From positions 124,001-188,000 of the forward strand of contig PMEM01000004.1 in assembly GCA_003155795.1 (NCBI GenBank): DNA of 64,000 nt. The letters are read 5' to 3'. The notes beneath the pieces are model-generated. The model searched no databases and was not told the origin of the DNA. It saw nothing but the letters and a program-made list of their open reading frames with translations. This DNA is from Gemmatimonadota bacterium (GTDB taxonomy: Bacteria > Gemmatimonadota > Gemmatimonadetes > Gemmatimonadales > Gemmatimonadaceae). Below, in pieces: positions 1 to 64,000 of this stretch (positions within the stretch are counted from its first letter, which is position 1; every line of letters begins with the position of its first letter). The translations under genes were made by a program, and so were the position numbers.

Positions 1-24
1 ATCTGATCGGGAGACGGTGGGGGT

Positions 25-36
25 GCGCGGGTGCAT
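25..36 (+). promoter_or_regulatory. Motif 1 (GCGCGGGTGCAT), putative promoter core
   Basis: This is an exact copy of the window-wide 12-bp element. It ends 33 nt before the start of the cytosine methyltransferase gene at 70. Confidence 0.7.
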
Positions 37-69
37 CTGAAGGTGTCACCCCTACCGCGGACCATCCCT

Positions 70-1581
70 ATGTCAGTAGCCACACCATCAGCAGGAACCT
101 CCTTCAACTCGACCGCTCGCCGGCGTATGGCTGTCCGGGTAACGGCCGCCAAGCTGGGTAGCGCGAAGGGGAACCCGCGATACTACGCGCAGGGAAGGTA
201 CCTCTCACGAGCTGGCTTTCTGCCGGGGGTGTACCTGAGCCTCACGACTTCCGGCGATGGTGACAGTGCGGCACTCGAAATCGTACCGGTCTCAATGCCG
301 ACAGGGAATCGGGTGTCAGCCAAGACGGTTGGGAGGAGTGATGACACCGCGCACCGTGTACCTGTCATCGATCTCAACGCGCCCATCCTTCGCCAGCTAT
401 TCGGCGACGGGGCAGCGATACATGTGAGAGTCGAGGAAGGGCGGATAGTCATTACCCGACCGGAGCTCGATCGCCGTATTGCCTCGCGCCTCCGTGATGG
501 TAGCGAGGGGTCGGTGTTCTCTGGTGGCGGGCTACTGACCGAGGCTGCTCGACTCGCCGGCTTCACCCCGAGGTTCGCTGTGGAGTGGGACGAGCGTTAC
601 GCGGCTATTTATGAGCAGAACCATCCCACTGCATCCATGTACTGCATGAGCGTACACGAGGCAGCCTTCGCCGACCTCCCCAAGGTCGAGCTACTCACGA
701 TGGGGATCCCGTGCGAACCATGGAGCATGGCTACCCGTCAGGCGAAAGGGTCGGGCGGGCAGAAGCGCGATGGGACTTTACCAGCAACCGCTCACCCATT
801 GGGCGACATGGCGGCATGGGCTTTCGCGATAGTCATAAGAACTAATCCACGGACTATCGTGATCGAGGAAGCCCCGGGGTTCGCCACTAGTGAGACTGCC
901 TTCCTGCTTCGGGGTGCTCTTTCACGAATGGGGTACGCGGTTGACTGCCGAGTGGTGGATGCAAGCACCTGTGGATATGCCACAAAGCGGAAGCGCACCA
1001 TCATGGTTGCCCAGACTCCCGAGGATGGCAGCCGGTTCGAACCATTCCCAGAGGAGCGCGAGGCCACCCGACCCGTGCGCGAGTACCTCGACACAGAGGT
1101 CACAGACAGTCAGTGGTTCGATCGTGAGAGCAAGGCTTGGGTATTCGACCATGCCGAGAAGCAGGGCGCCAAGGGGAATGGCTTCGGAATCCAAACGATC
1201 GACTTGGAGGCAAAGGCGGTAGGCGCCCTCAAAAAGAGAATGCTCGCGGGTCAGGGTGACTCACCCGTTGTTCCGCATCCCTCACGACCGGATACGTACC
1301 GCTGGCTCACCCTATCTGAAATGCGCCGGTTCAACGGTGTGCCGGACTCTTATGAGCTGGGCGATGCAATGACAACCGCCGGCGAGGTCGTTGGGCAAGG
1401 TGTCCACGTCGAACTGTTCGCGGACGTGATCGCTCGATCGACCGGGCGCGCAGGGTCGGTAGCGTCCAGTGAGATTGTGGAGCACATAGGCGAGGCGGGG
1501 AAGGTTGCGACCACGGAGCAGACGGCAGCCGTGCTGGCTTCCCCCGTACCAACTCGCGCGCAGCTTGCTCTATTCGGGTGA
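70..1581 (+). CDS. C5-cytosine DNA methyltransferase
   Basis: The 503-residue protein transfers a methyl group from SAM to cytosine C5 in DNA. Visible family motifs in order are: motif I FSGGG near residue 150; the PC loop GIPCEPWS with catalytic C215; motif VI as IEEAPG near 265 (the usual ENV is altered); TKRKR near 305, equivalent to the QxRxR motif; and C-terminal LSEMRRFNGVP and GEVVGQGV, equivalent to motifs IX and X. About 145 N-terminal residues are unrelated to the catalytic fold and may be a targeting extension. I use the ATG at 70 because the upstream in-frame GTG lies inside the promoter-like motif. No cognate restriction enzyme is adjacent, so an orphan or protective role is likely. 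Confidence 0.85.
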   Translation: MSVATPSAGTSFNSTARRRMAVRVTAAKLGSAKGNPRYYAQGRYLSRAGFLPGVYLSLTTSGDGDSAALEIVPVSMPTGNRVSAKTVGRSDDTAHRVPVIDLNAPILRQLFGDGAAIHVRVEEGRIVITRPELDRRIASRLRDGSEGSVFSGGGLLTEAARLAGFTPRFAVEWDERYAAIYEQNHPTASMYCMSVHEAAFADLPKVELLTMGIPCEPWSMATRQAKGSGGQKRDGTLPATAHPLGDMAAWAFAIVIRTNPRTIVIEEAPGFATSETAFLLRGALSRMGYAVDCRVVDASTCGYATKRKRTIMVAQTPEDGSRFEPFPEEREATRPVREYLDTEVTDSQWFDRESKAWVFDHAEKQGAKGNGFGIQTIDLEAKAVGALKKRMLAGQGDSPVVPHPSRPDTYRWLTLSEMRRFNGVPDSYELGDAMTTAGEVVGQGVHVELFADVIARSTGRAGSVASSEIVEHIGEAGKVATTEQTAAVLASPVPTRAQLALFG

Positions 1582-1641
1582 TGGGGTGGCACTCGCCGGC
1601 GACGGGGATCTGATCACCCTGTTGCCGCGAGACCGGGGAGC

Positions 1642-1653
1642 CCGCAGGCGCAT
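1642..1653 (+). promoter_or_regulatory. Motif 1 (CCGCAGGCGCAT)
   Basis: The element ends 45 nt before the gene at 1699. Confidence 0.6.
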
Positions 1654-1698
1654 CAGAATGGAGACCCCTTCTTCCATTCATCGATACTGAGGCTACCC

Positions 1699-2247
1699 AT
1701 GACAGTTGTCGCCGCCGAACCTGCTTCCCGAACCAAGATCACCGATCAGTCCGGAGCCACACCGGATCAGGGTACTGCAGAGCGTACAGTCATCTGGTCG
1801 ATCAGCCTCATAAGTACGTCACCGGCCGATGCCGCAATCCAGGCACTGGAGGCACACCGCGACCCCGTTAGCTTCGCCACGGTGTTCACGGTATACGAGC
1901 CCGACGGATCGAGCATGAAGATCGACGTCCGTGACCCCGACCGGCCGGTCACGCTCGATCGGGAACCCCTCTACACCTCAATCCAAGTGGGCCAGCCCTA
2001 CCGACTCGCGCGGGATCTCGAGAATGCGGACGGGAATGGGGTCATGGCGAGGGCGGGTCAGCTCGTGACTCCTATCCGGGCGCTCCATTGCAAGGACAGT
2101 CCGATCCAGCGATGGGTGGCTGTCGTTCCGCGCGGCAGCGTAGCGGCAGAGGAGGTCATCATTCCAAGCCGGGCGTGGCTCTCTGCGGCACCGCTCGATT
2201 ACCCATGGGCGCGGGGTGGGGACTCTCCCCACCCCGCGAGCGCATAA
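1699..2247 (+). CDS. Hypothetical protein, tandem paralogue A
   Basis: I do not recognise this 182-residue protein. From about residue 30 it is clearly similar to the next gene: both have (I/V)xWSI(S/D)L, an A-x-QAxxxxRDPxSxxTVFxV block, (V/L)GxPYRLxRDxE, a G(Q/E)xVTPxR block and a C-terminal VIPxRxWL. The two probably arose by local duplication. The 3' end contains a perfect 12-bp hairpin, and the stop codon overlaps the promoter-like motif of the next gene. Confidence 0.75.
   Translation: MTVVAAEPASRTKITDQSGATPDQGTAERTVIWSISLISTSPADAAIQALEAHRDPVSFATVFTVYEPDGSSMKIDVRDPDRPVTLDREPLYTSIQVGQPYRLARDLENADGNGVMARAGQLVTPIRALHCKDSPIQRWVAVVPRGSVAAEEVIIPSRAWLSAAPLDYPWARGGDSPHPASA
2211..2237 (+). terminator. 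GC-rich hairpin abutting motif 1
   Basis: A perfect 12-bp stem (GCGGGGTGGGGA at 2211-2222 pairing with 2226-2237) with a 3-nt loop lies inside the last codons of the upstream gene and runs into the next motif 1. There is no U-tract, so it may be a terminator or an insulating structure. Confidence 0.45.
2234..2245 (+). promoter_or_regulatory. Motif 1 (CCGCGAGCGCAT)
   Basis: The element overlaps the 3' end of the preceding gene and ends 36 nt before the start at 2282. Confidence 0.6.
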
Positions 2248-2281
2248 CTGATTGAGACCTCCACCCATACCCAACCCAGTT

Positions 2282-2764
2282 ATGCCCGCAATCCTTGAAC
2301 GTGCCCACGGTGCAGTCACCCGAGCAGATGAGCCGGAACGTGTCAGCCGTATCGTCGAGTGGTCGATCGACCTCGATTCTCCCACCCCGGTTGAGGCTGC
2401 CCTACAGGCGATGGTCATTCTCCGCGACCCGGCGAGCATCGGTACCGTGTTCCGAGTCCACACACCCGAAGAGAAAAGCGTCGAAGTCGATCTACTCAAA
2501 CCCGAGAACCCGAAGCTATCGCCCGATTTCGACCTGACGAATGTGCAACTCGGCAGGCCCTACCGGCTGCTTCGCGACGTTGAGAGTAAAAGCGGAACAG
2601 GGGCAGGTGCAACGGCCGGTGAAATCGTCACACCTGTTCGGAGAGTCCACCCGGCCCGTATCACTGGCCCGCGATGGATTGGCGTCGTCGCGCGAGGGGA
2701 GACAGTCGCTCGCGAGGTCGTCATTCCCGGCCGCGAGTGGCTCGCCGCGGTGACCATTTACTGA
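2282..2764 (+). CDS. Hypothetical protein, tandem paralogue B
   Basis: This 160-residue protein is the second member of the duplicated pair. It shares the WSIDL, RDPASIGTVF, GRPYRLLRD and VIPGREWLA segments with paralogue A and has the same overall length after the divergent N-terminus. I chose the ATG at 2282 rather than the in-frame ATG at 2252 because the distance from motif 1 then matches neighbouring genes. Function is unknown. Confidence 0.75.
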   Translation: MPAILERAHGAVTRADEPERVSRIVEWSIDLDSPTPVEAALQAMVILRDPASIGTVFRVHTPEEKSVEVDLLKPENPKLSPDFDLTNVQLGRPYRLLRDVESKSGTGAGATAGEIVTPVRRVHPARITGPRWIGVVARGETVAREVVIPGREWLAAVTIY

Positions 2765-2796
2765 TTCGGCAAGGCGGGCAGGATGTAGCTGTGCCA

Positions 2797-2833
2797 GCGG
2801 GGTGGGTGGGGCTCTCAAGCCTATCCACCCCGC
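2797..2833 (+). terminator. Hairpin abutting motif 1
   Basis: A 9-bp stem (GCGGGGTGG at 2797-2805 with CCACCCCGC at 2825-2833) runs into the following motif 1. It has the same architecture as the hairpin at 2211. Confidence 0.45.
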
Positions 2834-2841
2834 GAGCGTAT
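2830..2841 (+). promoter_or_regulatory. Motif 1 variant (CCGCGAGCGTAT)
   Basis: The copy has one deviation (GTAT for GCAT) and ends 35 nt before the gene at 2877. Confidence 0.5.
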
Positions 2842-2876
2842 CCAGTGGCATACCCATCTTTGATATCGGAGCCACA

Positions 2877-3110
2877 ATGATTAACGCCCCCGCATTTGCC
2901 ACCAGGCCCGCGCCATATGTTGGGATGCACGGCACTACGTCCGGGTACGAGGGGACAATTACGGCCGTGTGCGAGTGGTCGAGGACGCCGTTCGGCGTCA
3001 TGGTCGAGGTCCGCGTCCCAGGCGGTGCCTGCTGCATTGACTACAGCGATTTTGTGCCGGAGGCTGTGGAAGGCACAGGTGACCGTCCACTGATACGGCC
3101 GGGCGAGTAG
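2877..3110 (+). CDS. Hypothetical small protein (77 aa)
   Basis: I do not recognise this short soluble protein. Its middle section alternates hydrophobic and glycine residues (YEGTITAV, GVMVEVRV), as in small beta-barrel proteins. The start is supported by GGAG a few bases upstream and by the standard distance to motif 1. Confidence 0.6.
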   Translation: MINAPAFATRPAPYVGMHGTTSGYEGTITAVCEWSRTPFGVMVEVRVPGGACCIDYSDFVPEAVEGTGDRPLIRPGE

Positions 3111-3128
3111 GACGTGTGACTGTTCCCC

Positions 3129-3161
3129 GCGGGGTGAGAGCTCCTAAGCCTTCCGCCCCGC
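3129..3161 (+). terminator. Hairpin preceding motif 1
   Basis: A GCGGGG (3129-3134) / CCCCGC (3156-3161) stem sits directly before and partly within the next motif 1. Confidence 0.4.
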
Positions 3162-3169
3162 GAGTGCAT
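3158..3169 (+). promoter_or_regulatory. Motif 1 (CCGCGAGTGCAT)
   Basis: The element ends 38 nt before the gene at 3208. Confidence 0.65.
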
Positions 3170-3207
3170 CCATCGGCATCCCCCTTCTATATATAGGAGC
3201 CACACCG

Positions 3208-3936
3208 ATGCTCGCTTCAATTCCCGCCGTCTCACCCGTCGATCGCATTCAGAAGCAGCGCTTCCTGGCTGCCTGCACCCTTGGCCTCCATGTGCCGTGG
3301 TTCAGCTTCGACTTCGACGCCGACCCCAAGGCAGGAATCACGATCGGTGATAATGCGGAGATATGCCGCCGCGATAACGCCAATCGCGGGCTCGATCCGA
3401 TCACCCCCGAGACCCTCGAGCGGTACGTCGTGTTCGTTCAAGCTGGTGGCGATCACCAGACCTGCCTGGCTTTCACCGAAGCCCGGCTCGAAGGGATCGC
3501 GAACCACGCGAAACTCCTCGCCACCGCCGAGGGAGAGGGTGATTTCATGGTCGCGGTCTACGATCTGGACATCCAGCGGGAGGTCGTGCTCGACACCAAG
3601 ACGGTCGTGACTGTGACATTCCCAACTGGCCGCCAGCGAGCGTACCATGAACCTGCGCCGACGACCGGACCGCGCGTCATCGCCAAGTTCATTCCCGTGA
3701 CTCGGGTGCATGACCGGCACATCGAGTTCGACGCTACCCTCGAGTGGGACGCCACCGCCCAGATCGAGCGGATGGGTGTGGATGCAGCGGTCGGACTCTT
3801 GGACGACAGCGCGGAAGCGCGCGCCCTCGCCCCACCCGAGTTTCTTCTGAGCAACCCCGCGACGGACTACCGGATCGAGATTGCGGCCGCAATCCGGAAC
3901 TACATCCGCTTGTGGGGCGTGGCTGACGCGGCATAG
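3208..3936 (+). CDS. Hypothetical protein (242 aa)
   Basis: I recognise no family. The protein is acidic and soluble, with no signal peptide or membrane segment. A beta-rich central region (about residues 110-190) carries many alternating hydrophobic residues. The start is well supported: AGGAG lies about 9 nt upstream. A long minus-strand open frame across this region is only the complement of this gene. Confidence 0.75.
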   Translation: MLASIPAVSPVDRIQKQRFLAACTLGLHVPWFSFDFDADPKAGITIGDNAEICRRDNANRGLDPITPETLERYVVFVQAGGDHQTCLAFTEARLEGIANHAKLLATAEGEGDFMVAVYDLDIQREVVLDTKTVVTVTFPTGRQRAYHEPAPTTGPRVIAKFIPVTRVHDRHIEFDATLEWDATAQIERMGVDAAVGLLDDSAEARALAPPEFLLSNPATDYRIEIAAAIRNYIRLWGVADAA

Positions 3937-3946
3937 CGGCGAACAA

Positions 3947-3989
3947 CGAAGGGGGTCGGGCCGGTCGCCGGGATTCCCGGCTCCCTTCG
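3947..3989 (+). terminator. Nested hairpin preceding motif 1
   Basis: An outer stem CGAAGGG/CCCTTCG (3947-3953 with 3983-3989) encloses an inner GCCGGGA/TCCCGGC-like hairpin around 3967-3981. Its 3' arm enters motif 1. Confidence 0.4.
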
Positions 3990-3998
3990 CGGGCGCAC
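3987..3998 (+). promoter_or_regulatory. Motif 1 (TCGCGGGCGCAC)
   Basis: The element ends 31 nt before the start at 4030. Confidence 0.55.
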
Positions 3999-4029
3999 CT
4001 ACTGTCATCCACTGAATGCGAGAGCGCGA

Positions 4030-4245
4030 ATGGACATGCCGGACCTTGAAGCCAAAATGCAAGAGCCTGGAGGGACTACACCCTGTCCCGAGTGCAAGGA
4101 CGGCTGGCAGTTCCACTTGTACGACGATGACGGCTCCCTGATCGGGATGACGTGCTGCTTTTGCGATTGGCATCGTTTCGCCGGCGAGCCAGAACATCCT
4201 TGTCTCGATAAGACAATCAGCCCAGACAATCGGAGATCCAAGTGA
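4030..4245 (+). CDS. Small zinc-ribbon-like protein
   Basis: The 71-residue protein carries CPEC near residue 18 and CCFC near residue 41, about 20 residues apart, a spacing typical of a zinc ribbon. It may bind nucleic acid or a partner, but the function is unknown. Its TGA overlaps the GTG of the next gene (GTGA), so the two are translationally coupled. Confidence 0.65.
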   Translation: MDMPDLEAKMQEPGGTTPCPECKDGWQFHLYDDDGSLIGMTCCFCDWHRFAGEPEHPCLDKTISPDNRRSK

Positions 4246-4673
4246 CCAACCTTCTCCAAACATTCTCGCCTTTCTCCACGATCTCGACCGATTGTGATCA
4301 ACGCCGGCGCTTCCACGCCGCCGCCAAGCTGCTTGGTGATCTGGTGCCTGACACTCGCCTCGTGGACATGGATGGGGCCAATTCCACCATCTGCGCTGGG
4401 GCTAATCGCCATTATGGCTACGCCGAGGTCAGCTTGTTGTCGCTCGGTCGCTTCCTGGTGCTCACTCACTACGGTCGGAAGGTCGCCCCGTTCTGGGTCG
4501 CGGAACCAGCACCGAACGCACATGCTCTCACCGAGTTACTCCGCCAGGGTACAGCCAAGTCTCAGGGCTGCGAGCTCGTCCGCATCGTGCTCGATCTTGA
4601 TGAGGGACGGCAACTCAACTTCACCGCGCGCGTCCGAGTCGAAATCGAATGGGACGGCACAGGACCCCAGTAG
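4242..4673 (+). CDS. Hypothetical protein (143 aa), coupled to zinc-ribbon gene
   Basis: I recognise no family. The GTG start at 4242 is chosen because GGAG sits about 7 nt upstream and the start overlaps the previous stop. The C-terminal third alternates charged and hydrophobic residues (RIVLDLDEG, FTARVRVEIEW), which suggests a beta sheet. It probably acts with the upstream zinc-ribbon protein. Confidence 0.65.
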   Translation: MTNLLQTFSPFSTISTDCDQRRRFHAAAKLLGDLVPDTRLVDMDGANSTICAGANRHYGYAEVSLLSLGRFLVLTHYGRKVAPFWVAEPAPNAHALTELLRQGTAKSQGCELVRIVLDLDEGRQLNFTARVRVEIEWDGTGPQ

Positions 4674-4690
4674 CCCGGCAACTACAGGCA

Positions 4691-4724
4691 GGGCGGTGGA
4701 TGATGTGTTCACGCCATCCCGCCC
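4691..4724 (+). terminator. Hairpin downstream of 4242-4673
   Basis: GGGCGG plus GATG (4691-4702) can pair with CATC plus CCGCCC (4715-4724), with a small bulge. It sits between the gene end and the next motif 1. Confidence 0.4.
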
Positions 4725-4754
4725 CACGCATATTATGTAGTGGCTCAACCTGAC

Positions 4755-4766
4755 ACGCGGGTGCAT
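4755..4766 (+). promoter_or_regulatory. Motif 1 (ACGCGGGTGCAT)
   Basis: The element ends 50 nt before the lipoprotein gene at 4817. Confidence 0.65.
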
Positions 4767-4816
4767 CACATCCTATACGAAGTTCCTTTCCTTCTCACTC
4801 CTTTGGAGCCTCCACC

Positions 4817-5002
4817 ATGCGTTCTCTCTCATTCTTCCGCATCGCCATCGTGATGTCACTCATTGCAGTCGCTGCGTGCAGCAAGGGACACAACGCTGCT
4901 GCTGACTCCGCCACCGCCCAGGCCAAGGCTGATTCCGTTCATCATGCGCAGGGCGAGGCTGCACTCAAGAAGGTCCACGACCTCAACATCTCGCGGCCGT
5001 AA
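4817..5002 (+). CDS. Small putative lipoprotein (61 aa)
   Basis: The N-terminus is a lipoprotein signal: basic MRSLSFFR, a hydrophobic core, then a lipobox ending in IAVAAC with the modified Cys at about residue 21. The mature part is only about 40 residues, Ala-, Asp- and Lys-rich, and probably helical. TTGGAG precedes the start. A short lipoprotein on a plasmid or phage could act in entry exclusion or lysis, but nothing in the sequence decides this. Confidence 0.7.
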   Translation: MRSLSFFRIAIVMSLIAVAACSKGHNAAADSATAQAKADSVHHAQGEAALKKVHDLNISRP

Positions 5003-5040
5003 TTGGGCACGGTTAGAACGCTGTAGTCGAATGCGATAGA

Positions 5041-5076
5041 GCGCGCGGTGTTGGTCTGCCGCGCGCTTTTGCTTTT
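5041..5076 (+). terminator. Rho-independent terminator
   Basis: A perfect 8-bp stem GCGCGCGG/CCGCGCGC (5041-5048 with 5059-5066) is followed by TTTTGCTTTT. This is the clearest intrinsic terminator in the window, ending the lipoprotein transcript. Confidence 0.85.
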
Positions 5077-5084
5077 GGTGGATC

Positions 5085-5096
5085 CCGCGGGTGCAT
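5085..5096 (+). promoter_or_regulatory. Motif 1 (CCGCGGGTGCAT)
   Basis: The element lies just after the terminator and ends 41 nt before the gene at 5138. Confidence 0.7.
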
Positions 5097-5137
5097 GACT
5101 TGGGGCTGGTTCGTTTCTCTCCAACCCACCCCGCTCC

Positions 5138-5497
5138 ATGCACACCGCAACTGCTTCTGAATCATCCGCTACGTCATCCATTCCCAAGACGAAGCGCGCC
5201 CCGCGCACTACTCCATACCATGACTCGAGCGCACCGCGCACGGACGTATCGCCGATCACCGGTATGCTCTACCGGCCGAGCGATCTCTGGCGGGTGAAGT
5301 GCTACGCCGATCGCGGCGACGGACCAAGCGATACGATCAGCTCGGGTTCGTACCGTACGCGAAGAGACGCCGAGTTGGTTGCTCGGGAGTGGACGCTCTC
5401 GGCGAAGGCAAGCACTCCAAGCGCGGAAGTCATTCAGCGCCGCAGCAACGCGATCGCAAGCCGATTTGAGACGGGTGGCGTGAGGGCGAGGCTCTAA
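5138..5497 (+). CDS. Hypothetical protein (119 aa)
   Basis: I recognise no family. The first 35 residues are Ser/Thr/Pro-rich and probably disordered. The remainder contains a compact segment (LWRVKCYADRGDG, then GSYRTRRDAELVAREW) that looks like a small alpha/beta fold. The stop codon overlaps the start of a tiny membrane-protein gene. Confidence 0.6.
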   Translation: MHTATASESSATSSIPKTKRAPRTTPYHDSSAPRTDVSPITGMLYRPSDLWRVKCYADRGDGPSDTISSGSYRTRRDAELVAREWTLSAKASTPSAEVIQRRSNAIASRFETGGVRARL

Positions 5498-5616
5498 TGC
5501 GCGCGCCTTATCTGTCCATGAATCCGAGAGACTTCCCGGCGCCGGTCCTCCTGGCACTTCTCCGAGTTGCATTCGTGTTGTTCTTCGTCGCATTCGCCGC
5601 AGTCTATTCCCAGTAG
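5497..5616 (+). CDS. Small single-pass membrane protein (39 aa)
   Basis: A short open frame starts inside the TAA of the previous gene (TAATG). It encodes about 12 polar residues followed by one hydrophobic stretch (VLLALLRVAFVLFFVAFAAV) long enough to span the membrane. The coupling and composition support a real gene. Function is unknown. Confidence 0.5.
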   Translation: MRAPYLSMNPRDFPAPVLLALLRVAFVLFFVAFAAVYSQ

Positions 5617-5651
5617 TCAGCTCGCACTTCACGCCCAACGGTGGAATCATC

Positions 5652-6248
5652 ATGAAGAATTCAACGCGTCCCTCGACAACAGCATCGCCGCGCAACCTCT
5701 CGCAACTCAAGGCATTCCTTCAGCCTGGAATGATGCTCACACGCACGCACAGCAGGCTTGCGCCTCAACCACTCGCCGTGACGGTCGGCCGCGTTCAGAG
5801 CAACGCGTTTACGCTCATGGTTGGGGAAGGTGAGAGCTGGCACACGTTTCGGAAGGCGAGTTCCTACAAGTTCACCGATACGGGATTCTCTGTTGTTCTC
5901 GGCGGTGGGCGTCACGGCGTCGTCACTTACCTCTATCTCACCGAGAAGGAAAGCTGGCCGGGCGGTTCAGTCGGGAAGGGCGTCCCCGCTTTCAACGCTG
6001 CGAATATCGCGCACGTCGAAGCAAGCAACGAAGTCGCTGACCAACACGCGGAGCGCGCGACATCTGCCGATTTTCAACGCGCTGCGGAGCTCGGCGCCAA
6101 AGCCTTCGAGCGCGGAGCGTCATGTGTCCCCGCACTTGATGAGGGAATCCACGATCTGATTCGCGGCAAGAAGGTTGGAACCATGTTGCCGATATGGGAC
6201 GCATGGACCCGCGCATGGACTCTGGCTAACCTGGCGGCGCCGGTCTAA
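5652..6248 (+). CDS. Hypothetical protein (198 aa)
   Basis: I do not recognise this gene. Residues 20-95 read as a beta-rich domain (TVGRVQSNAFTLMVG, FSVVLGGGRHGVVTYLYL); the C-terminal half is helical and ends in a Trp-rich segment. It has no motif 1 of its own and follows the 39-aa membrane-protein gene by 35 nt, so it is probably in the same transcript. Confidence 0.65.
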   Translation: MKNSTRPSTTASPRNLSQLKAFLQPGMMLTRTHSRLAPQPLAVTVGRVQSNAFTLMVGEGESWHTFRKASSYKFTDTGFSVVLGGGRHGVVTYLYLTEKESWPGGSVGKGVPAFNAANIAHVEASNEVADQHAERATSADFQRAAELGAKAFERGASCVPALDEGIHDLIRGKKVGTMLPIWDAWTRAWTLANLAAPV

Positions 6249-6319
6249 GCGAGTCGTGTCGTGGACTGGAGTGATGTGAGGAAGATCACGAGCACGGAAT
6301 GAATGGGATGCTACGTGCG

Positions 6320-6331
6320 CCGGGGGTGCAT
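6320..6331 (+). promoter_or_regulatory. Motif 1 variant (CCGGGGGTGCAT)
   Basis: The copy deviates at the fourth position and ends 46 nt before the radC start at 6378. Confidence 0.5.
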
Positions 6332-6377
6332 CTATGGGCACGATCATTCTTTTCTTTCACTACTCGCCGCTCCTATC

Positions 6378-6941
6378 ATGCCCATGACCTCTCTCGCTTT
6401 ACAAGACGATTTCTTTACACCCGTTGCCGCGCCCGAATCAGTCGGCCGTCGCAGTGCGCAGCGTGCCGCAAGTCAACTGGCGGTGCAGTACGGTTATCGA
6501 CTGGTCCGCGATGGAACTATGAGCGCCGGCGTGGTCTGTGAAGGACGACCGGAGCGCGTGACCTTTCGCGAGGCGAAGGACATTTACAACTTTATGGCGC
6601 CTGTCGCTGCGTTGGAACCGAACGAAGTCCTCTGGATGCTCCCGCTTGACGCGCAGCATCGGCTTTGCCCGAGCGGATTCATCGCGGTGTCGAGGGGGGT
6701 TTTGAACAGCGCACTTGTTCATCCGAGGGAAATTTTCCTAGGTGCAATCGTTGCGCACGCGTACGCGATTGTGCTCTGTCACAATCATCCGAGTGGGGAT
6801 CCGTCACCGAGCCCCGAGGATCGCATCGTAACGCAGAAACTGGTGACAGCGGGACGGATGCTCGATATCGAAGTGCTAGATCACCTGATCATCGGCGATG
6901 GTCGATATATATCGTTCGCGGAGAGTGGAATCCTCGTGTAA
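6378..6941 (+). CDS. radC: RadC-family JAB/MPN domain protein
   Basis: The 187-residue protein has the RadC JAMM signature HNHPSGDPSPSPED beginning at H135, preceded by the typical LDAQHRL strand. It is about the length of the conserved C-terminal half and lacks the N-terminal helix-hairpin-helix of chromosomal RadC. Plasmid and phage RadC-like proteins are common next to methyltransferase and antirestriction genes; their activity is not established. I set the start at 6378 because an upstream in-frame extension would be translated through motif 1. Confidence 0.85.
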   Translation: MPMTSLALQDDFFTPVAAPESVGRRSAQRAASQLAVQYGYRLVRDGTMSAGVVCEGRPERVTFREAKDIYNFMAPVAALEPNEVLWMLPLDAQHRLCPSGFIAVSRGVLNSALVHPREIFLGAIVAHAYAIVLCHNHPSGDPSPSPEDRIVTQKLVTAGRMLDIEVLDHLIIGDGRYISFAESGILV

Positions 6942-6984
6942 CCACGACTGCGCCAGGATTGGCGCGGTCGCTTCGCTAGCGATC

Positions 6985-6996
6985 GCGCGGGCGCAT
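6985..6996 (+). promoter_or_regulatory. Motif 1 (GCGCGGGCGCAT)
   Basis: The element ends 20 nt before the methyltransferase start at 7017, one of the shorter gaps. Confidence 0.65.
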
Positions 6997-7016
6997 GTGA
7001 GAGTAACCCACTCTCT

Positions 7017-8420
7017 ATGCAAACCTCAATCGCTCCTCCGGACCTGTTCCTCCCGATCCGGAATCCTGACATCGAAGCACTCCACGCCGCAACGGCGTGC
7101 TACACAACAGATCCTGTTGTAGATGCGGTGCTTGATCTCGCCGGGTGGCCACGTGCCCGTGGTCGCCTTCTCGATCCTGGCGCCGGCGACGGCGTTTTCC
7201 TCGAGCGCGCGATCGCGCGGCTCACCCTCGCGTCCAACGATGTTGATGCTCTAGCTGATCGGGTGGAAGGATGGGAGATCCATCCTGATGCTGCGCAGGA
7301 CGCGCGTATTCGAATCGCGCGCCACTTGGAAAACAGGGGATGGCGTGCCGCGACTGCTAAGTCAGCCGCCGACAGAATTATCATTGAGGCCGATTTTCTG
7401 GCGCCTGGTCCGATCGAGCGACGTTACTCGGTAATCTGCGGGAATCCTCCATTTTTTCGCAGGGCCAATCTTCCCGAGCGTTTCAAACTTCTCTACGCTG
7501 AGACGGTTCCTGAATACGCGCGTGCCGACATTCTCCATTCTTTCCTCGACCGCTGCACCGAGGTTCTTACAGATGATGGAGTACTCGCGTGCGTCACCTC
7601 CGATCGCTGGCTCTTCAATCAGAACGCAAGCAAACTCCGGGAATCGATCGGACGCAGATTCGGTATTGCCGAGCTGACTCGACTGGATCCCGCTTCATCG
7701 TTCTACCGTCCAAAGCAGCGGACACGCGGAACGCCTCCGCGCATCCACCCTGTTGCCGTGTTGCTCGGGAGCGATGCGCGCAGGACGCGGCCGCTTACGC
7801 GCGAGCCAATCGAGATCGACGGTCCAATGACGCTGGCACCCGGTACTGTGCCACTCGGGTCGGTCGCCGAAGTCCGGATTGCGCCGTGGCTCGGTCCCCA
7901 GGGCGTCTTCTTCCTCCGGGCGAGCGAGGCATCACACCTGCCTCTGAACGAGCTCGTACCGTGTGTTGATACCGATGACGTGACCAAGGAGGACACGCTC
8001 CGGCCGCCGGCGCGCGTCGCCGTCCGGACGCAGCGGGGCAGTGAACCGCACTCGGCAGTGCTTGCGCACCTTGATAGCACACTCGGGGCGTTACCGCCCC
8101 GTGCGCGCCAGACTCCGCGGTGGGCACCGCCCGAGAATTGGGGCCCGTTCCCGCTCAATCGCGAAGCCCTATTGATCCCACGGATTGCACAGCGGCTGCG
8201 CGTGATACGGCTGCCGGCGGGGGTTTTACCAATAAATCACAACCTCTCAGTGTGCTCGACGGAAGCCGGGATCCCGCTCGATGTGCTTGCCGCTGCCCTC
8301 GTTTCCGACGAGGCGCAGGCGTGGATCCGTCAACATGCACCCCGGCTCGAGAATGGGTACCTCTCGATTACCACGAAGCTGCTGCGCCGGCTTCCCGTCC
8401 GTATTCCAACGGCGTCGTAA
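7017..8420 (+). CDS. N6-adenine DNA methyltransferase (Eco57I/type IIG-like)
   Basis: The 467-residue protein has SAM-binding motif I as LLDPGAGDGVFL (about residues 51-62), an acidic motif II region near 85-90, and the amino-methyltransferase motif IV NPPF at 143-146. After the catalytic domain, about 250 residues resemble target-recognition regions of gamma-class enzymes. No nuclease motif is visible, so it is a stand-alone adenine methylase. It may shield the element from host restriction or set its own methylation pattern. Confidence 0.85.
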   Translation: MQTSIAPPDLFLPIRNPDIEALHAATACYTTDPVVDAVLDLAGWPRARGRLLDPGAGDGVFLERAIARLTLASNDVDALADRVEGWEIHPDAAQDARIRIARHLENRGWRAATAKSAADRIIIEADFLAPGPIERRYSVICGNPPFFRRANLPERFKLLYAETVPEYARADILHSFLDRCTEVLTDDGVLACVTSDRWLFNQNASKLRESIGRRFGIAELTRLDPASSFYRPKQRTRGTPPRIHPVAVLLGSDARRTRPLTREPIEIDGPMTLAPGTVPLGSVAEVRIAPWLGPQGVFFLRASEASHLPLNELVPCVDTDDVTKEDTLRPPARVAVRTQRGSEPHSAVLAHLDSTLGALPPRARQTPRWAPPENWGPFPLNREALLIPRIAQRLRVIRLPAGVLPINHNLSVCSTEAGIPLDVLAAALVSDEAQAWIRQHAPRLENGYLSITTKLLRRLPVRIPTAS

Positions 8421-8448
8421 AAGCAACTACCACCTGTGGACATTGAGC

Positions 8449-8460
8449 CCGCAGGTGCAT
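8449..8460 (+). promoter_or_regulatory. Motif 1 (CCGCAGGTGCAT)
   Basis: The element ends 34 nt before the gene at 8495. Confidence 0.6.
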
Positions 8461-8494
8461 GGCCTGGTGTTGGCCACATCACACCGGGTCTCGT

Positions 8495-8740
8495 ATGTCC
8501 ATTTCCTTCGCAGTTGCAGCCGTTGATGCTGGGTTACAATCCCCGTTTGAACAGCTAACGGACGCATTCGCCCGAGAGACGGGGATGATCGCCCCAGGAT
8601 GCTCCGATCCGGCGGGATCGGACTTCCAGTCCTACGACGAGCGGTATGACGCGTGGTCCCGATGGCTGGCGAAGCGTCGCGCCGATACTATGCACTCAAA
8701 GCTTCGCTACCTACGCAGCTCCTCCGCGATCGCAGCGTAA
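8495..8740 (+). CDS. Hypothetical small protein (81 aa)
   Basis: I do not recognise this protein. It is probably helical (SPFEQLTDAFARETG; a YDAWSRWLAKRRADT helix rich in Trp and Arg). The start at 8495 is preferred over an upstream GTG because of the distance to motif 1. Confidence 0.5.
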   Translation: MSISFAVAAVDAGLQSPFEQLTDAFARETGMIAPGCSDPAGSDFQSYDERYDAWSRWLAKRRADTMHSKLRYLRSSSAIAA

Positions 8741-8829
8741 GGCTCGCCGGCGAGCCCTTGAAGCAGCGGCAAGGCGGTCACCTGGTGGCCGCGACACTGG
8801 GGCACAATACGGTTGTGAGTTTGGCCGTC

Positions 8830-8841
8830 ACGCGAGTGCAT
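8830..8841 (+). promoter_or_regulatory. Motif 1 (ACGCGAGTGCAT)
   Basis: The element ends 33 nt before the GTG start at 8875. Confidence 0.65.
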
Positions 8842-8874
8842 CTCCATACATTCCCCTTCCTTATGGAGTTGCCT

Positions 8875-9567
8875 GTGTCCTCCGCTTTCGCCATCGAAGC
8901 AATCGCGAGTGATCGCCCTGTGTTTCTCACCAATTTCACATGCGAGCCCGTTGAGCACGTAACGCTCGAAGAGCTGCACGCACTCGGCCTAGACACTGCA
9001 TCAGATTACCCTCTCACCGAATTAGAATCCGCGCTGATCAGAGAGGAGTACCTGGACATCGCTGATGGCGTCTCGATCGCCACGGGATATACTGCACTCT
9101 GGCGCTCCAAGAAGTGGTTCATGCCCGAGGTTCAACTGTTCTTCCCACCCCGGACGAACGGTGTTGTCACAATTCCCGACGCGGCAGCATTCGTAAACGC
9201 CAAAATGATAGGCGACGCGCTACAGGCGAGATTGAAGTCTGTCGGCGTTGAAGTGCGAGTAATCGAGTGTGGTAACAATGGCGAGGACGATCATCACACT
9301 ATTCAGCCGCTTTTCCCTTCGTCACTCGTGACGGGGCAATTCAAGACGTTCGACACGTGGACCGCGTGGCTACGGGCAACTGTCATCCGCGCAATGGAAG
9401 AGGCAGTTACTGGTGTGCCGGAGATTGTTCCGGGTCTCCCGGTACCCGCGTCTTTCCTGCTTCCGCCAAGGGATTACTCGCAGACGGATGCGCGGATTGC
9501 CGACGTGACTGAGAACGTGGCGGAGATGCCACAGTGGAAGCGTGATCTTGCGGCAACGATGGCGTAA
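8875..9567 (+). CDS. Hypothetical protein (230 aa)
   Basis: I recognise no family. The protein is acidic and soluble; the central part (TGYTALWRSKKWFMPEVQLFF) is aromatic and basic. GTG at 8875 is chosen over the ATG at 8863 because GGAG lies six bases upstream of the GTG and would overlap the ATG. Genes elsewhere in the window show the same GGAG-plus-6 arrangement. Confidence 0.65.
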   Translation: MSSAFAIEAIASDRPVFLTNFTCEPVEHVTLEELHALGLDTASDYPLTELESALIREEYLDIADGVSIATGYTALWRSKKWFMPEVQLFFPPRTNGVVTIPDAAAFVNAKMIGDALQARLKSVGVEVRVIECGNNGEDDHHTIQPLFPSSLVTGQFKTFDTWTAWLRATVIRAMEEAVTGVPEIVPGLPVPASFLLPPRDYSQTDARIADVTENVAEMPQWKRDLAATMA

Positions 9568-9669
9568 TAGGCACTAGACCATACAGGCAGCGGGCACTTA
9601 TAACGGTCGCGGGTGAACTCCAGGGTTCTTGATCGCGATCAGCAATTGGTAATGTGAGAGTGTGGGATG

Positions 9670-9681
9670 CCGTAGGCGCAT
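9670..9681 (+). promoter_or_regulatory. Motif 1 (CCGTAGGCGCAT)
   Basis: The element ends 57 nt before the gene at 9739; the leader is unusually T-rich. Confidence 0.6.
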
Positions 9682-9738
9682 CTCGACAAATAGCACACAC
9701 TCTCTTCCTGTCATTTTCTTTATTTTTCGGAGTATGCC

Positions 9739-10323
9739 ATGATTGGTCAGCCTGCGTCCGGAGCGGCATCGCAGCATTTGGTTATACCGACCGCGTTCAT
9801 AGAAGCACTCTCGCATGACGCCGCGGTGTGCTTCATCGGGGTGGCTAACGCGCGGGGTGGCACGAATGTGCTCACCGAATCCATCGGAGCAGTGGCGCTC
9901 GCGATCGACGCCAGAACGGCACAATTGATAGTCGCTCTATCAGATTCGGCGATCGCTGTTCAACAATCACTTGGCATAGCGCCCACGATCTCAATTCCGT
10001 CGACGGTCCTTCTTTGGCTGGACAAGCGAGTGCGCACGACCAGCCAGGACGTCTTTGTGAGAAGTGCTCTTGAGGAGGCTGATGAAGCGGGACATCTCAT
10101 CTATGCCGAAATGACCGAGATCTCTCGCGCGTTTGACACGGCTGGAGTAAGTGTGCACGATCTCAGCACGACCGCCGGCTCGGTCGTTGTGGACGTAGCA
10201 GCCGACACTGTGCGTTGGTTGCTGGATGACGGTGGATACGTCGTCGAGAGCGCACCGCTGCCACTCTCAACTGTACGCCAAATCGTGGCGGCCGGCGCAA
10301 CTCTCGGTCTCCTGGGAGCGTAG
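9739..10323 (+). CDS. Hypothetical protein (194 aa)
   Basis: I do not recognise this gene. It is rich in Ala, Val and Ser with several hydrophobic strands but no clear membrane segment. CGGAG is 8-9 nt before the ATG. It is monocistronic, flanked by motif 1 copies on both sides. Confidence 0.65.
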   Translation: MIGQPASGAASQHLVIPTAFIEALSHDAAVCFIGVANARGGTNVLTESIGAVALAIDARTAQLIVALSDSAIAVQQSLGIAPTISIPSTVLLWLDKRVRTTSQDVFVRSALEEADEAGHLIYAEMTEISRAFDTAGVSVHDLSTTAGSVVVDVAADTVRWLLDDGGYVVESAPLPLSTVRQIVAAGATLGLLGA

Positions 10324-10353
10324 GGAACCCGACAGATCGCGCCGGCTGAGGAG

Positions 10354-10365
10354 TCGCAGGCGCAT
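10354..10365 (+). promoter_or_regulatory. Motif 1 (TCGCAGGCGCAT)
   Basis: The element ends 40 nt before the gene at 10406. Confidence 0.6.
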
Positions 10366-10405
10366 CCATCGACAGAACAGAAACTCTTTCGATGGAGCAT
10401 CAGGT

Positions 10406-11203
10406 ATGTATAGATCACACACCCCGGTACGGACCCCGTGGGGCATGTCGCAAGATGCAGAAGCCTACGGCGAAGGTATTACGTTCTACTCTACCTCATC
10501 ACATGGTGGAATGAAGGTTGAAGCCTCGCTTGCCAAACTGATGCCGGCAGCACTGCGGATTCCCGGGAATTGGTTTGAGGAGGATTGCGACGCCAGCCTC
10601 GTGGTCGTTGCCTTCCCAGATCGATTCCCACCGGATCAAGTGGCACTCGCAATGCGGGACCTCAAGAACTTATACCCCGACCGTTACACCGAGTGGACGG
10701 GACAGGCACTTGATCCAGCAGAGTCCTTCACATTGCGGGAGCGCGCATTTGTAGCCAGTACTGCGAAGGATTTTGTAGCGAGGGCAGCGTGGGGTAGTTG
10801 GCACGATGATGTCCCAACCGGATCGGTGGGTGTCATAGCGTGGCGTTTATCAACAAACGAGGAGGCAGGATTCCTTGTCCCGGAAGATGCCTACCAGCGT
10901 CATGGTGAATTCGGCTGCGTTGTCGACGAGTCCAGCGCGCAACCGTGGACACCGCCCGGCCAAACCGAGAACCGCTGGACGAGGGATGTGCCGGAGGTAT
11001 TGGAACCGCTCTCCAAGGCAGCGCTGATCCCCACGCGCCGAGTCCAGTACGGCGACACTGTCTACGTACTTACTCGCCCCCAGGATCGTAGTTGGATTGT
11101 TAACCGCGAAAGCGACGGGCGTGTATTCAAGATGGGACCGAAGCAGCTCAAGCACTGCAAGCTCCCTGCGGAAAGTGCCATCCAGGAAGCATCGACCGCA
11201 TAG
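10406..11203 (+). CDS. DUF7007 domain-containing protein
   Basis: The 265-residue protein begins with the pattern of the DUF7007 family known from plasmids and mobile elements: a TPWG box near residue 9, then TSSHGGM near 31, LRIPGNWFEEDCDASLV near 50, and FP...DLKNLYPDRY. The biochemical role of the family is unknown. The C-terminal 100 residues are specific to this protein. The long in-frame extension upstream is rejected because it would read through the previous gene and motif 1. Confidence 0.65.
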   Translation: MYRSHTPVRTPWGMSQDAEAYGEGITFYSTSSHGGMKVEASLAKLMPAALRIPGNWFEEDCDASLVVVAFPDRFPPDQVALAMRDLKNLYPDRYTEWTGQALDPAESFTLRERAFVASTAKDFVARAAWGSWHDDVPTGSVGVIAWRLSTNEEAGFLVPEDAYQRHGEFGCVVDESSAQPWTPPGQTENRWTRDVPEVLEPLSKAALIPTRRVQYGDTVYVLTRPQDRSWIVNRESDGRVFKMGPKQLKHCKLPAESAIQEASTA

Positions 11204-11225
11204 AGTGCGTGCGCCGGAACAGGGA

Positions 11226-11259
11226 GGGGCAGCGGTTGGCTACGCTGTCCCTTTGTGGT
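11226..11259 (+). terminator. Hairpin terminator
   Basis: GGGGCAGCG (11226-11234) pairs with CGCTGTCCC (11243-11251), with one wobble, followed by TTTGTGGTTT. Confidence 0.6.
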
Positions 11260-11283
11260 TTCAGTCTTCACCGATACCAAACA

Positions 11284-11295
11284 CCGCGAGTGCAT
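11284..11295 (+). promoter_or_regulatory. Motif 1 (CCGCGAGTGCAT)
   Basis: The element ends 35 nt before the gene at 11331. Confidence 0.65.
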
Positions 11296-11330
11296 CCGTC
11301 TCAATCACGGCAATAACGGAGTGAATTCGA

Positions 11331-11696
11331 ATGCCGAACGACAAGATTGCAGGGAAGCAGGTCGAGCGCGGTGCGGTGCGGTTCAAACGTAGCAAGTATT
11401 CGAGTGCGGCATATACCTGGGCTGAGGTATATGACGGCGCGTATTGGCAGTCCTTGGGTGATCCGTACCCCAGCGATACTTGGCCGCGTTGTGTTCTTGC
11501 CGCGGAGGTATCCAGAGTGCTCGATAACGCGGATATCCAGGATATGACGGAAGAGATGCTCGACGCCGAGATTCAGATTTGCGAAGAGCGGTTGCTGAAG
11601 GCCAGGGAATGGGAGCGCGAAGGTGAAATTTCCCGCTGGGTGGAACGTCAGGCAGCGATCGAGGAAGTCATGAAGCGGCTCCCAGCTATGGCGTAG
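11331..11696 (+). CDS. Hypothetical protein with C-terminal helix (121 aa)
   Basis: I recognise no family. The N-terminal 50 residues contain several Tyr and Trp; residues 65-118 form a long, charged, probably coiled-coil helix (EEMLDAEIQICEERLLKARE). The stop codon lies within the next motif 1. Confidence 0.6.
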   Translation: MPNDKIAGKQVERGAVRFKRSKYSSAAYTWAEVYDGAYWQSLGDPYPSDTWPRCVLAAEVSRVLDNADIQDMTEEMLDAEIQICEERLLKAREWEREGEISRWVERQAAIEEVMKRLPAMA

Positions 11697-11702
11697 GTGC
11701 AT
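11691..11702 (+). promoter_or_regulatory. Motif 1 (GCGTAGGTGCAT)
   Basis: The element contains the TAG stop of the previous gene and ends 35 nt before the start at 11738. Confidence 0.6.
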
Positions 11703-11737
11703 TTCAGAGCATCACCTTCACAGTGGAGTGTATGCAT

Positions 11738-11947
11738 ATGCTCGACCGTAACCCCAATACTGAATCAAGTTCGGACGTGCTCCATGATCTCGACGTACAA
11801 GCGAAACAGCGTTTCCTCGATACGGAAGACTTCCGACTCGAGGGGCTGATGGAGGATGTCTTCGCCGGTGGGTACGAGGCTGACTCGTATGAGTTGACTG
11901 AGCCGTATGAGCCCAATGTGTACGACGGGACGTACAGCGAGGAGTAG
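11738..11947 (+). CDS. Acidic small protein (69 aa)
   Basis: This very acidic protein has many Asp, Glu and Tyr residues (VFAGGYEADSYELTEPYEP). No family is recognised. Small acidic proteins of mobile elements are sometimes DNA mimics, but that is only a suggestion from composition. The ATG at 11738 has GGAG nine bases upstream; two earlier in-frame starts are possible. Confidence 0.55.
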   Translation: MLDRNPNTESSSDVLHDLDVQAKQRFLDTEDFRLEGLMEDVFAGGYEADSYELTEPYEPNVYDGTYSEE

Positions 11948-11971
11948 CTCGCTACTGCACAATCCTTGGAT

Positions 11972-12027
11972 AGCCCCGATTTGTTCCCCGTCATTGTACG
12001 GCAGAGCAGATCGGGGCTGTCTTTTTT
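11972..12027 (+). terminator. Rho-independent terminator
   Basis: A 9-bp stem AGCCCCGAT/ATCGGGGCT (11972-11980 with 12010-12018) has a long loop and a CTTTTTT tract at 12021-12027. Confidence 0.75.
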
Positions 12028-12055
12028 GTATGGGATACCGGCAACTACACGAGTA

Positions 12056-12067
12056 GCGCGGGTGCAT
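12056..12067 (+). promoter_or_regulatory. Motif 1 (GCGCGGGTGCAT)
   Basis: An exact consensus copy follows the terminator and ends 64 nt before the gene at 12132. Confidence 0.7.
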
Positions 12068-12131
12068 GGTGTGTTTGTCAGGCTTTCTCACACTGAGATA
12101 TGAGTCCTCGAGTTCCTTCTGAGCGTTCCTT

Positions 12132-12347
12132 ATGGCACGAGATCATGACTATCCGAATGCAGTCGTTCCCGGTGCAAGACCGGCCGATTCCGCGCCGCGG
12201 TTCACTCTGTACCCAGACCTCAACCGAGTACGGATTGTGATTCCCGAGAATAATTCCGACTGGAATTCAGGGCCGGAACGATCGACACTCGTTGACCTGG
12301 ACACCTTGCTCAACGCGGTGCGCGACCTGGCGGCCGAACGTGCATAA
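12132..12347 (+). CDS. Hypothetical small protein (71 aa)
   Basis: I do not recognise this protein. It has a beta-like core (FTLYPDLNRVRIVIPE) followed by a C-terminal helix (LVDLDTLLNAVRDLAAE). It is the first gene of a run of six or seven tightly overlapping genes reaching the CYTH gene. Confidence 0.5.
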   Translation: MARDHDYPNAVVPGARPADSAPRFTLYPDLNRVRIVIPENNSDWNSGPERSTLVDLDTLLNAVRDLAAERA

Positions 12348-12765
12348 TCACTTAGGATTTTGCCGGCCGTCCGAGACGGTATTCGTCACGACCCCCACTG
12401 GCGCGGAGTACGTCCGCGTTCCAATAGCCGGGGTGTTCGAGATGCGCCACGGGAGTCGTCGCGGAGAACGTCCACCTCGCCTCAACGCGCGCATCTACAC
12501 TTACCGCGCCCGTAGTAAAGACGTGGACATTCCTTTGCCGCAGGGATGCTTGAGCCTGCTGCTGATGCCGTGTGCTGATTCGACGCTTCCGGAAGAGTAC
12601 CGGAAAGCAGCCGACATTGTGGCGCGTTCTACCGGCAAGGACCGTCTGCTTGTGCGCGTTGCTGATGGCGTCAGGATGATTCGGCCTTATCAGATGAGCT
12701 CCAGGGAGATGTTATGCGCACAGATCCTTTATCGCGCGTCAACGCCTCAACCAAAGGCTGCCTGA
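12340..12765 (+). CDS. Hypothetical protein (141 aa)
   Basis: I recognise no family. The GTG at 12340 overlaps the previous stop by 8 bases and is preferred over an internal start deep in the upstream gene. The protein is Arg-rich with a beta-type core. It has no motif 1 of its own, which fits translation from the upstream message. Confidence 0.5.
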   Translation: MHNHLGFCRPSETVFVTTPTGAEYVRVPIAGVFEMRHGSRRGERPPRLNARIYTYRARSKDVDIPLPQGCLSLLLMPCADSTLPEEYRKAADIVARSTGKDRLLVRVADGVRMIRPYQMSSREMLCAQILYRASTPQPKAA

Positions 12766-12769
12766 TCAA

Positions 12770-13357
12770 ATGATCCCGTTCTCTGATGCACTCGCACTGA
12801 TTGTAGCGGACGCCTGGTGTCGAGTGGAAGTAGTGGAAGCGCATGAAGCCGCCCTGCAAGGGTTGACGCTGCAAACATTCCGTGAACGACGCCGTGCAAT
12901 GTGGGCTCTGACGCACACTGCGCGCGAGTGCGCGGCCATAGAGGCCGATCATGCACGGGACCGTGCCTGGGATCTATACGAGCTGGCGCTGAAGGAAACG
13001 TTCCCGCTGCCATTCCGCTTTGATCTAGCTCGCATCATTCGAATGGGATCCCACCACGCTCGACGGTCGTCCAAGTCAGGCTCGAGGGTTCTTCACATCC
13101 GAGCACTCGAACCTGTCTGGAAAGATGGTGGGTTCAGCCTGGAGTCTGGCACACTGCTATGTGGCCTTGGCCCTGAGTCTTTTGATGTTGTCGGTGTCAA
13201 CCGCATTGACGAGTCGATGCCTCCCAATTCGAGGGAGGTTGGCGTTTCGATGTCGTGTTCCCGGTGCGAAGAAGCTTCGGCCCGGTGGGCAACTGGAGCT
13301 GATGTTGTTTCAGAATTCTTAACCACGGTGGGATCCAATAATGCGCGAGCACTTTGA
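12770..13357 (+). CDS. Hypothetical protein (195 aa)
   Basis: I recognise no family. The N-terminal 75 residues are strongly helical and charged. CSRC near residue 162, in a basic and acidic context, could form half of a metal site. The 3' end overlaps the next gene by 17 bases. Confidence 0.55.
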   Translation: MIPFSDALALIVADAWCRVEVVEAHEAALQGLTLQTFRERRRAMWALTHTARECAAIEADHARDRAWDLYELALKETFPLPFRFDLARIIRMGSHHARRSSKSGSRVLHIRALEPVWKDGGFSLESGTLLCGLGPESFDVVGVNRIDESMPPNSREVGVSMSCSRCEEASARWATGADVVSEFLTTVGSNNARAL

Positions 13358-13754
13358 ACAGAGCACGGAGCGGGTGCAGTGTCCACGTTCCGGGGCAATT
13401 GACGCTGCGCATGTCGCGGCACTTCGTACGCAGGGGATCCGCGTTCACGCGGCCGAACCTAGTTTCGGTCCCGCGTTCGGAATCTGGATCACTGGACTCA
13501 TGGTAACGCTGGATACCACGCCCCCTCGTCCGGTTGTTCAGTGCATTCGGGGGATGAGTGCTACGGATCCCGATGCTGATGTCCGTGGACGTTACGTCGC
13601 TACCGATGACGCAGATGCGGCGCGTGTCTTCAATGCTTGCCTCTCAAACTGGACCCGTGCATTCCCGATAGAATGCACCCTTCGCGGGCAGCGCACCGGA
13701 GTCCATAGCCGACCGGCGCGTGAGATGCGCAGGCCCCAGCGGAAAGCCGCGTGA
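13341..13754 (+). CDS. Hypothetical protein (137 aa)
   Basis: I do not recognise this protein. Its middle section (GPAFGIWITGLMVTLD) is hydrophobic but too interrupted for a clear membrane helix. The C-terminus is basic. It is within the same overlapping operon. Confidence 0.5.
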   Translation: MREHFEQSTERVQCPRSGAIDAAHVAALRTQGIRVHAAEPSFGPAFGIWITGLMVTLDTTPPRPVVQCIRGMSATDPDADVRGRYVATDDADAARVFNACLSNWTRAFPIECTLRGQRTGVHSRPAREMRRPQRKAA

Positions 13755-13756
13755 TT

Positions 13757-13927
13757 ATGGACCGTGACAACTGGCTCGAGGAATCCCTCGCTGAAGCACG
13801 ACGCGAATACAATCAGCTCTCCCCTTGGAAGCAAGCCTGGTTCCAAGCAAATAAGCCCGGACCTATAACTTCCTCTGGATCGCCGATCGTTCGGGAGCCG
13901 CGTGAAGTGCAGCGCCGGGCACCATGA
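13757..13927 (+). CDS. Small Trp-rich protein (56 aa)
   Basis: A short open frame lies directly after the previous stop; a GTG at 13751 overlapping that stop is an alternative start. It encodes an amphipathic helix (WLEESLAEARREYNQL) and an aromatic WKQAWFQANKPGP segment. Position and codon use support a real gene. Function is unknown. Confidence 0.45.
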   Translation: MDRDNWLEESLAEARREYNQLSPWKQAWFQANKPGPITSSGSPIVREPREVQRRAP

Positions 13928-14010
13928 CGATCGCTGCCCACGATGTAAAGCCAAACCTCCCATATCCCGTACGTAGGACATGGCCAACGCATTGGGGTGT
14001 ACGTCAGTGA
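13924..14010 (+). CDS. Tiny coupled open frame (28 aa)
   Basis: ATGA overlaps the previous stop, and its own TGA overlaps the GTG of the CYTH gene. It may be a coupling device rather than a functional peptide. Confidence 0.3.
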   Translation: MTIAAHDVKPNLPYPVRRTWPTHWGVRQ

Positions 14011-14636
14011 GCAACATTGAGGTCGAGACCAAGTACGTTCTCGATGCGGACGACTTCGCGCGTCTCAAGCGTGCTGGCCGGATCTGTAGAACTGACAATC
14101 AGTTGAATATTTACTACGATTCCGGTTGGAAGCTGGCGGATGTGTCTGCTACGCTTCGCATACGGATCACCGGCCATGTAAGCGCGATCATGACGGCGAA
14201 GGTTCCTGTCTCGCACAATGGCGGTCGTCGTGTAATGCGAGAGATTGATGTCGATTTGCTGCGTGATTTGCCCACGGCATTCCGATCGGTTCATCCGACC
14301 TCCATCCAGGTCCATCATCTACCGCTAGAGATGCAGCTCTATTTCTCCGGGATCGGTGTGAACAGGCTGCCTCGCGTTGGGTGGGTACGAAACACCAGGA
14401 TCATTCTTGATGTTGGTGCTGGCGGGATAATCGAGCTCGACCGTCTTGAGCTACCAGACTGTACGGTTGTACATCAAGCAGAGATCGATACTTCGAGCGA
14501 ATCGGAACAAACCCGGCTCTCACAGATCGTGTCCAGGTTCACGCTTCACGCAGAGCCTTCCACCGAGAGCAAGTTCCAACTGTTCCGTCGAGCAGTACAG
14601 CCGCGTCGAACACCCCCCGTTACGCGGGTGCATTGA
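14007..14636 (+). CDS. CYTH-domain triphosphate tunnel metalloenzyme
   Basis: The 209-residue protein starts almost directly with the CYTH signature IEVETKYVL, which contains ExExK. It is followed by YYDSGWKLADVSATLRIRI and ending near ESKFQLFRRA, which match the family's substrate-binding strands. CYTH enzymes act on triphosphate groups (class IV adenylate cyclase, thiamine triphosphatase, inorganic triphosphatase); which substrate applies here cannot be told. I use GTG 14007 because it overlaps the upstream stop and places the signature at the N-terminus; ATG 13980 is the alternative. The last codons form the next motif 1. Confidence 0.75.
   Translation: MSNIEVETKYVLDADDFARLKRAGRICRTDNQLNIYYDSGWKLADVSATLRIRITGHVSAIMTAKVPVSHNGGRRVMREIDVDLLRDLPTAFRSVHPTSIQVHHLPLEMQLYFSGIGVNRLPRVGWVRNTRIILDVGAGGIIELDRLELPDCTVVHQAEIDTSSESEQTRLSQIVSRFTLHAEPSTESKFQLFRRAVQPRRTPPVTRVH
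14622..14633 (+). promoter_or_regulatory. Motif 1 (ACGCGGGTGCAT)
   Basis: The copy lies entirely inside the last codons of the CYTH gene and ends 42 nt before the start at 14676. Confidence 0.65.
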
Positions 14637-14675
14637 GAGTCAGATATCAACTTGTCTGTCACCCACAGGACACCA

Positions 14676-15119
14676 ATGCCGACTACACTTCGCAACGTGT
14701 TTCAGAACGCCGAAATCACCCATGCACAACGTGCTCGCCTTCGCACAGTAAAGAAAGCAGGGAAGGCCGCCCCGAGCGACATGGACTACGAGCTCGTGGC
14801 GCGTGGCCTCCTGGTTGCCGTGGTTGCCACTGATGGCCCGCTCACCGTCGCACTCAACCCAGATGCAGAGGGGGTGTTTAACGAGAACGGCACCTGCGTA
14901 CTCCCAATCGTAGGCGGTCCAGTGCAGTCCTATCTCGTGGACGTACTGCCTCCAGATTCAACGGTAACCGACGACGAACCGTTCACCTATACACCGATCT
15001 TGTATGCCGCGACGGACGACATCGCGCGTGAAAAGGTTAGGACGTTCTACGGGGATCGCGCGATCGCCCTTTGGGCGCAGACGTCGGTAGATGAGTACCG
15101 CCGCCGCGTAGATCTATAA
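14676..15119 (+). CDS. Hypothetical protein (147 aa)
   Basis: I recognise no family. The N-terminal 30 residues are basic and helical; the rest is acidic with beta strands (YELVARGLLVAVVAT). AGGA lies upstream of the ATG at 14676, which is preferred over 14652. Confidence 0.6.
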   Translation: MPTTLRNVFQNAEITHAQRARLRTVKKAGKAAPSDMDYELVARGLLVAVVATDGPLTVALNPDAEGVFNENGTCVLPIVGGPVQSYLVDVLPPDSTVTDDEPFTYTPILYAATDDIAREKVRTFYGDRAIALWAQTSVDEYRRRVDL

Positions 15120-15182
15120 TTCCCTAGGCCGAGCGTGGAATAATCGAACTGTCTTCGAGATGGTAATAGCAGGGGAGGGAAC

Positions 15183-15194
15183 GCGTGGGTGCAT
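15183..15194 (+). promoter_or_regulatory. Motif 1 (GCGTGGGTGCAT)
   Basis: The element ends 35 nt before the gene at 15230. Confidence 0.65.
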
Positions 15195-15229
15195 CACTTG
15201 GCACATCCTCAAATCCTCTGGAGTGCTAA

Positions 15230-15733
15230 ATGTTCGGAACCGTCTCTCAGCATGTCAATCCTGTTCCGGTCGCCTCCGTTGTCGCGCCGAGGGTCGCTGA
15301 TTCCTCCTTGCCCTTATTTTCGGCTGATGACATCATCAGTACGTACTCGATCGAGGAGGGAGTCGAGGACGGCATACTCGTCGATCTCCGCGCTCAGGCG
15401 AGCGACGTCACGAATCAGCACTATGGCACGGATGCGCGGCGCCGTCCCGTGGTTTGCACGATCGGCGTTTGGGATCTGATCGAACGGGCGGTCAACAACC
15501 CGCGCTGGATGAATGATCTGAACGGCGTGGTGCATGACATCATGTGGATGTCTCGGGGCGCGGTTGCCGCGATTGTCCGCGGTGGCGAGTCTCGTGCCCT
15601 CCCGTTTATAGTCTACATCACAGGCACGGGCAGGGTTCGGAAGCATACCCTCATGGTGCATGTGGTGATGCACGAGACTTCGATTGGTTCGGTGCCTGGC
15701 GCCGCGACTTTCCACCTACCAACCGAAGATTGA
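15230..15733 (+). CDS. DUF6573-like protein
   Basis: The 167-residue protein contains a segment resembling the DUF6573 family of plasmid-encoded proteins: DIISTYSIEEGVEDGILVDL at about residues 33-52, then PVVCTIGVWDLIERAV. Family function is unknown. Assignment rests on this one block, so it is tentative. CTCTGGAG lies upstream of the start. Confidence 0.55.
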   Translation: MFGTVSQHVNPVPVASVVAPRVADSSLPLFSADDIISTYSIEEGVEDGILVDLRAQASDVTNQHYGTDARRRPVVCTIGVWDLIERAVNNPRWMNDLNGVVHDIMWMSRGAVAAIVRGGESRALPFIVYITGTGRVRKHTLMVHVVMHETSIGSVPGAATFHLPTED

Positions 15734-15760
15734 ATTTGGACCGTGCGCCGCGTGCTTCCC

Positions 15761-15772
15761 GCGCAGGCGCAC
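15761..15772 (+). promoter_or_regulatory. Motif 1 (GCGCAGGCGCAC), leaderless position
   Basis: The element ends exactly 8 nt before the ATG at 15781, and no Shine-Dalgarno sequence is present between them. Confidence 0.65.
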
Positions 15773-15780
15773 CGATCGGC

Positions 15781-16200
15781 ATGTGGAACCATTCCTACCA
15801 TCGCAAGCCGAAACGCAAGCCGACGCCGCGGCGATATCCGTACCAGCCGAATTACTCCTCGTTGGATGCGAGTCGCGTACGCGGCCCTTACGAACTCTCC
15901 TACCAAGGGCCTGACGTTTACGTCGATGACACTTCCCCGGATGCAATAGCGAGACGCATCGAAGATCACATTCGGCGGGGCGCGTATGGTCGGGGATTCG
16001 ACCGATTGCTTGCGACCGGGGACACCGAGGAGGTGCTCGACATTCTCCTCGCTCGGTTTGAGGCGCAGCCTGGCATGGAGCAAATGGCTGATCCGTTCTA
16101 TTTCGACTTAGAGCGCGTGCGTTCTGAGCGTGCTGCGAGAATTTCTCACACGATTTGTGTCGAACCTCGCCTTCCTATTCAGCTCGCGCTTATCGCGTAG
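15781..16200 (+). CDS. Hypothetical protein (139 aa), probably leaderless
   Basis: I recognise no family. The N-terminus is very basic and Tyr/Pro-rich (HRKPKRKPTPRRYPYQP), suggesting nucleic-acid contact. The remainder contains two helices around ARRIEDHIRRG and EEVLDILLARFE. The ATG lies 8 nt after motif 1 without a ribosome-binding site, implying a leaderless message. Confidence 0.55.
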   Translation: MWNHSYHRKPKRKPTPRRYPYQPNYSSLDASRVRGPYELSYQGPDVYVDDTSPDAIARRIEDHIRRGAYGRGFDRLLATGDTEEVLDILLARFEAQPGMEQMADPFYFDLERVRSERAARISHTICVEPRLPIQLALIA

Positions 16201-16279
16201 CCAACACGTTTCCGGGCTGTCTTATCTGAACCGAGCTCGCCCGTACTCGGCATTCACCAACCCTCACGGGGATCCACTC

Positions 16280-16582
16280 ATGATTGGACGCTTTCGGCTC
16301 AACGCAAAGGCCACACCGCTTCTGGCAGCAGAGATCAACGCCAGCTTCTGCGTACGCGCCTTCACCGATAAGCCTGACGTGGTATTCACGTTCCACGGCT
16401 CTGGTGTCGTTTGCCGGCCGCGGGATCCAGACATCGCAGCGAGGCTCCGAGCAATTGTGGTGGATGCTCCCTTCTGGGATGGGGATGCACTCCTGGCAGA
16501 CGCAGTGGAAGCGCCGTACCTCGAGAGTGCGCTAACCGAACGCGGATTATCTGTAGAGTTCGTTGAGGCTCGAGATGCCTAG
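16280..16582 (+). CDS. Hypothetical protein (100 aa)
   Basis: I recognise no family. GGGGA upstream of the ATG supports this start. Short strands (FRLNAKATPLLAAEINASFC, DVVFTFHGSGVVCR) suggest a compact alpha/beta protein. It lacks motif 1 and is probably cotranscribed with 15781-16200. Confidence 0.55.
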   Translation: MIGRFRLNAKATPLLAAEINASFCVRAFTDKPDVVFTFHGSGVVCRPRDPDIAARLRAIVVDAPFWDGDALLADAVEAPYLESALTERGLSVEFVEARDA

Positions 16583-16591
16583 ACTGGAACT

Positions 16592-16603
16592 GCGCGGGTG
16601 CAT
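16592..16603 (+). promoter_or_regulatory. Motif 1 (GCGCGGGTGCAT)
   Basis: An exact consensus copy ends 30 nt before the GTG at 16634. Confidence 0.7.
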
Positions 16604-16633
16604 CCCCATGTACCACTCATGCAAGGGGACCAA

Positions 16634-17770
16634 GTGACCGAGATACTAACTGGCGCTCAGAAAACGATGCTCGAGAAAGTTCGGAAGGGCCGTGTTGCAG
16701 GATTCACGGTGAAGTCACTCCGTGAGCTTTTCGTACTGTTCCCAGGCTGGGCAGTGAATCCCCTTCGCGCATACGTCCCGAGCGCCGAGTATAACATCAT
16801 TGAGCGCGTGGATGGACTCGGGGCGGCGATGCATGCCGTGGATGCCGCGATTGAGATATGGGACCTCCGGGGAGCGAAGAATGAAGTTGGCGAGCAATCC
16901 ACGTTGCTCGCGTACGCTCGTGAGAAAGCAGAGTCGATTCGCGCCGTCCTACTCCGAGTCGCTACAGACAGAGCAGTCATCGCTTCGGTGGGCCCGAAGG
17001 GGCCAAAGCCGCGAGCACCAGAATACGTTGTCACGGACGTAAGTGATGTATTCGAAGCTGCGCCAGATGGAAGCGATCCCCAATTCGGCGTTTCGTTCCG
17101 CGTCTTGGTGAACGTGCCTGTCACCGACATCACTTCACCGGATGGCTGGACCTTCCGTCTGATTACTGCATACAGTGTTGTTCGCAGTGAGAGCTATCGC
17201 ACTCTGACTCAATGGATCGAGGAAGCGAGCGTATGCTCGGACTTGATGCAGCGCGTAAACGAAATGCTGGGCACTGAGCCGTACGTCCCAACTGACCAGC
17301 GAGTTCGTGATGACTTCAATGTCGGAACATGTCCCGCCTGTTTTGGTCGGTTCAAGATCAGGGCACACGGGGACAGCGAACATATGGTGCTCCACGGGTA
17401 CCTGCGTCCAGGATACGGCTCAATCAATGGCCGTTGCTTCGGTGTGGACTACGAACCGTACGAGCTCAGCCCGGATGGGACTGTCGCGTTCCGTGAAGTG
17501 ATCGCGACAATGGTCGCCAATGCCGCTCAACGCGTTGCGAATTGGCAGGATGGTACCATCGTGTCATTCCTTGACCTACGAGGGCATTTCGGTCCTCAGA
17601 AGGTGACACACACCCCCGAGTCGCCACGCTGGAAGCGGATCGTAGAGTGGGCCCTCGGCGATGCCACGCGTGACCATGCCAGTCTGGTTGACACTCACTC
17701 GATGCTGACTGGCTACATCGATAAGTGGGTTCTCGCGCCAGCGAAAATCAAGCGAGCGCCCACTACCTGA
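16634..17770 (+). CDS. Plasmid-type hypothetical protein with Cys/His cluster (378 aa)
   Basis: The gene immediately precedes the PRTRC cassette. Residues 233-268 hold a likely metal-binding cluster: CPAC at 233-236, H254 in MVLHGYLRPG, and C268 in GRCFGVDYEPYELSPDG. I have the impression of similar sequences in plasmid proteins but cannot name a family. GTG 16634 is chosen because AGGGGA is six bases upstream; ATG 16619 is possible. It could be an accessory member of the PRTRC locus by position only. Confidence 0.65.
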   Translation: MTEILTGAQKTMLEKVRKGRVAGFTVKSLRELFVLFPGWAVNPLRAYVPSAEYNIIERVDGLGAAMHAVDAAIEIWDLRGAKNEVGEQSTLLAYAREKAESIRAVLLRVATDRAVIASVGPKGPKPRAPEYVVTDVSDVFEAAPDGSDPQFGVSFRVLVNVPVTDITSPDGWTFRLITAYSVVRSESYRTLTQWIEEASVCSDLMQRVNEMLGTEPYVPTDQRVRDDFNVGTCPACFGRFKIRAHGDSEHMVLHGYLRPGYGSINGRCFGVDYEPYELSPDGTVAFREVIATMVANAAQRVANWQDGTIVSFLDLRGHFGPQKVTHTPESPRWKRIVEWALGDATRDHASLVDTHSMLTGYIDKWVLAPAKIKRAPTT

Positions 17771-17799
17771 GCCACGTCCAATGCCCGCGCGCTCGATGC

Positions 17800-17811
17800 G
17801 CGCGGGTGCAG
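17800..17811 (+). promoter_or_regulatory. Motif 1 (GCGCGGGTGCAG)
   Basis: The copy ends in CAG instead of CAT and lies 56 nt before the PRTRC E start at 17868. A GCGCGC-rich inverted repeat precedes it. Confidence 0.55.
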
Positions 17812-17867
17812 TCTCCCTCATCAGTACGACCTGGCCGACACTCTCAACCTGCAGGAGCACATTCAAA

Positions 17868-18410
17868 GTGTTTACTCAACTTTTGGGATTACTCAAAGAC
17901 CGCGCTGTGACGATCACAGCATCAGATGCAGGTGAAGGCAAGCTGCGAGTGTGTATCGTGCCGCTCAAGAAGAACGACGACGAGAACGCTGCACTCTCCG
18001 CGCCACTCATGATCGTCGGCACGGCGGAGGAGATCGACGCGGGACTCCCGGAAGCAATCTCGAGCTACGTCGAGACGTACACGCCGCTCAACGAGCAGAC
18101 CGAGCGCATTCGAGCCGAGCGCGAACAGGCTACGAAGGATGACCAGACGAAGGCCGACGAAGAACGGAAGGCCCGTGCCGCCAAGAACGGCAAGAAGGTC
18201 AGCACACCAACTAAGCCGGTTCCGGCCAAGAAGCCCGCCCCGGAGGTTAAGAAGGTCGCTCCTCCCGCTGAAACCGCGGACCTGTTCGCTACAGAAGCGA
18301 GCGCACGGTTGGTATCAGTTGCGGGTCCGAGCAACGATGACTCCGCAGATGACTCCGCAGATGATGTCGAGAAAGTTGATGCCGATTCTGGAGACGACGC
18401 GGGCGAGTAA
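17868..18410 (+). CDS. PRTRC system protein E
   Basis: PRTRC (ParB-related, ThiF-related cassette) is a conserved plasmid gene set of unknown function. The N-terminus FTQLLGLLKDRAVTITASDAGEGKLRVCIVP followed by ENAALSAPLMIVGTAEEIDAGLP is characteristic of protein E. After residue 90 comes a Lys/Ala/Glu-rich helix, then a Pro/Lys linker and an acidic DDSADD-type repeat tail. GTG 17868 matches the family's FTALLGLL start and has GGAG ten bases upstream. Confidence 0.85.
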   Translation: MFTQLLGLLKDRAVTITASDAGEGKLRVCIVPLKKNDDENAALSAPLMIVGTAEEIDAGLPEAISSYVETYTPLNEQTERIRAEREQATKDDQTKADEERKARAAKNGKKVSTPTKPVPAKKPAPEVKKVAPPAETADLFATEASARLVSVAGPSNDDSADDSADDVEKVDADSGDDAGE

Positions 18411-18516
18411 TCAAGAAAGCTGTCTCGTGGCGTTACGCGAAATCGGCCTTCGCCCAGACAAATGACGACAAATGGTTTCGCATTCACTACACATTCTCAC
18501 ACCACAGGAGCTGGAC

Positions 18517-18771
18517 ATGCGGGACGATGCAAGCAAGAGCGAGAAGAAAGGCAACGGTGCGGGCGGACTCCAGGTTTCCGCGATGCCGCGCGAGTTTCAC
18601 TACAACGGGCAGATACTTCCGGACCCCGATCCATCCCTTTCTCCTGACCGCGTGAAGTCGATGTTTGCTGTAACGTATCCGGAGTTGGCGACTGCAACGA
18701 TCGAAGGACCAACGACGAAGGATGGCAAGATGATCTTTACTTGCTCTCGTCAAGTGGGAGTGAAAGGCTGA
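18517..18771 (+). CDS. PRTRC system protein C
   Basis: The 84-residue protein matches the PRTRC C pattern: MPREFHYNGQILPDPDPSLSP followed by V+SMFAVTYPELATATIEGP and a terminal VGVKG. This is the usual short length of the family. The ATG at 18517 has AGGAG six bases upstream. It follows protein E, as in other PRTRC loci. Confidence 0.85.
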   Translation: MRDDASKSEKKGNGAGGLQVSAMPREFHYNGQILPDPDPSLSPDRVKSMFAVTYPELATATIEGPTTKDGKMIFTCSRQVGVKG

Positions 18772-18787
18772 GCATGTCAACGACGAA

Positions 18788-18824
18788 CGAAGGAGGCGAA
18801 ACGACTATCGTATCGCCTCCTTCG
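18788..18824 (+). terminator. Strong hairpin after PRTRC C
   Basis: A perfect 12-bp stem CGAAGGAGGCGA/TCGCCTCCTTCG (18788-18799 with 18813-18824) without an evident U-tract. It separates PRTRC C from the next motif 1. Confidence 0.6.
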
Positions 18825-18840
18825 CGTTGGTCGCCAGCAG

Positions 18841-18852
18841 TCGTGAGTGCAT
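18841..18852 (+). promoter_or_regulatory. Motif 1 (TCGTGAGTGCAT)
   Basis: The element ends 44 nt before the gene at 18897. Confidence 0.55.
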
Positions 18853-18896
18853 AAGCAGACATCCCCGATTCATTTCACTTTGCTCCAGGTGCTGCC

Positions 18897-19448
18897 ATGA
18901 AGCTCATTCAGATGCCCACCAGTTTCCGTTCTGATGATGAAAGCACTCTCGTATTCTCCAACCGTGATTCGGTCGCGCTACCCGACACCCTTCCGGCTGT
19001 GCGCGTTGGTCATATCTGCCTTGTGAAGGCCAGGACTGAGCAGCTCGCCGTTGCGTCGCTCATCCACCTCCGAAGCGTTCGTTGCGGCGTTCGCGGGGTT
19101 CCTGCTGATGGCCGTGGAGCGGGCTGGTCGTCATCGAGTGTGTTCTCTTTGTACAGGTATCAGACTTCACACGCCAGTGAGGATCGTGCCGTAATCGCGA
19201 GCATGAGCGGACTCGGGCCGCGCTTGTTCATTGTCGATCAGCATGACTCTGGTTCTACGTTCGCAACGCTCTCCGCGACACTGAGCGAGACGATACTATG
19301 GGACTTGTGCAGCGCGATCGTCGGTACATGCGACGAGTCGTTCAATCAAGGTCGGGGCGACGAGCGGAAAATCTTGTTCAAAGCATTCGCAGAAGGGCGA
19401 GTGAAGCGACGTAAGGGGCCCCATGGGGTCAGAGTTACAGTCCAGTAG
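18897..19448 (+). CDS. Hypothetical protein inserted in PRTRC cassette (183 aa)
   Basis: I recognise no family. It sits between PRTRC C and F with its own motif 1. The C-terminus is strongly basic (GRVKRRKGPHGVRV), suggesting nucleic-acid contact. The rest has Ser-rich strands. Confidence 0.6.
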   Translation: MKLIQMPTSFRSDDESTLVFSNRDSVALPDTLPAVRVGHICLVKARTEQLAVASLIHLRSVRCGVRGVPADGRGAGWSSSSVFSLYRYQTSHASEDRAVIASMSGLGPRLFIVDQHDSGSTFATLSATLSETILWDLCSAIVGTCDESFNQGRGDERKILFKAFAEGRVKRRKGPHGVRVTVQ

Positions 19449-19460
19449 TGTCGCGTACTC

Positions 19461-19472
19461 ACGCGAGCGCAC
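19461..19472 (+). promoter_or_regulatory. Motif 1 (ACGCGAGCGCAC), leaderless position
   Basis: The element ends exactly 8 nt before the ATG at 19481 with no ribosome-binding site between. Confidence 0.65.
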
Positions 19473-19480
19473 TTACCGTC

Positions 19481-19738
19481 ATGAATCGAAAGCAGAAACG
19501 CCCGATTGTAGAGCCGGCGACGCCCACCGTCGCGGACGTGCTCCGCGAGTTGGACACGCATGACGGCAATACCAATCCGAGCAACGATCCTCTCGTCAAC
19601 GAATTCCTAACATGCCCGCAACTTCGCGCCGCCGCCGCGTGCCTCAACGCGGCAATCGCCAAACATCACAGCAACCAAGGCCGCTCTACCAACGTCCTAC
19701 GAACCCCACGTGGGGGATGGCTCCCGCCGGTGGTTTAG
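19481..19738 (+). CDS. Hypothetical small protein (85 aa), probably leaderless
   Basis: I do not recognise this protein. A helical middle (PTVADVLRELDTHD, PQLRAAAACLNAAIAKH) follows a basic N-terminus. The ATG lies 8 nt downstream of motif 1. The 3' end overlaps the probable start of PRTRC F by about 22 bases, so the two may be coupled. Confidence 0.5.
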   Translation: MNRKQKRPIVEPATPTVADVLRELDTHDGNTNPSNDPLVNEFLTCPQLRAAAACLNAAIAKHHSNQGRSTNVLRTPRGGWLPPVV

Positions 19739-20754
19739 TTCAGCCTTCTTTGGAGGGAGTTGCAACCAGCTTCAAGTTGGTCAGCGGCGACGGGGCAGCG
19801 GTGGCGCTGGCGCGCACACTCCTCTCGCTTGGCATTGCCAAGCCGGCGGATTGGGGAAACTGCGGCAAATCGGCAAACACGTTCGTGGACCGTACGTTCA
19901 CAAATCTGTTTGACGACCACGGGGGACCGTCGATCGCGGAAGTATTCGGCTTAAGCGGTTCGCTCAGCTTTAGCATGAGCGATCTGCCGACCACAAATGA
20001 ACCAAACGAGAAACTCCCCGTCACCGATCGTCCTTGTTACCTGTCGATATATCCGGTATCCGCTGCATTCGTTGAGCTTGGGCCAACGCTCGATCGATTT
20101 GAGAAGATCGACCCACGACTCGCTGCGACGTTTTACCACACTCTCATGGAAGTTCTGTACCGTGTCGGGCGACCGTTCGGTTACGACGACGCTTGTGAAT
20201 ATCGCGAGATGGTAATGGAGGGGATCGATCCCGAGGATACGGAGCAATATGAGATTCCCGACCCGTCGACGTGTCGCCGTCCGGCGTACACTGCGAAACC
20301 ATACAAAGTAGCTCAGGCTAAATCCGAACTACGTCGCTGCAAGGACCGGGAAGCGGCTGGCTGGCTCCAAACGGCGCTTGCGATTCCAGGAGGCCGTCAG
20401 AAGTGCTTCCTTGGCATTGCCCCGGAAGATTTAGAGTACAACTTCGAAGGGGAAACCGTACCGTGCGCGCTAATCGTGAATACCGAAGGCGACGGCATCC
20501 AGGCGTGCTTTGACGCTCAATCAGAGCATTGGGGGGAATACACGGGTGCACCTATGTTTCTCGCGGAGTTTAAGCCGGGAGAGCGGCGCAAGGTTGCACA
20601 GGTAGTTGCGGCCTACACGGATACGCTCGACATACTGCACGGCGTGAGCGCACTTCTCAAAGTACTGCCGGGCGCTGACTACACGCCACGTACGGAGCGC
20701 GACGACCGGACGATGCGCGCCGGACTGCGAGATTTCACTGAGGAGTACGGATGA
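19717..20754 (+). CDS. PRTRC system protein F
   Basis: The 345-residue protein resembles PRTRC F: a block YLSIYPVSAAFVELGPTLDRFEKIDPRLAATFYHTL (about residues 105-140) followed by a YDDACEYREMV segment, and the position directly before protein B. ATG 19717 gives a small overlap with the upstream gene; ATG 19612 is a longer alternative. The stop overlaps the start of protein B (ATGA), as expected of a coupled cassette. Confidence 0.75.
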   Translation: MAPAGGLVQPSLEGVATSFKLVSGDGAAVALARTLLSLGIAKPADWGNCGKSANTFVDRTFTNLFDDHGGPSIAEVFGLSGSLSFSMSDLPTTNEPNEKLPVTDRPCYLSIYPVSAAFVELGPTLDRFEKIDPRLAATFYHTLMEVLYRVGRPFGYDDACEYREMVMEGIDPEDTEQYEIPDPSTCRRPAYTAKPYKVAQAKSELRRCKDREAAGWLQTALAIPGGRQKCFLGIAPEDLEYNFEGETVPCALIVNTEGDGIQACFDAQSEHWGEYTGAPMFLAEFKPGERRKVAQVVAAYTDTLDILHGVSALLKVLPGADYTPRTERDDRTMRAGLRDFTEEYG

Positions 20755-21464
20755 TTCATACCGATCTTGGACAACAGCGTCAATACAAACTGCAGAACGT
20801 CGTTTGCCTTTACGGGGATGGATCACAAGCGTTTGCCACGCTACATGAGGTTGACCACCCGTTCAACGGCCAGGGACAGCCAAAGCTCCGCCCAGCACAG
20901 GCGTTGACTACTGCATTTCTTCACGGCCTGCAGGATCAGCTCGGGGTGCGACAGTCGGTCGAGATATTCACCGAGCAAGTACTCGCACGGACACCGGAAA
21001 TGGTTGCTTGGTACGTTCCAGCCGCACACCGGGCGATGTTCTTCAAGACTGGCGGGACTCCACTCGACGCGTACAGCGGTAAGCGATTCCCACATCCCGG
21101 CCTGGTGTTCAAGCTCGCGAACAACATTCTCTCCGTACGAGCTGTGGCGACGAACGTTCGCCCAAGTGCTGCTACGAAGCTCTTTGCAGCCCCGTACTAC
21201 AACATCTACGCGAATGGCTCAGTCTGCACAGGATCAATGCGGACCCCAGACCGCTCAACTGTGGATGTGTTGGACGCGTGGGTGGCAGGCTTCTTTGCGA
21301 GCGCATTCAGCCATGTGGCCGGCGTCGTGAAGGTCACGACCGTGAAGGGCGGATACCCTGCACTCGTCAAGCTGATCGCCGGAAGCAAGTTTGCCTTTCC
21401 TGTGCGAACTCTGGTTGATGTGCGGCAGTCGTTAACGGAATTCCTACGCGATGGTGACTTATGA
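20751..21464 (+). CDS. PRTRC system protein B
   Basis: The 237-residue protein carries the PRTRC B hallmark WYVPAAHRAMFFKTGG (about 83-98), then FPHPGLVFKLANN and the strongly conserved APYYNIYANGSVCTGSM (about 146-162). It is coupled to protein F by ATGA overlap and is followed by motif 1 and the ThiF gene. Molecular role is unknown. Confidence 0.85.
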   Translation: MIHTDLGQQRQYKLQNVVCLYGDGSQAFATLHEVDHPFNGQGQPKLRPAQALTTAFLHGLQDQLGVRQSVEIFTEQVLARTPEMVAWYVPAAHRAMFFKTGGTPLDAYSGKRFPHPGLVFKLANNILSVRAVATNVRPSAATKLFAAPYYNIYANGSVCTGSMRTPDRSTVDVLDAWVAGFFASAFSHVAGVVKVTTVKGGYPALVKLIAGSKFAFPVRTLVDVRQSLTEFLRDGDL

Positions 21465-21465
21465 T

Positions 21466-21477
21466 CCGCGGGTGCAT
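21466..21477 (+). promoter_or_regulatory. Motif 1 (CCGCGGGTGCAT)
   Basis: The element begins one base after the stop of PRTRC B and ends 37 nt before the ThiF start at 21515. Confidence 0.65.
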
Positions 21478-21514
21478 GTCGAACTATCCCTTCCATACTT
21501 GCACTTGATCTCCA

Positions 21515-22297
21515 ATGCCCAAGATCCCAAAGCCATCACCAGCGCTTGAACATCAACTCGCTCCGCATCTTCTCGAGAAATCGATCAGCGTACTGGTTGT
21601 TGGGTGCGGTGGAACAGGGACTGCGATCGCGTCGGGTCTCATCCATTTACACAAGAGCCTACTCGCATACGGTCACCCGCATGGACTTCAAGTAACGTTG
21701 GCAGATGGGGATACGATTTCTCCGACCAACGTAGTGCGCCAACCATTCAGCGAATCAGAGATTGGACTTTATAAGTCTGAAGTCCTTGCCTCTAGGTACA
21801 ATCTGTTTTGGGGCGTCGAGTGGGAAGCTGTAACACGGCATCTGTCGAAGGGCGACAATATCTCGGCCGACATTGTGATCGGATGCGTCGATACGCGGCG
21901 CAGCCGACGCCTGATTCAGCAAGCAACCTCGAAGCACAGCGACACCACGTATTGGCTCGACCTGGGCAACAACGCAGCATCCGGTCAGTTCGTTCTCGGC
22001 CAGCCCTTAAATGCCCGGACGAAGGATATGGCTTGCCGCCTGCCGACCGTCGCGGAGTTGTACCCGGAAACCGTGGATGCCAAGCGAGATAAGGGCGATA
22101 CTCTCCCCTCGTGTAGCTCGCTGGAGGCTTTAGAGCGTCAGGAGCCGTTCGTCAACCAGACGCTCGCATTCAGCGCCCTTGCACTACTCGCCCGATTGTT
22201 CAGGTACGGTCGGATTTCGTACCATGTTGCTCTGATTGACTTTGCTGCAGGAGCAACGGGATACCGCTCAATTCCGAGCACTCAGGAGGCTGCATGA
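21515..22297 (+). CDS. PRTRC system ThiF-family protein
   Basis: This is an E1-like/ThiF adenylyltransferase fold protein of 260 residues. The nucleotide-binding loop VVGCGGTGTAIASG lies at about 27-40. It is followed by the PRTRC-typical LLAYGHPHGLQVTLADGD, SPTNVVRQPF with the Arg of the adenylate site, and a Cys-containing C-terminal segment. ThiF proteins activate carboxyl groups of ubiquitin-like proteins; no such partner is evident. Overlaps the next gene by ATGA. Confidence 0.88.
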   Translation: MPKIPKPSPALEHQLAPHLLEKSISVLVVGCGGTGTAIASGLIHLHKSLLAYGHPHGLQVTLADGDTISPTNVVRQPFSESEIGLYKSEVLASRYNLFWGVEWEAVTRHLSKGDNISADIVIGCVDTRRSRRLIQQATSKHSDTTYWLDLGNNAASGQFVLGQPLNARTKDMACRLPTVAELYPETVDAKRDKGDTLPSCSSLEALERQEPFVNQTLAFSALALLARLFRYGRISYHVALIDFAAGATGYRSIPSTQEAA

Positions 22298-22512
22298 ATC
22301 CGTTCTACACTTACGTTCGCGAGAGTGGTGAAACAGTGGATTTCACCAGGACGCACGATGGGGTTGCCGTCACGATTGATGGTGACGAGTCTCGTGTGAT
22401 TCCGGTACGCCAAGATGCGAACGTCGAACGTCGCTCGATGGACGTTGCAATCGCGTACGAGGTCTCGGACCGGGAGTCCTACCAGAAGGTCATCGCAAGC
22501 AACGGGTATTGA
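22294..22512 (+). CDS. Small PRTRC-associated hypothetical protein (72 aa)
   Basis: The start overlaps the stop of the ThiF gene. The short beta-rich sequence (GETVDFTRTHDGVAVTIDGD) ends in GY. Since ThiF enzymes act on small beta-grasp proteins, a 72-residue coupled partner is worth noting, but the C-terminus is not a GG, and the idea is only positional. Confidence 0.55.
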   Translation: MNPFYTYVRESGETVDFTRTHDGVAVTIDGDESRVIPVRQDANVERRSMDVAIAYEVSDRESYQKVIASNGY

Positions 22513-22575
22513 TCGCGCTGTAGTAAGAGGACCATTCTGGGGCCGTCTTTAATGTCGGCCGTTCGTGTTGAGTGC

Positions 22576-22587
22576 GCGCGGGTGCAT
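22576..22587 (+). promoter_or_regulatory. Motif 1 (GCGCGGGTGCAT)
   Basis: An exact consensus copy ends 31 nt before the start at 22619; an AGGAGG box lies in between. Confidence 0.7.
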
Positions 22588-22618
22588 AGCAATACGAACC
22601 CTTTCCCAGGAGGTTGGT

Positions 22619-22915
22619 ATGCGTTTGCTGTCCTCTCATGGCGTTGTGCTCGCTGCTGTAGCTGCTATTTGCGTCACGGCAGTTCATCCCGACTCTGACG
22701 GGCCTGCTACGCCAGTCACTCACCAGGCGGGATCTCTGAATCTCCCGCTCGCGGCCCCGAGATATTCGCTCCCGATCTTCAACGATCGGGACTCGACACG
22801 ACCCCCGACACCCAAGCGAATCAATCGGCCTCGCACGAGGGTAACGCCGGCGAGAGCGACCAGGATCCGGAGAGCTCCGGCCTATGGAGACCGGTCAGCA
22901 CGCGCGTTCCAGTAA
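22619..22915 (+). CDS. Putative exported small protein (98 aa)
   Basis: The N-terminus has a signal-like hydrophobic stretch (VVLAAVAAICVTAV at residues 8-21) after MRLLSSH. The rest is Pro/Arg/Thr-rich and likely disordered and basic. AGGAGG precedes the ATG. No family is recognised; secretion and anchoring cannot be told apart. Confidence 0.55.
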   Translation: MRLLSSHGVVLAAVAAICVTAVHPDSDGPATPVTHQAGSLNLPLAAPRYSLPIFNDRDSTRPPTPKRINRPRTRVTPARATRIRRAPAYGDRSARAFQ

Positions 22916-23009
22916 TTGTCGCCAGGGGTTTCGAGGTGGCGCGGGCTCATATCCCACGCGCCGCCTCGAGCGTGCTTCTCAGAACGTCCCTCAAGGGAGA
23001 GTCCGAGCA

Positions 23010-23333
23010 ATGCCAATCAATCCGTTCATTTCGGTGACAGTTCTGGTCTTTATTCCGTTGCTCGCTCTTGCGACATGCGGGAGCGTGGTGGTGTGCATGA
23101 AGGCCGTCGCTGGTCGTGTATGGGATTCGGCTGCATTCGCGGGATTCTGCTCGGCATTTCTCCTTTCCCTCACCTTTGCTACCGCGGTCCAATGCAAGGT
23201 CGCCTACGAGGAGCAAGCGCCGCACATAGCTCCGATATCGGAGACGAGTGCCGCCAGTCTCGCCAAACGACCGATGATCATTGCGTTCGCGATCTGCAAC
23301 GAACAGGGATTTAGCTGTCGTTCTGGAGAGTAA
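23010..23333 (+). CDS. Two-TM membrane protein (107 aa)
   Basis: Two hydrophobic segments are visible at about residues 6-28 (VTVLVFIPLLALATCGSVVV) and 40-62 (FAGFCSAFLLSLTFATA), followed by a polar tail with three Cys. AGGGAGA lies about nine bases upstream. Cotranscribed with the exported-protein gene. Function is unknown. Confidence 0.6.
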   Translation: MPINPFISVTVLVFIPLLALATCGSVVVCMKAVAGRVWDSAAFAGFCSAFLLSLTFATAVQCKVAYEEQAPHIAPISETSAASLAKRPMIIAFAICNEQGFSCRSGE

Positions 23334-23436
23334 TGAGCAACCGTAGCAAAAACGGGCAGGGCGGTCGGTGATTGTGGAGACTTCCATTGCACCAATGGTA
23401 CGCCAATGCCCGAACAAATAGACATTCGGCACCCTC

Positions 23437-23448
23437 GCGCGGGTGCAT
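23437..23448 (+). promoter_or_regulatory. Motif 1 (GCGCGGGTGCAT)
   Basis: An exact consensus copy ends 60 nt before the clamp gene at 23509. Confidence 0.7.
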
Positions 23449-23508
23449 TACCACGCATCACTGATTGCCGAACGTCGGCATGACTCACTCTGTTTGAGGG
23501 CTTCACCA

Positions 23509-24744
23509 ATGGCTACCGCAACCGCTTCCGCGTCGTCAACCGTTACACTCACCAAGTCGGCGCTGCTCGCTGGCCTTTCGCGCGTTGCTGGCGCGATTGT
23601 CAGCAAGACTACACTTCCTGTGCTGACCAACGTTCTTCTCGCTCCAGGCGAGAACGGTATGCTTCGCCTCGTCGCAAGTGATCTTGACGTAACCGTGCAG
23701 ACGGTCGTCAACGCGTCGATCTCCGGCGACGGGAAGGGCGTTACTCTCCCAGGCAAGAAGTTCTCCGAGTTCGTAAAAGAGTGCGCCGACGCACCGATAA
23801 CGATCATGGTTCAGGGTGACACGCGCGCGACGGTCAAGGCTGGCGCTGCACGGATGAAGTTGACCGGCATTGCCGCCGATGAATTTCCGGACGTTGCTGG
23901 ACAGATCGCTGAGGCTGTTGACCTGTTCACGATTCCGGCTGGTACGCTCATGGCGCTCGCCAAGCTAGTTGCGTCATGCGTCAGTACAGAGGAGAGCCGC
24001 CCGATTCTGAACGGTGTTCTGTTCGAGATTGGCAAGGCGGAAGGCTCGGGTGCCGACGCCAAGCGCACCGTTCGTATGGTCGCGACAAATGGGCATCGTC
24101 TGGGCGTCTCGGAAACAACGCTCACCGGGGATCAGGCTGGTGCGGTTAACCCTGATGCGGTTGAGCTGATTCTGACCTCTAAGGTTCTCGGTTTGGTGGC
24201 GGCTGTGTTCACGGGTGACGAGTCCGTGGCCATCGCAACCACGCCGGACAAGCATGCGATCGTTATCAAGGGCGCTACCACAACGCTCTCCGCTCGGATC
24301 ATCGAAGGACCGTATCCGAACTACCGTCAGGTATTGCCGGAAGGCTTCTCGGTCGTTGTCGTGGCTGACCGCCCGGCCATCATGCAGACAGTCAAGCGGG
24401 TGAACGTCATCGCTTCGGATCAGACGCACCGCGTGGCCTTCCGTGTCGCTGGCGCCAACGCAGAGGCAAGCGTTTGCATCAGTGCGGAAACTCCGGATAT
24501 GGGCGAGGCCGAGGATTCAACACCGATTCGTATCGAGTCGGGTGCCGTCGAGGGCGAGGATGGGTTTCGCATCGGATTCAACGCCGCTTACCTGCTGGAC
24601 CTGCTCAAACTCACGCCGGGCGAGGAGGTTCGTATCTCGCTCCTTTCTCCCGAGCGAGCGACACGAATCGAGCCGGTCTACGGTGCGGAGAAGCCGGACG
24701 TCACGAGCTTCCACGTTCTGATGCCATTGCGTCTGATGGATTAG
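23509..24744 (+). CDS. dnaN: DNA polymerase III sliding clamp (beta subunit)
   Basis: The 411-residue protein is a full-length three-domain beta clamp. Diagnostic parts are KTTLPVLTNVLLAPG near 33 and ASDLDVTVQT near 60. The second domain has EESRPILNGVLFE near 165 and ATNGHRLGVSE near 200; the third has EGPYPNYRQVLP near 270. The C-terminus MPLRLMD corresponds to the canonical MPMRL. A clamp on a mobile element lets it recruit host polymerase independently of host DnaN supply, or with altered partner choice. It is transcribed alone from motif 1. Confidence 0.95.
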   Translation: MATATASASSTVTLTKSALLAGLSRVAGAIVSKTTLPVLTNVLLAPGENGMLRLVASDLDVTVQTVVNASISGDGKGVTLPGKKFSEFVKECADAPITIMVQGDTRATVKAGAARMKLTGIAADEFPDVAGQIAEAVDLFTIPAGTLMALAKLVASCVSTEESRPILNGVLFEIGKAEGSGADAKRTVRMVATNGHRLGVSETTLTGDQAGAVNPDAVELILTSKVLGLVAAVFTGDESVAIATTPDKHAIVIKGATTTLSARIIEGPYPNYRQVLPEGFSVVVVADRPAIMQTVKRVNVIASDQTHRVAFRVAGANAEASVCISAETPDMGEAEDSTPIRIESGAVEGEDGFRIGFNAAYLLDLLKLTPGEEVRISLLSPERATRIEPVYGAEKPDVTSFHVLMPLRLMD

Positions 24745-24765
24745 TCAGAGTCGCGTAGGATGATA

Positions 24766-24807
24766 GAGAGCACGTTGCCGGCGTTATTGCGCGGGTGGCG
24801 TGCTCTC
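24766..24807 (+). terminator. Hairpin after dnaN, abutting motif 1
   Basis: GAGAGCACG (24766-24774) pairs perfectly with CGTGCTCTC (24799-24807); the next base starts motif 1. No U-tract. Confidence 0.5.
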
Positions 24808-24819
24808 GCGTTGGTGCAT
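24808..24819 (+). promoter_or_regulatory. Motif 1 (GCGTTGGTGCAT)
   Basis: The copy lies directly after a hairpin, 80 nt before the macro-domain gene at 24900. A 20-codon open frame begins at 24853 within this leader. Confidence 0.55.
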
Positions 24820-24899
24820 TTCACAGTATCACCGAATCGTAGAGACGATCTAATGCGCAGCTCATTTTTGATTGCACGGACCCGCAACGTGTTTGTGAT

Positions 24900-25730
24900 A
24901 TGCCTCGCTTTGTAGCTGGCGACCTCTGGAGCGCGTGGCCGTCGACTGGATTGCTCCTCGTCACGACGAATTCCATTGTTCGTCCTTCTGGCGCGCTAAT
25001 CATGGGCGCCGGCGTTGCGCGCGACGCGCGCGATCGGTTCCCCGGCTTGGACGTGGCGCTCGGTAAGGCGATACGGCAACAGGGCTGCGTCGGCGGTCAC
25101 TACGGCATCATGGTAAGTCCCAAGTGGCCCGAGAGGCGCATCGGTGCTTTCCAGACGAAGATCCGGCCGGGAGATAAATCGAGTCTCGAACTAATTCAGT
25201 TCGCATCGGATGCCCTGGCAGCGTGGTGTCTGGATCATCCCGCGATTCGTGTCGATCTTCCTTTCCCAGGCATTGGGTACGGTCATCTTAGACCCGATGA
25301 TGTACGCCCGATTCTCGATGCTACACTTCCGGATACCGTGAATGTATGGGCGCGGGAGGTTGATCTGCTCGATGGGGCGAGCTCGGTAGATAACTCACAA
25401 TGGCGGTTCTTCCGCTGGCGCGACATCGCCGCTGCAAAAGAGTGGGCTGATGCCGGGAACGTGGCGGTCCACGACACAGGGCGACCGTACCGTCGTTGGA
25501 CGAATACAGCACACCTCATGGCGAAAGACGATGCCACGCTTCGCGCCGCAGCTCGTCGGATCGGCGTTCAACTTCGCTGGATACAGACTGATTCTCGACG
25601 AACCCACTACGACATTTTCGGCGGACCGCTCGATCGCGCTCTCTCATTGGTGGACAATCGCAACGAGGAAGTGTGGCGCAAGCGATCGGCGCAGTCCGCG
25701 GGTGCATCGGAACTCACGGTAAAGGAGTGA
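24900..25730 (+). CDS. Macro-domain / DUF4031 fusion protein
   Basis: The 276-residue protein combines two recognisable parts. Residues 1-150 read as a macro (ADP-ribose-binding) domain: GDLW at 7-10, LVTTNSIVRPSGALIMGAGVA with the conserved Asn and glycine loop, and a final PFPGIGYGHL loop. Residues about 180-265 match DUF4031: RRWTNTAHLMAKDDATLRAAARRIGV, then RWIQ and THYDIFGGPLDRAL. DUF4031 is a small unassigned domain; macro domains bind or hydrolyse ADP-ribose derivatives. The 3' end encodes the next gene's motif 1. Confidence 0.7.
   Translation: MPRFVAGDLWSAWPSTGLLLVTTNSIVRPSGALIMGAGVARDARDRFPGLDVALGKAIRQQGCVGGHYGIMVSPKWPERRIGAFQTKIRPGDKSSLELIQFASDALAAWCLDHPAIRVDLPFPGIGYGHLRPDDVRPILDATLPDTVNVWAREVDLLDGASSVDNSQWRFFRWRDIAAAKEWADAGNVAVHDTGRPYRRWTNTAHLMAKDDATLRAAARRIGVQLRWIQTDSRRTHYDIFGGPLDRALSLVDNRNEEVWRKRSAQSAGASELTVKE
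25696..25707 (+). promoter_or_regulatory. Motif 1 (CCGCGGGTGCAT)
   Basis: The copy lies inside the coding sequence of the macro/DUF4031 gene and ends 27 nt before the next start at 25735. Confidence 0.65.
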
Positions 25731-25734
25731 TCCG

Positions 25735-26661
25735 ATGAAGAACACTATGCGTCCAAAGGGCCAGTCTGCTCAACTCACCTTGCTCACACCACAGTATGAC
25801 GAGATCGTGCTGACCGATGATGTGCGGAAGGCGTACGGTAGCTATTTCACGCCTGGTTACGTCGCCAGTGCGCTCTACGAACGCACGTTCCCTGATCTTG
25901 GAGAGCGCGATTGTGTCCTGGATCCCACTGCTGGCCTGGGGCATCTACTCGGGGCAGTGCCAAAGCAGGTTGGCGCAATTGGTGTTGAGATTCAGCCGGA
26001 GCTCGCAGCGCGTGCGCGCCAGGCAACCGGGAGACCGGTTGTCACTGGCGATATTCGCACCTACGATATCGAGCGCGCATGTGACGAACTGTGCGATGGT
26101 CGACGAGTCACTGCTTGCTTCGCGAACCCGCCGTTCTCGATCGGGATTATTGAGGCGATTCTTGAGCGCGCTTACCACCTTTTGCCACAGGGCGGGCGCT
26201 TCGCCAGCATCCTGCCTGTTCATTTCTTCCATATCGCCTCGCGCACAGTACGGCACAACCGCCAATGGAGTATCGCTTGCGAGCTGCTACCGCGAGATGT
26301 GTTTCCGCGACTGGCGCAATCAATTTGCTGGGCGGTGTTCGAGCGGGATACAAAGCGCGTTTTGGGCGGGTTTGCACTGTATGAAGACATCGCCGCTGCG
26401 CGGGCGCTCGCTGATCGTTACCGGCGCACGTTGCGGGATGTTGCAGTCGAGCCTTGGCGTGTGGTTGTCCTCGACGCGCTTCGCGACCTCGGCGGCCAGG
26501 CGCATCTCTCCGACGTGTACCGAGTGGTCGAATCCAAGCGATCGAACGCTGGACGGTTCTATCGTGAGAAGGTGCGTCAGCAACTCCAGCGGTACGCGGT
26601 CCGGATCGGGAAGGGAGAATATCGTTTGCCCGATCAACCCAATGCAGCATACGCTGCCTAA
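25735..26661 (+). CDS. Adenine-specific DNA methyltransferase with C-terminal winged helix
   Basis: Motif I is VLDPTAGLGHLL with D63, and motif IV is ANPPFS with N131, the order of an N6-adenine methyltransferase. Residues 235-300 look like a winged helix (WRVVVLDALRDLGGQAHLSDVYRVV, then a basic QLQRYAVRIGKGEYRL wing) that could bind DNA. The total of 308 residues is short, with no separate target-recognition domain, so the winged helix may provide specificity. AAAGGAG precedes the ATG. Confidence 0.75.
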   Translation: MKNTMRPKGQSAQLTLLTPQYDEIVLTDDVRKAYGSYFTPGYVASALYERTFPDLGERDCVLDPTAGLGHLLGAVPKQVGAIGVEIQPELAARARQATGRPVVTGDIRTYDIERACDELCDGRRVTACFANPPFSIGIIEAILERAYHLLPQGGRFASILPVHFFHIASRTVRHNRQWSIACELLPRDVFPRLAQSICWAVFERDTKRVLGGFALYEDIAAARALADRYRRTLRDVAVEPWRVVVLDALRDLGGQAHLSDVYRVVESKRSNAGRFYREKVRQQLQRYAVRIGKGEYRLPDQPNAAYAA

Positions 26662-26677
26662 CTCAACGAGATGATCT

Positions 26678-26977
26678 ATGCGCGGTCCTAAAATTCCCGA
26701 TTCAGTTCCCGGCGCTACAAACGGTCCACGAGTTGTGCATTGCAAGCACGAATCATACGACGTTTACGTTGGTCGCCCATCGCCGTACGGTAATCCATTT
26801 GTGCTGGGGAAGGACAGCAACAGGGACGAGGTAATCGAGAAGTATCGGTCCTGGTTGCTCGGCCAACCGGAGCTTGTTGCGAGGGCAAAGATCGAGTTGC
26901 GCGGCAAGGTGCTCGCATGCTGGTGTGCTCCTAAGTCGTGTCACGCTGATGTCCTCATGGAGATCGCGAATGCGTAA
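26678..26977 (+). CDS. DUF4326 domain-containing protein
   Basis: The 99-residue protein matches the DUF4326 family: VVHCKHESYDVYVGRPSPYG, GNPFVLGKD, REEVIEKYR-like and a C-terminal LRGKVLACWCAPKSCHADVL with closely spaced Cys and His residues. These small proteins are common in phages and plasmids; function is unknown. It follows the methyltransferase by 16 nt and overlaps the next gene. Confidence 0.85.
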   Translation: MRGPKIPDSVPGATNGPRVVHCKHESYDVYVGRPSPYGNPFVLGKDSNRDEVIEKYRSWLLGQPELVARAKIELRGKVLACWCAPKSCHADVLMEIANA

Positions 26978-27164
26978 GCCGCCAGGGGGGCGTCGTGCTG
27001 CGACAGTACGCTGCGAGGGTTGCGGCGCCCGGAAACGTCGGCGCCGGCGCTGCCTGTTCTGCTCCTTGCTACTCTGCGATCGCTGCCTTCACCGACAATC
27101 CGAGCACTGCCATGGGTGTGTTACCGCCCAGCAGGCCGTTGCCAAGGTCCTACCTAGTCGGTAG
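26970..27164 (+). CDS. Cysteine-rich zinc-binding mini-protein (64 aa)
   Basis: Four CxxC pairs (CEGC, CLFC, CDRC, CHGC) with interspersed His, within 40 residues and after a very basic RKRRRRR stretch, predict two zinc ions in a cross-brace arrangement as in RING or B-box folds. The start overlaps the end of the DUF4326 gene. No family is recognised; DNA/RNA binding or protein-protein bridging are both possible. Confidence 0.6.
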   Translation: MRKPPGGRRAATVRCEGCGARKRRRRRCLFCSLLLCDRCLHRQSEHCHGCVTAQQAVAKVLPSR

Positions 27165-27181
27165 AGCTTCCGGACGGCTGG

Positions 27182-27193
27182 CCGTGGGTGCAG
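27182..27193 (+). promoter_or_regulatory. Motif 1 (CCGTGGGTGCAG)
   Basis: The copy ends in CAG and lies 71 nt before the antitoxin start at 27265. Confidence 0.5.
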
Positions 27194-27213
27194 CCTCTCT
27201 TGACACGTCGTCG

Positions 27214-27245
27214 CAAATGAGACATCTTTAGAATAATCTCATTTG
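27214..27245 (+). promoter_or_regulatory. Palindromic operator of the Xre/RES module
   Basis: A perfect 9-bp inverted repeat CAAATGAGA (27214-27222) / TCTCATTTG (27237-27245) with a 14-bp AT-rich spacer containing TAGAAT. A TTGACA lies at 27200-27205. The site sits 20 bp before the antitoxin start, as expected for autorepression by the toxin-antitoxin complex. The TTGACA-to-TAGAAT distance (23 bp) is too long for a standard promoter. Confidence 0.65.
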
Positions 27246-27264
27246 ATACAAAAAGGGGGATTCT

Positions 27265-27720
27265 ATGGCTACAATGACACTTCCCGAGTTCACGCCTCAG
27301 ATTCTGCGGGCGCCGGACGGACGATTGGTCGCGGCCGGAATACGGGGCTTCATCAACATCGCCAAAGCGTGGAAGCTAAACGCGGGCGACGTGGCCAAGC
27401 TGCTCGGAGTATCGCGAGCTACTTACTACCGCCTACAGCAGACCGCCGTGAAGGAACGCGAGGCAGCCGCGAGCGGCAAGCCAGAGATCCGCGCACAGCT
27501 TGCAGACCCTGCACTACAGGAACGTCTGTCGCTACTCGTAGGGATATACGGTGATCTCCAGAGCTACTACGCGAAGAATCGCGACTTCGGAGAACTCTGG
27601 GTGACACTCCCGAACAGCAACCGTGTATTTGGCGGCCATGCACCGATCGAGCTAATGTTGAGTGGGAGTGTCGTTGCGCTGTGGACAGTGCGGCGATTTA
27701 CCCAAAACATGCTCGGCTAG
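27265..27720 (+). CDS. Xre-family antitoxin with MbcA/ParS toxin-binding domain
   Basis: The 151-residue protein has an N-terminal helix-turn-helix (AGDVAKLLGVSRATYYRLQQT, about residues 39-58, quoted in part). The C-terminal domain ends GHAPIELMLSGSVVALWTVRRF, typical of the region that covers the RES toxin's active site. It should neutralise the downstream toxin and repress the operon via the palindrome at 27214. The gene order antitoxin-toxin is usual for RES/Xre. Confidence 0.85.
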   Translation: MATMTLPEFTPQILRAPDGRLVAAGIRGFINIAKAWKLNAGDVAKLLGVSRATYYRLQQTAVKEREAAASGKPEIRAQLADPALQERLSLLVGIYGDLQSYYAKNRDFGELWVTLPNSNRVFGGHAPIELMLSGSVVALWTVRRFTQNMLG

Positions 27721-27758
27721 CACGCTGGCATTCTTCCTGATTGCTGTCGGGTGCTTCT

Positions 27759-27770
27759 GCGCTGGTGCAT
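27759..27770 (+). promoter_or_regulatory. Motif 1 (GCGCTGGTGCAT)
   Basis: The copy lies between antitoxin and toxin and ends 27 nt before the toxin start at 27798. Confidence 0.6.
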
Positions 27771-27797
27771 CCGGGAGAACACTACAACCACTCCCGT

Positions 27798-28517
27798 ATG
27801 CGCTCCTCAGACCCGGCTCGTGACTCATCTCCAGGCATACCAACCTCGTTGCTTTACTGGCCCGAGGCTGTTCGGATAGTCTCCGCTTTGCTGCCACCGA
27901 TTATGGAGTTCGAACGCGTTGCGGATCCCGATGATATGGTTGCCTTTGCGGAACTCGCAGCGCTTTCTAGCGCGGGTGGTGTTTCACCGTTCGGCAATCT
28001 GAGCCTGGTCCCGAATGAGATGTGGATGCTTGGTGAGGGTGCCCGGTTTGCCATGCCTACTTTCACGTTTCCATCTGATGAAGGTTCACGTTTTGCTCCT
28101 CCTGGCGCGTACGGTGTGTTCTACGCGAGTCACGATCGCGAGACGGCGATCGCCGAATCTTCATACCACTTTCTTCGCCGGCAGAAAGAGTACACAATGC
28201 AGGTTAAGGTCGAAGCCGACATGCGCGTTTTGGTGGCGAATATAGAAGCGACAGTCACAGACCTTCGTGGCCGTCGTGCGACGTTTCCGGCACTGTACGA
28301 TCTGCGCGACTATGAGTCAGCGCAAGCACTTGGCGTGAAGACTCGTGCAACTGGTGGGAGCGGAATCGCATACGACAGTGTGCGCCGTGCCGCTGGTGAA
28401 TGCGTTGCTGTTTTTCATCCCGTGTGCATCCGTTCCTGCATCGACGTGGGGACGATCACCTACGAGTGGGACGGACGTCACTTGAATGTGACCTCGCCGC
28501 CGACTAGCGGACGCTGA
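27798..28517 (+). CDS. RES-domain toxin (NAD-degrading type)
   Basis: The 239-residue protein has the RES pattern: SRFAPPGAYGVFYASHDRETAIAES in the middle, with Arg, Tyr and Glu as in the family, and GGSGIAYDSVRRAAGECVAVFHP near the C-terminus. RES toxins related to ADP-ribosyltransferases deplete cellular NAD. Unusually, motif 1 lies between antitoxin and toxin, so the toxin might be transcribed separately. Confidence 0.85.
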   Translation: MRSSDPARDSSPGIPTSLLYWPEAVRIVSALLPPIMEFERVADPDDMVAFAELAALSSAGGVSPFGNLSLVPNEMWMLGEGARFAMPTFTFPSDEGSRFAPPGAYGVFYASHDRETAIAESSYHFLRRQKEYTMQVKVEADMRVLVANIEATVTDLRGRRATFPALYDLRDYESAQALGVKTRATGGSGIAYDSVRRAAGECVAVFHPVCIRSCIDVGTITYEWDGRHLNVTSPPTSGR

Positions 28518-28526
28518 GCCGGTCTC

Positions 28527-28538
28527 GCGCGGGCGCAC
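28527..28538 (+). promoter_or_regulatory. Motif 1 (GCGCGGGCGCAC)
   Basis: The element ends 30 nt before the GTG at 28569. Confidence 0.6.
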
Positions 28539-28568
28539 CTCAGACAATCACCAATTGTCGGGGGTTCC

Positions 28569-29096
28569 GTGGGCGCTTCAAATTCAACATTCGTTCGACA
28601 TACCACACTCCGGTCGTGGTCGCCCGTTTCGGAACAGCCACCCGCTGGTCCCTTTCGCGCCTCCTTTGCGATCGACGTGACCGCGTTGGAAGGACATCCT
28701 ACCGCGTTGCGACGTGCCGTCGGTGTAGCCATGCGCGAGTTGCTTACTCGAGGCACCGCGATCGCATTTGAGCGGAACGGTGCGATGCTCACCATCCGGC
28801 GCTTCGATGCTCGGGCGTCCTTCCATCTCCAGAACGAGACCGTCGCTGAATACCCCCTCGCTTTCGGTCTCGCTTTACGGGATACCGTTACCCGGATGGT
28901 GGGGATGGACCCGGCAGAATTTCACAACATTGCTGTCACAAGCACAGAAGGCTCTCTCAGACATGTGGCTCCACTCCTCACGGGTGATTTTGGTGTTTGC
29001 ATGACTCGTGTTCGGGCTGGGATTGCGACAGCTCGGCAGCCAGGTCGGCCCGTCCGGCGGGCGCTCGTCATACGACCACTGCCGTGCACGAGCTGA
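28569..29096 (+). CDS. Hypothetical protein (175 aa)
   Basis: I recognise no family. GTG 28569 has GGGGG upstream and standard spacing to motif 1. Sequence alternates helices (ALRRAVGVAMRELLTRG) and strands (AMLTIRRFDARASFHL). The next gene begins 4 nt after the stop, so they are likely cotranscribed. Confidence 0.55.
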   Translation: MGASNSTFVRHTTLRSWSPVSEQPPAGPFRASFAIDVTALEGHPTALRRAVGVAMRELLTRGTAIAFERNGAMLTIRRFDARASFHLQNETVAEYPLAFGLALRDTVTRMVGMDPAEFHNIAVTSTEGSLRHVAPLLTGDFGVCMTRVRAGIATARQPGRPVRRALVIRPLPCTS

Positions 29097-29100
29097 GGCG

Positions 29101-29628
29101 ATGAGTTCTGATAACGCCGTTGGGATCCACCCAATCCGTACCCTGGTAGCCCGGGCGATAGCGGAATCGGGCCCGTACGCCCATTTCACCCTTGCCGACA
29201 CCGTAGGGAACCTAGCGCCCGATAGTTCGGGCAGGCACGTTGTCTTGGCCGCATACAACGATCCGACGACTGGTGAAAAAAGCACCGTCCGCCTCGATTA
29301 CTGGACCGCTGGACTCCGGGTCCGGCCCTTCTGTTCCCACTGCCTATCGCGGACCTGTGGCCATGCCCTCAGAGTAGCGACAGTGTTTCGGGCCGCGATG
29401 ACCGGGGACTTGGCGACCCTCACCCGGTATCTCCGGACAGACGCCACCGATAGAGTAACGGATGCCGACCTTTCATCTCGGTGGCGGGATCACGAACTGG
29501 CGCGGGAGGCTGAGATCCGGACGTCACGAGAAGCCGCGGTTGACGCCGAACGGAAGGAGGTGCAGGCGGCCAAGGCCAGCCAGATTGCCAGCGGCGCTGA
29601 TCTTCCTCTGTTCGCCAGCACAGAGTAG
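29101..29628 (+). CDS. SWIM-like zinc-finger protein (175 aa)
   Basis: Residues 75-95 contain RPFCSHCLSRTCGHALRV, a compact Cys/His set resembling the SWIM zinc finger (two Cys, then Cys-x-His). The C-terminal third is a charged helix. SWIM fingers bind DNA or proteins; no more specific role is evident. It follows 28569-29096 directly. Confidence 0.55.
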   Translation: MSSDNAVGIHPIRTLVARAIAESGPYAHFTLADTVGNLAPDSSGRHVVLAAYNDPTTGEKSTVRLDYWTAGLRVRPFCSHCLSRTCGHALRVATVFRAAMTGDLATLTRYLRTDATDRVTDADLSSRWRDHELAREAEIRTSREAAVDAERKEVQAAKASQIASGADLPLFASTE

Positions 29629-29772
29629 TGACCGAATGCCCATTCACAGGGTCTGCTGCCCGAAGCGGGTCGCGGGCCGGCCACTAAGTTTGCGACCACC
29701 GCTAGCTGTTGATGCCGCGCTAAGATACCATAAAGCGGACGGAAGTCGCCTGTTTATGCTTTCGGAGTAAAA

Positions 29773-30861
29773 TTGAGGCCGCACCTTTCCCCTGCTGGCA
29801 GATCGTCTCCAATCGAAGTGAAAACAGATCCATCATCGCTTGCATCGCTCACCACTAGAGGGGCTGCAAGGGAAGCCGAACGGTACCAGGATGTGGTTAT
29901 CCAGGCGAGCCGATGTTCAAGCCCGGGCCACGCGGTAGTTAGCGCGGCCTTTGGCGTTGAGCGCGTGGGCGATGCCCTCCGACAGGCTACGAGAGCTGCT
30001 CTTGGTGCGAAGCTCATTGACGGATCGGACCCCTGGATTCATGGCTACCGTAACGCCCTCGATTCGCTGGAATGCGCGGTTCGGGCCGGAATCGAAACCA
30101 GGGGCGTCGCCGAAGTCATCATTGCCCGCTTCCTGGGTGGCGGTCCGCGGTCGCCAGGGTCTGTAAATCCCGCTCTTCCTGCCGTGGACCCTCAAGATTA
30201 CGGGGTTCAACCAACGGCAGCGCTCCGTACTCTCATGGATGCCGCAGATGGTCTCCTGGCTGATTTATTGTCAGCTCGCCAGGTGCTCGATGTACCAGAG
30301 GGGTTAGGGCGGATCAGACGTTCTGCAGTGACTCGTGTGAAAGCTGCGGCGAGAGCCGCGGACGGACATGCTCGACGCGCTGAACGACTCGCTCACTGCT
30401 TGGTCGCTGTGTGTCCAGAAAATCCAGCGTTCGCGCGCGCTCATGCGCAACTCGCCCGAGCGGAAATCGAACACAGCAATGCACTCCTCTCAGGTGCGAG
30501 CCGCGACCAGCGCGAGTCGAAGATTCGCGCTGGATTCCGGGCTGCGCTGGCGGAGGCGTATGAGCAAGTAGCGCGCACATGCGCAGCGGTTACGGGTGCA
30601 CGGTTCGCCGCGGAGCGTGTAGCTCTCGAGAACATGAACACTGCAATCGGCGTTCGTGACCAGGCCATCGAGCTCATAGAAGAATGCGCCGGTCTCTCCG
30701 GTGAGGCCGAGGCTGGGGGAATGAGCGCAATCGATACGATCCGCCTGCGAGCCGGACAGACAGAGCGACTTGAAGATGAGCTGATTGCAATGTTGCACTC
30801 GGATCCGCAAGAACGGACCGCGTTGCACGGCGCTGGCGGGTATGCGCTGCTAATGTCGTAG
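29773..30861 (+). CDS. Helical hypothetical protein (362 aa)
   Basis: I recognise no family. From about residue 150 the sequence is Ala/Arg/Glu-rich and continuously helical (VTRVKAAARAADGHARRAERLAHC in part), like a structural or coiled-coil protein. The TTG start is proposed because CGGAG is five bases upstream and no ATG is suitably placed. There is no motif 1; a gap of 144 nt separates it from the previous gene. Confidence 0.6.
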   Translation: MRPHLSPAGRSSPIEVKTDPSSLASLTTRGAAREAERYQDVVIQASRCSSPGHAVVSAAFGVERVGDALRQATRAALGAKLIDGSDPWIHGYRNALDSLECAVRAGIETRGVAEVIIARFLGGGPRSPGSVNPALPAVDPQDYGVQPTAALRTLMDAADGLLADLLSARQVLDVPEGLGRIRRSAVTRVKAAARAADGHARRAERLAHCLVAVCPENPAFARAHAQLARAEIEHSNALLSGASRDQRESKIRAGFRAALAEAYEQVARTCAAVTGARFAAERVALENMNTAIGVRDQAIELIEECAGLSGEAEAGGMSAIDTIRLRAGQTERLEDELIAMLHSDPQERTALHGAGGYALLMS

Positions 30862-30879
30862 GAGTGAGATACTCGGTTC

Positions 30880-30891
30880 GCGCGAGCGCAC
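30880..30891 (+). promoter_or_regulatory. Motif 1 (GCGCGAGCGCAC), leaderless position
   Basis: The element ends 9 nt before the ATG at 30901 with no ribosome-binding site between. Confidence 0.65.
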
Positions 30892-30900
30892 CGTAGTGTC

Positions 30901-31497
30901 ATGACCCAACCTTTACGCAATGCAACTGAGATACGCACGTCCGTCGGATTTCCCAGCGGATCGCGCATCGGCGTTACAGGGCATCGCCCCTCCAAGATCA
31001 TCCTCGACGGCCGTCCCGCTTACCACCTTGACGTTTTCGCGCGCGTTGTGGATCTGGCTGTCGCGGCACTCCAGCAGTTCCAACCGTCTCATGTACGGAC
31101 AGGAATGGCTCAAGGCTGGGATCAGGCCGTTGCCGAAGCGTGTGTCCGTCTCGATATCCCATTCACAGCAGTAATCCCGCACGAGGCGTTCCCGTCACGG
31201 TGGCCAGCGGCGGCCAGGGCCAAGTACAACGACCTGCTGATGGCCGCGGACGACATCGTCGTTGTGGGGACCGGTGATTTCCATCTCGGGCTGTTGCAGC
31301 GCAGGAACGAGCGAATCGTCGATGATGTTGCCGACGAGGGCGGCTACCTACTGGCCCTCTGGGACATGAAACCACGCGGTGGCACCTTTAACTGCATCCA
31401 GTACGCAGGCGAACACGGGGTTAACTGCCACAATCTCTGGCCCACGTGGCTTCGCCACCGGGCGGCTCGGTCTCGGCACCAATCGGCAGCAGAATAA
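30901..31497 (+). CDS. SLOG-family (DUF1273/YpsA-like) protein, probably leaderless
   Basis: The 198-residue protein has a Rossmann-like SLOG signature: RIGVTGHRPSK near residue 22, VRTGMAQGWDQAVAEACV near 66 with the conserved GxxxGxD loop, a YNDLLMAADD helix, and late RNERIVDDV and GGTFNCIQYA. SLOG proteins bind nucleotide-type or ADP-ribose-related ligands, several in defence and stress contexts. The gene starts the region that contains the cyclotransferase/amidoligase operon. Confidence 0.75.
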   Translation: MTQPLRNATEIRTSVGFPSGSRIGVTGHRPSKIILDGRPAYHLDVFARVVDLAVAALQQFQPSHVRTGMAQGWDQAVAEACVRLDIPFTAVIPHEAFPSRWPAAARAKYNDLLMAADDIVVVGTGDFHLGLLQRRNERIVDDVADEGGYLLALWDMKPRGGTFNCIQYAGEHGVNCHNLWPTWLRHRAARSRHQSAAE

Positions 31498-31597
31498 TGA
31501 AGTCTGCATAGGGACGTTGTGCGGAAAGGGGGTGGTGGGGCTGTATTGTCTGAAGAGAGTGGATTTTCGGCTCTCGTGCCCGATTTCGGAGAACAGC

Positions 31598-32062
31598 ATG
31601 CCTTTCAACTCTTCCGTCACGCAGTCTATCACCGCCGCGCTTACTCCTACCGGCAATACCCGCATCTTCGTGTACGGCACTCTCCGCGATGGACAGCGCA
31701 ATCATCAACAGCTTTCAGAGGCTCGCTTTATCGGTACTGGCGAGACCGTGTCACACTTTACACTCCGTGTCGACAATCTCCTCCCGTATCTCGATGCAAG
31801 CAATCCTCTCTACCCCGTTCGCGGGGAAGTCTATGAGGTTGATTCGTCTGGACTGCGGGCGATCGACCATCTTGAAGGCCATCCTCGCTGGTATCGACGT
31901 CGCGTCATCTCGATTCGGCTGGACAAGCGTCCCGGTGCTGCAGTGAAAGATGTCGTTGAGGCATTTGCTTACTTCCATTCGGATGCCCTGGGTCAGATTC
32001 ACCCAACTGGCGACTATACAGTTCCGATCACCACATCACTACCGAAAGAGGTAGCAGTATGA
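31598..32062 (+). CDS. Gamma-glutamylcyclotransferase (AIG2-like) protein
   Basis: The 154-residue protein has the GGCT signature FVYGTLRDG (Y26-G32). The catalytic-type Glu is E93 in IDHLEGHPRWYRRR, preceded by RGEVYEVD. Such enzymes cut gamma-glutamyl amide bonds by cyclising the glutamate. CGGAGA lies before the ATG. It overlaps the next gene by ATGA and is thereby coupled to the amidoligase two genes on; a bond-making and bond-breaking pair is the natural reading. Confidence 0.8.
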   Translation: MPFNSSVTQSITAALTPTGNTRIFVYGTLRDGQRNHQQLSEARFIGTGETVSHFTLRVDNLLPYLDASNPLYPVRGEVYEVDSSGLRAIDHLEGHPRWYRRRVISIRLDKRPGAAVKDVVEAFAYFHSDALGQIHPTGDYTVPITTSLPKEVAV

Positions 32063-32445
32063 CGGACCCAGTGCGCAAGCGAACACTCAAGTGGCGCGAC
32101 GGCCACGATAGAACTCCACTCGATGCAACATCTGAGGCGGAGCTCGTCGCTGTGATGCGCAAGCGATCACACTACGCCAACGTTGCGGACGACGCGGGAT
32201 ACATGCACGCGGTTGCGCGGCGCTTCCGTGAACTGGACGGAGTTACCGTTCGTTCCGACAGTCCTGCCAACTTTGTCGAGGATCTCGTCGCGGTCGGACA
32301 CATCGAAGCGGTATGGGTTGATGAAACCGGTGGCGAGACGCGCATTACGCCCGACGGATACAGACTCTCGCGCCTTCGCGCCAGCGGCATCCCTGTTCTG
32401 GATTCAGAGGATATGGATGCCGGGACACATGGTGGTGCCGTATGA
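32059..32445 (+). CDS. Hypothetical protein in amidoligase operon (128 aa)
   Basis: I recognise no family. The first 20 residues are basic (RKRTLKWRDGHDR). The remainder resembles a small winged-helix-like fold (AGYMHAVARRFRELDGVTV; IEAVWVDETGGETRITPDGYRL). It overlaps both neighbours by four bases (ATGA), which places it firmly in the operon. It could be a carrier or regulator. Confidence 0.6.
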   Translation: MTDPVRKRTLKWRDGHDRTPLDATSEAELVAVMRKRSHYANVADDAGYMHAVARRFRELDGVTVRSDSPANFVEDLVAVGHIEAVWVDETGGETRITPDGYRLSRLRASGIPVLDSEDMDAGTHGGAV

Positions 32446-34028
32446 CTGCGCCGATGTTCCCGACATCTTCAGCGGGATGGCTCGTCAACGGGACCGTTGA
32501 TCCTGCACTCGCGGAAAGACTTGATCATTCCGCTCTTGTTGCTTCAATGCGGAGCGTTATTGAACGGCCCGGCGGTTTCGCACCCGACGAGCGTCGCGCA
32601 GTTGCGCAGGTAATTCGTGCGCAGGGACGGTTCGCTGCCAGTGGGTTGATTACCCCACCCGCAGAGAACACTTTCGCGCCGTATCAGTTTTCGCCGGTAC
32701 TCAACGATCCTGCTGCATGCGAACGGATCGCAGTTGCGATCGAGCGTGGTCATGTAAATGATCTCGAGATTGTGAATGCTGTCCTCGCCTTTCCGCGTGC
32801 GGTAGCAGCTACCGACGCATTGACTGAGTCAGTTCGCATCCAGTTAGTACGGGACGCGCTGGGTGAGTCGCTGATAAGCGATGCGACCTTGGACGAGTTC
32901 GACGACATTGGCGCCGTCCCTCCGATCACGCCTGATCCCACTCCTTCGCGCGCAACGATCGTCCGTGAAGCATACGCGGCCGCCGTGAAGGCAGCGACTC
33001 AGGATCGGGAGTCAGTCGCGCCCTACGTTGGGGACTCTGCGATGAGCCACCGCACATTTGGGGTCGAACTCGAAGGGTTCTTGTACGGTGGTGAGCCTTT
33101 GGACCTGCAGGCGCGTCGCGCGCGACGGGAACTCGACGCCGCGGGCCTCCTCGAGTGGGGGGTTGGTGTTGACTCGACAGTGATTGACGATTCGCGCCAG
33201 GAGCGGACTGGACTTGAGGTAAGGTCGCCAGTGCTTCGGGGTGACGATGGATTGGCCGAGTGCATCCGTGCGGTCCAGGCATTGAGTCGCGCGGGATTCG
33301 TGACCAACGATTCGTGTGGGATCCATGTACACATCGGGGTCACGTCTGAGTCGTTGGCTGAAATGAAGACCATGGCCGCGACACTGACCGCGCAGGAGCT
33401 GAGTCTTGATGCTTTCACCACTCCACAACGGAGAGGCGAGGGTAGCCGGTATGCGATGCCAGCCGGAGTGACGCGCGAATACATCGGCGTATCCGAGCGT
33501 GGGAAGACGTTGATGGGACCAACCCCGGATATCACGCCGGAGAGTCTTGGAGATCGGTTGGTTGCGGCGCAGACGTTCCGCGGCGTCTTGGACACTCTCA
33601 ACGTGAACGGTGACGAAACCCGTTTCCACAAGATCAATTACCGCTCGATTATGAAGCGTGGTACGGTGGAGTTCAGAGGCCGCGACGCATATCTGTCCAC
33701 ACCGCAGGAATTGTCTGACTACATCCGCCTCTGCGATAGGCTGGTGGACCGCGCGATGGATGGAGAATGTGTCCTGCCGGTTCAGCGCGAGCGGTTTGCA
33801 GCTTTCGCTGGAGCAATCACTCTCGCTCGTGCGGCAGCGTATCCAGGTGCTGCAACCGATTCCGTCCGCGTAGCTGACAGCGGGTCGTCAATGACGGATG
33901 CCTTAGCACGTTTGGCGAACGCGAGAGTCCATGACATAGCGAAGTTGCCTATCCCGGCATCACTGGTTGTCCTGGATAACGGGAAGGATGGAGAAGTAGA
34001 AATCCACCCTCCGCAGGCAGGACGGTAA
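32442..34028 (+). CDS. Amidoligase-family enzyme (glutamine-synthetase-like fold)
   Basis: The 528-residue protein carries the amidoligase-family core from about residue 200. It has FGVELEG at 206-212 with two acidic metal/ATP ligands, GIHVHIG at 293-299, and GTVEFR at 407-412, the equivalents of the glutamine-synthetase-type active-site strands. Family members join amino groups to gamma-glutamyl-type carboxylates and often occur beside AIG2-like cyclotransferases, as here. About 200 N-terminal residues are of unknown type. Confidence 0.75.
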   Translation: MTAPMFPTSSAGWLVNGTVDPALAERLDHSALVASMRSVIERPGGFAPDERRAVAQVIRAQGRFAASGLITPPAENTFAPYQFSPVLNDPAACERIAVAIERGHVNDLEIVNAVLAFPRAVAATDALTESVRIQLVRDALGESLISDATLDEFDDIGAVPPITPDPTPSRATIVREAYAAAVKAATQDRESVAPYVGDSAMSHRTFGVELEGFLYGGEPLDLQARRARRELDAAGLLEWGVGVDSTVIDDSRQERTGLEVRSPVLRGDDGLAECIRAVQALSRAGFVTNDSCGIHVHIGVTSESLAEMKTMAATLTAQELSLDAFTTPQRRGEGSRYAMPAGVTREYIGVSERGKTLMGPTPDITPESLGDRLVAAQTFRGVLDTLNVNGDETRFHKINYRSIMKRGTVEFRGRDAYLSTPQELSDYIRLCDRLVDRAMDGECVLPVQRERFAAFAGAITLARAAAYPGAATDSVRVADSGSSMTDALARLANARVHDIAKLPIPASLVVLDNGKDGEVEIHPPQAGR

Positions 34029-34072
34029 AATCGTGTCGGCTAACTCAACCCTCTCACCAGCGGGCGACTACA

Positions 34073-34084
34073 GCGCGGGTGCAT
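34073..34084 (+). promoter_or_regulatory. Motif 1 (GCGCGGGTGCAT)
   Basis: An exact consensus copy ends 44 nt before the Gp157 gene at 34129. Confidence 0.7.
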
Positions 34085-34128
34085 TCCTTCACATCTGATA
34101 CTGTTTCCCTTTCACAGGATGTGAAGCA

Positions 34129-34779
34129 ATGCCAACGATTTTCTCTCTCGCTGATTTCCAGAGCGACATCGACGTAGCACTTATTGAGAGTTGCGGCGAT
34201 GTCACGCCCGCAATACAGGCAATGCTCGACGTCCATGAGAAGTTGGAGTCGGACAAGATCGATGCGTATGGGATCGTGTACCGCGACCACATGGACAGGG
34301 CAGCATCGTGCAGGAAATTGGCCGAGGAGTTAGAGGCTCGTGCTAAACAGCATGAGGCAACAGCCGATGGTCGCCGCCGACTGATGCAGTGGTACATGGA
34401 GCGTCGCGGTATGCGCGAACTCTCCGGCTCCTTTGCGCGATTCTCGATTGCAAAGAACGGCGGTAACCAAAAAATCGAGTTGAAAGTCCCGGAGGCCGAT
34501 GTCCCCGACTCGTTTCGGAAGCCACTTCCAGCGCAGCCGACGCGGGGTGATGTGGATACCAACGCGATCCGCGCGGCTATCGCCGCTGGAAGCGAGGAAG
34601 CCGCTGCAATTGCGATACTTCTTCCGCGTACTGAACGCGTAGATATTTCTTTCGGCCCACGGAAGCGCAATGCTGAAAAGCCGGAGGTCGCAGTCAACCT
34701 TTCGGTGCTCGACGGTCAGGTTGGCCCCACTGTTGAGCCAGTAGCGGAACCATCCGTTGCTGAACCGATCGCAGCGTAG
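34129..34779 (+). CDS. Siphovirus Gp157-family protein
   Basis: The 216-residue protein follows the Gp157 pattern. There is an N-terminal coiled coil with repeated ExxxKxxxY spacing (about 30-90). A beta segment follows: GSFARFSIAKNGGNQKIELKV, then ADVPDSFRKP and a TNAIRAAIAAG helix. The family comes from phages and has been linked to phage resistance. A Pro/Val/Glu-rich tail is extra. An AGGATG-type site lies upstream. Confidence 0.75.
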   Translation: MPTIFSLADFQSDIDVALIESCGDVTPAIQAMLDVHEKLESDKIDAYGIVYRDHMDRAASCRKLAEELEARAKQHEATADGRRRLMQWYMERRGMRELSGSFARFSIAKNGGNQKIELKVPEADVPDSFRKPLPAQPTRGDVDTNAIRAAIAAGSEEAAAIAILLPRTERVDISFGPRKRNAEKPEVAVNLSVLDGQVGPTVEPVAEPSVAEPIAA

Positions 34780-34789
34780 TGCCCCTCCA

Positions 34790-35698
34790 ATGTCCACCGC
34801 TCTCGCTGATGCACCACTTTGTGGACCGGAATGGTCCACACGGTGCGCGTCATCTACAACGGCGGAATGCCGGTGTCGGTGCGGTGGTGCCAATCACGGC
34901 ACCGCCGTCACGCGGACGCCCAACATCCAGCTCGCACTCGATGTTGACGGAGGGCGGCGGATCTCACTGATGACAAAGAGTCGCGTAGCTGCGTCGGCAC
35001 TCACCGATCCAGGGAAAGCAATTCGGGCCGCTCCTATCACCGGTCGGTCTGTTCCAGCCAAGTGGCCTGATCAGGAAAGCGCACCAATACACATCGCGTT
35101 CTACGGCGAGGCGCCTGGTCGTTACGGTGCTGACCGAACCCTTTGCCCATTCTGGGGAGACAAGGTCGCCAGGGTACTCTACCGCGCACTACGCGGAGCA
35201 GGGGTCGCATCGTGGGAGGGCGGTAGTGAAGTCCTCGGCCTGCTTGGGATGGAGCTCGTGGAACGAGGGCTCATCCCGACATTCAACGGCATCATGCTGT
35301 CGAATGCGTTTGATCGTTGTCCTGCAGCCAGCCCAACCCGGATACGTCCGCCTTCTAAGGCTGAACTCAACAGCAACGAGAACCAGACGCGCGTGCTCGG
35401 GGAGTTGCGGGCTGCGCAAGCGCGTGGATGTAGAACGATTATCGCCCTGGGGAAGGTCGCGGGTGACATGCTCGGGCACCTCACTAAAGCCGAACTGTCC
35501 CAGGCTGATCAGCCAAAGATGGAAGTGATCGTTCGGCCGCACCCATCCGCATTGGGACTTATGCAATCCAACCGCCATCGTGCACCTGGCTACAAGCTTG
35601 TGGAACTCGAGGATGATTGGGTAAACACGACTGTTGCCATCATTCGCTCGGTGCTCGCGCGGGCGCAAGACAGAGCAACCACCACAACCATCGTTTAG
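34790..35698 (+). CDS. Uracil-DNA-glycosylase-superfamily protein
   Basis: The 302-residue protein has a UDG-fold signature: FYGEAPGRYGADRTLCPFWGDKVARVLYRAL (about 104-134), with the GxAPG and PFxGD motifs. IIALGKVAGDML follows near 225, and a late RPHPSA motif corresponds to the Leu/His loop. The N-terminus carries CRCRCGGANHG, a small Cys/His cluster not part of the core. Whether it excises uracil or recognises another base is not visible. The last codons hold the next motif 1. Confidence 0.7.
   Translation: MSTALADAPLCGPEWSTRCASSTTAECRCRCGGANHGTAVTRTPNIQLALDVDGGRRISLMTKSRVAASALTDPGKAIRAAPITGRSVPAKWPDQESAPIHIAFYGEAPGRYGADRTLCPFWGDKVARVLYRALRGAGVASWEGGSEVLGLLGMELVERGLIPTFNGIMLSNAFDRCPAASPTRIRPPSKAELNSNENQTRVLGELRAAQARGCRTIIALGKVAGDMLGHLTKAELSQADQPKMEVIVRPHPSALGLMQSNRHRAPGYKLVELEDDWVNTTVAIIRSVLARAQDRATTTTIV
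35657..35668 (+). promoter_or_regulatory. Motif 1 (GCGCGGGCGCAA)
   Basis: The copy lies inside the 3' end of the UDG-like gene and ends 63 nt before the GTG at 35732. Confidence 0.5.
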
Positions 35699-35731
35699 GC
35701 GCAAACCCGTCTTTCTCAAATAGGAGCACCT

Positions 35732-36082
35732 GTGTCCACACAATCCGCCACTCCAACACCGCCAGTCGTGAGTGCGTTCCGCGCGGCTTACGCCGCCGGC
35801 AAGGAAATGCCGCGAACGGGTGTTGCGTTACCGCCATCGTGGAATGACGAGGCGCGCGAGCTGTTCGAGGAACGTGCTGCGTTACTTGAATACGGTGCAG
35901 GGCACACTCGAGAGGAGGCGGAGCAGCAAGCGTTAACCGACGTCTGCCTTACACTCGGCGTTGACGGATTGCCGAAGGCCCAACCATCAAAGCCCGCTCA
36001 ACTCGAAGACGACGGACTCACAGATCTCTTTGGGGATGTGCTCCCGAGCGTGGCGACTGACGCAATTGCGTCCGGGCATTAA
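35732..36082 (+). CDS. Hypothetical protein (116 aa)
   Basis: I recognise no family. GTG start with AGGAG seven bases upstream. The helical segment EARELFEERAALLEYGAGHTREEAEQQALTD (in part) resembles helices of small phage proteins. The acidic C-terminus is probably flexible. Confidence 0.6.
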   Translation: MSTQSATPTPPVVSAFRAAYAAGKEMPRTGVALPPSWNDEARELFEERAALLEYGAGHTREEAEQQALTDVCLTLGVDGLPKAQPSKPAQLEDDGLTDLFGDVLPSVATDAIASGH

Positions 36083-36084
36083 CG

Positions 36085-36228
36085 ATGAGCCTGCCGCCGT
36101 TCGTGCTCGATGTTGCGCTATTCCTCCTGGCGGCATTTGCAATTCGTCGAATGATGGGATGCGTGATGCGGCTGGCGGTGTTCGTCGTAGTCATTCTGTT
36201 GGTGTTGTATCTCCCTCAAATCCACTAG
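36085..36228 (+). CDS. Small membrane protein (47 aa)
   Basis: A short open frame directly follows the previous stop. Two hydrophobic stretches (VLDVALFLLAAFAI, then LAVFVVVILLVLYL) flank a basic RRMMGCVMR loop, suggesting two membrane passes with a positive turn. Function is unknown. Confidence 0.5.
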   Translation: MSLPPFVLDVALFLLAAFAIRRMMGCVMRLAVFVVVILLVLYLPQIH

Positions 36229-36254
36229 GCGAGTAGCCGCAGACCAGAGGAGCA

Positions 36255-36521
36255 ATGGCCAAGTCAGCAGATGAGACGCTTCTGCGGTTGCGGTACTTTG
36301 CGCGTGGCGGGCGGGTTGACGCCGGAAAGCAATCTGTTGTGCGCGACGACATGCGTGCGGTATTGGATCGTATCGATTCACTTCGAGTCGCACTAAAGGG
36401 CTGTGGTCAATTGCAGCAGATCGGGTGGGTATGTGGCCCAGAAAGCCTCTGCTGGAAGTGCGAAACAAAAAACAGGAACGCTACTTCCATGCTTGTTACT
36501 GGAATTCAGGGTGAGGAATAA
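36255..36521 (+). CDS. Hypothetical small protein with Cys pairs (88 aa)
   Basis: A helical N-terminal half is followed by WVCGPESLCWKC, a likely metal site. GAGGAG precedes the ATG. It overlaps the next gene. No family is recognised. Confidence 0.5.
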   Translation: MAKSADETLLRLRYFARGGRVDAGKQSVVRDDMRAVLDRIDSLRVALKGCGQLQQIGWVCGPESLCWKCETKNRNATSMLVTGIQGEE

Positions 36522-36774
36522 CACCAGGGCTCGCAGTCTCGTTGCTGTTGAGTTCGATGGCCTCGTGGAAGTACATCTACCACCGATCAGCGCTGGTGCA
36601 TATGCAACTCTGTGTGGGATGGACGGCGACGACGAATGGAACGGACAGAAGCCGGCAGTACTACCCCATAATCCCAAAGTGACGTGCGCTCACTGCATTG
36701 GCATCTGGCGCGCCGCGCGGGCGTATGGACCGAAGTATATCGATACCCAGCACCTGGAGAAGGATCATGAGTGA
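36511..36774 (+). CDS. Hypothetical small protein (87 aa)
   Basis: GTG 36511 overlaps the previous stop. The protein ends with VTCAHCIGIWRAARAYG, reminiscent of C-terminal zinc-site helices in small phage proteins. An exact motif 1 copy (36590-36601) lies within it. No family is recognised. Confidence 0.5.
   Translation: MRNNTRARSLVAVEFDGLVEVHLPPISAGAYATLCGMDGDDEWNGQKPAVLPHNPKVTCAHCIGIWRAARAYGPKYIDTQHLEKDHE
36590..36601 (+). promoter_or_regulatory. Motif 1 (GCGCTGGTGCAT), intragenic
   Basis: This is the only well-matched copy far inside a gene; no start codon follows at a typical distance in a convincing frame. It may be a chance match or an internal promoter for 36767. Confidence 0.3.
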
Positions 36775-37315
36775 GACGAGTCAAAAGTCGAGTAACTCAT
36801 ACCAACTGGCTGAGCGGATTGCAACGGATCTCGGAATTTACGGTCCGGAACTTCACCCGTCGCGTCATGCAGAGAAGATCTACGCCGCCTTCACGGCTCT
36901 ACGTTCTCAACTGACAATCGCAGAGCACGAGTTGAATGCAATGCGTCCTGTTGTGGACTCAAGCCGCAGATGGTACTACGGTGCTAGTGAGCATAACCTC
37001 GGCGTCACTGTTCCGATGTACGAGAACCTTATGTCACCAGAGCCGCTCGTGATTCAGTCGGAAAGCGCGTCCGCAGGAGATGCGACGAAGAAGGAAGAGT
37101 TGATGGACGAGAAACTACGTGAAGGGTGGACGTGGCTGACCAATTCCAATAAATGGCACTACTTCCGCGACGGACGCTCGCTATGCGGCAAGTTCGGACT
37201 ATTTCCGACGATGAACGGCGATTTCGAGGACGGATCGGGCGTGGATGATGAGGTGAAGTGTTCTGGCTGCAAAGCGAAACTTGTGCGTGAGAATGCACGG
37301 AAGGCGCATGCCTAA
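36767..37315 (+). CDS. Hypothetical protein with C-terminal Cys pair (182 aa)
   Basis: I recognise no family. The C-terminal part WTWLTNSNKWHYFRDGRSLCGKFGLF followed by EVKCSGCKAKL looks like a zinc-binding domain found in many small phage proteins (Trp/His plus CxxC). The N-terminal half is helical. It is coupled to its upstream neighbour by overlap. Confidence 0.6.
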   Translation: MSETSQKSSNSYQLAERIATDLGIYGPELHPSRHAEKIYAAFTALRSQLTIAEHELNAMRPVVDSSRRWYYGASEHNLGVTVPMYENLMSPEPLVIQSESASAGDATKKEELMDEKLREGWTWLTNSNKWHYFRDGRSLCGKFGLFPTMNGDFEDGSGVDDEVKCSGCKAKLVRENARKAHA

Positions 37316-37337
37316 TAACACATCTATGGGGAAACGA

Positions 37338-37529
37338 ATGGCCAAGACCGCAGTCGAGGATTGCCGTGAGCTGTTCCCGCTTCGGGACAGGATAATGGAT
37401 GCAGTCGCGGAGATCATGAAAGATCGTCCGTATAACGGCAGCTTTGGAATAGGCGTGCGTCGCATGCCGAAGGGAGTCGTGTACAAGGATGAGACCAACC
37501 CCGGATCCGTTGAGGACAACGGTGGTTGA
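37338..37529 (+). CDS. Hypothetical small protein (63 aa)
   Basis: ATG 37338 has GGGGA five bases upstream; ATG 37308 is an alternative. The helical N-terminus (LRDRIMDAVAEIMKD) is followed by a polar tail. No family is recognised. It overlaps the next gene. Confidence 0.45.
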   Translation: MAKTAVEDCRELFPLRDRIMDAVAEIMKDRPYNGSFGIGVRRMPKGVVYKDETNPGSVEDNGG

Positions 37530-37839
37530 GCCTGGTATCGTCGAAGGCGCGCGGCTCGATCTACTTCGGATGCTGGCATGCATGGATGACTTTGCGCGCG
37601 ACAAAGGTCCTCACTTCCCAAAGTTCTTCCCTTTGTTCGAGGATGAATGGGACCACAGTGACGATGACATCCTCTTGGCGGCACGGGAAGCCAGGGCGCT
37701 CGGGCAGGTTGAGTTCTACGCCGAGTCTGAGATGGCAAAGATTACACCCTATGGATACGCTTTCATCAGAGCGCATGATGTAATCACCGCTTCTGCTTGC
37801 GGAGTTCAGAGCGACACCACGCAGCAGCACGGCAGCTAA
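37522..37839 (+). CDS. Hypothetical protein (105 aa)
   Basis: GTG 37522 overlaps the previous stop and has GAGG upstream. The sequence, with a LLRMLACMDDFARD helix, a DDDILLAAREARALGQVEFY helix-strand unit and a final ITPYGYAFI strand, resembles a small winged-helix protein. This is a structural impression only. Confidence 0.5.
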   Translation: MVEPGIVEGARLDLLRMLACMDDFARDKGPHFPKFFPLFEDEWDHSDDDILLAAREARALGQVEFYAESEMAKITPYGYAFIRAHDVITASACGVQSDTTQQHGS

Positions 37840-37884
37840 TAGGCACTGTCAATATTGATCGGGACAGTCGAGCGGTAGCTTCTC

Positions 37885-37896
37885 GCGCGAGCGCAT
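37885..37896 (+). promoter_or_regulatory. Motif 1 (GCGCGAGCGCAT)
   Basis: The element ends 35 nt before the gene at 37932. Confidence 0.65.
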
Positions 37897-37931
37897 TTCG
37901 GAGCAGTTCCACCTCTCAATACGAGGCTCCG

Positions 37932-38513
37932 ATGCGCAGTAACCCAGCCGATCAGACTCCCCCCACCACACCGAAGCGAACAAGCCCACCGGTTGACCCC
38001 AAAGGCCGTGTGAAGCTCACAGCTTACCACGAACACAAGGGACTCTCGGAAGAGACTATTGCGTTCGACTGTTCAATCACGCTCGACGGAAAGAAAGTGG
38101 CAGCCGCCACGAACACTGGCCAAGGTGGACCGAATCGGTACCATTTCTTTTCGCGGGATGCAGAGGCAACGGTTACGCGTCTCGCCGCTGAGTGGGCGCG
38201 CGATACAGGTCGCCGAACGTTCGAGACGCTCGATGCGTTTCTCAGCTACATCTCCACCGGGATGTCTGATCAGAAGATCGCGCGTTCGTTGTTCAGACGC
38301 GCATCCAAGGTTGATCCGGCCTATGCCGGAGTCGTCGTTGTGGAGAAGGATCCGCTAACACTCACGCGCCCAGAGGGCGGTGACGTGATCGTCGACTTTC
38401 TCGCCCACGAATACATCCTCGTGCGGAGCATCGACGATGTGACGACTCTCGCAGTGGCGAAGGGTGCTGGGGCATGGTGCTTCCATGTGCTTCCTGCTGA
38501 AACCCTCAAATAA
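37932..38513 (+). CDS. Hypothetical mobile-element protein (193 aa)
   Basis: The pattern LTAYHEHKGLSEETIAFDCSITLDGKKVAAATNTGQGGPNRYHF, cited here by its parts, is familiar from phage and plasmid proteins of unknown function: a short strand, then a GLSEE turn and a GxGGPN loop. The C-terminal half ends in a beta hairpin. No enzymatic motif is seen. Confidence 0.6.
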   Translation: MRSNPADQTPPTTPKRTSPPVDPKGRVKLTAYHEHKGLSEETIAFDCSITLDGKKVAAATNTGQGGPNRYHFFSRDAEATVTRLAAEWARDTGRRTFETLDAFLSYISTGMSDQKIARSLFRRASKVDPAYAGVVVVEKDPLTLTRPEGGDVIVDFLAHEYILVRSIDDVTTLAVAKGAGAWCFHVLPAETLK

Positions 38514-38528
38514 CCCGTTTCGACCCGC

Positions 38529-38589
38529 GCCCAGGCTTTCACCCCCCCCGAACCACAGTGGTACCGAAAGGGGGTGGTAGAACCTGGGC
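38529..38589 (+). terminator. Large imperfect hairpin
   Basis: GCCCAGG (38529-38535) pairs with CCTGGGC (38583-38589), and an inner CACCCCC/GGGGGTG stem extends it. It lies between 37932-38513 and the next operon; terminator or processing structure. Confidence 0.5.
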
Positions 38590-38670
38590 TGGTAGTGCCG
38601 TCTGTAAATGAGGGCATTCCTCGCCGTGCGATTTGTTCGGCGGGGCTCAGCCCAACAACAATGAGAGCGC

Positions 38671-39219
38671 ATGCCAATTCCAGAGAACATGCCACGCGAT
38701 GTACGACCACAAAGATTGAGCGTAGATCGACTTTTGAAGCTCGCGAAACGAACGGTCTACTTCCCGTACGATTATCAGAGCACTTCCGGCCGTCATTACA
38801 AGAGCGATGTTCGAGCCGCTCTGGCCCATGGGCTTGCAGTCGAACTCGAGCGCGAGCAGCAAGAGCGACAGCACGAGATGGAGATGACGACGTTGCAGCA
38901 GGAGATCGCAACGCTCACCGCAACCCTCGAAGCTGCACGAGGCCCCATGAATGCGGCACGGATCAGTGATGCAGGAATCAGTGACCCGACGTTGGACGAA
39001 GCTGCCGAAAACGTTGCACGAGTCACTGATACAGAACTTCCGGTGCGACAGGAGAGCAGCGGCCCGATCTCAGAGGCGGCAGCTATTGAGCGCCTACGCA
39101 GGATCGCGCAGTCCGAGGTTGAAGACGATGAGTTCGCCAAGGAAGACATGGCGGGATTGGAAGACGACGGGATTCTGAACAACGACTCGCATTTGCCGGA
39201 CGGAGGAAACACTCGATGA
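38671..39219 (+). CDS. Hypothetical coiled-coil protein (182 aa)
   Basis: The central 60 residues (ELEREQQERQHEMEMTTLQQ and onward) form a clear coiled coil; the C-terminus is acidic. No family is recognised. No motif 1 is visible upstream. It overlaps the next gene by ATGA. Confidence 0.6.
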   Translation: MPIPENMPRDVRPQRLSVDRLLKLAKRTVYFPYDYQSTSGRHYKSDVRAALAHGLAVELEREQQERQHEMEMTTLQQEIATLTATLEAARGPMNAARISDAGISDPTLDEAAENVARVTDTELPVRQESSGPISEAAAIERLRRIAQSEVEDDEFAKEDMAGLEDDGILNNDSHLPDGGNTR

Positions 39220-39707
39220 CACAGCACTCTACAACTGGACGCTCGAGCGGTAACAACATCTCTCGATATTCCGCGCTGGAGCCGGCTTCGCCGGAAACGC
39301 AGTCAATCAGAACGCTGGTCGCAGAGCAGATTAACGGCCCACTCCCTGGCGGGCGGCCTTTGACTGATGATGAAATCGATCGGTTGCTCATGGGGATAGC
39401 CGAAGTTGATGGCGTTTCGGATGAGCGGTTCACCGCGGGGGATTATGCGATCGACGATGAGCCTGATGCAGTCGCGAAGTGTCCGAGCCTGGATGAACTC
39501 CGCGATATCGCCGCGGCAGCCGAGCGCGAGGATCTGACGCCAGATGAGATTGCGGCGCACTCACGCCTGCTTTGGAATGCGATCGCGTACTTCCAGCGAC
39601 GGGCGCGCGACTATGACGAGGCGACGAAGAGAGAGGCTCGGGAGCGTGAGGTCCTGCGGACAATTCGCGACGGCCTCAAGAGCCAGGTAGATGAGTTAGC
39701 GGCCTGA
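39216..39707 (+). CDS. Hypothetical protein (163 aa)
   Basis: The protein is acidic and helical, with a C-terminal coiled-coil-like segment (RARDYDEATKREAREREVL). Coupled to the preceding coiled-coil gene, so the two may form a complex. A good terminator follows. No family is recognised. Confidence 0.6.
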   Translation: MTQHSTTGRSSGNNISRYSALEPASPETQSIRTLVAEQINGPLPGGRPLTDDEIDRLLMGIAEVDGVSDERFTAGDYAIDDEPDAVAKCPSLDELRDIAAAAEREDLTPDEIAAHSRLLWNAIAYFQRRARDYDEATKREAREREVLRTIRDGLKSQVDELAA

Positions 39708-39735
39708 CCGAGTCCTGTGGTTCCGTGGCGCACCG

Positions 39736-39770
39736 AACGGGCAGCCTTCAATGGTTGCCCGTTTCGTGTT
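39736..39770 (+). terminator. Rho-independent terminator
   Basis: An 11-bp stem AACGGGCAGCC/GGTTGCCCGTT (39736-39746 with 39753-39763, one wobble) is followed by TCGTGTTT. Confidence 0.8.
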
Positions 39771-39799
39771 TCCGGGAGAATCGAGCCCGGCGGACGACC

Positions 39800-39811
39800 G
39801 CGCAGGTGCAA
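39800..39811 (+). promoter_or_regulatory. Motif 1 (GCGCAGGTGCAA), leaderless position
   Basis: The element ends 8 nt before the ATG of a 26-codon open frame at 39820 and 146 nt before the annotated gene at 39958. Confidence 0.5.
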
Positions 39812-39819
39812 ATGGGCTT

Positions 39820-39900
39820 ATGACCAGATCACTCAACCACGTGCTCCCAGAGCCAAAACATCACGAGGCCGACATGCATCCGCAGTCGAATAGCGCTTAG
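39820..39900 (+). CDS. Possible leaderless micro-protein (26 aa)
   Basis: A 26-codon open frame, rich in His and Pro (VLPEPKHHEADMHPQ), starts exactly 8 nt after motif 1, the same spacing as the other five leaderless genes. It could be a functional small protein or a regulatory upstream frame for 39958. Confidence 0.35.
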   Translation: MTRSLNHVLPEPKHHEADMHPQSNSA

Positions 39901-39957
39901 CGCACCGCGGGCGGCGGCGCCATCCGGTGTAGTCGCTCGCACTTCCCAGGAGATCCT

Positions 39958-40287
39958 ATGCAGCTCGCTACCACGCTCTTGCCACACGACCCCTATGCCG
40001 ACTATGGAGACGATCCTGACGGTCTGCCCGACGGAGTCGCGTCCGACATCTGTCCGCGGTGTGGGCCGGTGATCATCACGACGAGCGACGGCCGTCTCGT
40101 GACTGAGCGCCGCGACGGACATGGCCTTTGCCTCTGCACGCCCGAAGAGCGCCAGGCTGCCGAGGCTGCACAGGATCGGAAAAGACGTCAGTGCATTGAT
40201 GATCGTGCGCGACGAGCTCGTAAGAATACCGCGCTCGCCACAGAATCCTCGTTAGCTGCTCGGATCGCGAGTGGCAGGAAGCAGTAG
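39958..40287 (+). CDS. Hypothetical Cys-containing protein (109 aa)
   Basis: CPRC near residue 32 and CLC near 58 could form a zinc site; the C-terminal 45 residues are a very basic helix (RKRRQCIDDRARRARK). AGGAG lies upstream of the ATG. The next gene starts 3 nt after the stop. No family is recognised. Confidence 0.6.
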   Translation: MQLATTLLPHDPYADYGDDPDGLPDGVASDICPRCGPVIITTSDGRLVTERRDGHGLCLCTPEERQAAEAAQDRKRRQCIDDRARRARKNTALATESSLAARIASGRKQ

Positions 40288-40289
40288 TT

Positions 40290-41345
40290 ATGTCGACAGA
40301 TCAAGAAGCACGTTCTGCAGAGCAACCCGAGCCTGTGCAATCCGCGTCATCGTCGCCACATGAAGAAATGGTGCGCCAGGCGCTAGCGGTGCTCTCTGGC
40401 GATCCCAAGTATCGCGTGTTTCGTGCGCCTACTCGTAAGGTTTTCCAGGAGGAGGTCCCACCCGGGCTGCCTGTGGTGCGATGCCTGCTGGTCGATGCTC
40501 AGGCCAGCGGTGTTGATTCCGAACACGCCCCTCTCTTGGAGGTTGCGGCGCTGCCAGTCACAATCGGGCGCGTCGACGGCCATGTGTACAGAGTCGGACG
40601 GCCGTGCGTGATGTTCAACGATGCGGGCACATCCGTGCCTGATGCAGTGGTCCGTCGCACAGGGATCACGGACCGAATGGTACGCGGGCATAAGCTATCT
40701 CCCGCGCCGTTTGCAGCCATGATCGCGCAATGCGATGCTGTCGTTGCGTTTAACGCTGCGTTCGATCGGCCGCTGCTCGAGCGATACATCCCTCAGTTCG
40801 AGACGGTCCCGTGGCTCTGCGCATACAGCGAAATCGACTGGACCGCACATGGGTTACTCGATGGTTCACTGGAATCACTTTGCGCTCGACACGCGAAGGT
40901 CTATCTCCCGGTTCGTCGGTCCGTAGCTCATGTCGACGCGATGCTCGATCTCGTTACGGCACCTTGGCAAGATGGAACACTTCCCATCGTGTCTCTGTTC
41001 GACGCGGGTAGGAAGATGCGAGCTCTCATTTGGGCCCCTAATACTCGATTCGAAGCAAACGACGCCCTTCGAGATCGCCTGTATCGATTCCACCAGTGCA
41101 AGACGCTGGGTCGTGGGTGGTATGCTTACATCTCGCCGGCGGCGGTGACGGACGAGATGAAGTGGCTCGGTCAAACCATTTACGGTGGAAGACTGCCGAC
41201 GAATGTGAGAGCGGTGCCAGTAGGAGCGCGGATCCGTCACGCCTCGCTCGCTCGCGTGCTTCGCGATGCGTCGACCACTTACCTGCAGTCGCATCAACCC
41301 TCCCATGTACTGCCGGCCGCGGAGCATTCACCGGTGGCGGCGTAG
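40290..41345 (+). CDS. DnaQ-like 3'-5' exonuclease-fold protein, catalytic residues altered
   Basis: The 351-residue protein has the RNase H-like exonuclease layout: LLVDAQASGVD (Exo I position), CDAVVAFNAAFDRPLLE (Exo II) and VAHVDAMLDLV (Exo III). In Exo I the usual DxE is D-A-Q, and the Exo III acidic residue appears replaced by His. Only the Exo II Asp is intact, so nuclease activity is doubtful. About 90 N-terminal and 120 C-terminal residues are specific. It may act as a binding module, or the metal site may be unorthodox. Confidence 0.65.
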   Translation: MSTDQEARSAEQPEPVQSASSSPHEEMVRQALAVLSGDPKYRVFRAPTRKVFQEEVPPGLPVVRCLLVDAQASGVDSEHAPLLEVAALPVTIGRVDGHVYRVGRPCVMFNDAGTSVPDAVVRRTGITDRMVRGHKLSPAPFAAMIAQCDAVVAFNAAFDRPLLERYIPQFETVPWLCAYSEIDWTAHGLLDGSLESLCARHAKVYLPVRRSVAHVDAMLDLVTAPWQDGTLPIVSLFDAGRKMRALIWAPNTRFEANDALRDRLYRFHQCKTLGRGWYAYISPAAVTDEMKWLGQTIYGGRLPTNVRAVPVGARIRHASLARVLRDASTTYLQSHQPSHVLPAAEHSPVAA

Positions 41346-41432
41346 CTCATGTCCCACCCATGTGACGCGAATTCACAGTGTCCCTTCCGGCCTGGCTCGG
41401 AATCCCCTTTAAGCAGCGAAACGGAGTCTCCA

Positions 41433-41906
41433 ATGCTCGATAGCACCTTTTCCACACCAAAAGCAGTCCCAAATCAGCTCGCCTTCTTTCTCGATGTCCT
41501 CTACGAGGGGCAAGGGATCCGGGCAACCCGGCTCGATCACGCCAACAACCTCAACGACGGGGCGATCCGGGTGACTCGCGAGGCACGCCGCCGAGGGATT
41601 CCTTGCTTCGAGCTTCCGGTCTATAAATCCATCAACGAGGTGGTTCTCGAGGCGACAGCTATTGCCCGCCGGAAGCGGCCGCGGCCAGGGGCGCCAACCC
41701 TCCCAGCCCTTGCCCTAGTATTCGGGATCGAGCCTCTTCGAGCTCATGGTCACCCACGGGGCGTCAAGAACCCCCGAGCCATGGTTCCTGGACATAGCGA
41801 GGCTGAGGCCGATATCCCCGCGTGGGACCTCTGCGCAAGATCCTACACGATCGTCCTCGTGGAAGCGGTCCCTGACAAGCCGACCAAGCGCGGTCCTACC
41901 CGGTAA
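41433..41906 (+). CDS. Hypothetical protein (157 aa)
   Basis: I recognise no family. ATG 41433 has CGGAG upstream. Codon use is more GC-rich at third positions than in adjacent genes, perhaps a later arrival. The sequence has an alpha/beta look (FFLDVLYEGQGIRATRLDHA; TIVLVEAV). Confidence 0.55.
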   Translation: MLDSTFSTPKAVPNQLAFFLDVLYEGQGIRATRLDHANNLNDGAIRVTREARRRGIPCFELPVYKSINEVVLEATAIARRKRPRPGAPTLPALALVFGIEPLRAHGHPRGVKNPRAMVPGHSEAEADIPAWDLCARSYTIVLVEAVPDKPTKRGPTR

Positions 41907-41941
41907 AGTGATGTAAATGCAGGGGTTGGGCGTGTTGTACG

Positions 41942-41953
41942 GCGCAGGTGCAG
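41942..41953 (+). promoter_or_regulatory. Motif 1 (GCGCAGGTGCAG)
   Basis: The copy ends in CAG and lies 72 nt before the nrdJ start at 42026. Confidence 0.5.
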
Positions 41954-42025
41954 TGGGCAGTATCCAATAGGACGCCCTTGTTTCGACGGCGTTCACCGAC
42001 TGCTTCCCGCTTGAGGATTGTAGCA

Positions 42026-42709
42026 ATGACCACCACCATGCCCCAGATCAATACCAGCCATTTCAGCAATGTCGATATCGGTCTTCCTGCTGCCACGCTG
42101 TCTTCAAATGCACTCACCGTGCTCAAGAAGCGTTATCTCATGAAAGACGCTGAGGGTAACCCGACCGAGCGGCCCGAGGACATGTTCAGCCGCGTTGCAA
42201 CAACCCTGGCTGACGTCGGTATTCGGTATGGCGAGTCGAGGAAGGACGTGCGGGATCTTGCACGCCGATTCTACGATCTGATGACCAGCGGGCGGTTCGA
42301 ACCCAATTCCCCGACACTCATGAATGCAGGGCGGCCGCTAGGCCAGCTCTCGGCCTGCTTCGTTCTCCCGGTTGAGGACTCACTGTCCAACGGGCACGAC
42401 GGCATCTACGACTCGCTTCGTGCCTGCGCGCTGATTCACCAGAGCGGCGGAGGAACGGGGATGAGCTTCTCCAGACTCCGCCCGAAAGGCGCGACGGTCA
42501 GGAGCACTACTGGCGTGGCGAGCGGTCCTGTCAGCTTCATGGAGCTCTACGATGCTTCAACCAATGCGGTAAAGCAGGGTGGGGACGCGTCGCGGTGCCA
42601 ACATGGGCGTCCTCCGGATCGATCATCCAGACGTGATGGAGTTCATCACGTGCAAGGAGGATCTGTCCAAGATCACGAATTTCAACATCTCACTCGCGAT
42701 CACCGATGA
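42026..42709 (+). CDS. nrdJ: Adenosylcobalamin-dependent ribonucleotide reductase, N-terminal part (frameshifted)
   Basis: This encodes the N-terminal region of a class II reductase: [25 protein letters not shown], with a conserved Cys of the reducing pair, and [19 protein letters not shown]. The in-frame sequence is normal up to KQGG (about residue 186) and then runs into a spurious tail ending at 42709. One extra G in the GGGG run at 42581-42584 explains the shift; the true continuation is in the next reading frame. Confidence 0.85.
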
Positions 42710-44552
42710 GTTCATGCTCGCCGTGCGCGAGGGCACAGACTACGCGCTTTACGATCCCAAGTCGAAGGCCGAGGTCGGCCGCCTGGATGCGCGGACCGTA
42801 TGGGAGAAGATGATCGATGGCGCATGGCGCACTGGTGAGCCTGGCTGCTTGTTCATCGACGAAGCGAATCGCTACAACCCAGTTCCACATCTCGGCGATT
42901 ACGAGGCGAGCAACCCGTGTGGCGAGCAGTTTTTGCTGCCGTACGACGTCTGTAATCTCGGATCGATCAACATCGGTGCGTATGTAATCGAGGGTGAACT
43001 TGGCGTTCCAACATTGGATTGGGATGCTCTCCGTGAGGATATCCACGTCGCCGTCCACTTCCTCGATAACGTCATCGACGCAAACAAGTTCCCGCTCCCA
43101 GAGATCGAGACACTGGCGAAGCGGATCCGTCGCATCGGCCTTGGCCTGATGGGGTTCGCCGATGCACTGATCAAGCTCGGAATTCCCTACAACAGCACTG
43201 AGGGAGTAGGGTTCGGTCGAGAGTTGCAGGCATTCATAGACGAGGAGGCCAAGATTGCGAGCGAAATCCTGGCTGAGACTCGTGGCACGTTCCCGGAGTG
43301 GGCGCGTTCTATATGGGGTCCGGACGAGACGTGCGCGCGTGACACAGACGGCGATCGCATCCGTCCGATGCGTAGGCTTCGCAACTGTAACGTGACGACC
43401 GTAGCACCGACTGGGACGATCTCCATAATCGCAGGATGCTCATCGGGCATCGAGCCGCTGTTCGCTGTTGCGTTCATGCGCAATCAGGCCGACACAAAGA
43501 TGGCCGACGTCAACGAAGATTTCGTCCGCGTTGCGAAGGAGGAAGGCTGGTACACTCCCGAGCTGATGGCTAGGATTGCCCGGGCAGGACATATTCATTT
43601 CGCCGAAGTTCCGGAGAACTGGCAGCGTGTATTCGTCACTGCTCATGACATCACGCCTGAATGGCACGTGCGCATGCAGGCGGCGTTTCAGGAACGCTGT
43701 GATAGCTCGATTAGCAAGACTACAAATTTTCCCCGGTCAACTACACGCGACGACGTTCGCGCCATTTACGAACTCGCACACGAGCTAAAGTGCAAGGGCG
43801 TAACTGTCTACCGGGATGGTTCGCGAGAGAACCAAGTCCTCTCAACGGGCGCAACAACGCACGCTGAGGATAGCGGGACCGTTGATCCCAACACGGCAGA
43901 GTTGAAGGCAGCGTTGGCCGAGTCCAAGATTGAGGTCGAACGCCTTACGGGCAAACTGCTCGCTGCTGAGTCGGAGCACGCGGTCATCCGAAGCAAGCGT
44001 GAACGCCCAGGCTTGCTGCGTGGTACAACGATTCGGAAGGAGACGCCTCTTGGAACGATGTTCGTTAACATCACCGAGGACGATAAGGGCAACCCATTCG
44101 AAGTCTTCATCAATCTCGGGAAGGCGGGTGGCGCAGCAATGGCTGATGCCGAAGCAATGGGACGTATGATTTCGCTCGCGTTGCGGTCAGGTATACCTCT
44201 GCGTGAGGTGCACCAGCAGCTCCGCGGTATCAGCTCTGACCGTGCGGTAGGATTCGGCCCGCACAAAGTGCTCTCTGTTCCCGACGCGATTGGAATCGCG
44301 ATTGAGGAATGGCTTAAGTCGAGAGACGGCGTCCAGCAGGAACTCCTTACAGCAGATACTCCGAGCGGTGACGCTGCCGTAGTGGCCGCCCTCATATCAG
44401 AGAAGGCCCCGGCCCTTTTCGATCATTTCGCCGAGCGGACTCGTAGTGACTATGGACGCCCGTGTCCAGATTGCTTGCTACCAAACTCTGTCATCGAGAG
44501 TTCTGGGTGTGAGCATTGCACCGCACCGGGTTGCGGCTACTCGGCGTGTTAA
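42579..44552 (+). CDS. nrdJ: Adenosylcobalamin-dependent ribonucleotide reductase, catalytic part (frameshifted)
   Basis: The second fragment continues as [16 protein letters not shown] and carries the class II active site [22 protein letters not shown] plus [24 protein letters not shown]. The C-terminal half holds a TSCPD-type domain ([23 protein letters not shown]) and a Cys-rich tail (CPDC, CEHC) for re-reduction. Together the fragments make a full-length enzyme converting ribonucleotides to deoxyribonucleotides without oxygen, using B12. The apparent start is a GTG only by coincidence with the frameshift. Confidence 0.85.
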
Positions 44553-44558
44553 TTGTCA

Positions 44559-44594
44559 ACGGGAGGATGAGAGATTTATGCCTTGTCCTCCCGT
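44559..44594 (+). terminator. Hairpin after nrdJ
   Basis: A 9-bp stem ACGGGAGGA/TCCTCCCGT (44559-44567 with 44586-44594) follows the reductase gene. Confidence 0.55.
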
Positions 44595-44629
44595 AATGTC
44601 AGAAACATCAAACCTTTCATCTCTCTGAG

Positions 44630-44923
44630 ATGCCATACAAAGCATTGTCCTTTACCGCTGCTGCTACACGCGCCAAACGTGGTGTGGTTGAAGTGCGGCC
44701 TGTCGTTAGCGGAATAGTCGAGGCGGGGAATGGATCAGTTGGGGTCGAGCTCGGCCTAATTGTGACCGAAGAGCGCCCAGCGCATTTCTGCGTCACATTC
44801 CCTACAGCCAACTCACCGATGGGCATCGTTTACGAGATCGATGTCACTGACCTCCTTGAGAACCTAGTCAGATCTTACTTCGACGTGCATCCAGAGGATG
44901 CCCCGATATCGTTGACGCGGTAA
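44630..44923 (+). CDS. Hypothetical protein (97 aa)
   Basis: The protein is beta-rich (GVVEVRPVVSGIVEAG; VGVELGLIVTEE). No family is recognised, and no Shine-Dalgarno or motif 1 is evident, so expression may depend on readthrough from nrdJ. Confidence 0.5.
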   Translation: MPYKALSFTAAATRAKRGVVEVRPVVSGIVEAGNGSVGVELGLIVTEERPAHFCVTFPTANSPMGIVYEIDVTDLLENLVRSYFDVHPEDAPISLTR

Positions 44924-44971
44924 ACACTCCTCCTCGTAAGACATCCAGGAAGTTGAGAGAAACCGTCACGC

Positions 44972-44983
44972 GCGCGGGTGCAT
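44972..44983 (+). promoter_or_regulatory. Motif 1 (GCGCGGGTGCAT), leaderless position
   Basis: An exact consensus copy ends 9 nt before the ATG at 44993 without a ribosome-binding site. Confidence 0.7.
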
Positions 44984-44992
44984 CCGCGTTTT

Positions 44993-46132
44993 ATGACTCC
45001 ATCGTCTCACACTGCACTCGTTGCTCGACCTTCACAAGCGTTCGTTGCATGCGCTGATGCAGGAGAGGCCCTGCGTTCCTTACCGCTGGGTTGTGCGCGC
45101 CTCATCAGTACATCACCACGCTACCTTGACCTGATAAGGTACGACATTCCACCGAGAGTCTCTCGATCCTCAAAGGAGATTTGGAGAACATCACCACGCG
45201 AATTGTTGAGCACTTGGACGATGGAGTTCCTTGAGCACGCGGCGTTGTGGTACGATGTGCTCGCTCAAGATGGTGTTGTTGCTCTCGAGATCGACGACTA
45301 TAGGGACCGCGAGTCGGGTGCCCTAATCCCACTACCGGATCTCGCTCGCGAAGCGCTCGTGGCTGTTGGCTTCAGCCTCCAGGAGCACATTCGCCTTGCG
45401 CGTCCGGCTTCATACGGACAAAAGTCCCGCTCTGGTCACTTCAAGCGTTACGGTGGTCGTGCAGGTTACTTCCTACCTGACAACATTTGCAGTACCCTGG
45501 TCATCGCATTCAAAAATCGTCCGTTAGAACGTCTGCGTGCGGAAGGCACTGAGCGCGATCGTGCAGATATCGTATCGAACGAACGGTTCCTTCGGAACTT
45601 GTGGACATTGCGGCCAGCAATACATCGCAATGTCTCGATGGGACATCCTGTGCCGCAGGATCCGGACGTCGCCCGGGCAGTCATCACGCACTACACACGG
45701 GTTGGTGATGTTGTGATTGATCCCTACAGTGGGTCCGGCACAACAGCACGCGAAGCGCTCCTTCTTTCCCGTGATGCGATCGCGATCGAGCGTGAGCCAC
45801 ACTATGCCGCGATGACCCGGACAACTATTTCACCATACGGTAGGGTTTTCGATCTAACAGCATTCGCAGGAGCTGCTCCTCACCGGCGAATCATCATTCC
45901 TTCGTCGCAGCTACTTCTTCAAATGGGTACGGCTGCAACAGCACAGGCTCGTACCGCTTTTCTTCGGAGCAGCTCGGTTGGAGAAGTCACCGAACGTCTG
46001 AAACGTATGAGTGCGGCTGCTTCGACGACCTCTGGGGTCCAGATATCGCCTGAAATTGTCGGTTTGATCCTTCGAGCTGAACGGGAACTGTACTACACGG
46101 GACGAAAATCCAAACGGAAGAAGGCTGCTTGA
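44993..46132 (+). CDS. Beta-class DNA methyltransferase (N4-C or N6-A), probably leaderless
   Basis: The 379-residue protein has motif IV first, as TSPRY at 40-44 (usual TSPPY), and SAM motif I late, as DPYSGSGTTAREALLLSRDAIAIE from D243. This is the circular order of beta-class enzymes. The substitution of Pro by Arg in motif IV is unusual. The C-terminal 100 residues end in a lysine/arginine patch. Transcribed from the exact motif 1 copy 9 nt upstream, hence likely leaderless. Confidence 0.8.
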   Translation: MTPSSHTALVARPSQAFVACADAGEALRSLPLGCARLISTSPRYLDLIRYDIPPRVSRSSKEIWRTSPRELLSTWTMEFLEHAALWYDVLAQDGVVALEIDDYRDRESGALIPLPDLAREALVAVGFSLQEHIRLARPASYGQKSRSGHFKRYGGRAGYFLPDNICSTLVIAFKNRPLERLRAEGTERDRADIVSNERFLRNLWTLRPAIHRNVSMGHPVPQDPDVARAVITHYTRVGDVVIDPYSGSGTTAREALLLSRDAIAIEREPHYAAMTRTTISPYGRVFDLTAFAGAAPHRRIIIPSSQLLLQMGTAATAQARTAFLRSSSVGEVTERLKRMSAAASTTSGVQISPEIVGLILRAERELYYTGRKSKRKKAA

Positions 46133-46152
46133 GCGATTCACTATCCCCTAGT

Positions 46153-46162
46153 GCCGATACTT
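46153..46162 (+). promoter_or_regulatory. Motif 2 (GCCGATACTT), putative promoter core
   Basis: TGCCGATACT resembles an extended -10 element and ends 19 nt before the gene at 46182. The same sequence recurs at 61434 and, on the minus strand, at 61384. Confidence 0.45.
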
Positions 46163-46181
46163 TTGCTCAGATCCGAACCTT

Positions 46182-46715
46182 ATGACAACTCAAAATGATG
46201 TACCCGAGCGTTCGACCGACGAGCCGATCAACGGCGTCCTGTCGTCTGACTCCCTCGCGTCTGACGAAGAGCGCCGAACTGCGCTTGCTCGCGGGGAAGC
46301 GCGGTGTGTGATTTGCCGACGTTCGGCCGATAGTTCAAATGTCGGTGCGATAACGTGGGCAGTAGTGAATCCTGCAATCTGCACGGCTTGTGTAGCCAGC
46401 GCGGTTGAGAAGGTCCAGTCGAATCCTGCTATTGCGATGCGCGTCGTTGGCCATTTGGGCGGGGTTCACTCGGCCCGTTGTGATGGAGATGGCGTGCTCG
46501 ACATGACGCGCGGGCATAGCGGGACGTGCGACGGTTATCTCTATCCAGACGACATGTGTATTGAGGCGCGGTACGCGTTGAGCGGTACGATCGAAGATAA
46601 CCCGGCTGCAGTGGTGACAATGCGTTACTGTTTGGCGTGCTTTGCCAGGTTTCACGTACTGCCCGATGCGTCGATCGAAGGTGAGGACTCGCCAGAGCAA
46701 GCGGGCCTCGAGTAA
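46182..46715 (+). CDS. Hypothetical protein with Cys pairs (177 aa)
   Basis: CVIC near residue 43 and CTAC near 67 form a plausible zinc site, and a later CLAC near 147 adds another pair. No family is recognised. The gene lies just before the convergent minus-strand gene and uses motif 2 rather than motif 1. Confidence 0.6.
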   Translation: MTTQNDVPERSTDEPINGVLSSDSLASDEERRTALARGEARCVICRRSADSSNVGAITWAVVNPAICTACVASAVEKVQSNPAIAMRVVGHLGGVHSARCDGDGVLDMTRGHSGTCDGYLYPDDMCIEARYALSGTIEDNPAAVVTMRYCLACFARFHVLPDASIEGEDSPEQAGLE

Positions 46716-46720
46716 CCAGA

Positions 46721-47662
46721 CTACGCCTGCGTTGGTCTCTCTGCCTGCTCGATAATCATGCGAGTAGCACCAGTTACGGGATCTCGCGATACTCTGCAAT
46801 GCATTCCGGATTCGATTGTCAGTTCAACGCCTGGTGCAAGATTGATCTTCGCACCGTTGATCTCGAGCACGTACGCCGGTATAGTCTCGGGGTTCGCGAT
46901 AACTGACTGCAGTGGCGACCGTCTTTGTTCAAGCGAGACTGTTTCGATGGCCGTGATGAACCGGTATTGCGCTGTTTGGCCAGGTCGTTGGTTTCGCTGA
47001 AGAATACCGGCATCTACACAGGACTTGATCGCCTTCGTCACGCTACCAGACTCGAAGGCAAGTGGGTTAATGAATGCGTTCGCTGCAAGCGGAATCCATT
47101 CACGATCTACAGCATCCGCTGCGAGTGCAGCGAGTACGAACCATACACCAGCTTTCCGTTCTCGTGATCCTCGCGTCGTCATTGGAATCACAGTGTCGAG
47201 CCGTGGAGATATCTCAGCGATGTCCAGCAGGTGCGTGAATATTTCGCGATCGGTGTCTTGGGGAGCGAGTTGCGAGAGAGATTCCCCCCCGAAAGTCATT
47301 CGATCGGTTTCGTCACTCCAAAGGACCCCCGTCGCGCGGAGCGCGTCAACGGCACTTCGTGTTGCTTCGATCTTGAGACCGAGGATATCCAGCACATCGG
47401 CACCGAGTGGATCGAATGCCAGTTCAGTAATTGGCCGGCGTCGAAACTCGAGGTGGCGGGGGAGTCGATTCGACAAAACGAATGCCAAGGCAATTGCGTG
47501 GCGAGCCACAACTTCAGAAGTCCGCCTCTCATCCACCAAAGCCCCGATCCGCTCCGCGAGAATCCCATACTGCAGGAGAGATCGAGGGTGGAAACCTCCC
47601 GCCTCAACTGAGCCGCCAGGGAGCGGCAGAATGTGGACAAGTCGCTGGGAAGGAATAGTCAT
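46721..47662 (-). CDS. Winged-helix-like putative replication or partition accessory protein
   Basis: This 313-residue protein is one of only two minus-strand genes and is divergent from the replication initiator across the origin-like region. Residues 200-240 (NAFINPLAFESGSVTKAIKSCVDAGILQR, in part) look like a winged helix, where a recognition helix is followed by QYRF. No family is recognised. The start at 47662 is the ATG nearest the origin; there is no good ribosome-binding site, and a longer start at 47692 is possible. Confidence 0.6.
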   Translation of the reverse strand: MTIPSQRLVHILPLPGGSVEAGGFHPRSLLQYGILAERIGALVDERRTSEVVARHAIALAFVLSNRLPRHLEFRRRPITELAFDPLGADVLDILGLKIEATRSAVDALRATGVLWSDETDRMTFGGESLSQLAPQDTDREIFTHLLDIAEISPRLDTVIPMTTRGSRERKAGVWFVLAALAADAVDREWIPLAANAFINPLAFESGSVTKAIKSCVDAGILQRNQRPGQTAQYRFITAIETVSLEQRRSPLQSVIANPETIPAYVLEINGAKINLAPGVELTIESGMHCRVSRDPVTGATRMIIEQAERPTQA

Positions 47663-48435
47663 GGGACAGGGCGAATGTCGAGCCCAGAGCACTGTGTGTC
47701 AATACTCAGGTAGAGTCACGGTACAGGGAGTGGGTCGATCCATCAAAGGCTTGTTGAATCTTCCAGTCCAAATTTCGGCTGATGAGAGCTTCACAGAAAC
47801 TGAGTTAACTCATTTATTTCGACCCTCCCACAAGCTGAGATGCTGGCGAAGGGAAGTTGGGGTACAGGGGCTGGGACAGGTTGAGAGCGAAATTGCAGGA
47901 TGTACCTAGGTAGCCCCACGGGTAACCCCATGGTTCCACCGCCGATGGTATCAGTTAAAGGGGCTGGTTGGTCATATGTGCTTATTTAGCATGGACTTAC
48001 AGCCTTTTCGATAGAATTGGAGTTCTCGCTAGTGATGGCCACACCCACTGTACTCTGACTATACCTTGATCAATTCATGCCAATTGAAGGCTTCGGGACT
48101 GGATTGAACCGAGCTACCAGCCTGTACCCTGACCCTACCAAATTTGACGGAGATGATTCCCTATCCATCGTTCAAAGCTACTTTGCTATGCTCATTTTGC
48201 CCTTGAGATAGCAAAATCAACGAGACAATTACGTAGTTAGTAGCAATGTTATCCACGTAGAGGCGTATCCATGTTGGTATGTATGCTTTTTCCCGTATCT
48301 AAAAACACTCCACATCAACACATCAGTAATCCACACTTCGAAGTACCTTTGAGACCGAATGAGTATCGTCCTACGAACAGCCTTTGGTGCGGGATTGTGC
48401 AATACGCGTACGATACACCAGTTTTGTAGAGTCGC
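47663..48435. other. Candidate plasmid replication origin (non-coding)
   Basis: This 0.77-kb stretch is the only long gene-free region and is clearly more AT-rich than its flanks. Direct repeats GGTACAGGGAGTGGG (from 47720) and GGTACAGGGGCTGGG (from 47861), plus an inverted partner CAGCCTGTACCCTG near 48118, may be initiator-binding iterons. TTATCCACG at 48249-48257 matches a DnaA box at eight of nine positions, and a related TAATCCACA lies near 48327. It ends at the Rep gene. Other short matches to GGGACAGG and GGGGCTGG occur. Confidence 0.6.
48249..48257 (+). other. DnaA-box-like sequence
   Basis: TTATCCACG differs from the consensus TTATCCACA only in the last base and lies within the candidate origin. 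Confidence 0.5.
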
Positions 48436-50244
48436 ATGACTCTCTCCCGTCGCTCACTCGCCCACTACGAATTCTCGCCGCCTCTATCACGTGCGGACGA
48501 GTTGTTGCTGCATCACTACGATGTTGATCATCTACCCGGGCATTATCCGATCGTGCAGCTCGTGCTTCCGATCGCATTGCTTAATCCTCGGGCGGGGTCT
48601 CGGCGGGATGCGACAGGGAGACTTAACCGTGCTGTTTGTGAGCGATACCACGTATTCCCCCTCGCGGATGGCTCTCACGCACTCGCGTGTATCAAAGGGG
48701 ATCCACAACTTGGGCTGCCGAGGGGCCAGGACCCTGAAGTTGCATTTGCTGTCACCGCGTTAGTTCTCGCGCGCCGGCGTAACGGCGGAACTGGTGCAGA
48801 TTTGTCCATCCGCGACATTCTCGCTGTACTTGGCGCCGCCGATGACACAGGAGGCAAGCGATACACTCGAGTGCGTGCCGCTCTTGATCGATACGCGAAA
48901 ACCACGATCGAACTGATCCAGGTTCCTTACGGTGTTGATCATGACGATCTGCTTGCAACAGTCCAGTCTGGAGAAGACGCCGTAACCGCTGTTGTTCGAC
49001 TTGCACGAGCGGTTGGGCGTGACGTAGCTCCCAACTCGCCTCGAATCCCTATGCCTCGGGAGCGACCAAGAACAGTAACACGGCGAGACCATAGGCGACC
49101 GACATCGCAGCCGGGCATCATGCGAGAAGTCACGGGCGTTTTCAAGCATGGCACGTACACCCCGATTGATGCTCATGACGGGACGGGAGTCTATCTCCGT
49201 AACGTCAACCTCGATGACTCATGGGTTGAGCAAGTCGATACGGGGCGCATCGGCTGGCTCGATTTGGCACTGTACCTGGATCTCCCAACTCCGCTATCAC
49301 AAGCGTTGTACAGAGTCGCAGTGGCCGAGGCGTTCACGGATCAGCAGGGGCGTGTTGAATGGTCCCTCGATTATATCCGATCAGCTGTCGGCGCCGAACT
49401 GCACATGAAGCCGAAGCAGTTCTTGTCAGCCGTTCGTGTAGCGATGGAAGAACTCCGAACTCGCGCTGTCATTCAGGATTTTGGTGACGTCATCATAGGT
49501 CGAGGCAAGTACAGGGTTTGGTACAAACCTGGCTCTCCGCTTGAGGTGTCACGGCTACTCAGTGGCGTTACACCACTCGATCCGCAGGATCACCGCGCGA
49601 AGATGTTATTGCTGAATCACTTTGGCATTTATGGTGATGAAGCTCGCGCGCTCATTGTGCAGAGTCCGACACATGTTCATCGCGCTCTTCTGTTCGTCAT
49701 TTACGAGGAGCAGACGCGAGGAACGCGTGAAGAGATGGTCAAGCCAATAGGCCACGCTGGGAAGTGGATTACCAAGGCTGTTACCGAAGCATGGGATTTC
49801 AGTTCGTACCGGGGTTTCATGAATTGGGTTGGACGACGTGAAGCAGCGCTCGATGCAAAGGCCACCGGTGCAGTCGCACCTCCACCGCAAACCCTATTCT
49901 TGCCGCGTGCCACTGAGATCTCAGTCGTGCCAGTTACTGCTCCCAAGATTGGAGATGGACCGGAAGCGTCGCGGGCAAGGCGGATCTTCACAGAAGTTCT
50001 TGAGCGCGCTACGCTGCTGTCGCAACCTGTGAAACTCACCGTCAGCTCAATGTTCGCTGCCTGGGGGATAGAAGGTGACAGCATCGTGGTTGTTGGAGAG
50101 CCGGGGGAATCAGACTTCTATCGTGGCCGGCTCGCAGAGGCGACCACCGCCACGGAACTGGGCGCGTTGACAGCCGAGCTCACCGACGGCCAATGCACAC
50201 GCATCTCGGCCGTTCGGTTCGATCCCGCGATACACGGCTTGTAA
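48436..50244 (+). CDS. Plasmid replication initiator protein (RepA/RPA-like)
   Basis: The 602-residue protein has segments resembling plasmid initiators of the RPA/TrfA type: EVAFAVTALVLARRR, LSIRDILAVLGAADDTGGKRYTRVRAALDRYAKTTIEL (about 125-160), and later RVEWSLDYIRSAVGAELHMKPKQFLSAVRVAMEEL, like a second winged helix. It would bind the upstream repeats and open the origin. The length is greater than usual because of about 120 extra C-terminal residues. Assignment rests on pattern and on the adjacent repeat region. Confidence 0.65.
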   Translation: MTLSRRSLAHYEFSPPLSRADELLLHHYDVDHLPGHYPIVQLVLPIALLNPRAGSRRDATGRLNRAVCERYHVFPLADGSHALACIKGDPQLGLPRGQDPEVAFAVTALVLARRRNGGTGADLSIRDILAVLGAADDTGGKRYTRVRAALDRYAKTTIELIQVPYGVDHDDLLATVQSGEDAVTAVVRLARAVGRDVAPNSPRIPMPRERPRTVTRRDHRRPTSQPGIMREVTGVFKHGTYTPIDAHDGTGVYLRNVNLDDSWVEQVDTGRIGWLDLALYLDLPTPLSQALYRVAVAEAFTDQQGRVEWSLDYIRSAVGAELHMKPKQFLSAVRVAMEELRTRAVIQDFGDVIIGRGKYRVWYKPGSPLEVSRLLSGVTPLDPQDHRAKMLLLNHFGIYGDEARALIVQSPTHVHRALLFVIYEEQTRGTREEMVKPIGHAGKWITKAVTEAWDFSSYRGFMNWVGRREAALDAKATGAVAPPPQTLFLPRATEISVVPVTAPKIGDGPEASRARRIFTEVLERATLLSQPVKLTVSSMFAAWGIEGDSIVVVGEPGESDFYRGRLAEATTATELGALTAELTDGQCTRISAVRFDPAIHGL

Positions 50245-50255
50245 GCGGCGCCAAA

Positions 50256-50265
50256 GCCGATACTT
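50256..50265 (+). promoter_or_regulatory. Motif 2 (GCCGATACTT)
   Basis: The copy lies 12 nt after the Rep gene, about 180 nt before the ArdC-Tmk start, so its role is less clear than at 46153. Confidence 0.3.
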
Positions 50266-50446
50266 GTAGGTTACAGGCCGCAACGTATTGGATAGAGAAG
50301 TACCACAAATCGTAGGATCGACAACTCGTTTTCACTCGCGGCAATCCCAGCAGGTGTAAGCCAGCCTGGGGCAGGGCCGTCTCTTGTATAGGTACCTGAT
50401 TTCCACTGCACGCTATCGGTGTGCACCAGTCTGAGAGTTGTTTCCA

Positions 50447-52240
50447 ATGGCGAGATCACCATCGCGTCGAACGTCAAAGTTTTCCTTATCTCCTGAGGAA
50501 CGCGAGCAGCGTCTCAACGAGGCGTCAAATCGTATGGAGGAAGCAGTTAAGTCTTTGACGACGAGTGATCAATTCCGCGCGGCGCTACGTGTGTCGGCTT
50601 CGTTCCCAGAGTATTCGTTCGGCAACACGTTGATGATCTGGACTCAGAACCCGGAAGCAAGCATGGTGTGCGGGTTCGAAGCTTGGAAGAAACTTGGACG
50701 GCACGTGAAGAAGGGTGGAAAAGCAATCCGCATCTTTGTTCCGATGACATTCCGAAATAAGCTTGTAGCCGAGAGCTCTGCTTCGGGATCGGACGAAACG
50801 CCAGGTGAGGTGAGTAGTGAGTCGAGGAGAGTAGCATTCCGTCTCGGCAACGTGTTTGATATTTCGTCGACGGAAGGGGAACCCATCCTTGAACTCCCGC
50901 GGCCCAAGATTCTCGAGGGAGACAGTCCTCTCATCCGGGCGGCGATAGCGGGCCTCTGCGATTTCAACGCCACTCGCGGAGTACCGGTGTCGTTCACCGA
51001 CATCGCCGGCATGTCAAAGGATGTCAATGGGTTCTGGCACCCGATAAAGCGTCGGATTGAAGTGCGTGAATCCTTGTCTCCCCTGCAGCGCCTAAAAACG
51101 CTCGCACATGAAACGGCTCACGCCCGACTCCATCTCGTGCCGCTGCACTCTGACCAAGAGCGAAGAACAGCGGAGCTCGAAGCTGAAGCATCCTCGTACC
51201 TTGTGCTCGACTCCCTTGGTATTGATGGTGCTGAGGAATACTCGTTTCCATACCTAGCTGGTTACTCAACAACTCCAGAAAGCATATTGGGAGTTGGAGA
51301 ACGGGCCCGTAAAGCAGCCGCGGTCATCATCGACTCGGCTTATTGCGCGATCAATCAGCAGCTCGGGACAGAATTCGTACGCGGAGTACCGCTCGACGCG
51401 TTGGAGGCACGAGCAGATGCGGCGCGTGAGTCGAAAGCTGCGAGGGTGGCAGGGAAGAACTCACGCGACCATTATCGGCGTGTGTCTGATGCTGGAGAGA
51501 CCGCGTCAGTGCAAGCCAAGGCAACCGGCCTCTTTATCGCGATAGAGGGAGTTGATGGGATAGGCAAATCAACCGTCCTACCAATCCTTGCAGAGAAGAT
51601 TGAGAAAGTGCTGGGTCGAAAAGTTGTCTGCGTCCGGGAACCTGGTGGTACGCCGATCGGAGATGAAATCCGTACGGCACTCAAAGCCGGCGTAGGCTCG
51701 AGCGACCCCCATCACCAGCTTGCGATGTTCTGTACCGCACGTAAGGCGCTCATCGAGCAGGTCGTAAGGCCCGAGATTCAGGCCGGTAGCGTCGTGATCG
51801 CTGATCGGCATAGTCTGAGTACGTACATCTACCAGGGCGGTTCTGGGGTGTCAGAGCGGCAGATTGCCGATGCTAATGCGGCTGCTGTGGGTGGAACACG
51901 TCCGGACGCTACCGTGGTCCTGTGGGCGACGCGCGAGGATCTCATCGCCCGCCGGCTCGCGAGGAACGCCGCGGCCGATGCCTTTGACGAGGTTACTGAG
52001 GATGGAACGATCAGAGCGCTCGAGCGGCAGGCTCGGTATGTAGCTCTAGCGAATCGAACACCTGGCGCCATGACAGTCGCAGTTCAGGCTACCCCGGAGG
52101 CGACGGCATCCGCAGTGGTAGAGCGATTGGCTCACGTCCTCGCTATAGCCCGTGGTGAGGCAGCTCCACAAGTTGAGACCAAGCCTCAATCGGTTCAGGA
52201 GGAAGACTCGGAGGAGGTCATCGCAGCCGCTGTTGCATAA
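50447..52240 (+). CDS. ArdC-like antirestriction protein fused to thymidylate kinase
   Basis: The 597-residue protein has two complete modules. Residues 1-130 are the ArdC N-terminal ssDNA-binding type domain (FGNTLMIWTQNPEASMVCGFEAWKKLGR), and residues 150-300 the zincin-like domain with HETAHARLH (H221, E222, H225). After a linker, residues 362-575 are a thymidylate kinase: P-loop GVDGIGKST at 368-376, REPGGTPIGDEIR, and DRHSLSTYIYQGG from D453. ArdC protects incoming DNA from restriction; Tmk phosphorylates dTMP. The frame is continuous, with no stop or shift at the joint. Confidence 0.85.
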   Translation: MARSPSRRTSKFSLSPEEREQRLNEASNRMEEAVKSLTTSDQFRAALRVSASFPEYSFGNTLMIWTQNPEASMVCGFEAWKKLGRHVKKGGKAIRIFVPMTFRNKLVAESSASGSDETPGEVSSESRRVAFRLGNVFDISSTEGEPILELPRPKILEGDSPLIRAAIAGLCDFNATRGVPVSFTDIAGMSKDVNGFWHPIKRRIEVRESLSPLQRLKTLAHETAHARLHLVPLHSDQERRTAELEAEASSYLVLDSLGIDGAEEYSFPYLAGYSTTPESILGVGERARKAAAVIIDSAYCAINQQLGTEFVRGVPLDALEARADAARESKAARVAGKNSRDHYRRVSDAGETASVQAKATGLFIAIEGVDGIGKSTVLPILAEKIEKVLGRKVVCVREPGGTPIGDEIRTALKAGVGSSDPHHQLAMFCTARKALIEQVVRPEIQAGSVVIADRHSLSTYIYQGGSGVSERQIADANAAAVGGTRPDATVVLWATREDLIARRLARNAAADAFDEVTEDGTIRALERQARYVALANRTPGAMTVAVQATPEATASAVVERLAHVLAIARGEAAPQVETKPQSVQEEDSEEVIAAAVA

Positions 52241-52278
52241 CTCATCCGGATATGTCTCCGTCGCCACTGTGGGTCGTC

Positions 52279-52290
52279 GCGCAGGTGCAT
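52279..52290 (+). promoter_or_regulatory. Motif 1 (GCGCAGGTGCAT)
   Basis: The element ends 45 nt before the sigma-like gene at 52336, which would make that gene autoregulated if its product reads motif 1. Confidence 0.65.
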
Positions 52291-52335
52291 ACGGCAGCAA
52301 CGACCCATTTCGGGTCGATCTGTCGGAGAATCATC

Positions 52336-53610
52336 ATGTCCCGCTTAACTAGTCCTGCCCCCTCGATCTTTCAGTCGTCCAACTTCGCTTCCGCCGCCGG
52401 CGACGTACATCCCATGTACGGGCTCATTCGACGTCACGGGCGACTCCCGGCAAAGGATTTTGTTGCCTTGGTGGGCACCTTCCGTACTGGCGTGAGCGAT
52501 GACGTGATATCGGAGCAATTGCTCGCGACTTACGTTCCGCTCCTCTCGGCGATGGTCCAGAGGAAAAGTCCGAAGGGTGACGCTGGTCTTCAGTTCCGGG
52601 AAGGAGCCGTTCCAGCCGCGATTGCGGCCTTCTTCGAGGCGATCGGGGATTCGAGTATCCCGCTCGCGCCCCGTGCGCTTCTCAAGGAAATCAATTCACG
52701 TGTAACGAGGGCACTCGAGCAGGAATTACTCTCGGCTGAGCACGCCCTCGTTGTCTCCGCTCAATCCGCCTGGCGAGCTGGGAACGTCATTCGAACCGCT
52801 GGCGCTGTGTCCAACGCCGACGTTGACTGGCTCACACGGGATGAGGTCTACGCGATACTCGGCGATTCAATCCGCGTTGAGAGTATTCATCTGGTCCAGA
52901 ATTCCAAGTTCGCCCTCGCTCTTGGATCAAGCTCTGGGAGCAGACGAGCAGAATTGGGCGAAGAGATGGTTACTGCTGAATCGATTCCAAACTTACGGGA
53001 GGAGACAACAGGTGCCGCGGCAGTAGCTGCCGAACGACTCGCGCGTGCCTTGGCGACCTTGCCGGCGGCGGATGCCCGCATGCTTGTGGACGCCCATGGT
53101 CTCTTCGGTCGGAAACCAATTCTCGCAGCCGACGTTGCCGCGGAGCTCGATGTTCACCCGTCGACTTACAGGCGTATACTAAACCGTGCTGAGGCACTCC
53201 TCCGGAGTGAGCTGATAGCTCAAGATTCGCCTGACCTGGGAGGGGTTGATGGTACCGGTGGTGCTCCGGTTCGAGGCGCTTGGTGCTCGGCGAACAGCTC
53301 ACTTATGCGCAAAGGCTACCGAACTGAGCTTGAGCCAGGGATGGTCCGCTACGCCCGACACGTTGCTGGTGCAGTGCGGTGTTTCGCTGAGCACGAGGGG
53401 TGGAATCCGAAAGAGACTGAAGCAGCGGTTCGGAGGCTCGTTTCCTTCCGTACAGGCCGGACTGACGCATCCGATCACCCGTTGACCCTACAGATTGTGG
53501 ACAGCCTGACGACATTTGCGCAGTCCTCGGCCGGTGGCACTGGTCGTTCGGCAGCCGAACCACCATCAGTGGCCACAGTAGAATCATCATTCGCAGAGTC
53601 CGCTGCGTAA
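52336..53610 (+). CDS. Divergent sigma-factor-like protein
   Basis: The 424-residue protein has the arrangement of a sigma-70-family factor. A sigma2-like helical region spans about 55-120 (LLATYVPLLSAMVQRKSP, FREGAVPAAIAAFFEAI). A variable middle follows. The sigma4-like module begins at LPAADARMLVDAHGL (residue 242) and continues with a helix-turn-helix, ADVAAELDVHPSTYRRILNRAEALLR (about 264-290). A further 130 residues follow. Similarity is by layout, not strong identity, and some canonical core-binding residues are not obvious. CGGAG lies before the ATG. It is the natural candidate to recognise motif 1. Confidence 0.6.
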   Translation: MSRLTSPAPSIFQSSNFASAAGDVHPMYGLIRRHGRLPAKDFVALVGTFRTGVSDDVISEQLLATYVPLLSAMVQRKSPKGDAGLQFREGAVPAAIAAFFEAIGDSSIPLAPRALLKEINSRVTRALEQELLSAEHALVVSAQSAWRAGNVIRTAGAVSNADVDWLTRDEVYAILGDSIRVESIHLVQNSKFALALGSSSGSRRAELGEEMVTAESIPNLREETTGAAAVAAERLARALATLPAADARMLVDAHGLFGRKPILAADVAAELDVHPSTYRRILNRAEALLRSELIAQDSPDLGGVDGTGGAPVRGAWCSANSSLMRKGYRTELEPGMVRYARHVAGAVRCFAEHEGWNPKETEAAVRRLVSFRTGRTDASDHPLTLQIVDSLTTFAQSSAGGTGRSAAEPPSVATVESSFAESAA

Positions 53611-53753
53611 ATGTGATACTGTGGCTACATTTGTCGCAAAATCGCACATTTGGCGCGATTCTGCACAAGTTGGCTGGATTATGTACTACCATTTTCTGAA
53701 AATTCGATTATGAACTGGCGTTTGAGGGTAAGGCAACTGCTGGATGCGCATCG

Positions 53754-54317
53754 TTGACCGCTCCGATGCCAGGAGAGGCAGAGCATCCTCGCCCGCGACG
53801 CGTGGGTCGGCACGAGCCGTTTACTTCGGCTCTCGAGAAAATTGGGACGAAAAGGAACCCGCTCTGGCAGGTGACGGCCGCCGGGCTGCTCCTGTGCAGA
53901 TTCATGGACTCCTGGGCTCTGATGGGGCCGACCTTCATGCGCTGGCCGAGCGAGACTGCGAAGGAAAGACGTCAGGTCGTAGAGGAGGTCGGCGAACAGT
54001 GGTCGGATCTCCGGGAATCTCTCCTGCTTGCGTTCGATACGCTCGCTCTCAAGGGTGTATCCCCCGAGGCCGAAATCTCCACTGCTACGACACGCGCGAT
54101 CTGGTTGAAAGCTGTGTATGCCCTTGCAGACGCAGCGGATTCCTACCAGAAGCACGGGCTACCTGATCGTGCGAGTGACATGTATCAGCTTGTCCTCGAT
54201 CGTCTTCCGCCTTCCGAAGGAAAGCGCGCTATCAGAAGATCCCTGGCAGTGGAGGAACTTGCAGAGCGCTGCAGGTCAGCCATTAGCCAACTCGAAGAGC
54301 AAAACGGCGATGTCTAG
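53754..54317 (+). CDS. Hypothetical helical protein (187 aa)
   Basis: I recognise no family. The protein is largely helical, with WQVTAAGLLLCRFMDSWALMG near residue 40 and a tetratricopeptide-like segment (AVYALADAADSYQKHGLPDRA). The TTG start overlaps the stop of a 15-codon frame beginning at 53710, suggesting coupling; ATG 53766 is the alternative. The 140-nt upstream region contains AAATGT/ACATTT and AAATCGC/GCGATT inverted repeats that could be operators. Confidence 0.5.
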   Translation: MTAPMPGEAEHPRPRRVGRHEPFTSALEKIGTKRNPLWQVTAAGLLLCRFMDSWALMGPTFMRWPSETAKERRQVVEEVGEQWSDLRESLLLAFDTLALKGVSPEAEISTATTRAIWLKAVYALADAADSYQKHGLPDRASDMYQLVLDRLPPSEGKRAIRRSLAVEELAERCRSAISQLEEQNGDV

Positions 54318-54380
54318 AAAACGCAGCGCTTGTCATGAATTCGCTCTAGGCCGGATCGTGTATTAGCCGTACCTTGGCTG

Positions 54381-54689
54381 ATGGCAAGCAATCACCGCGG
54401 GACCAGTTTGCATTGGAAGCTTGTACAGGGTGCAAACGATCAGCTTGAGCTCGTTCTGATTCCAGATCCGCACATATTGGAAGATCCAGACTCAGTGAAA
54501 GCCATCGAAGTGATACGTGCAATGACACATGAGCGTGCACATGGTTGGCGCGAAATACCTAATGGGCCAACACCGACGCTCCCCTGGCATCCGGATCTCA
54601 CGCCAATCGAGCATTCGTGGATGTGGATGAAACTCCTCAAGGCTTACGCGATCCAGCCGAATCTGACGGCGCCCAAAGCGATATCGTAG
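54381..54689 (+). CDS. Hypothetical small protein (102 aa)
   Basis: I recognise no family. Trp- and His-rich composition with a strand pair at LHWKLVQG and LELVLIPD. The next gene begins immediately after or overlaps. Confidence 0.45.
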   Translation: MASNHRGTSLHWKLVQGANDQLELVLIPDPHILEDPDSVKAIEVIRAMTHERAHGWREIPNGPTPTLPWHPDLTPIEHSWMWMKLLKAYAIQPNLTAPKAIS

Positions 54690-54691
54690 CA

Positions 54692-55036
54692 GTGCAGCCC
54701 TCAAGTGCCGCGGAGCCAACATACGATGCACATCGTCTTTCCGAGCTATTCCGAGCTGCAGGATTGTCCACTGGAGTTTGGCGCGTAGGAGGAACTACCG
54801 TGCAGAACTCCGCCGAAGCCGTTCGTGTAGCTGCTGGCGCAGCCGGCGTACTCCAACGAATTGCAGTAGTGCTCCGCGAGTACACAGGCGCGTACAGATT
54901 GCTGTTTGCGCCGACGCGAGAGGAAGCTGTTGCGATTGCCGAGCGCGAGATGAAGAAAGAGATGGGGCTGGTCGGCGTATTCGATCTTGAAGCCCGTAGG
55001 ATGTTCTCAGCTCAGGTACGAATCGCCCTTCGTTAG
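54692..55036 (+). CDS. Hypothetical protein (114 aa)
   Basis: GTG 54692 avoids a large overlap; ATG 54617 would add 25 residues. It has alanine-rich helices (EAVRVAAGAAGVLQRIAVV) and a REEAVAIAEREM helix typical of small regulatory proteins. No family is recognised. Confidence 0.45.
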   Translation: MQPSSAAEPTYDAHRLSELFRAAGLSTGVWRVGGTTVQNSAEAVRVAAGAAGVLQRIAVVLREYTGAYRLLFAPTREEAVAIAEREMKKEMGLVGVFDLEARRMFSAQVRIALR

Positions 55037-55084
55037 AGCAAGATTGCTCACTCCGCTCATCAACCTCAATTCTCAATTCGCGAC

Positions 55085-55094
55085 GGCGATACTT
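55085..55094 (+). promoter_or_regulatory. Motif 2 variant (GGCGATACTT)
   Basis: The copy has one mismatch to GCCGATACTT and ends 51 nt before the HNH gene at 55146. Confidence 0.35.
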
Positions 55095-55145
55095 ATGTGA
55101 CCGAGCAGCTCATGTAAGCGTCGAGTGGAATAGAGCGGAGGGTGG

Positions 55146-55925
55146 ATGGTAAAGCATAAATGGCGGAGCTGCAAAGCGGCACTTTCGAATCCTCGGACGA
55201 GCAAATTGCGACTCGCAGGCTTGCGCGTGCTGGAACTAGCGCGGGATATGGAGGGTGGCGTGTTCCCGGAGAGTTTGAAGGACGCGGAGGGACGGTACGT
55301 CGAACTCGATTGCGTAAACTGCGATGCGAAGTTGCAGAATGCGAAGCTATACTGCGGTGACTACTGTCAGCAATTCTCCGGTACGGTTCGTTATGCCCGG
55401 AAAGCCATTGATGAAGGGCGAATCGTCAAGGCCGAAGTCCAAGAGGGCATCGGGCAGCGCCTTTTGATGCTGAGTGGGGGAGGGTACCCGACCGATAGGC
55501 GCGCTCTTACAAAGCAGGAACGCGAGGCGATTCTAATACGCGACCATCGCAAATGCCAGGAGTGTGGTCGTAAGGCAACGGAAGTAGATCACATCCGAGG
55601 AGATTCAAGCGATACTCGCAACCTTCGCGCTTTGTGCAAGAATTGTAATCAAGGCGCTGCTGTTGAGAATGCCAGGATCATCACGCGAGAGGAAGATCCA
55701 ATTGAGTGGGAGCGTATTTTCGAGATGTACGAAGCCATGGCCCAGCGGATCGCCGCACCGCTACCTCTTCGGTTCTGCGACGACCATCTCAATTGGCGGA
55801 AAGCGCAGTATTCCATCCGCGCAGCAAGAAAGGCAATGTTGCGCGAGATCGAGGAGGAGGAGGAGGAAACCGACTTCGTAGACGTTGACGATTACCTATA
55901 CAACGCGATGCAGAAAAACGATTAG
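55146..55925 (+). CDS. HNH endonuclease-like protein
   Basis: The 259-residue protein has an HNH module at about 130-170: REAILIRDHRKCQECGRKATEVDHI with D148-H149, then DTRNLRALCKNCN, with CxxC pairs that bind structural zinc. A second Cys cluster (CVNCDAKLQNAKLYCGDYC) lies at 56-74. The C-terminus is very acidic (EEEEEETD-like). It may be a homing or defence nuclease; no adjacent methyltransferase suggests a strict restriction pair. Confidence 0.75.
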   Translation: MVKHKWRSCKAALSNPRTSKLRLAGLRVLELARDMEGGVFPESLKDAEGRYVELDCVNCDAKLQNAKLYCGDYCQQFSGTVRYARKAIDEGRIVKAEVQEGIGQRLLMLSGGGYPTDRRALTKQEREAILIRDHRKCQECGRKATEVDHIRGDSSDTRNLRALCKNCNQGAAVENARIITREEDPIEWERIFEMYEAMAQRIAAPLPLRFCDDHLNWRKAQYSIRAARKAMLREIEEEEEETDFVDVDDYLYNAMQKND

Positions 55926-56010
55926 CCTGAAGGGTCGAGCCAGTTCAGTGCCGATGCTGCTTGGAAGGCCGCGCCGATCAGGGATGTGTTTGCTTGAGAT
56001 CCCTCAAGCC

Positions 56011-56022
56011 GCGCTGGTGCAT
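56011..56022 (+). promoter_or_regulatory. Motif 1 (GCGCTGGTGCAT), leaderless position
   Basis: The element ends 8 nt before the ATG at 56031 without a ribosome-binding site. Confidence 0.65.
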
Positions 56023-56030
56023 GAGAGATT

Positions 56031-57413
56031 ATGCTCTCACATCAGAATCCGATCACTAGGATTGTCAGTCCCGCAGGCGACGGGCCTACAAGGTCATTCT
56101 CCGAACGTGCGGAGGATCTGCTCGACCGGTTGCTAATTGCGGATTACGATACTGGCACGAGTACGGCATGGGCTGGTGCAGCGCCCTGGCACCTGTGTTC
56201 GGCGTTCAAGCCGACATTCAATCAGCTCGCGTTCGATCTTTTTCCCTCGCTCGATCCCAGCGACTTGAGCTGCGATCCCGATCACGCCGTCTTCATAAAG
56301 AGTGGGTTCAGCGTTCGCTTGATCGAGGGGAAAGGGAAAGCCACTGTGCTGGACGAATTTGTATCGCGTCATCATCACTCCCTCCGGGGTGGCGGGATGA
56401 GTGGCCGAGCTTACGGGCTGTATGATCCAACCGCCGCTCTCGTTGGTCTCATTATCTTCGCGAGACCGACGAATGCAAAGACTGCTGCAGGGATGCAGGT
56501 CGTAGAAATAGGCGACGACCTACTCTCGCCAACCGAGCTGGCGCATGTTACGCACGGAGAAGGCGAGACATTGGATTGCACACGACTTTGTGTTGCTGAT
56601 GTGACGCCATCTGGGTTCATTTTAGGTACTGGAGCAGAGTCGTTCCTGTTTGCAGCGGGGCTGCGTGATCTCGCAAGTCGAAACCGGTCTCTCTGGAGAG
56701 CGACCCGCATGGTAGAGAAGGGGATTCCGCTTACGCCGGACACGCGCCGGATCCTTGCCAGCGTTTCAAGTTGTAAATGTGTTCGCTCTTTTGCGACTGT
56801 CGGGACGCGAGGGGTCTCCTATGCCGCGTCTGGGCTTTTCTATTGCGGCAGAGGGCGGTCCGAACAGGAATCAGTTGGCAGACGATCGGGGGAAGTTTGC
56901 GGACGCAGGTCGCTCTCGAAGCTCGAAAGCCTGCACTGTCACGGACATGACCATCAAGTGCTCCGCGCTGTTTGGGAGGGCGGCGAAGGCTGCGTGACCG
57001 CTTTCGACTCGAGAGGAAACGTGATCACATCAATCGACCTATCGCCGATTCGCGCGATGGTAGGTGATGATCTCACACCTCTCGTCCGTCAGCGCGCACT
57101 CAAGCGTGCGTACCGCGAACTCCGAGCTGATGCAGAGCGCGGAATTGCGCGAGTGGATATTACGTGGAGTCTCAGTGCGGATAGGGCGGGCTATGTATTG
57201 CGGCATGCGAGCCCGAAGCATCGGTACGTCGGCTACTTGGGCGCCCCGTACTACGTCGTAGAGATGGCGCGGCGGTCAAAGTATCTCCGGGACAGTATCC
57301 TGGCTGCCGAGCGTGCTTGGTTCGCGCCTGAGCGACGCTGGCCGCGTGGGATTGGCTTCGGTTGGAAGCGCCCCCCACAGAGACTTGGGATTCCTCCGAT
57401 GCCGAGATCCTAG
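56031..57413 (+). CDS. Mom-like GNAT-fold protein, putative DNA modification enzyme
   Basis: The 460-residue protein contains, at about 105-150, VLDEFVSRHHHSLRGGGMSGRAYGLYDPTAALVGLIIFARP (in parts). This is followed near 180 by LDCTRLCVADVTP and ESFLFAAGLRDLASR, and near 245 by VRSFATVGTRGVSYAASGLFYCGRG. The order HHxH..G, LVGxxxF, (E/C)xxRL, fxA..LR.L, SxA....G..Y.ASG..Y.G is that of Mom-type acyltransferases, which modify adenine in phage Mu DNA. The long N- and C-terminal extensions are unusual, so the assignment is tentative. Confidence 0.5.
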   Translation: MLSHQNPITRIVSPAGDGPTRSFSERAEDLLDRLLIADYDTGTSTAWAGAAPWHLCSAFKPTFNQLAFDLFPSLDPSDLSCDPDHAVFIKSGFSVRLIEGKGKATVLDEFVSRHHHSLRGGGMSGRAYGLYDPTAALVGLIIFARPTNAKTAAGMQVVEIGDDLLSPTELAHVTHGEGETLDCTRLCVADVTPSGFILGTGAESFLFAAGLRDLASRNRSLWRATRMVEKGIPLTPDTRRILASVSSCKCVRSFATVGTRGVSYAASGLFYCGRGRSEQESVGRRSGEVCGRRSLSKLESLHCHGHDHQVLRAVWEGGEGCVTAFDSRGNVITSIDLSPIRAMVGDDLTPLVRQRALKRAYRELRADAERGIARVDITWSLSADRAGYVLRHASPKHRYVGYLGAPYYVVEMARRSKYLRDSILAAERAWFAPERRWPRGIGFGWKRPPQRLGIPPMPRS

Positions 57414-57661
57414 AAACGCAGGCGTTCCCGACCAATGTAGACAGTTTGCTCCTGAAGCGTGGGCGGGGAAGCGCTGTTAGAGGCTAAGTGTCGCACTCAC
57501 AGGAGCTTACACGCGGCATAGGGCGAATGAAGTGAGCGTATTTCACGCCTGACGGGCGGGATTGCGGCCCCAGCGGCCTCGATCGAAGATGTTAGCATAG
57601 ACGCGATTAGCCGCTGTCCTTTTTCTTGATTTATGTAAGAAGGTAGGCCACTATTTCCTAC

Positions 57662-58360
57662 ATGAGAGCACATCCGTTACCAAACAGCACGATGCAGCTG
57701 GAGTTTCATTCAACGGTTTTGTTAAGAACTCTTAGCCTTCGGGCTCGGATGCTAGCGTCAGCAGCAAGCATTCTGGCTCTTGCGGTCACATCTACTGCGA
57801 TGGGCCAGGCTGTTGGCACAAGCCAACATGCGAACCAGAGTGGTGCATTGCGCCACAAGGCGAGTGTAGACACGGCCGGCTTACTGATAACCGGCGCAAT
57901 GTGGCATCCAGGTACGGATCAAGCCCCGATACCATTCGCTGGAAGAACCATATTCGCTGTTCCTTATGCGAAGGAGCGTGAAGTGTTAGGGGCGTACTGT
58001 CGTTTGGACGAACAGCTGCATTCAGAGCTGATCGACTCGGCTCGCACAGCGGGGCGGCAGGCTTACGGTGCAGCAAGTATCCGCGGAGGTCAGCGACTTC
58101 AACGTATGGCCGAGGCTATACTCTCAGATGCGTCTCTCGAGCACGCAACCACCGGAATCGACGGGCACTACACGCTTCGCATACCGACCAACCAGGTGGT
58201 AGTGGTTATGGCCATTGGTGTCTACAACATCGAACTTGGCAATGTTGGCGGCTTTCCATTGACATATGTCTGGGCCATGCCGATGTCGAGCATCACCGAC
58301 CACGGCAAGAAGGAACTGAACCTGAATTCCGAGACACAACTCGATCCAGTGTGCAAATAG
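57662..58360 (+). CDS. Exported hypothetical protein (232 aa)
   Basis: A signal-peptide-like segment (MLASAASILALAVTSTAMGQA, residues 30-50 in part) precedes the mature region, so the true start may be ATG 57692 or 57749. The mature part ends in a beta-rich domain with GIDGHYTLRIPTNQVVVVMAIGVYNIELG, recalling carboxypeptidase-regulatory-like folds. No motif 1 or 2 is evident. It is probably host-derived cargo. Confidence 0.55.
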   Translation: MRAHPLPNSTMQLEFHSTVLLRTLSLRARMLASAASILALAVTSTAMGQAVGTSQHANQSGALRHKASVDTAGLLITGAMWHPGTDQAPIPFAGRTIFAVPYAKEREVLGAYCRLDEQLHSELIDSARTAGRQAYGAASIRGGQRLQRMAEAILSDASLEHATTGIDGHYTLRIPTNQVVVVMAIGVYNIELGNVGGFPLTYVWAMPMSSITDHGKKELNLNSETQLDPVCK

Positions 58361-58459
58361 CCTGGCTCGGGTAGCAACGCAAGCGGAAGCCACAGGGGCG
58401 GAAACAGGATCTAGCGAGACAATTGGACACCCAAGTAGGCATCACCGACCAGCTAGCAA

Positions 58460-58500
58460 CGAAAGCCCTGCATGAAGTTACGATGCAGGGCTTTCGTTTA
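58460..58500 (+). terminator. Rho-independent terminator
   Basis: A 14-bp stem (58460-58473 with 58483-58496, arms CGAAAGCCCTGCAT and ATGCAGGGCTTTCG) is followed by TTTATC. Confidence 0.8.
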
Positions 58501-58601
58501 TCAGTCGGGATGGACGGATTTGTACTGGCGACCTTCTGCTCCCGCTGATCGAGAGGCTATCTCGACACGCTAACCATCGCGTGAACAATGCCAGGTAACT
58601 C

Positions 58602-58613
58602 CCGCAGGCGCAT
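58602..58613 (+). promoter_or_regulatory. Motif 1 (CCGCAGGCGCAT)
   Basis: The element ends 43 nt before the GHKL ATPase gene at 58657. Confidence 0.6.
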
Positions 58614-58656
58614 TGGAATGTGTTCACATCATTCCGTTCATCATCTGTGAGGATGT

Positions 58657-59736
58657 ATGACCACAAGAAACGAGTTACCAGCAGCGCCGAGGGAATTGTC
58701 GTTCGGCGTCAACGAGACCCGCTTGCTGGGCGAAGTCGGCCTTTTCTTCAGCTCCGCAACCGCCGCATTCGCCGAGTGTGTGCAGAACGCTTACCGCGCC
58801 GGCGCCACAACGCTACGTGTGACCGCTGATCCATCAGCCCGGAAAGTCGTATTCCGAGATAACGGTTGTGGCTTGAGCGACCCAAGCAAGCTGCTGCAAA
58901 TGGCGGAAAGTGGCTGGGACACAGCAGACGTGAAGCACGCCGCGGGTTTGGGCTCGCTCGCGCTGTTCGCGATCGCTACAGATGTTGAGATTATCTCGAT
59001 GCCTGATGACGGTAGTGCCCCGTGGCGCATACACTTCACGGACGCTGCTCTTCGTCACGAGGCTCCGGTTGAGTGCTGGGATGCTATTTCACCATCCCTC
59101 TGGGCTGAGCACGGTGACGAGGCTCATGGTGTCGAGATTCGCGCAACACTCCGTGAGTCCGCGACATTCCCGACAATGACAGCCGAGGACAGTGGAAAGT
59201 GGCGGCATCGATTCCCTCTGGCGATCACGATCGAGGTCGCTGATTCCACCATTCCAGGCGGGGTTCTCCGTAGCGTTCACACCGTTGGGCCTCGTGAGGG
59301 CTATTCGATTGAAACATCGGCTGGGGCGCTACACGTTACCTCGCCGAACAAGCAGAGTGGCCACTTTTCTACTGCGATCTTCGTTGAATGGGAGCATCGG
59401 CGTACCGGGACAGTCTCGATACCGGACGAGGTTCTTTCCGAAGAATTGTGCGTCGGTGTTCCTAACGCGGTTCGCGAGGAATTGATCAGGCGCCTTCGCC
59501 GTGACGTTGAGCTCGTCTGGGTTGTATCACCAAATGTGGCGGTCGAGGCAAAACTTCCCGATCGCGAAACGCTGGTGCGTGATGAAGGATTCAAGCGGGC
59601 GATGAGTGTCCTCGCAGCAACGTTGCTCGCGGAGTTTGATGTTGAAAACCTCCGCAAAACGTTCGTGGAGTTCACTAAGGGCGAAGCGATCGTCCAGCTT
59701 GACGATATTGAGCAGCTTGCGCGTGGTGTCAAATAG
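58657..59736 (+). CDS. GHKL (Hsp90-like) ATPase protein
   Basis: The 359-residue protein has the GHKL ATP-binding motifs: N-box FAECVQNAYRAGA with E40 and N44, G1 box RDNGCGLSD from D68, and a G2-type loop AAGLGSLALFAIA near 95. No kinase, topoisomerase or MutL C-terminal domain is evident. Phage rIIA-like and MORC-like proteins share this head domain. A coding-like extension continues in frame for 57 codons after the TAG. Confidence 0.75.
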   Translation: MTTRNELPAAPRELSFGVNETRLLGEVGLFFSSATAAFAECVQNAYRAGATTLRVTADPSARKVVFRDNGCGLSDPSKLLQMAESGWDTADVKHAAGLGSLALFAIATDVEIISMPDDGSAPWRIHFTDAALRHEAPVECWDAISPSLWAEHGDEAHGVEIRATLRESATFPTMTAEDSGKWRHRFPLAITIEVADSTIPGGVLRSVHTVGPREGYSIETSAGALHVTSPNKQSGHFSTAIFVEWEHRRTGTVSIPDEVLSEELCVGVPNAVREELIRRLRRDVELVWVVSPNVAVEAKLPDRETLVRDEGFKRAMSVLAATLLAEFDVENLRKTFVEFTKGEAIVQLDDIEQLARGVK

Positions 59737-59928
59737 TTCCGACCCCGCTTCAAGGGAATCCCGCTTACCGCTTTCGACCCGATTCCGTTCCTTGCGATAG
59801 CGGGGTATGGCATTCCCGAGGGTGGAAACGATCTGTCGGATGTGGATTGCAGCCTCATTCTAGACGGTGATGGTTCAGACTTCGAAGTGTCGTACAATAC
59901 GACGCGGTGACTCGTCAAGCCTCTGTAC

Positions 59929-60672
59929 GTGACACCATTCGCTCAACTTGCCGTTGATGCCGGGATTCCGGCGATCGGCCCAGCAAAAGCGAAGAATCAC
60001 GATGGACTAATTCCACTCAGCATCGTCGCCCGTGGCGAGTCGCTCTTTGTGGAGGAGATGCAGGCGATCTTCGCTCGTGGTCTTCAGTTCGTAACTCCCG
60101 ATGGTGTAAAGGTCGCATCGGTGCCCGTAGCTGCGTTTGAGTCAGCCTGGGAAGAGCTCGATGATACCGACGTGGAGTTGCCCGTTTGGTTGAAGAATCG
60201 AGAGCCAATTCAGGTAATCTTTGCCATGCCCGGAGATGACCCGACACCACTCCCGGATGCTGTTATGGCGTACGTCCTGGAATCCCAAGCGTTCAACAAC
60301 TACGCGACGATCATGGCCGGAGAGCGCGATGGTGGAGAATTCGCGCTCGACATTTGGGACTACACCGAGTCGAACAGTTCGGATTCCAACGACTCGTGGA
60401 GTGAGACGCGTCTCGCCGCTGATGCACGTCGGCTGGTAGCCAATGCGGTAGGTGGAAAGCACGTACTGCAGGCCGAACGGGTTGCCGTCCTGGCAGAACT
60501 GAGCGACATGATGGATGTGACCTTCAACTACGGCGACCGCGTTGACGCGCTGGTTCAGCGCGGGAAGACTGCGGGGATTGAGCCGAAGCTGCTCGCGCGG
60601 ATACTCAGATCCCGCAACACGCTCCGAGATGCACTCAAGGCAATCCGCCTTCAGCAATCCGATGCGCGGTAG
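59929..60672 (+). CDS. Hypothetical protein (247 aa)
   Basis: I recognise no family. The GTG start at 59929 has no clear ribosome-binding site. The protein is acidic, with a DDTDVELPVWLKNREPIQVIFAMP strand region and a helical C-terminus (ILRSRNTLRDALKAIRLQQ). It may act with the preceding GHKL ATPase by position, as phage rII pairs do, but there is no sequence evidence. Confidence 0.55.
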   Translation: MTPFAQLAVDAGIPAIGPAKAKNHDGLIPLSIVARGESLFVEEMQAIFARGLQFVTPDGVKVASVPVAAFESAWEELDDTDVELPVWLKNREPIQVIFAMPGDDPTPLPDAVMAYVLESQAFNNYATIMAGERDGGEFALDIWDYTESNSSDSNDSWSETRLAADARRLVANAVGGKHVLQAERVAVLAELSDMMDVTFNYGDRVDALVQRGKTAGIEPKLLARILRSRNTLRDALKAIRLQQSDAR

Positions 60673-60684
60673 TAGCAAAGGCAA

Positions 60685-60715
60685 CGGGGCGGCATCCTGA
60701 ATCGATGTCGCCCCG
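60685..60715 (+). terminator. Hairpin abutting orphan motif 1
   Basis: CGGGGCGGCATC (60685-60696) pairs with GATGTCGCCCCG (60704-60715) with one wobble and runs into motif 1. Confidence 0.55.
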
Positions 60716-60724
60716 CAAGTGCAT
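60713..60724 (+). promoter_or_regulatory. Motif 1 (CCGCAAGTGCAT), orphan
   Basis: This copy faces the 3' end of a minus-strand gene rather than a start codon; the next plus-strand gene starts at 61479. Confidence 0.45.
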
Positions 60725-60744
60725 CAATCCAGGTGCAAGATAGC

Positions 60745-61374
60745 CTAACTTGGTTTCCTGTCCTCACCATCGGCGACGCGGCGAGCACTCAGCCAAAGGT
60801 GATCCCATCGCGGCTGTATTAGAGATGAGATGGCGACACCGCCGAGCGACGAAGATGAGTGGATGAAACGCCCGCCGCCGATATAGATGCCAACATGGCT
60901 TACTACACCGCGAATGCCGAAGAACAACAGATCGCCATCTTCGAGAGCGTCCGTCGAACGTGGTATTGGATTCCCGACTCGAGACTGCTCCTTCGATGTG
61001 CGAGGGAGACGAATCCCAGCTCGACCTTCTGCCCACTGGACGAACGCGCTGCAATCCACAGCCGCCGCACTCTTTCCGTTGCCCCCGTACTGGTACGGGC
61101 GCCCGAGTTGCCTGTAAGCCTGCGCGATCGCCATGAGTCGCCTAGCCGAGCTGTGCTGACCTTTATCCCACAGCGTCCGCGCAGCGGCTGCCGCTTCTTC
61201 AGGAGTCGAGTATCGCGACGCCGGCGTTTCTGCACTCGGAGCGGCTCGACGTGATGACGCCGTCGTCGCGATCGGTGCTTGTGCGACGAGCGGCCTGGTT
61301 CCAGTGAACAGAGAAAGTGCGAGCGCCAGCAGAAGACGCGGATGGGCGCCGGCAATGATGACTCGATTAGGCAT
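60745..61374 (-). CDS. Secreted NlpC/P60 (C40) cell-wall hydrolase
   Basis: The 209-residue protein has a signal peptide (LLLALALSLFTGTRPLVAQA, residues 14-33). The C-terminal NlpC/P60 domain shows YQYGGNGKSAAAVDCSAFVQW with catalytic C108, DGDLLFFG, and SHVGIYIGGGRFIHSSS with H160 and H172. It would cut peptide crosslinks in peptidoglycan outside the membrane, useful in cell-wall remodelling for DNA transfer or pilus assembly. Motif 2 lies exactly 9 nt before its ATG with no ribosome-binding site, so it is probably leaderless. Confidence 0.85.
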   Translation of the reverse strand: MPNRVIIAGAHPRLLLALALSLFTGTRPLVAQAPIATTASSRRAAPSAETPASRYSTPEEAAAAARTLWDKGQHSSARRLMAIAQAYRQLGRPYQYGGNGKSAAAVDCSAFVQWAEGRAGIRLPRTSKEQSRVGNPIPRSTDALEDGDLLFFGIRGVVSHVGIYIGGGRFIHSSSSLGGVAISSLIQPRWDHLWLSARRVADGEDRKPS

Positions 61375-61383
61375 GTAGCTGGT

Positions 61384-61393
61384 GAGTATCGGC
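61384..61393 (-). promoter_or_regulatory. Motif 2 (GCCGATACTC), leaderless position
   Basis: Read on the minus strand, TGCCGATACTC ends 9 nt before the ATG of the NlpC/P60 gene (at 61374). Confidence 0.5.
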
Positions 61394-61433
61394 AGTCAAT
61401 CCTGTTCTGTTCATCCAATTGGGTATCCCGGGT

Positions 61434-61443
61434 GCCGATACTC
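61434..61443 (+). promoter_or_regulatory. Motif 2 (GCCGATACTC)
   Basis: The plus-strand copy is divergent from the minus copy at 61384 and ends 35 nt before the gene at 61479. Confidence 0.45.
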
Positions 61444-61478
61444 CGAGGAGGCACTCCCGAAGAGGATGAATAATCAGA

Positions 61479-61748
61479 ATGGCCCCAACCGCAGACTCGA
61501 AGTCGATTCCCAAGGTCATCAAAACTGGATTTGATGATGCTGCAACGATCAATGACATCTACGACCGGCTAGAACGGAGCGAAGATACTATTACGGTCGG
61601 ATGCTTCCGCGGGCTTCTGAGACTACGCGAGATGAGCGGAAAGGAGGTGACGATGAAAGACCTCCGGATACTGCTTCATGTTGATGAGCCCAAGCCGACA
61701 CCCAAGCAAATAGCGACCACGGCGGTCGCGGTCGCTGTCGCTAGCTAG
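61479..61748 (+). CDS. Hypothetical small protein (89 aa)
   Basis: I recognise no family. It has two helical segments (TINDIYDRLERSED; CFRGLLRLREMSGKEVTMKDLRILL) and an alanine/valine-rich tail. It is transcribed divergently from the NlpC/P60 gene. Confidence 0.5.
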   Translation: MAPTADSKSIPKVIKTGFDDAATINDIYDRLERSEDTITVGCFRGLLRLREMSGKEVTMKDLRILLHVDEPKPTPKQIATTAVAVAVAS

Positions 61749-61760
61749 GTGCTCCTTTCG

Positions 61761-61907
61761 ATGGTCTTAGGGTTAGGCCAGGATGGATACTGGGCCGGCT
61801 TCGGCGTAGCCTGTTTCGGCCTTTGGATGGCCTACAGCATCGGCGTATCCGCTGGGTCGAAATTCTTCCCCAAGGGTTCCAAATCAGCCAATATCTTCGA
61901 ACTGTGA
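61761..61907 (+). CDS. Small membrane protein (48 aa)
   Basis: The short open frame 12 nt after the previous stop encodes one aromatic hydrophobic stretch (WAGFGVACFGLWMAYSIGV) and a basic tail. Possibly part of the pilus-like cluster downstream. Confidence 0.4.
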   Translation: MVLGLGQDGYWAGFGVACFGLWMAYSIGVSAGSKFFPKGSKSANIFEL

Positions 61908-62037
61908 TGGTCGGCCAGGCTCGAGGTGGTGCGCGAGTTGGCGTTGGGGCTGTATCCTGTAATTAGGCATGGGGTTTCAGCGAGCTTTTGGGATTAGGCC
62001 GCACGCCTCACCGTGATTTCCTTCAACCTCTACATCC

Positions 62038-62292
62038 ATGTCGCAGTCAACTGTACAGCAGGAAGAGATCTTTGATGGCGCAGTGCTCGATCTTGAACAG
62101 CTACCGGCGCCGATGACTGAGCACGAGCACGCGGTTCATTCCGTAGCTCGTGCGGAGTTCGCAGTTCTTGCCGACTTGCTGCAACGCCAGGATCGTGGCG
62201 AGACAGTGCCTGTTGACGAAATGCATGTGGCGGAAAGCGATGCGACGGAACTGTTGCTCGCATACAAGCGGCTGCTTTCCCGTCGGGTTTAG
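62038..62292 (+). CDS. Hypothetical small protein (84 aa)
   Basis: The protein is acidic and helical with no recognised family. It has no clear ribosome-binding site at the ATG. Confidence 0.5.
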   Translation: MSQSTVQQEEIFDGAVLDLEQLPAPMTEHEHAVHSVARAEFAVLADLLQRQDRGETVPVDEMHVAESDATELLLAYKRLLSRRV

Positions 62293-62344
62293 TAGCCCGG
62301 ACTCTCGATCGGTCGTGAATATCTCAGGAGGTCTCGGGAGGGGT

Positions 62345-62656
62345 ATGAGCATCGCCATGGACTCGCCTTCGCTAACAACTAATCGGATGGGCTTGGGACG
62401 GAGCATGTCTCAGTTCATCAGGGTGGTCGCACGTCGCACGAGTCAGATTCTCTACCTCGGGGCTCTCGTGGTGGTGACTGCGTGGGGCTTACATGGCGCA
62501 TGGTCGTTTACTCGGGTGGTAGCGTCCGAGATAATGGCACTGCGCCATCCTGACGTATTGGCCTCAGATCCGAGCTTGGAGCGCACGTTGAGGGCGGAAG
62601 CCCTTATCCGAGCCGGACACGGGCGTTCGAAAGCACGGCATGGGAGCCGATATTAA
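62345..62656 (+). CDS. Single-pass membrane protein (103 aa)
   Basis: GGGAGGGG precedes the ATG. A hydrophobic helix (ILYLGALVVVTAWGLHGAW, about residues 37-56) follows a basic N-terminus, so the tail probably faces the periplasm. Its position before two pseudopilins suggests a part in a pilus or secretion apparatus. No family is recognised. Confidence 0.55.
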   Translation: MSIAMDSPSLTTNRMGLGRSMSQFIRVVARRTSQILYLGALVVVTAWGLHGAWSFTRVVASEIMALRHPDVLASDPSLERTLRAEALIRAGHGRSKARHGSRY

Positions 62657-62826
62657 TTTGTAGCAGGGTTTGGAGCTGCCGCCACCGCGGTGGCTCCGGA
62701 CAGGCGTGACGGGAAACCGGCGCGCCACTTCGACTTGTAGGACGAACAACTCAACGACAGTGTGTGTGCAGCGGGGCCGGATCGTTTTCGGTGCCGGCTG
62801 CACGACCTGCGCATCAAGGCACGCTT

Positions 62827-63264
62827 ATGCGTCTGATGTACGGATCTATGCATGGGATGAACCGATCGCGTTCGAGAAGCGGATTCACTCTTCTCGAATT
62901 GCTGATTGCGCTGATAATCATCAGCGTGGTGAGTGCGATCGCGTTCCCGGCATTTTTCGGTGCTGTCAGCGCGAATGACATAACGACCATGCGGACTGAC
63001 GTTCAAAGGCTTCAGTTTCAGGCGCGATCCTATTACGACGCACACAGCGTATTTCCACAAACACCGGGGAATGGTTGGGTAACGGCTCCAATAGCCGGAC
63101 TGGACTTCCGTCCCTCGCCCGGTATGGAGTTCTCGTTAGAGCGCAGTGCGGACGGACAGGGGGTCGTTGTGTCGATAGAGCCGCTCGCACCACCCCACCA
63201 GTATTGCTCTCGACGTTTAGGTACCTCAGACATCGGGAATGGAATCGAATGCGTAACACAATGA
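62827..63264 (+). CDS. Type IV pilin-like / pseudopilin protein
   Basis: The 145-residue protein has a class-III (prepilin) signal: basic leader RSRSRSG, then FTLLELLIALIIISVVSAIAF with the conserved Glu at position 5 after the cleavage site. The C-terminal domain has two Cys near the end (CSRRLG...IECVTQ), as in disulfide-bonded pilins. It needs a prepilin peptidase. The stop overlaps the start of a second pseudopilin gene. Confidence 0.85.
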   Translation: MRLMYGSMHGMNRSRSRSGFTLLELLIALIIISVVSAIAFPAFFGAVSANDITTMRTDVQRLQFQARSYYDAHSVFPQTPGNGWVTAPIAGLDFRPSPGMEFSLERSADGQGVVVSIEPLAPPHQYCSRRLGTSDIGNGIECVTQ

Positions 63265-63671
63265 CTGTGGAGAGATCAAGTTCACATCGATCCGGCTTCA
63301 CGCTGGTGGAGATATTGGTTGCTCTCGTGATCGTGGCGATCTTATCTGCTTCGTTCCTCATGTGGAATGACAACGCTACGACCCTGGCAGATGACACGAA
63401 CGCCCACGCGGATCTGTCCCGGCTCGTCGCGGCGTTGCAAGAAGCGCGAGCCGAGACTGGGAAGTACCCCGTTACAGGATCCTTCACGACGACACCGGTT
63501 GCCGGACTTCCATTCCAGCCCAGCCAGGGCATGCAGTACCGGGTCTATGGGTCGGCGGATCAACTCTCGGTCTATGCCGTAATGGGCCCAACTCGCGCCA
63601 CCACGAAGACATGTACAATCGCCCTCGGAACCTATGATACGGGGGCCGGGATGGTCTGTACCGTCTTTTAG
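63261..63671 (+). CDS. Second type IV pilin-like / pseudopilin protein
   Basis: ATG 63261 overlaps the previous stop (ATGA). The prepilin signal SGFTLVEILVALVIVAILSA has the conserved Glu. The C-terminal half repeats the first pilin's layout: YPVTGSFTTTPVAGLPFQPSQGMQY parallels FPQTPGNGWVTAPIAGLDFRPSPGMEF, so the two are tandem paralogues. Two Cys lie near the C-terminus. Confidence 0.85.
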   Translation: MTVERSSSHRSGFTLVEILVALVIVAILSASFLMWNDNATTLADDTNAHADLSRLVAALQEARAETGKYPVTGSFTTTPVAGLPFQPSQGMQYRVYGSADQLSVYAVMGPTRATTKTCTIALGTYDTGAGMVCTVF

Positions 63672-63761
63672 GGTGCGTCCGCAATCACCATCCATAGGAA
63701 TTCCGATGGCCGGCGCGTAAACCAGCCTGATCCTGTGCTGTCTGTTCAATAGGAGGCTTCC

Positions 63762-63797
63762 ATGCCTCGTCGCCGACCCAGAGAGAGTCTCAAATGA
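63762..63797 (+). CDS. Eleven-codon leader frame
   Basis: A strong AGGAGG site and ATG start a very basic 11-residue frame (MPRRRPRESLK). Its TGA overlaps the next gene's ATG. It probably serves translational coupling or regulation. Confidence 0.35.
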   Translation: MPRRRPRESLK

Positions 63798-64000
63798 ACA
63801 TTGATCAATCACCAACACTCCGTCCGACTCGTGAACCCTCATATGAGGGCAACACTTCGGATACAGACACCCTTGTAACCTCCTCTGTGGTGGACGTCCT
63901 CACGATCGTAACGCAGGAGCGGAACCAGAAGCTTGCCAAGGGACAGTCTCTGCGTGACATCAATGACGAATTTGTGCAGGAGTACAGCCACTATCTCGCG
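63794..64000 (+). CDS. Hypothetical protein, truncated by window end
   Basis: The first 69 codons are visible and open to the end of the window. The N-terminus is polar; from residue 30 a helical VVDVLTIVTQERNQKLAKG segment follows. It starts within the stop of the 11-codon leader. No family can be assigned from this part. Confidence 0.5.
   Translation, partial: MNIDQSPTLRPTREPSYEGNTSDTDTLVTSSVVDVLTIVTQERNQKLAKGQSLRDINDEFVQEYSHYLA

Follow-up and report, generated by a model that had tools for sequence, protein, structure and literature searches.

Sigma-70 factors bind core polymerase and recognize the −10 element through region 2, and their region 4 contains a helix-turn-helix (HTH) that recognizes the −35 element and binds the flap. 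In the SigO-RsoA system of Bacillus subtilis, regions 2 and 4 are located on separate proteins (PMC10141391). In cluster K mycobacteriophages, a short repeat, the 13-bp SAS, is present at many translation starts, almost always in the same orientation, about half of the copies with an inverted repeat; the inverted repeats of the ESAS have a conserved sequence and precede the SAS (PMC3203893). In the Com/mom system of phage Mu, the site adjoins a hairpin that holds the start codon and is opened by a factor (PMC6483171). Finally, the Frpo/ssi promoters of conjugative leading regions have a same-strand layout among methylase, SSB and anti-restriction genes (PMC11541004).

Here, we analyze P0001, a very divergent protein for which sequence comparisons support one sigma4-like DNA-binding domain, together with a repeated motif that precedes its gene and dozens of others. 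The gene is located on C14 (PMEM01000004.1; 196,270 bp), one of the 71 contigs that make up a 3.98-Mb Gemmatimonadota genome; bases 124001–188000 of C14 are the stretch analyzed, 64,000 nucleotides in all, and are referred to as the window (Table 1). The left half of C14 encodes TrbI, DnaG, ParA, ParB, a secretin and T2SSE/F proteins. The window half encodes DNA methylases, an ArdC-thymidylate kinase fusion, a sliding clamp, ribonucleotide reductase, an RPA-type replication initiator, a Mom-like protein, RadC and PRTRC-type proteins, and SSB, a serine recombinase and a ddrB-ParB protein are encoded just beyond it. Based on these conjugation and plasmid functions and on the T4SS coupling proteins (Table 1), C14 is a conjugative-type element, plasmid or integrated, in a soil Gemmatimonadota host. 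The 21 kb around the P0001 gene are 100% identical in PLEG01000388.1 (52,379 bp) of the MAG "Gemmatimonadetes bacterium palsa_1236", and by the coordinates of PLEG01000388.1 the two contigs terminate at the same base. The large chain of the ribonucleotide reductase seems to be split over two overlapping frames (window 41948–42709 and 42579–44552), through a frameshift, whether programmed or not, or an assembly error. Amidoligase, prokaryotic ubiquitin, E2-like and ThiF proteins are also encoded on the element (window 32442–34028 and the PRTRC-type genes).

Table 1. Features of the P0001 locus, of the repeated motif and of contig C14. Coordinates are window positions unless preceded by C14.
Feature	Coordinates	Strand	Remarks
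P0001 CDS (sigma4-like protein, 424 aa)	52336..53610	+	reading frame open
SD-like GGAG	52325..52328	+	7 nt ahead of P0001 ATG; from sequence
Sigma4-like domain of P0001, residues ~205–295	52948..53220	+	sigma-factor matches, shuffles, domain model
P0001 C-terminal extension, residues 296–424	53221..53607	+	without family match
P0001 motif copy CGCAGGTGCAT	52280..52290	+	PWM 21.1 bits; 45 nt before ATG
Conserved Y-A (C-A at P0001)	52298..52299	+	8 nt past motif
P0001 leader inverted repeat CGGCAG (52292–52297)/CTGTCG (52320–52325)	52292..52325	+	nested hairpin CGACCC/GGGTCG
Motif before C5 DNA methylase gene (31–1581 as called)	26..36	+	23.5 bits; ATG 44 nt past motif start
Motif 16 nt past strong terminator-like hairpin	5086..5096	+	hairpin 5038–5069, T-rich tail
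Motif, then perfect hairpin GAGAGT/ACTCTC, then ATG (N6 methylase gene)	6986..6996	+	hairpin span to 7015
Motif before DNA polymerase sliding clamp gene (Pfam)	23438..23448	+	25.3 bits
Motif, then 9-bp hairpin CTTCACATC/GATGTGAAG, then ATG	34074..34084	+	span 34074–34130
Motif, then 7-bp hairpin up to ATG	37886..37896	+	span 37886–37932
Motif with ATG 20 nt past its start (N4/N6 methylase gene)	44973..44983	+	
Motif with ATG exactly at conserved A (Mom-like gene 56031–57413)	56012..56022	+	
Strong window motifs (start positions)	26, 1643, 2235, 2831, 3159, 3988, 4756, 5086, 6321, 6986, 8450, 8831, 9671, 10355, 11285, 11692, 14623, 15184, 15762, 16593, 17801, 18842, 19462, 21467, 22577, 23438, 24809, 25697, 27760, 28528, 34074, 35658, 37886, 39801, 41943, 44973, 52280, 56012, 58603, 60714		
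Second sigma-like protein	C14:194334-195119 (locus L017:6334-7119)	−	Sigma70_r2 E 8.7e-9; weak r4
Third sigma-like protein	C14:18142-19713 (locus L010)	+	weak sigma2 and sigma4 similarity
T4SS coupling proteins	C14:116652-120095 and 20500-24150		

The original prediction held that P0001 is a divergent sigma-like protein with a sigma2-like and a sigma4-like block, about 130 extra C-terminal residues and its own copy of the repeated motif. The gene is real, as its frame is open over 424 aa and preceded by an SD-like GGAG, and the extra residues (295–424) indeed form an extension without a family match. The motif copy 45 nt upstream is equally real, and because this copy is strong, the P0001 gene belongs to the motif regulon. 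Copies of P0001 were found in the source genome and in the identical contig of palsa_1236 only, and no relatives were found in viral contigs, phages or plasmids. Pfam and PHROGs returned only sub-threshold HTH or sigma matches.

The sigma4-like block is supported by matched sigma factors and by shuffling. P0001 has seven non-self matches among 179 genomes of the family. All seven are sigma-70 factors, with at least three kinds represented, and each spans region 4 around P0001 residues 232–291. These matches score 245–401 bits against the host sigma-factor profile, which confirms their sigma identity, and the alignment extends past the HTH into region 4.1 in the same register across several sigma kinds. 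An earlier sigma profile (E 1.7e-5; 0 of 2000 shuffles) was set aside because it was partly built from proteins found with P0001; given this circularity, the test was repeated with region-4 and region-2 profiles from three host sigma factors that were picked by Pfam without P0001, and with shuffles that preserve composition. P0001 scored 7.1 bits against the host region-4 profile and 1 of 3000 shuffles scored equally well or better, a permutation count that, like all P-values here, applies within one element lineage, with no independent relative in the searched collections. Moreover, full-length P0001 ranked first among the 190 C14 proteins with the host sigma4 profile. With the independent profiles, sigma4 thus stayed positive, although more weakly than with the first profile, and sigma2 was negative. 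In absolute terms, the sigma4 assignment is weak because P0001 is missed both by Pfam Sigma70_r4 at E 10 and, at E 1, by a profile built over the full length of the certified host sigma factors, three in number; the signal is seen with primary-sigma sequences or profiles only. The predicted structure of full-length P0001 is uninformative (pLDDT 38). A model of residues 196–300 alone has four helices (pLDDT 68), and a Foldseek search of the PDB with it gave no significant match and many weak matches to sigma region 4 chains.

The sigma2-like block, by contrast, was not borne out. Pfam Sigma70_r2, run on the whole genome at E 10, did not report the P0001 locus, and 355 of 3000 shuffles matched the host sigma2 profile as well as P0001 did. 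In the profile tests, neither region 2 nor region 3 of sigma-70 was detectable.

The prediction had further argued that an element carrying tens of copies of one unusual promoter needs a factor to read it. Tens of copies do exist: in C14:120-196 kb (~76 kb, to the contig end), 49 plus-strand but only 2 minus-strand sites reach at least 11 bits with the PWM, and no minus-strand site in the element region reaches 12 bits. The consensus is CGCRRGYGCAT-N7-YA. In a set of 63 sites, which takes in those of the window and of a second contig, C52, the A is present in 45 and a T follows in 37; an ATG-initiated ORF follows 50 of the 63, placing the motif upstream of genes in one orientation. Variation across sites is mostly G/A and C/T. 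Between −60 and +70, logos and k-mer tests showed no second conserved box apart from the A/T at +19/+20, and the motif lacks two boxes 15–19 nt apart as in a sigma-dependent promoter. In window 1–40000, sigma-70 promoter-like pairs are rarer than in shuffles, and Rfam gave no match. The upstream 6-mer TAACTG exceeded the shuffle maximum, but its positions are scattered and it was dropped.

Downstream of the motif, the leaders share pairing. When positions 11–19 of each site were tested against the site's own downstream stretch and against the downstream stretches of the other sites, own-leader pairing reached 12.5 versus 10.8 (z 6.0; 0 of 2000 permutations). The same test gave no signal for windows inside the motif, ahead of it or further down. 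The left arm covers positions 12–19 and the right arm positions 30–52, just before the ATG (z up to 5.9), with the signal fading beyond and the stretch between the arms poor in G. Arm sequences change from copy to copy, and pairing is common to the set, which is consistent with selection on pairing itself. Pairing of the motif's CAT with the start codon was marginal (mean 0.28 versus 0.23 ± 0.02 in shuffled leaders; C after ATG p 0.09) and was rejected as a candidate.

Because a start-proximal hairpin follows the motif, part of the motif may act in RNA, where the reader would not be a sigma factor, and the leader pairing fits an RNA leader. In three genes, the first ATG is at the conserved A or one base further, and structured sequence lies within 60 nt upstream of several motifs. 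The conserved Y-A, the ATGs at or next to this A, and the upstream structure or terminator would fit a promoter. A transcription start at the conserved A would fit as well, and the left arm would then fall outside the RNA. The pairing of the arms as a set points to a promoter-plus-leader or a translation-start module.

Contig C52 of the same genome has ~17 motif copies, nearly all on the plus strand, and no P0001 homologue was found on it. On paper, C52 is the kind of relative that the original prediction named as evidence against P0001 as the reader, one with the motif and without the gene. However, parts of C52 are also present in the second MAG, so that the two bins with C14 both contain sequence of C52, and P0001 could act in trans. 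Further motif arrays were not seen in 395 genomes of the phylum; in viral contigs, the motif is found at 20 loci, where additional PWM hits are only scattered and do not form an array before genes. Sequences corresponding to C14:9750-13759 and C52:95376-100757 are adjacent in another species of the genus (G041:C3:504869-514278; 93–94% identity), and thus the two contigs may belong to a single element. The motif-bearing region of C52 spans 28000–60000, and the contig also has genes for lanthipeptide biosynthesis and SNF2, UvrD and RecJ-type proteins.

P0001 had also been singled out as the only sigma-like protein encoded in the window. This is correct inside the window, but two further sigma-like genes are present elsewhere on C14, which weakens the argument built on it. 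The protein encoded by C14:194334-195119 has a clear sigma region 2; its gene lies just beyond the window on the strand opposite to P0001 and, distant sigma matches aside, is present only in the two element-carrying genomes of four in the genus. The gene at C14:18142-19713 adjoins a T2SSE-type ATPase gene. The PWM scan found no motif copy before either gene.

In the explanation that we favor, at about even odds, P0001 is a very divergent sigma-70-superfamily regulator of a conjugative-type element, with the motif as a promoter/leader or translation-start module. P0001 would, via its sigma4-like domain, bind DNA and/or the RNA polymerase flap, and may thereby tune the expression of the element, including that of its own gene. 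It would either have a sigma2 region changed beyond recognition or work with another sigma factor, a possible partner being either of the further sigma-like proteins encoded on C14. The module would consist of a fixed block of 11 nt, the conserved A 8 nt downstream and a leader whose first arm is complementary to the bases immediately ahead of the start codon. Rather than a two-box sigma promoter, it would be either a translation-start element or a promoter core joined to a structured leader. A more ambitious proposal, in which the 11-nt block, the conserved A and a hairpin of freely varying sequence that ends at the start codon form a private expression code and P0001, with or without a sigma2-bearing partner, switches on most establishment genes, is decidedly unlikely. 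P0001 is best filed as a sigma4-like element regulator that belongs to the motif regulon and is one of several candidate readers.

It is quite possible, if somewhat short of an even chance, that another factor reads the motif and that P0001 is just one of the regulated genes. This factor could be one of the other sigma-like proteins, the ribosome, or a small RNA or RNA-binding protein that targets the leader. Leader pairing near the start codon and the predominance of G/A and C/T changes in the motif are as expected in this case, and C14:194334-195119, with its clear sigma2 and its restriction to the two element-carrying genomes (distant sigma matches aside), would be a candidate reader; however, neither it nor the third sigma-like gene has a motif copy in the PWM scan. 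An arrangement in which P0001 supplies region 4 and this protein supplies region 2, as in SigO-RsoA of B. subtilis, would be highly improbable. The strengths of the two are complementary, a clear sigma2 and a weak sigma4 in the one and sigma4 only in the other, and such an arrangement is known (PMC10141391), but the genes are ~17 kb apart on opposite strands, C14:194334-195119 has a weak sigma4 of its own, and its pairing with P0001 is conjectural.

The original prediction itself, that P0001 is a complete private sigma factor which joins the host core polymerase and initiates transcription at each motif copy, including that of its own gene in a positive feedback, appears unlikely. The sigma4-like domain and the strong motif copy before the gene argue for it, as do the conserved Y-A 8 nt past the block, with the first ATG of three genes at that A or one base further, as in leaderless starts. 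So do the terminator-like hairpin before one motif and the structured DNA upstream of several, so that transcription may restart at the motif. Against this, sigma2, the expected reader of a −10-like block, is not detectable in P0001, the motif has no second conserved box up- or downstream, the block is G+C-rich in contrast to known −10 elements, C52 has the motif without the gene, and the leader pairing is left unexplained. Rather unlikely, finally, is that P0001 lies outside the sigma family altogether, as a generic HTH protein whose sigma4 likeness is convergent or results from alanine-rich composition. Its best Pfam matches are to general HTH domains below cut-off, three further phylum-wide matches (L019–L021) are off-centre from the sigma4-like region and are not among the verified sigma factors, and no structure match is significant; however, the matches extend into region 4.1 in the same register in several sigma kinds, and the shuffle control keeps composition.

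If P0001 or another element protein reads the motif, the system would show how a conjugative element insulates a large gene set from host control and activates it jointly once it has entered. Whatever its reader, the motif-plus-hairpin module deserves notice: block and pairing recur in dozens of copies whose arm sequences differ, making the module directly testable with reporters, and the leader inverted repeats of changing sequence are possibly the more interesting finding.

Compared with known systems, P0001 resembles sigma-70 region 4 in that residues ~205–295 align with primary-type sigma factors of Gemmatimonadota, including region 4.1 before the HTH; it differs from the sigma-70 family by having no detectable region 2 or 3 and a 130-residue C-terminal extension, and by falling below the Pfam region-4 threshold. 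In contrast to SigO-RsoA, a long distance separates the gene for P0001 from that for the region 2-bearing protein, and a joint action of the two is conjectural. Like SAS/ESAS, the element motif recurs at translation starts and is accompanied by inverted repeats; however, its arms vary from copy to copy and sit downstream of the motif. The leader pairing would suit an RNA leader of the Mu mom type, except that Mu has one such gene and the element has dozens, and that no Com-like protein was identified. While the logo shows no −35/−10 boxes in a fold-back stem and the conserved block lies outside the hairpin arms, the motif shares with the Frpo/ssi promoters a same-strand layout in a region with methylase, SSB and anti-restriction genes.
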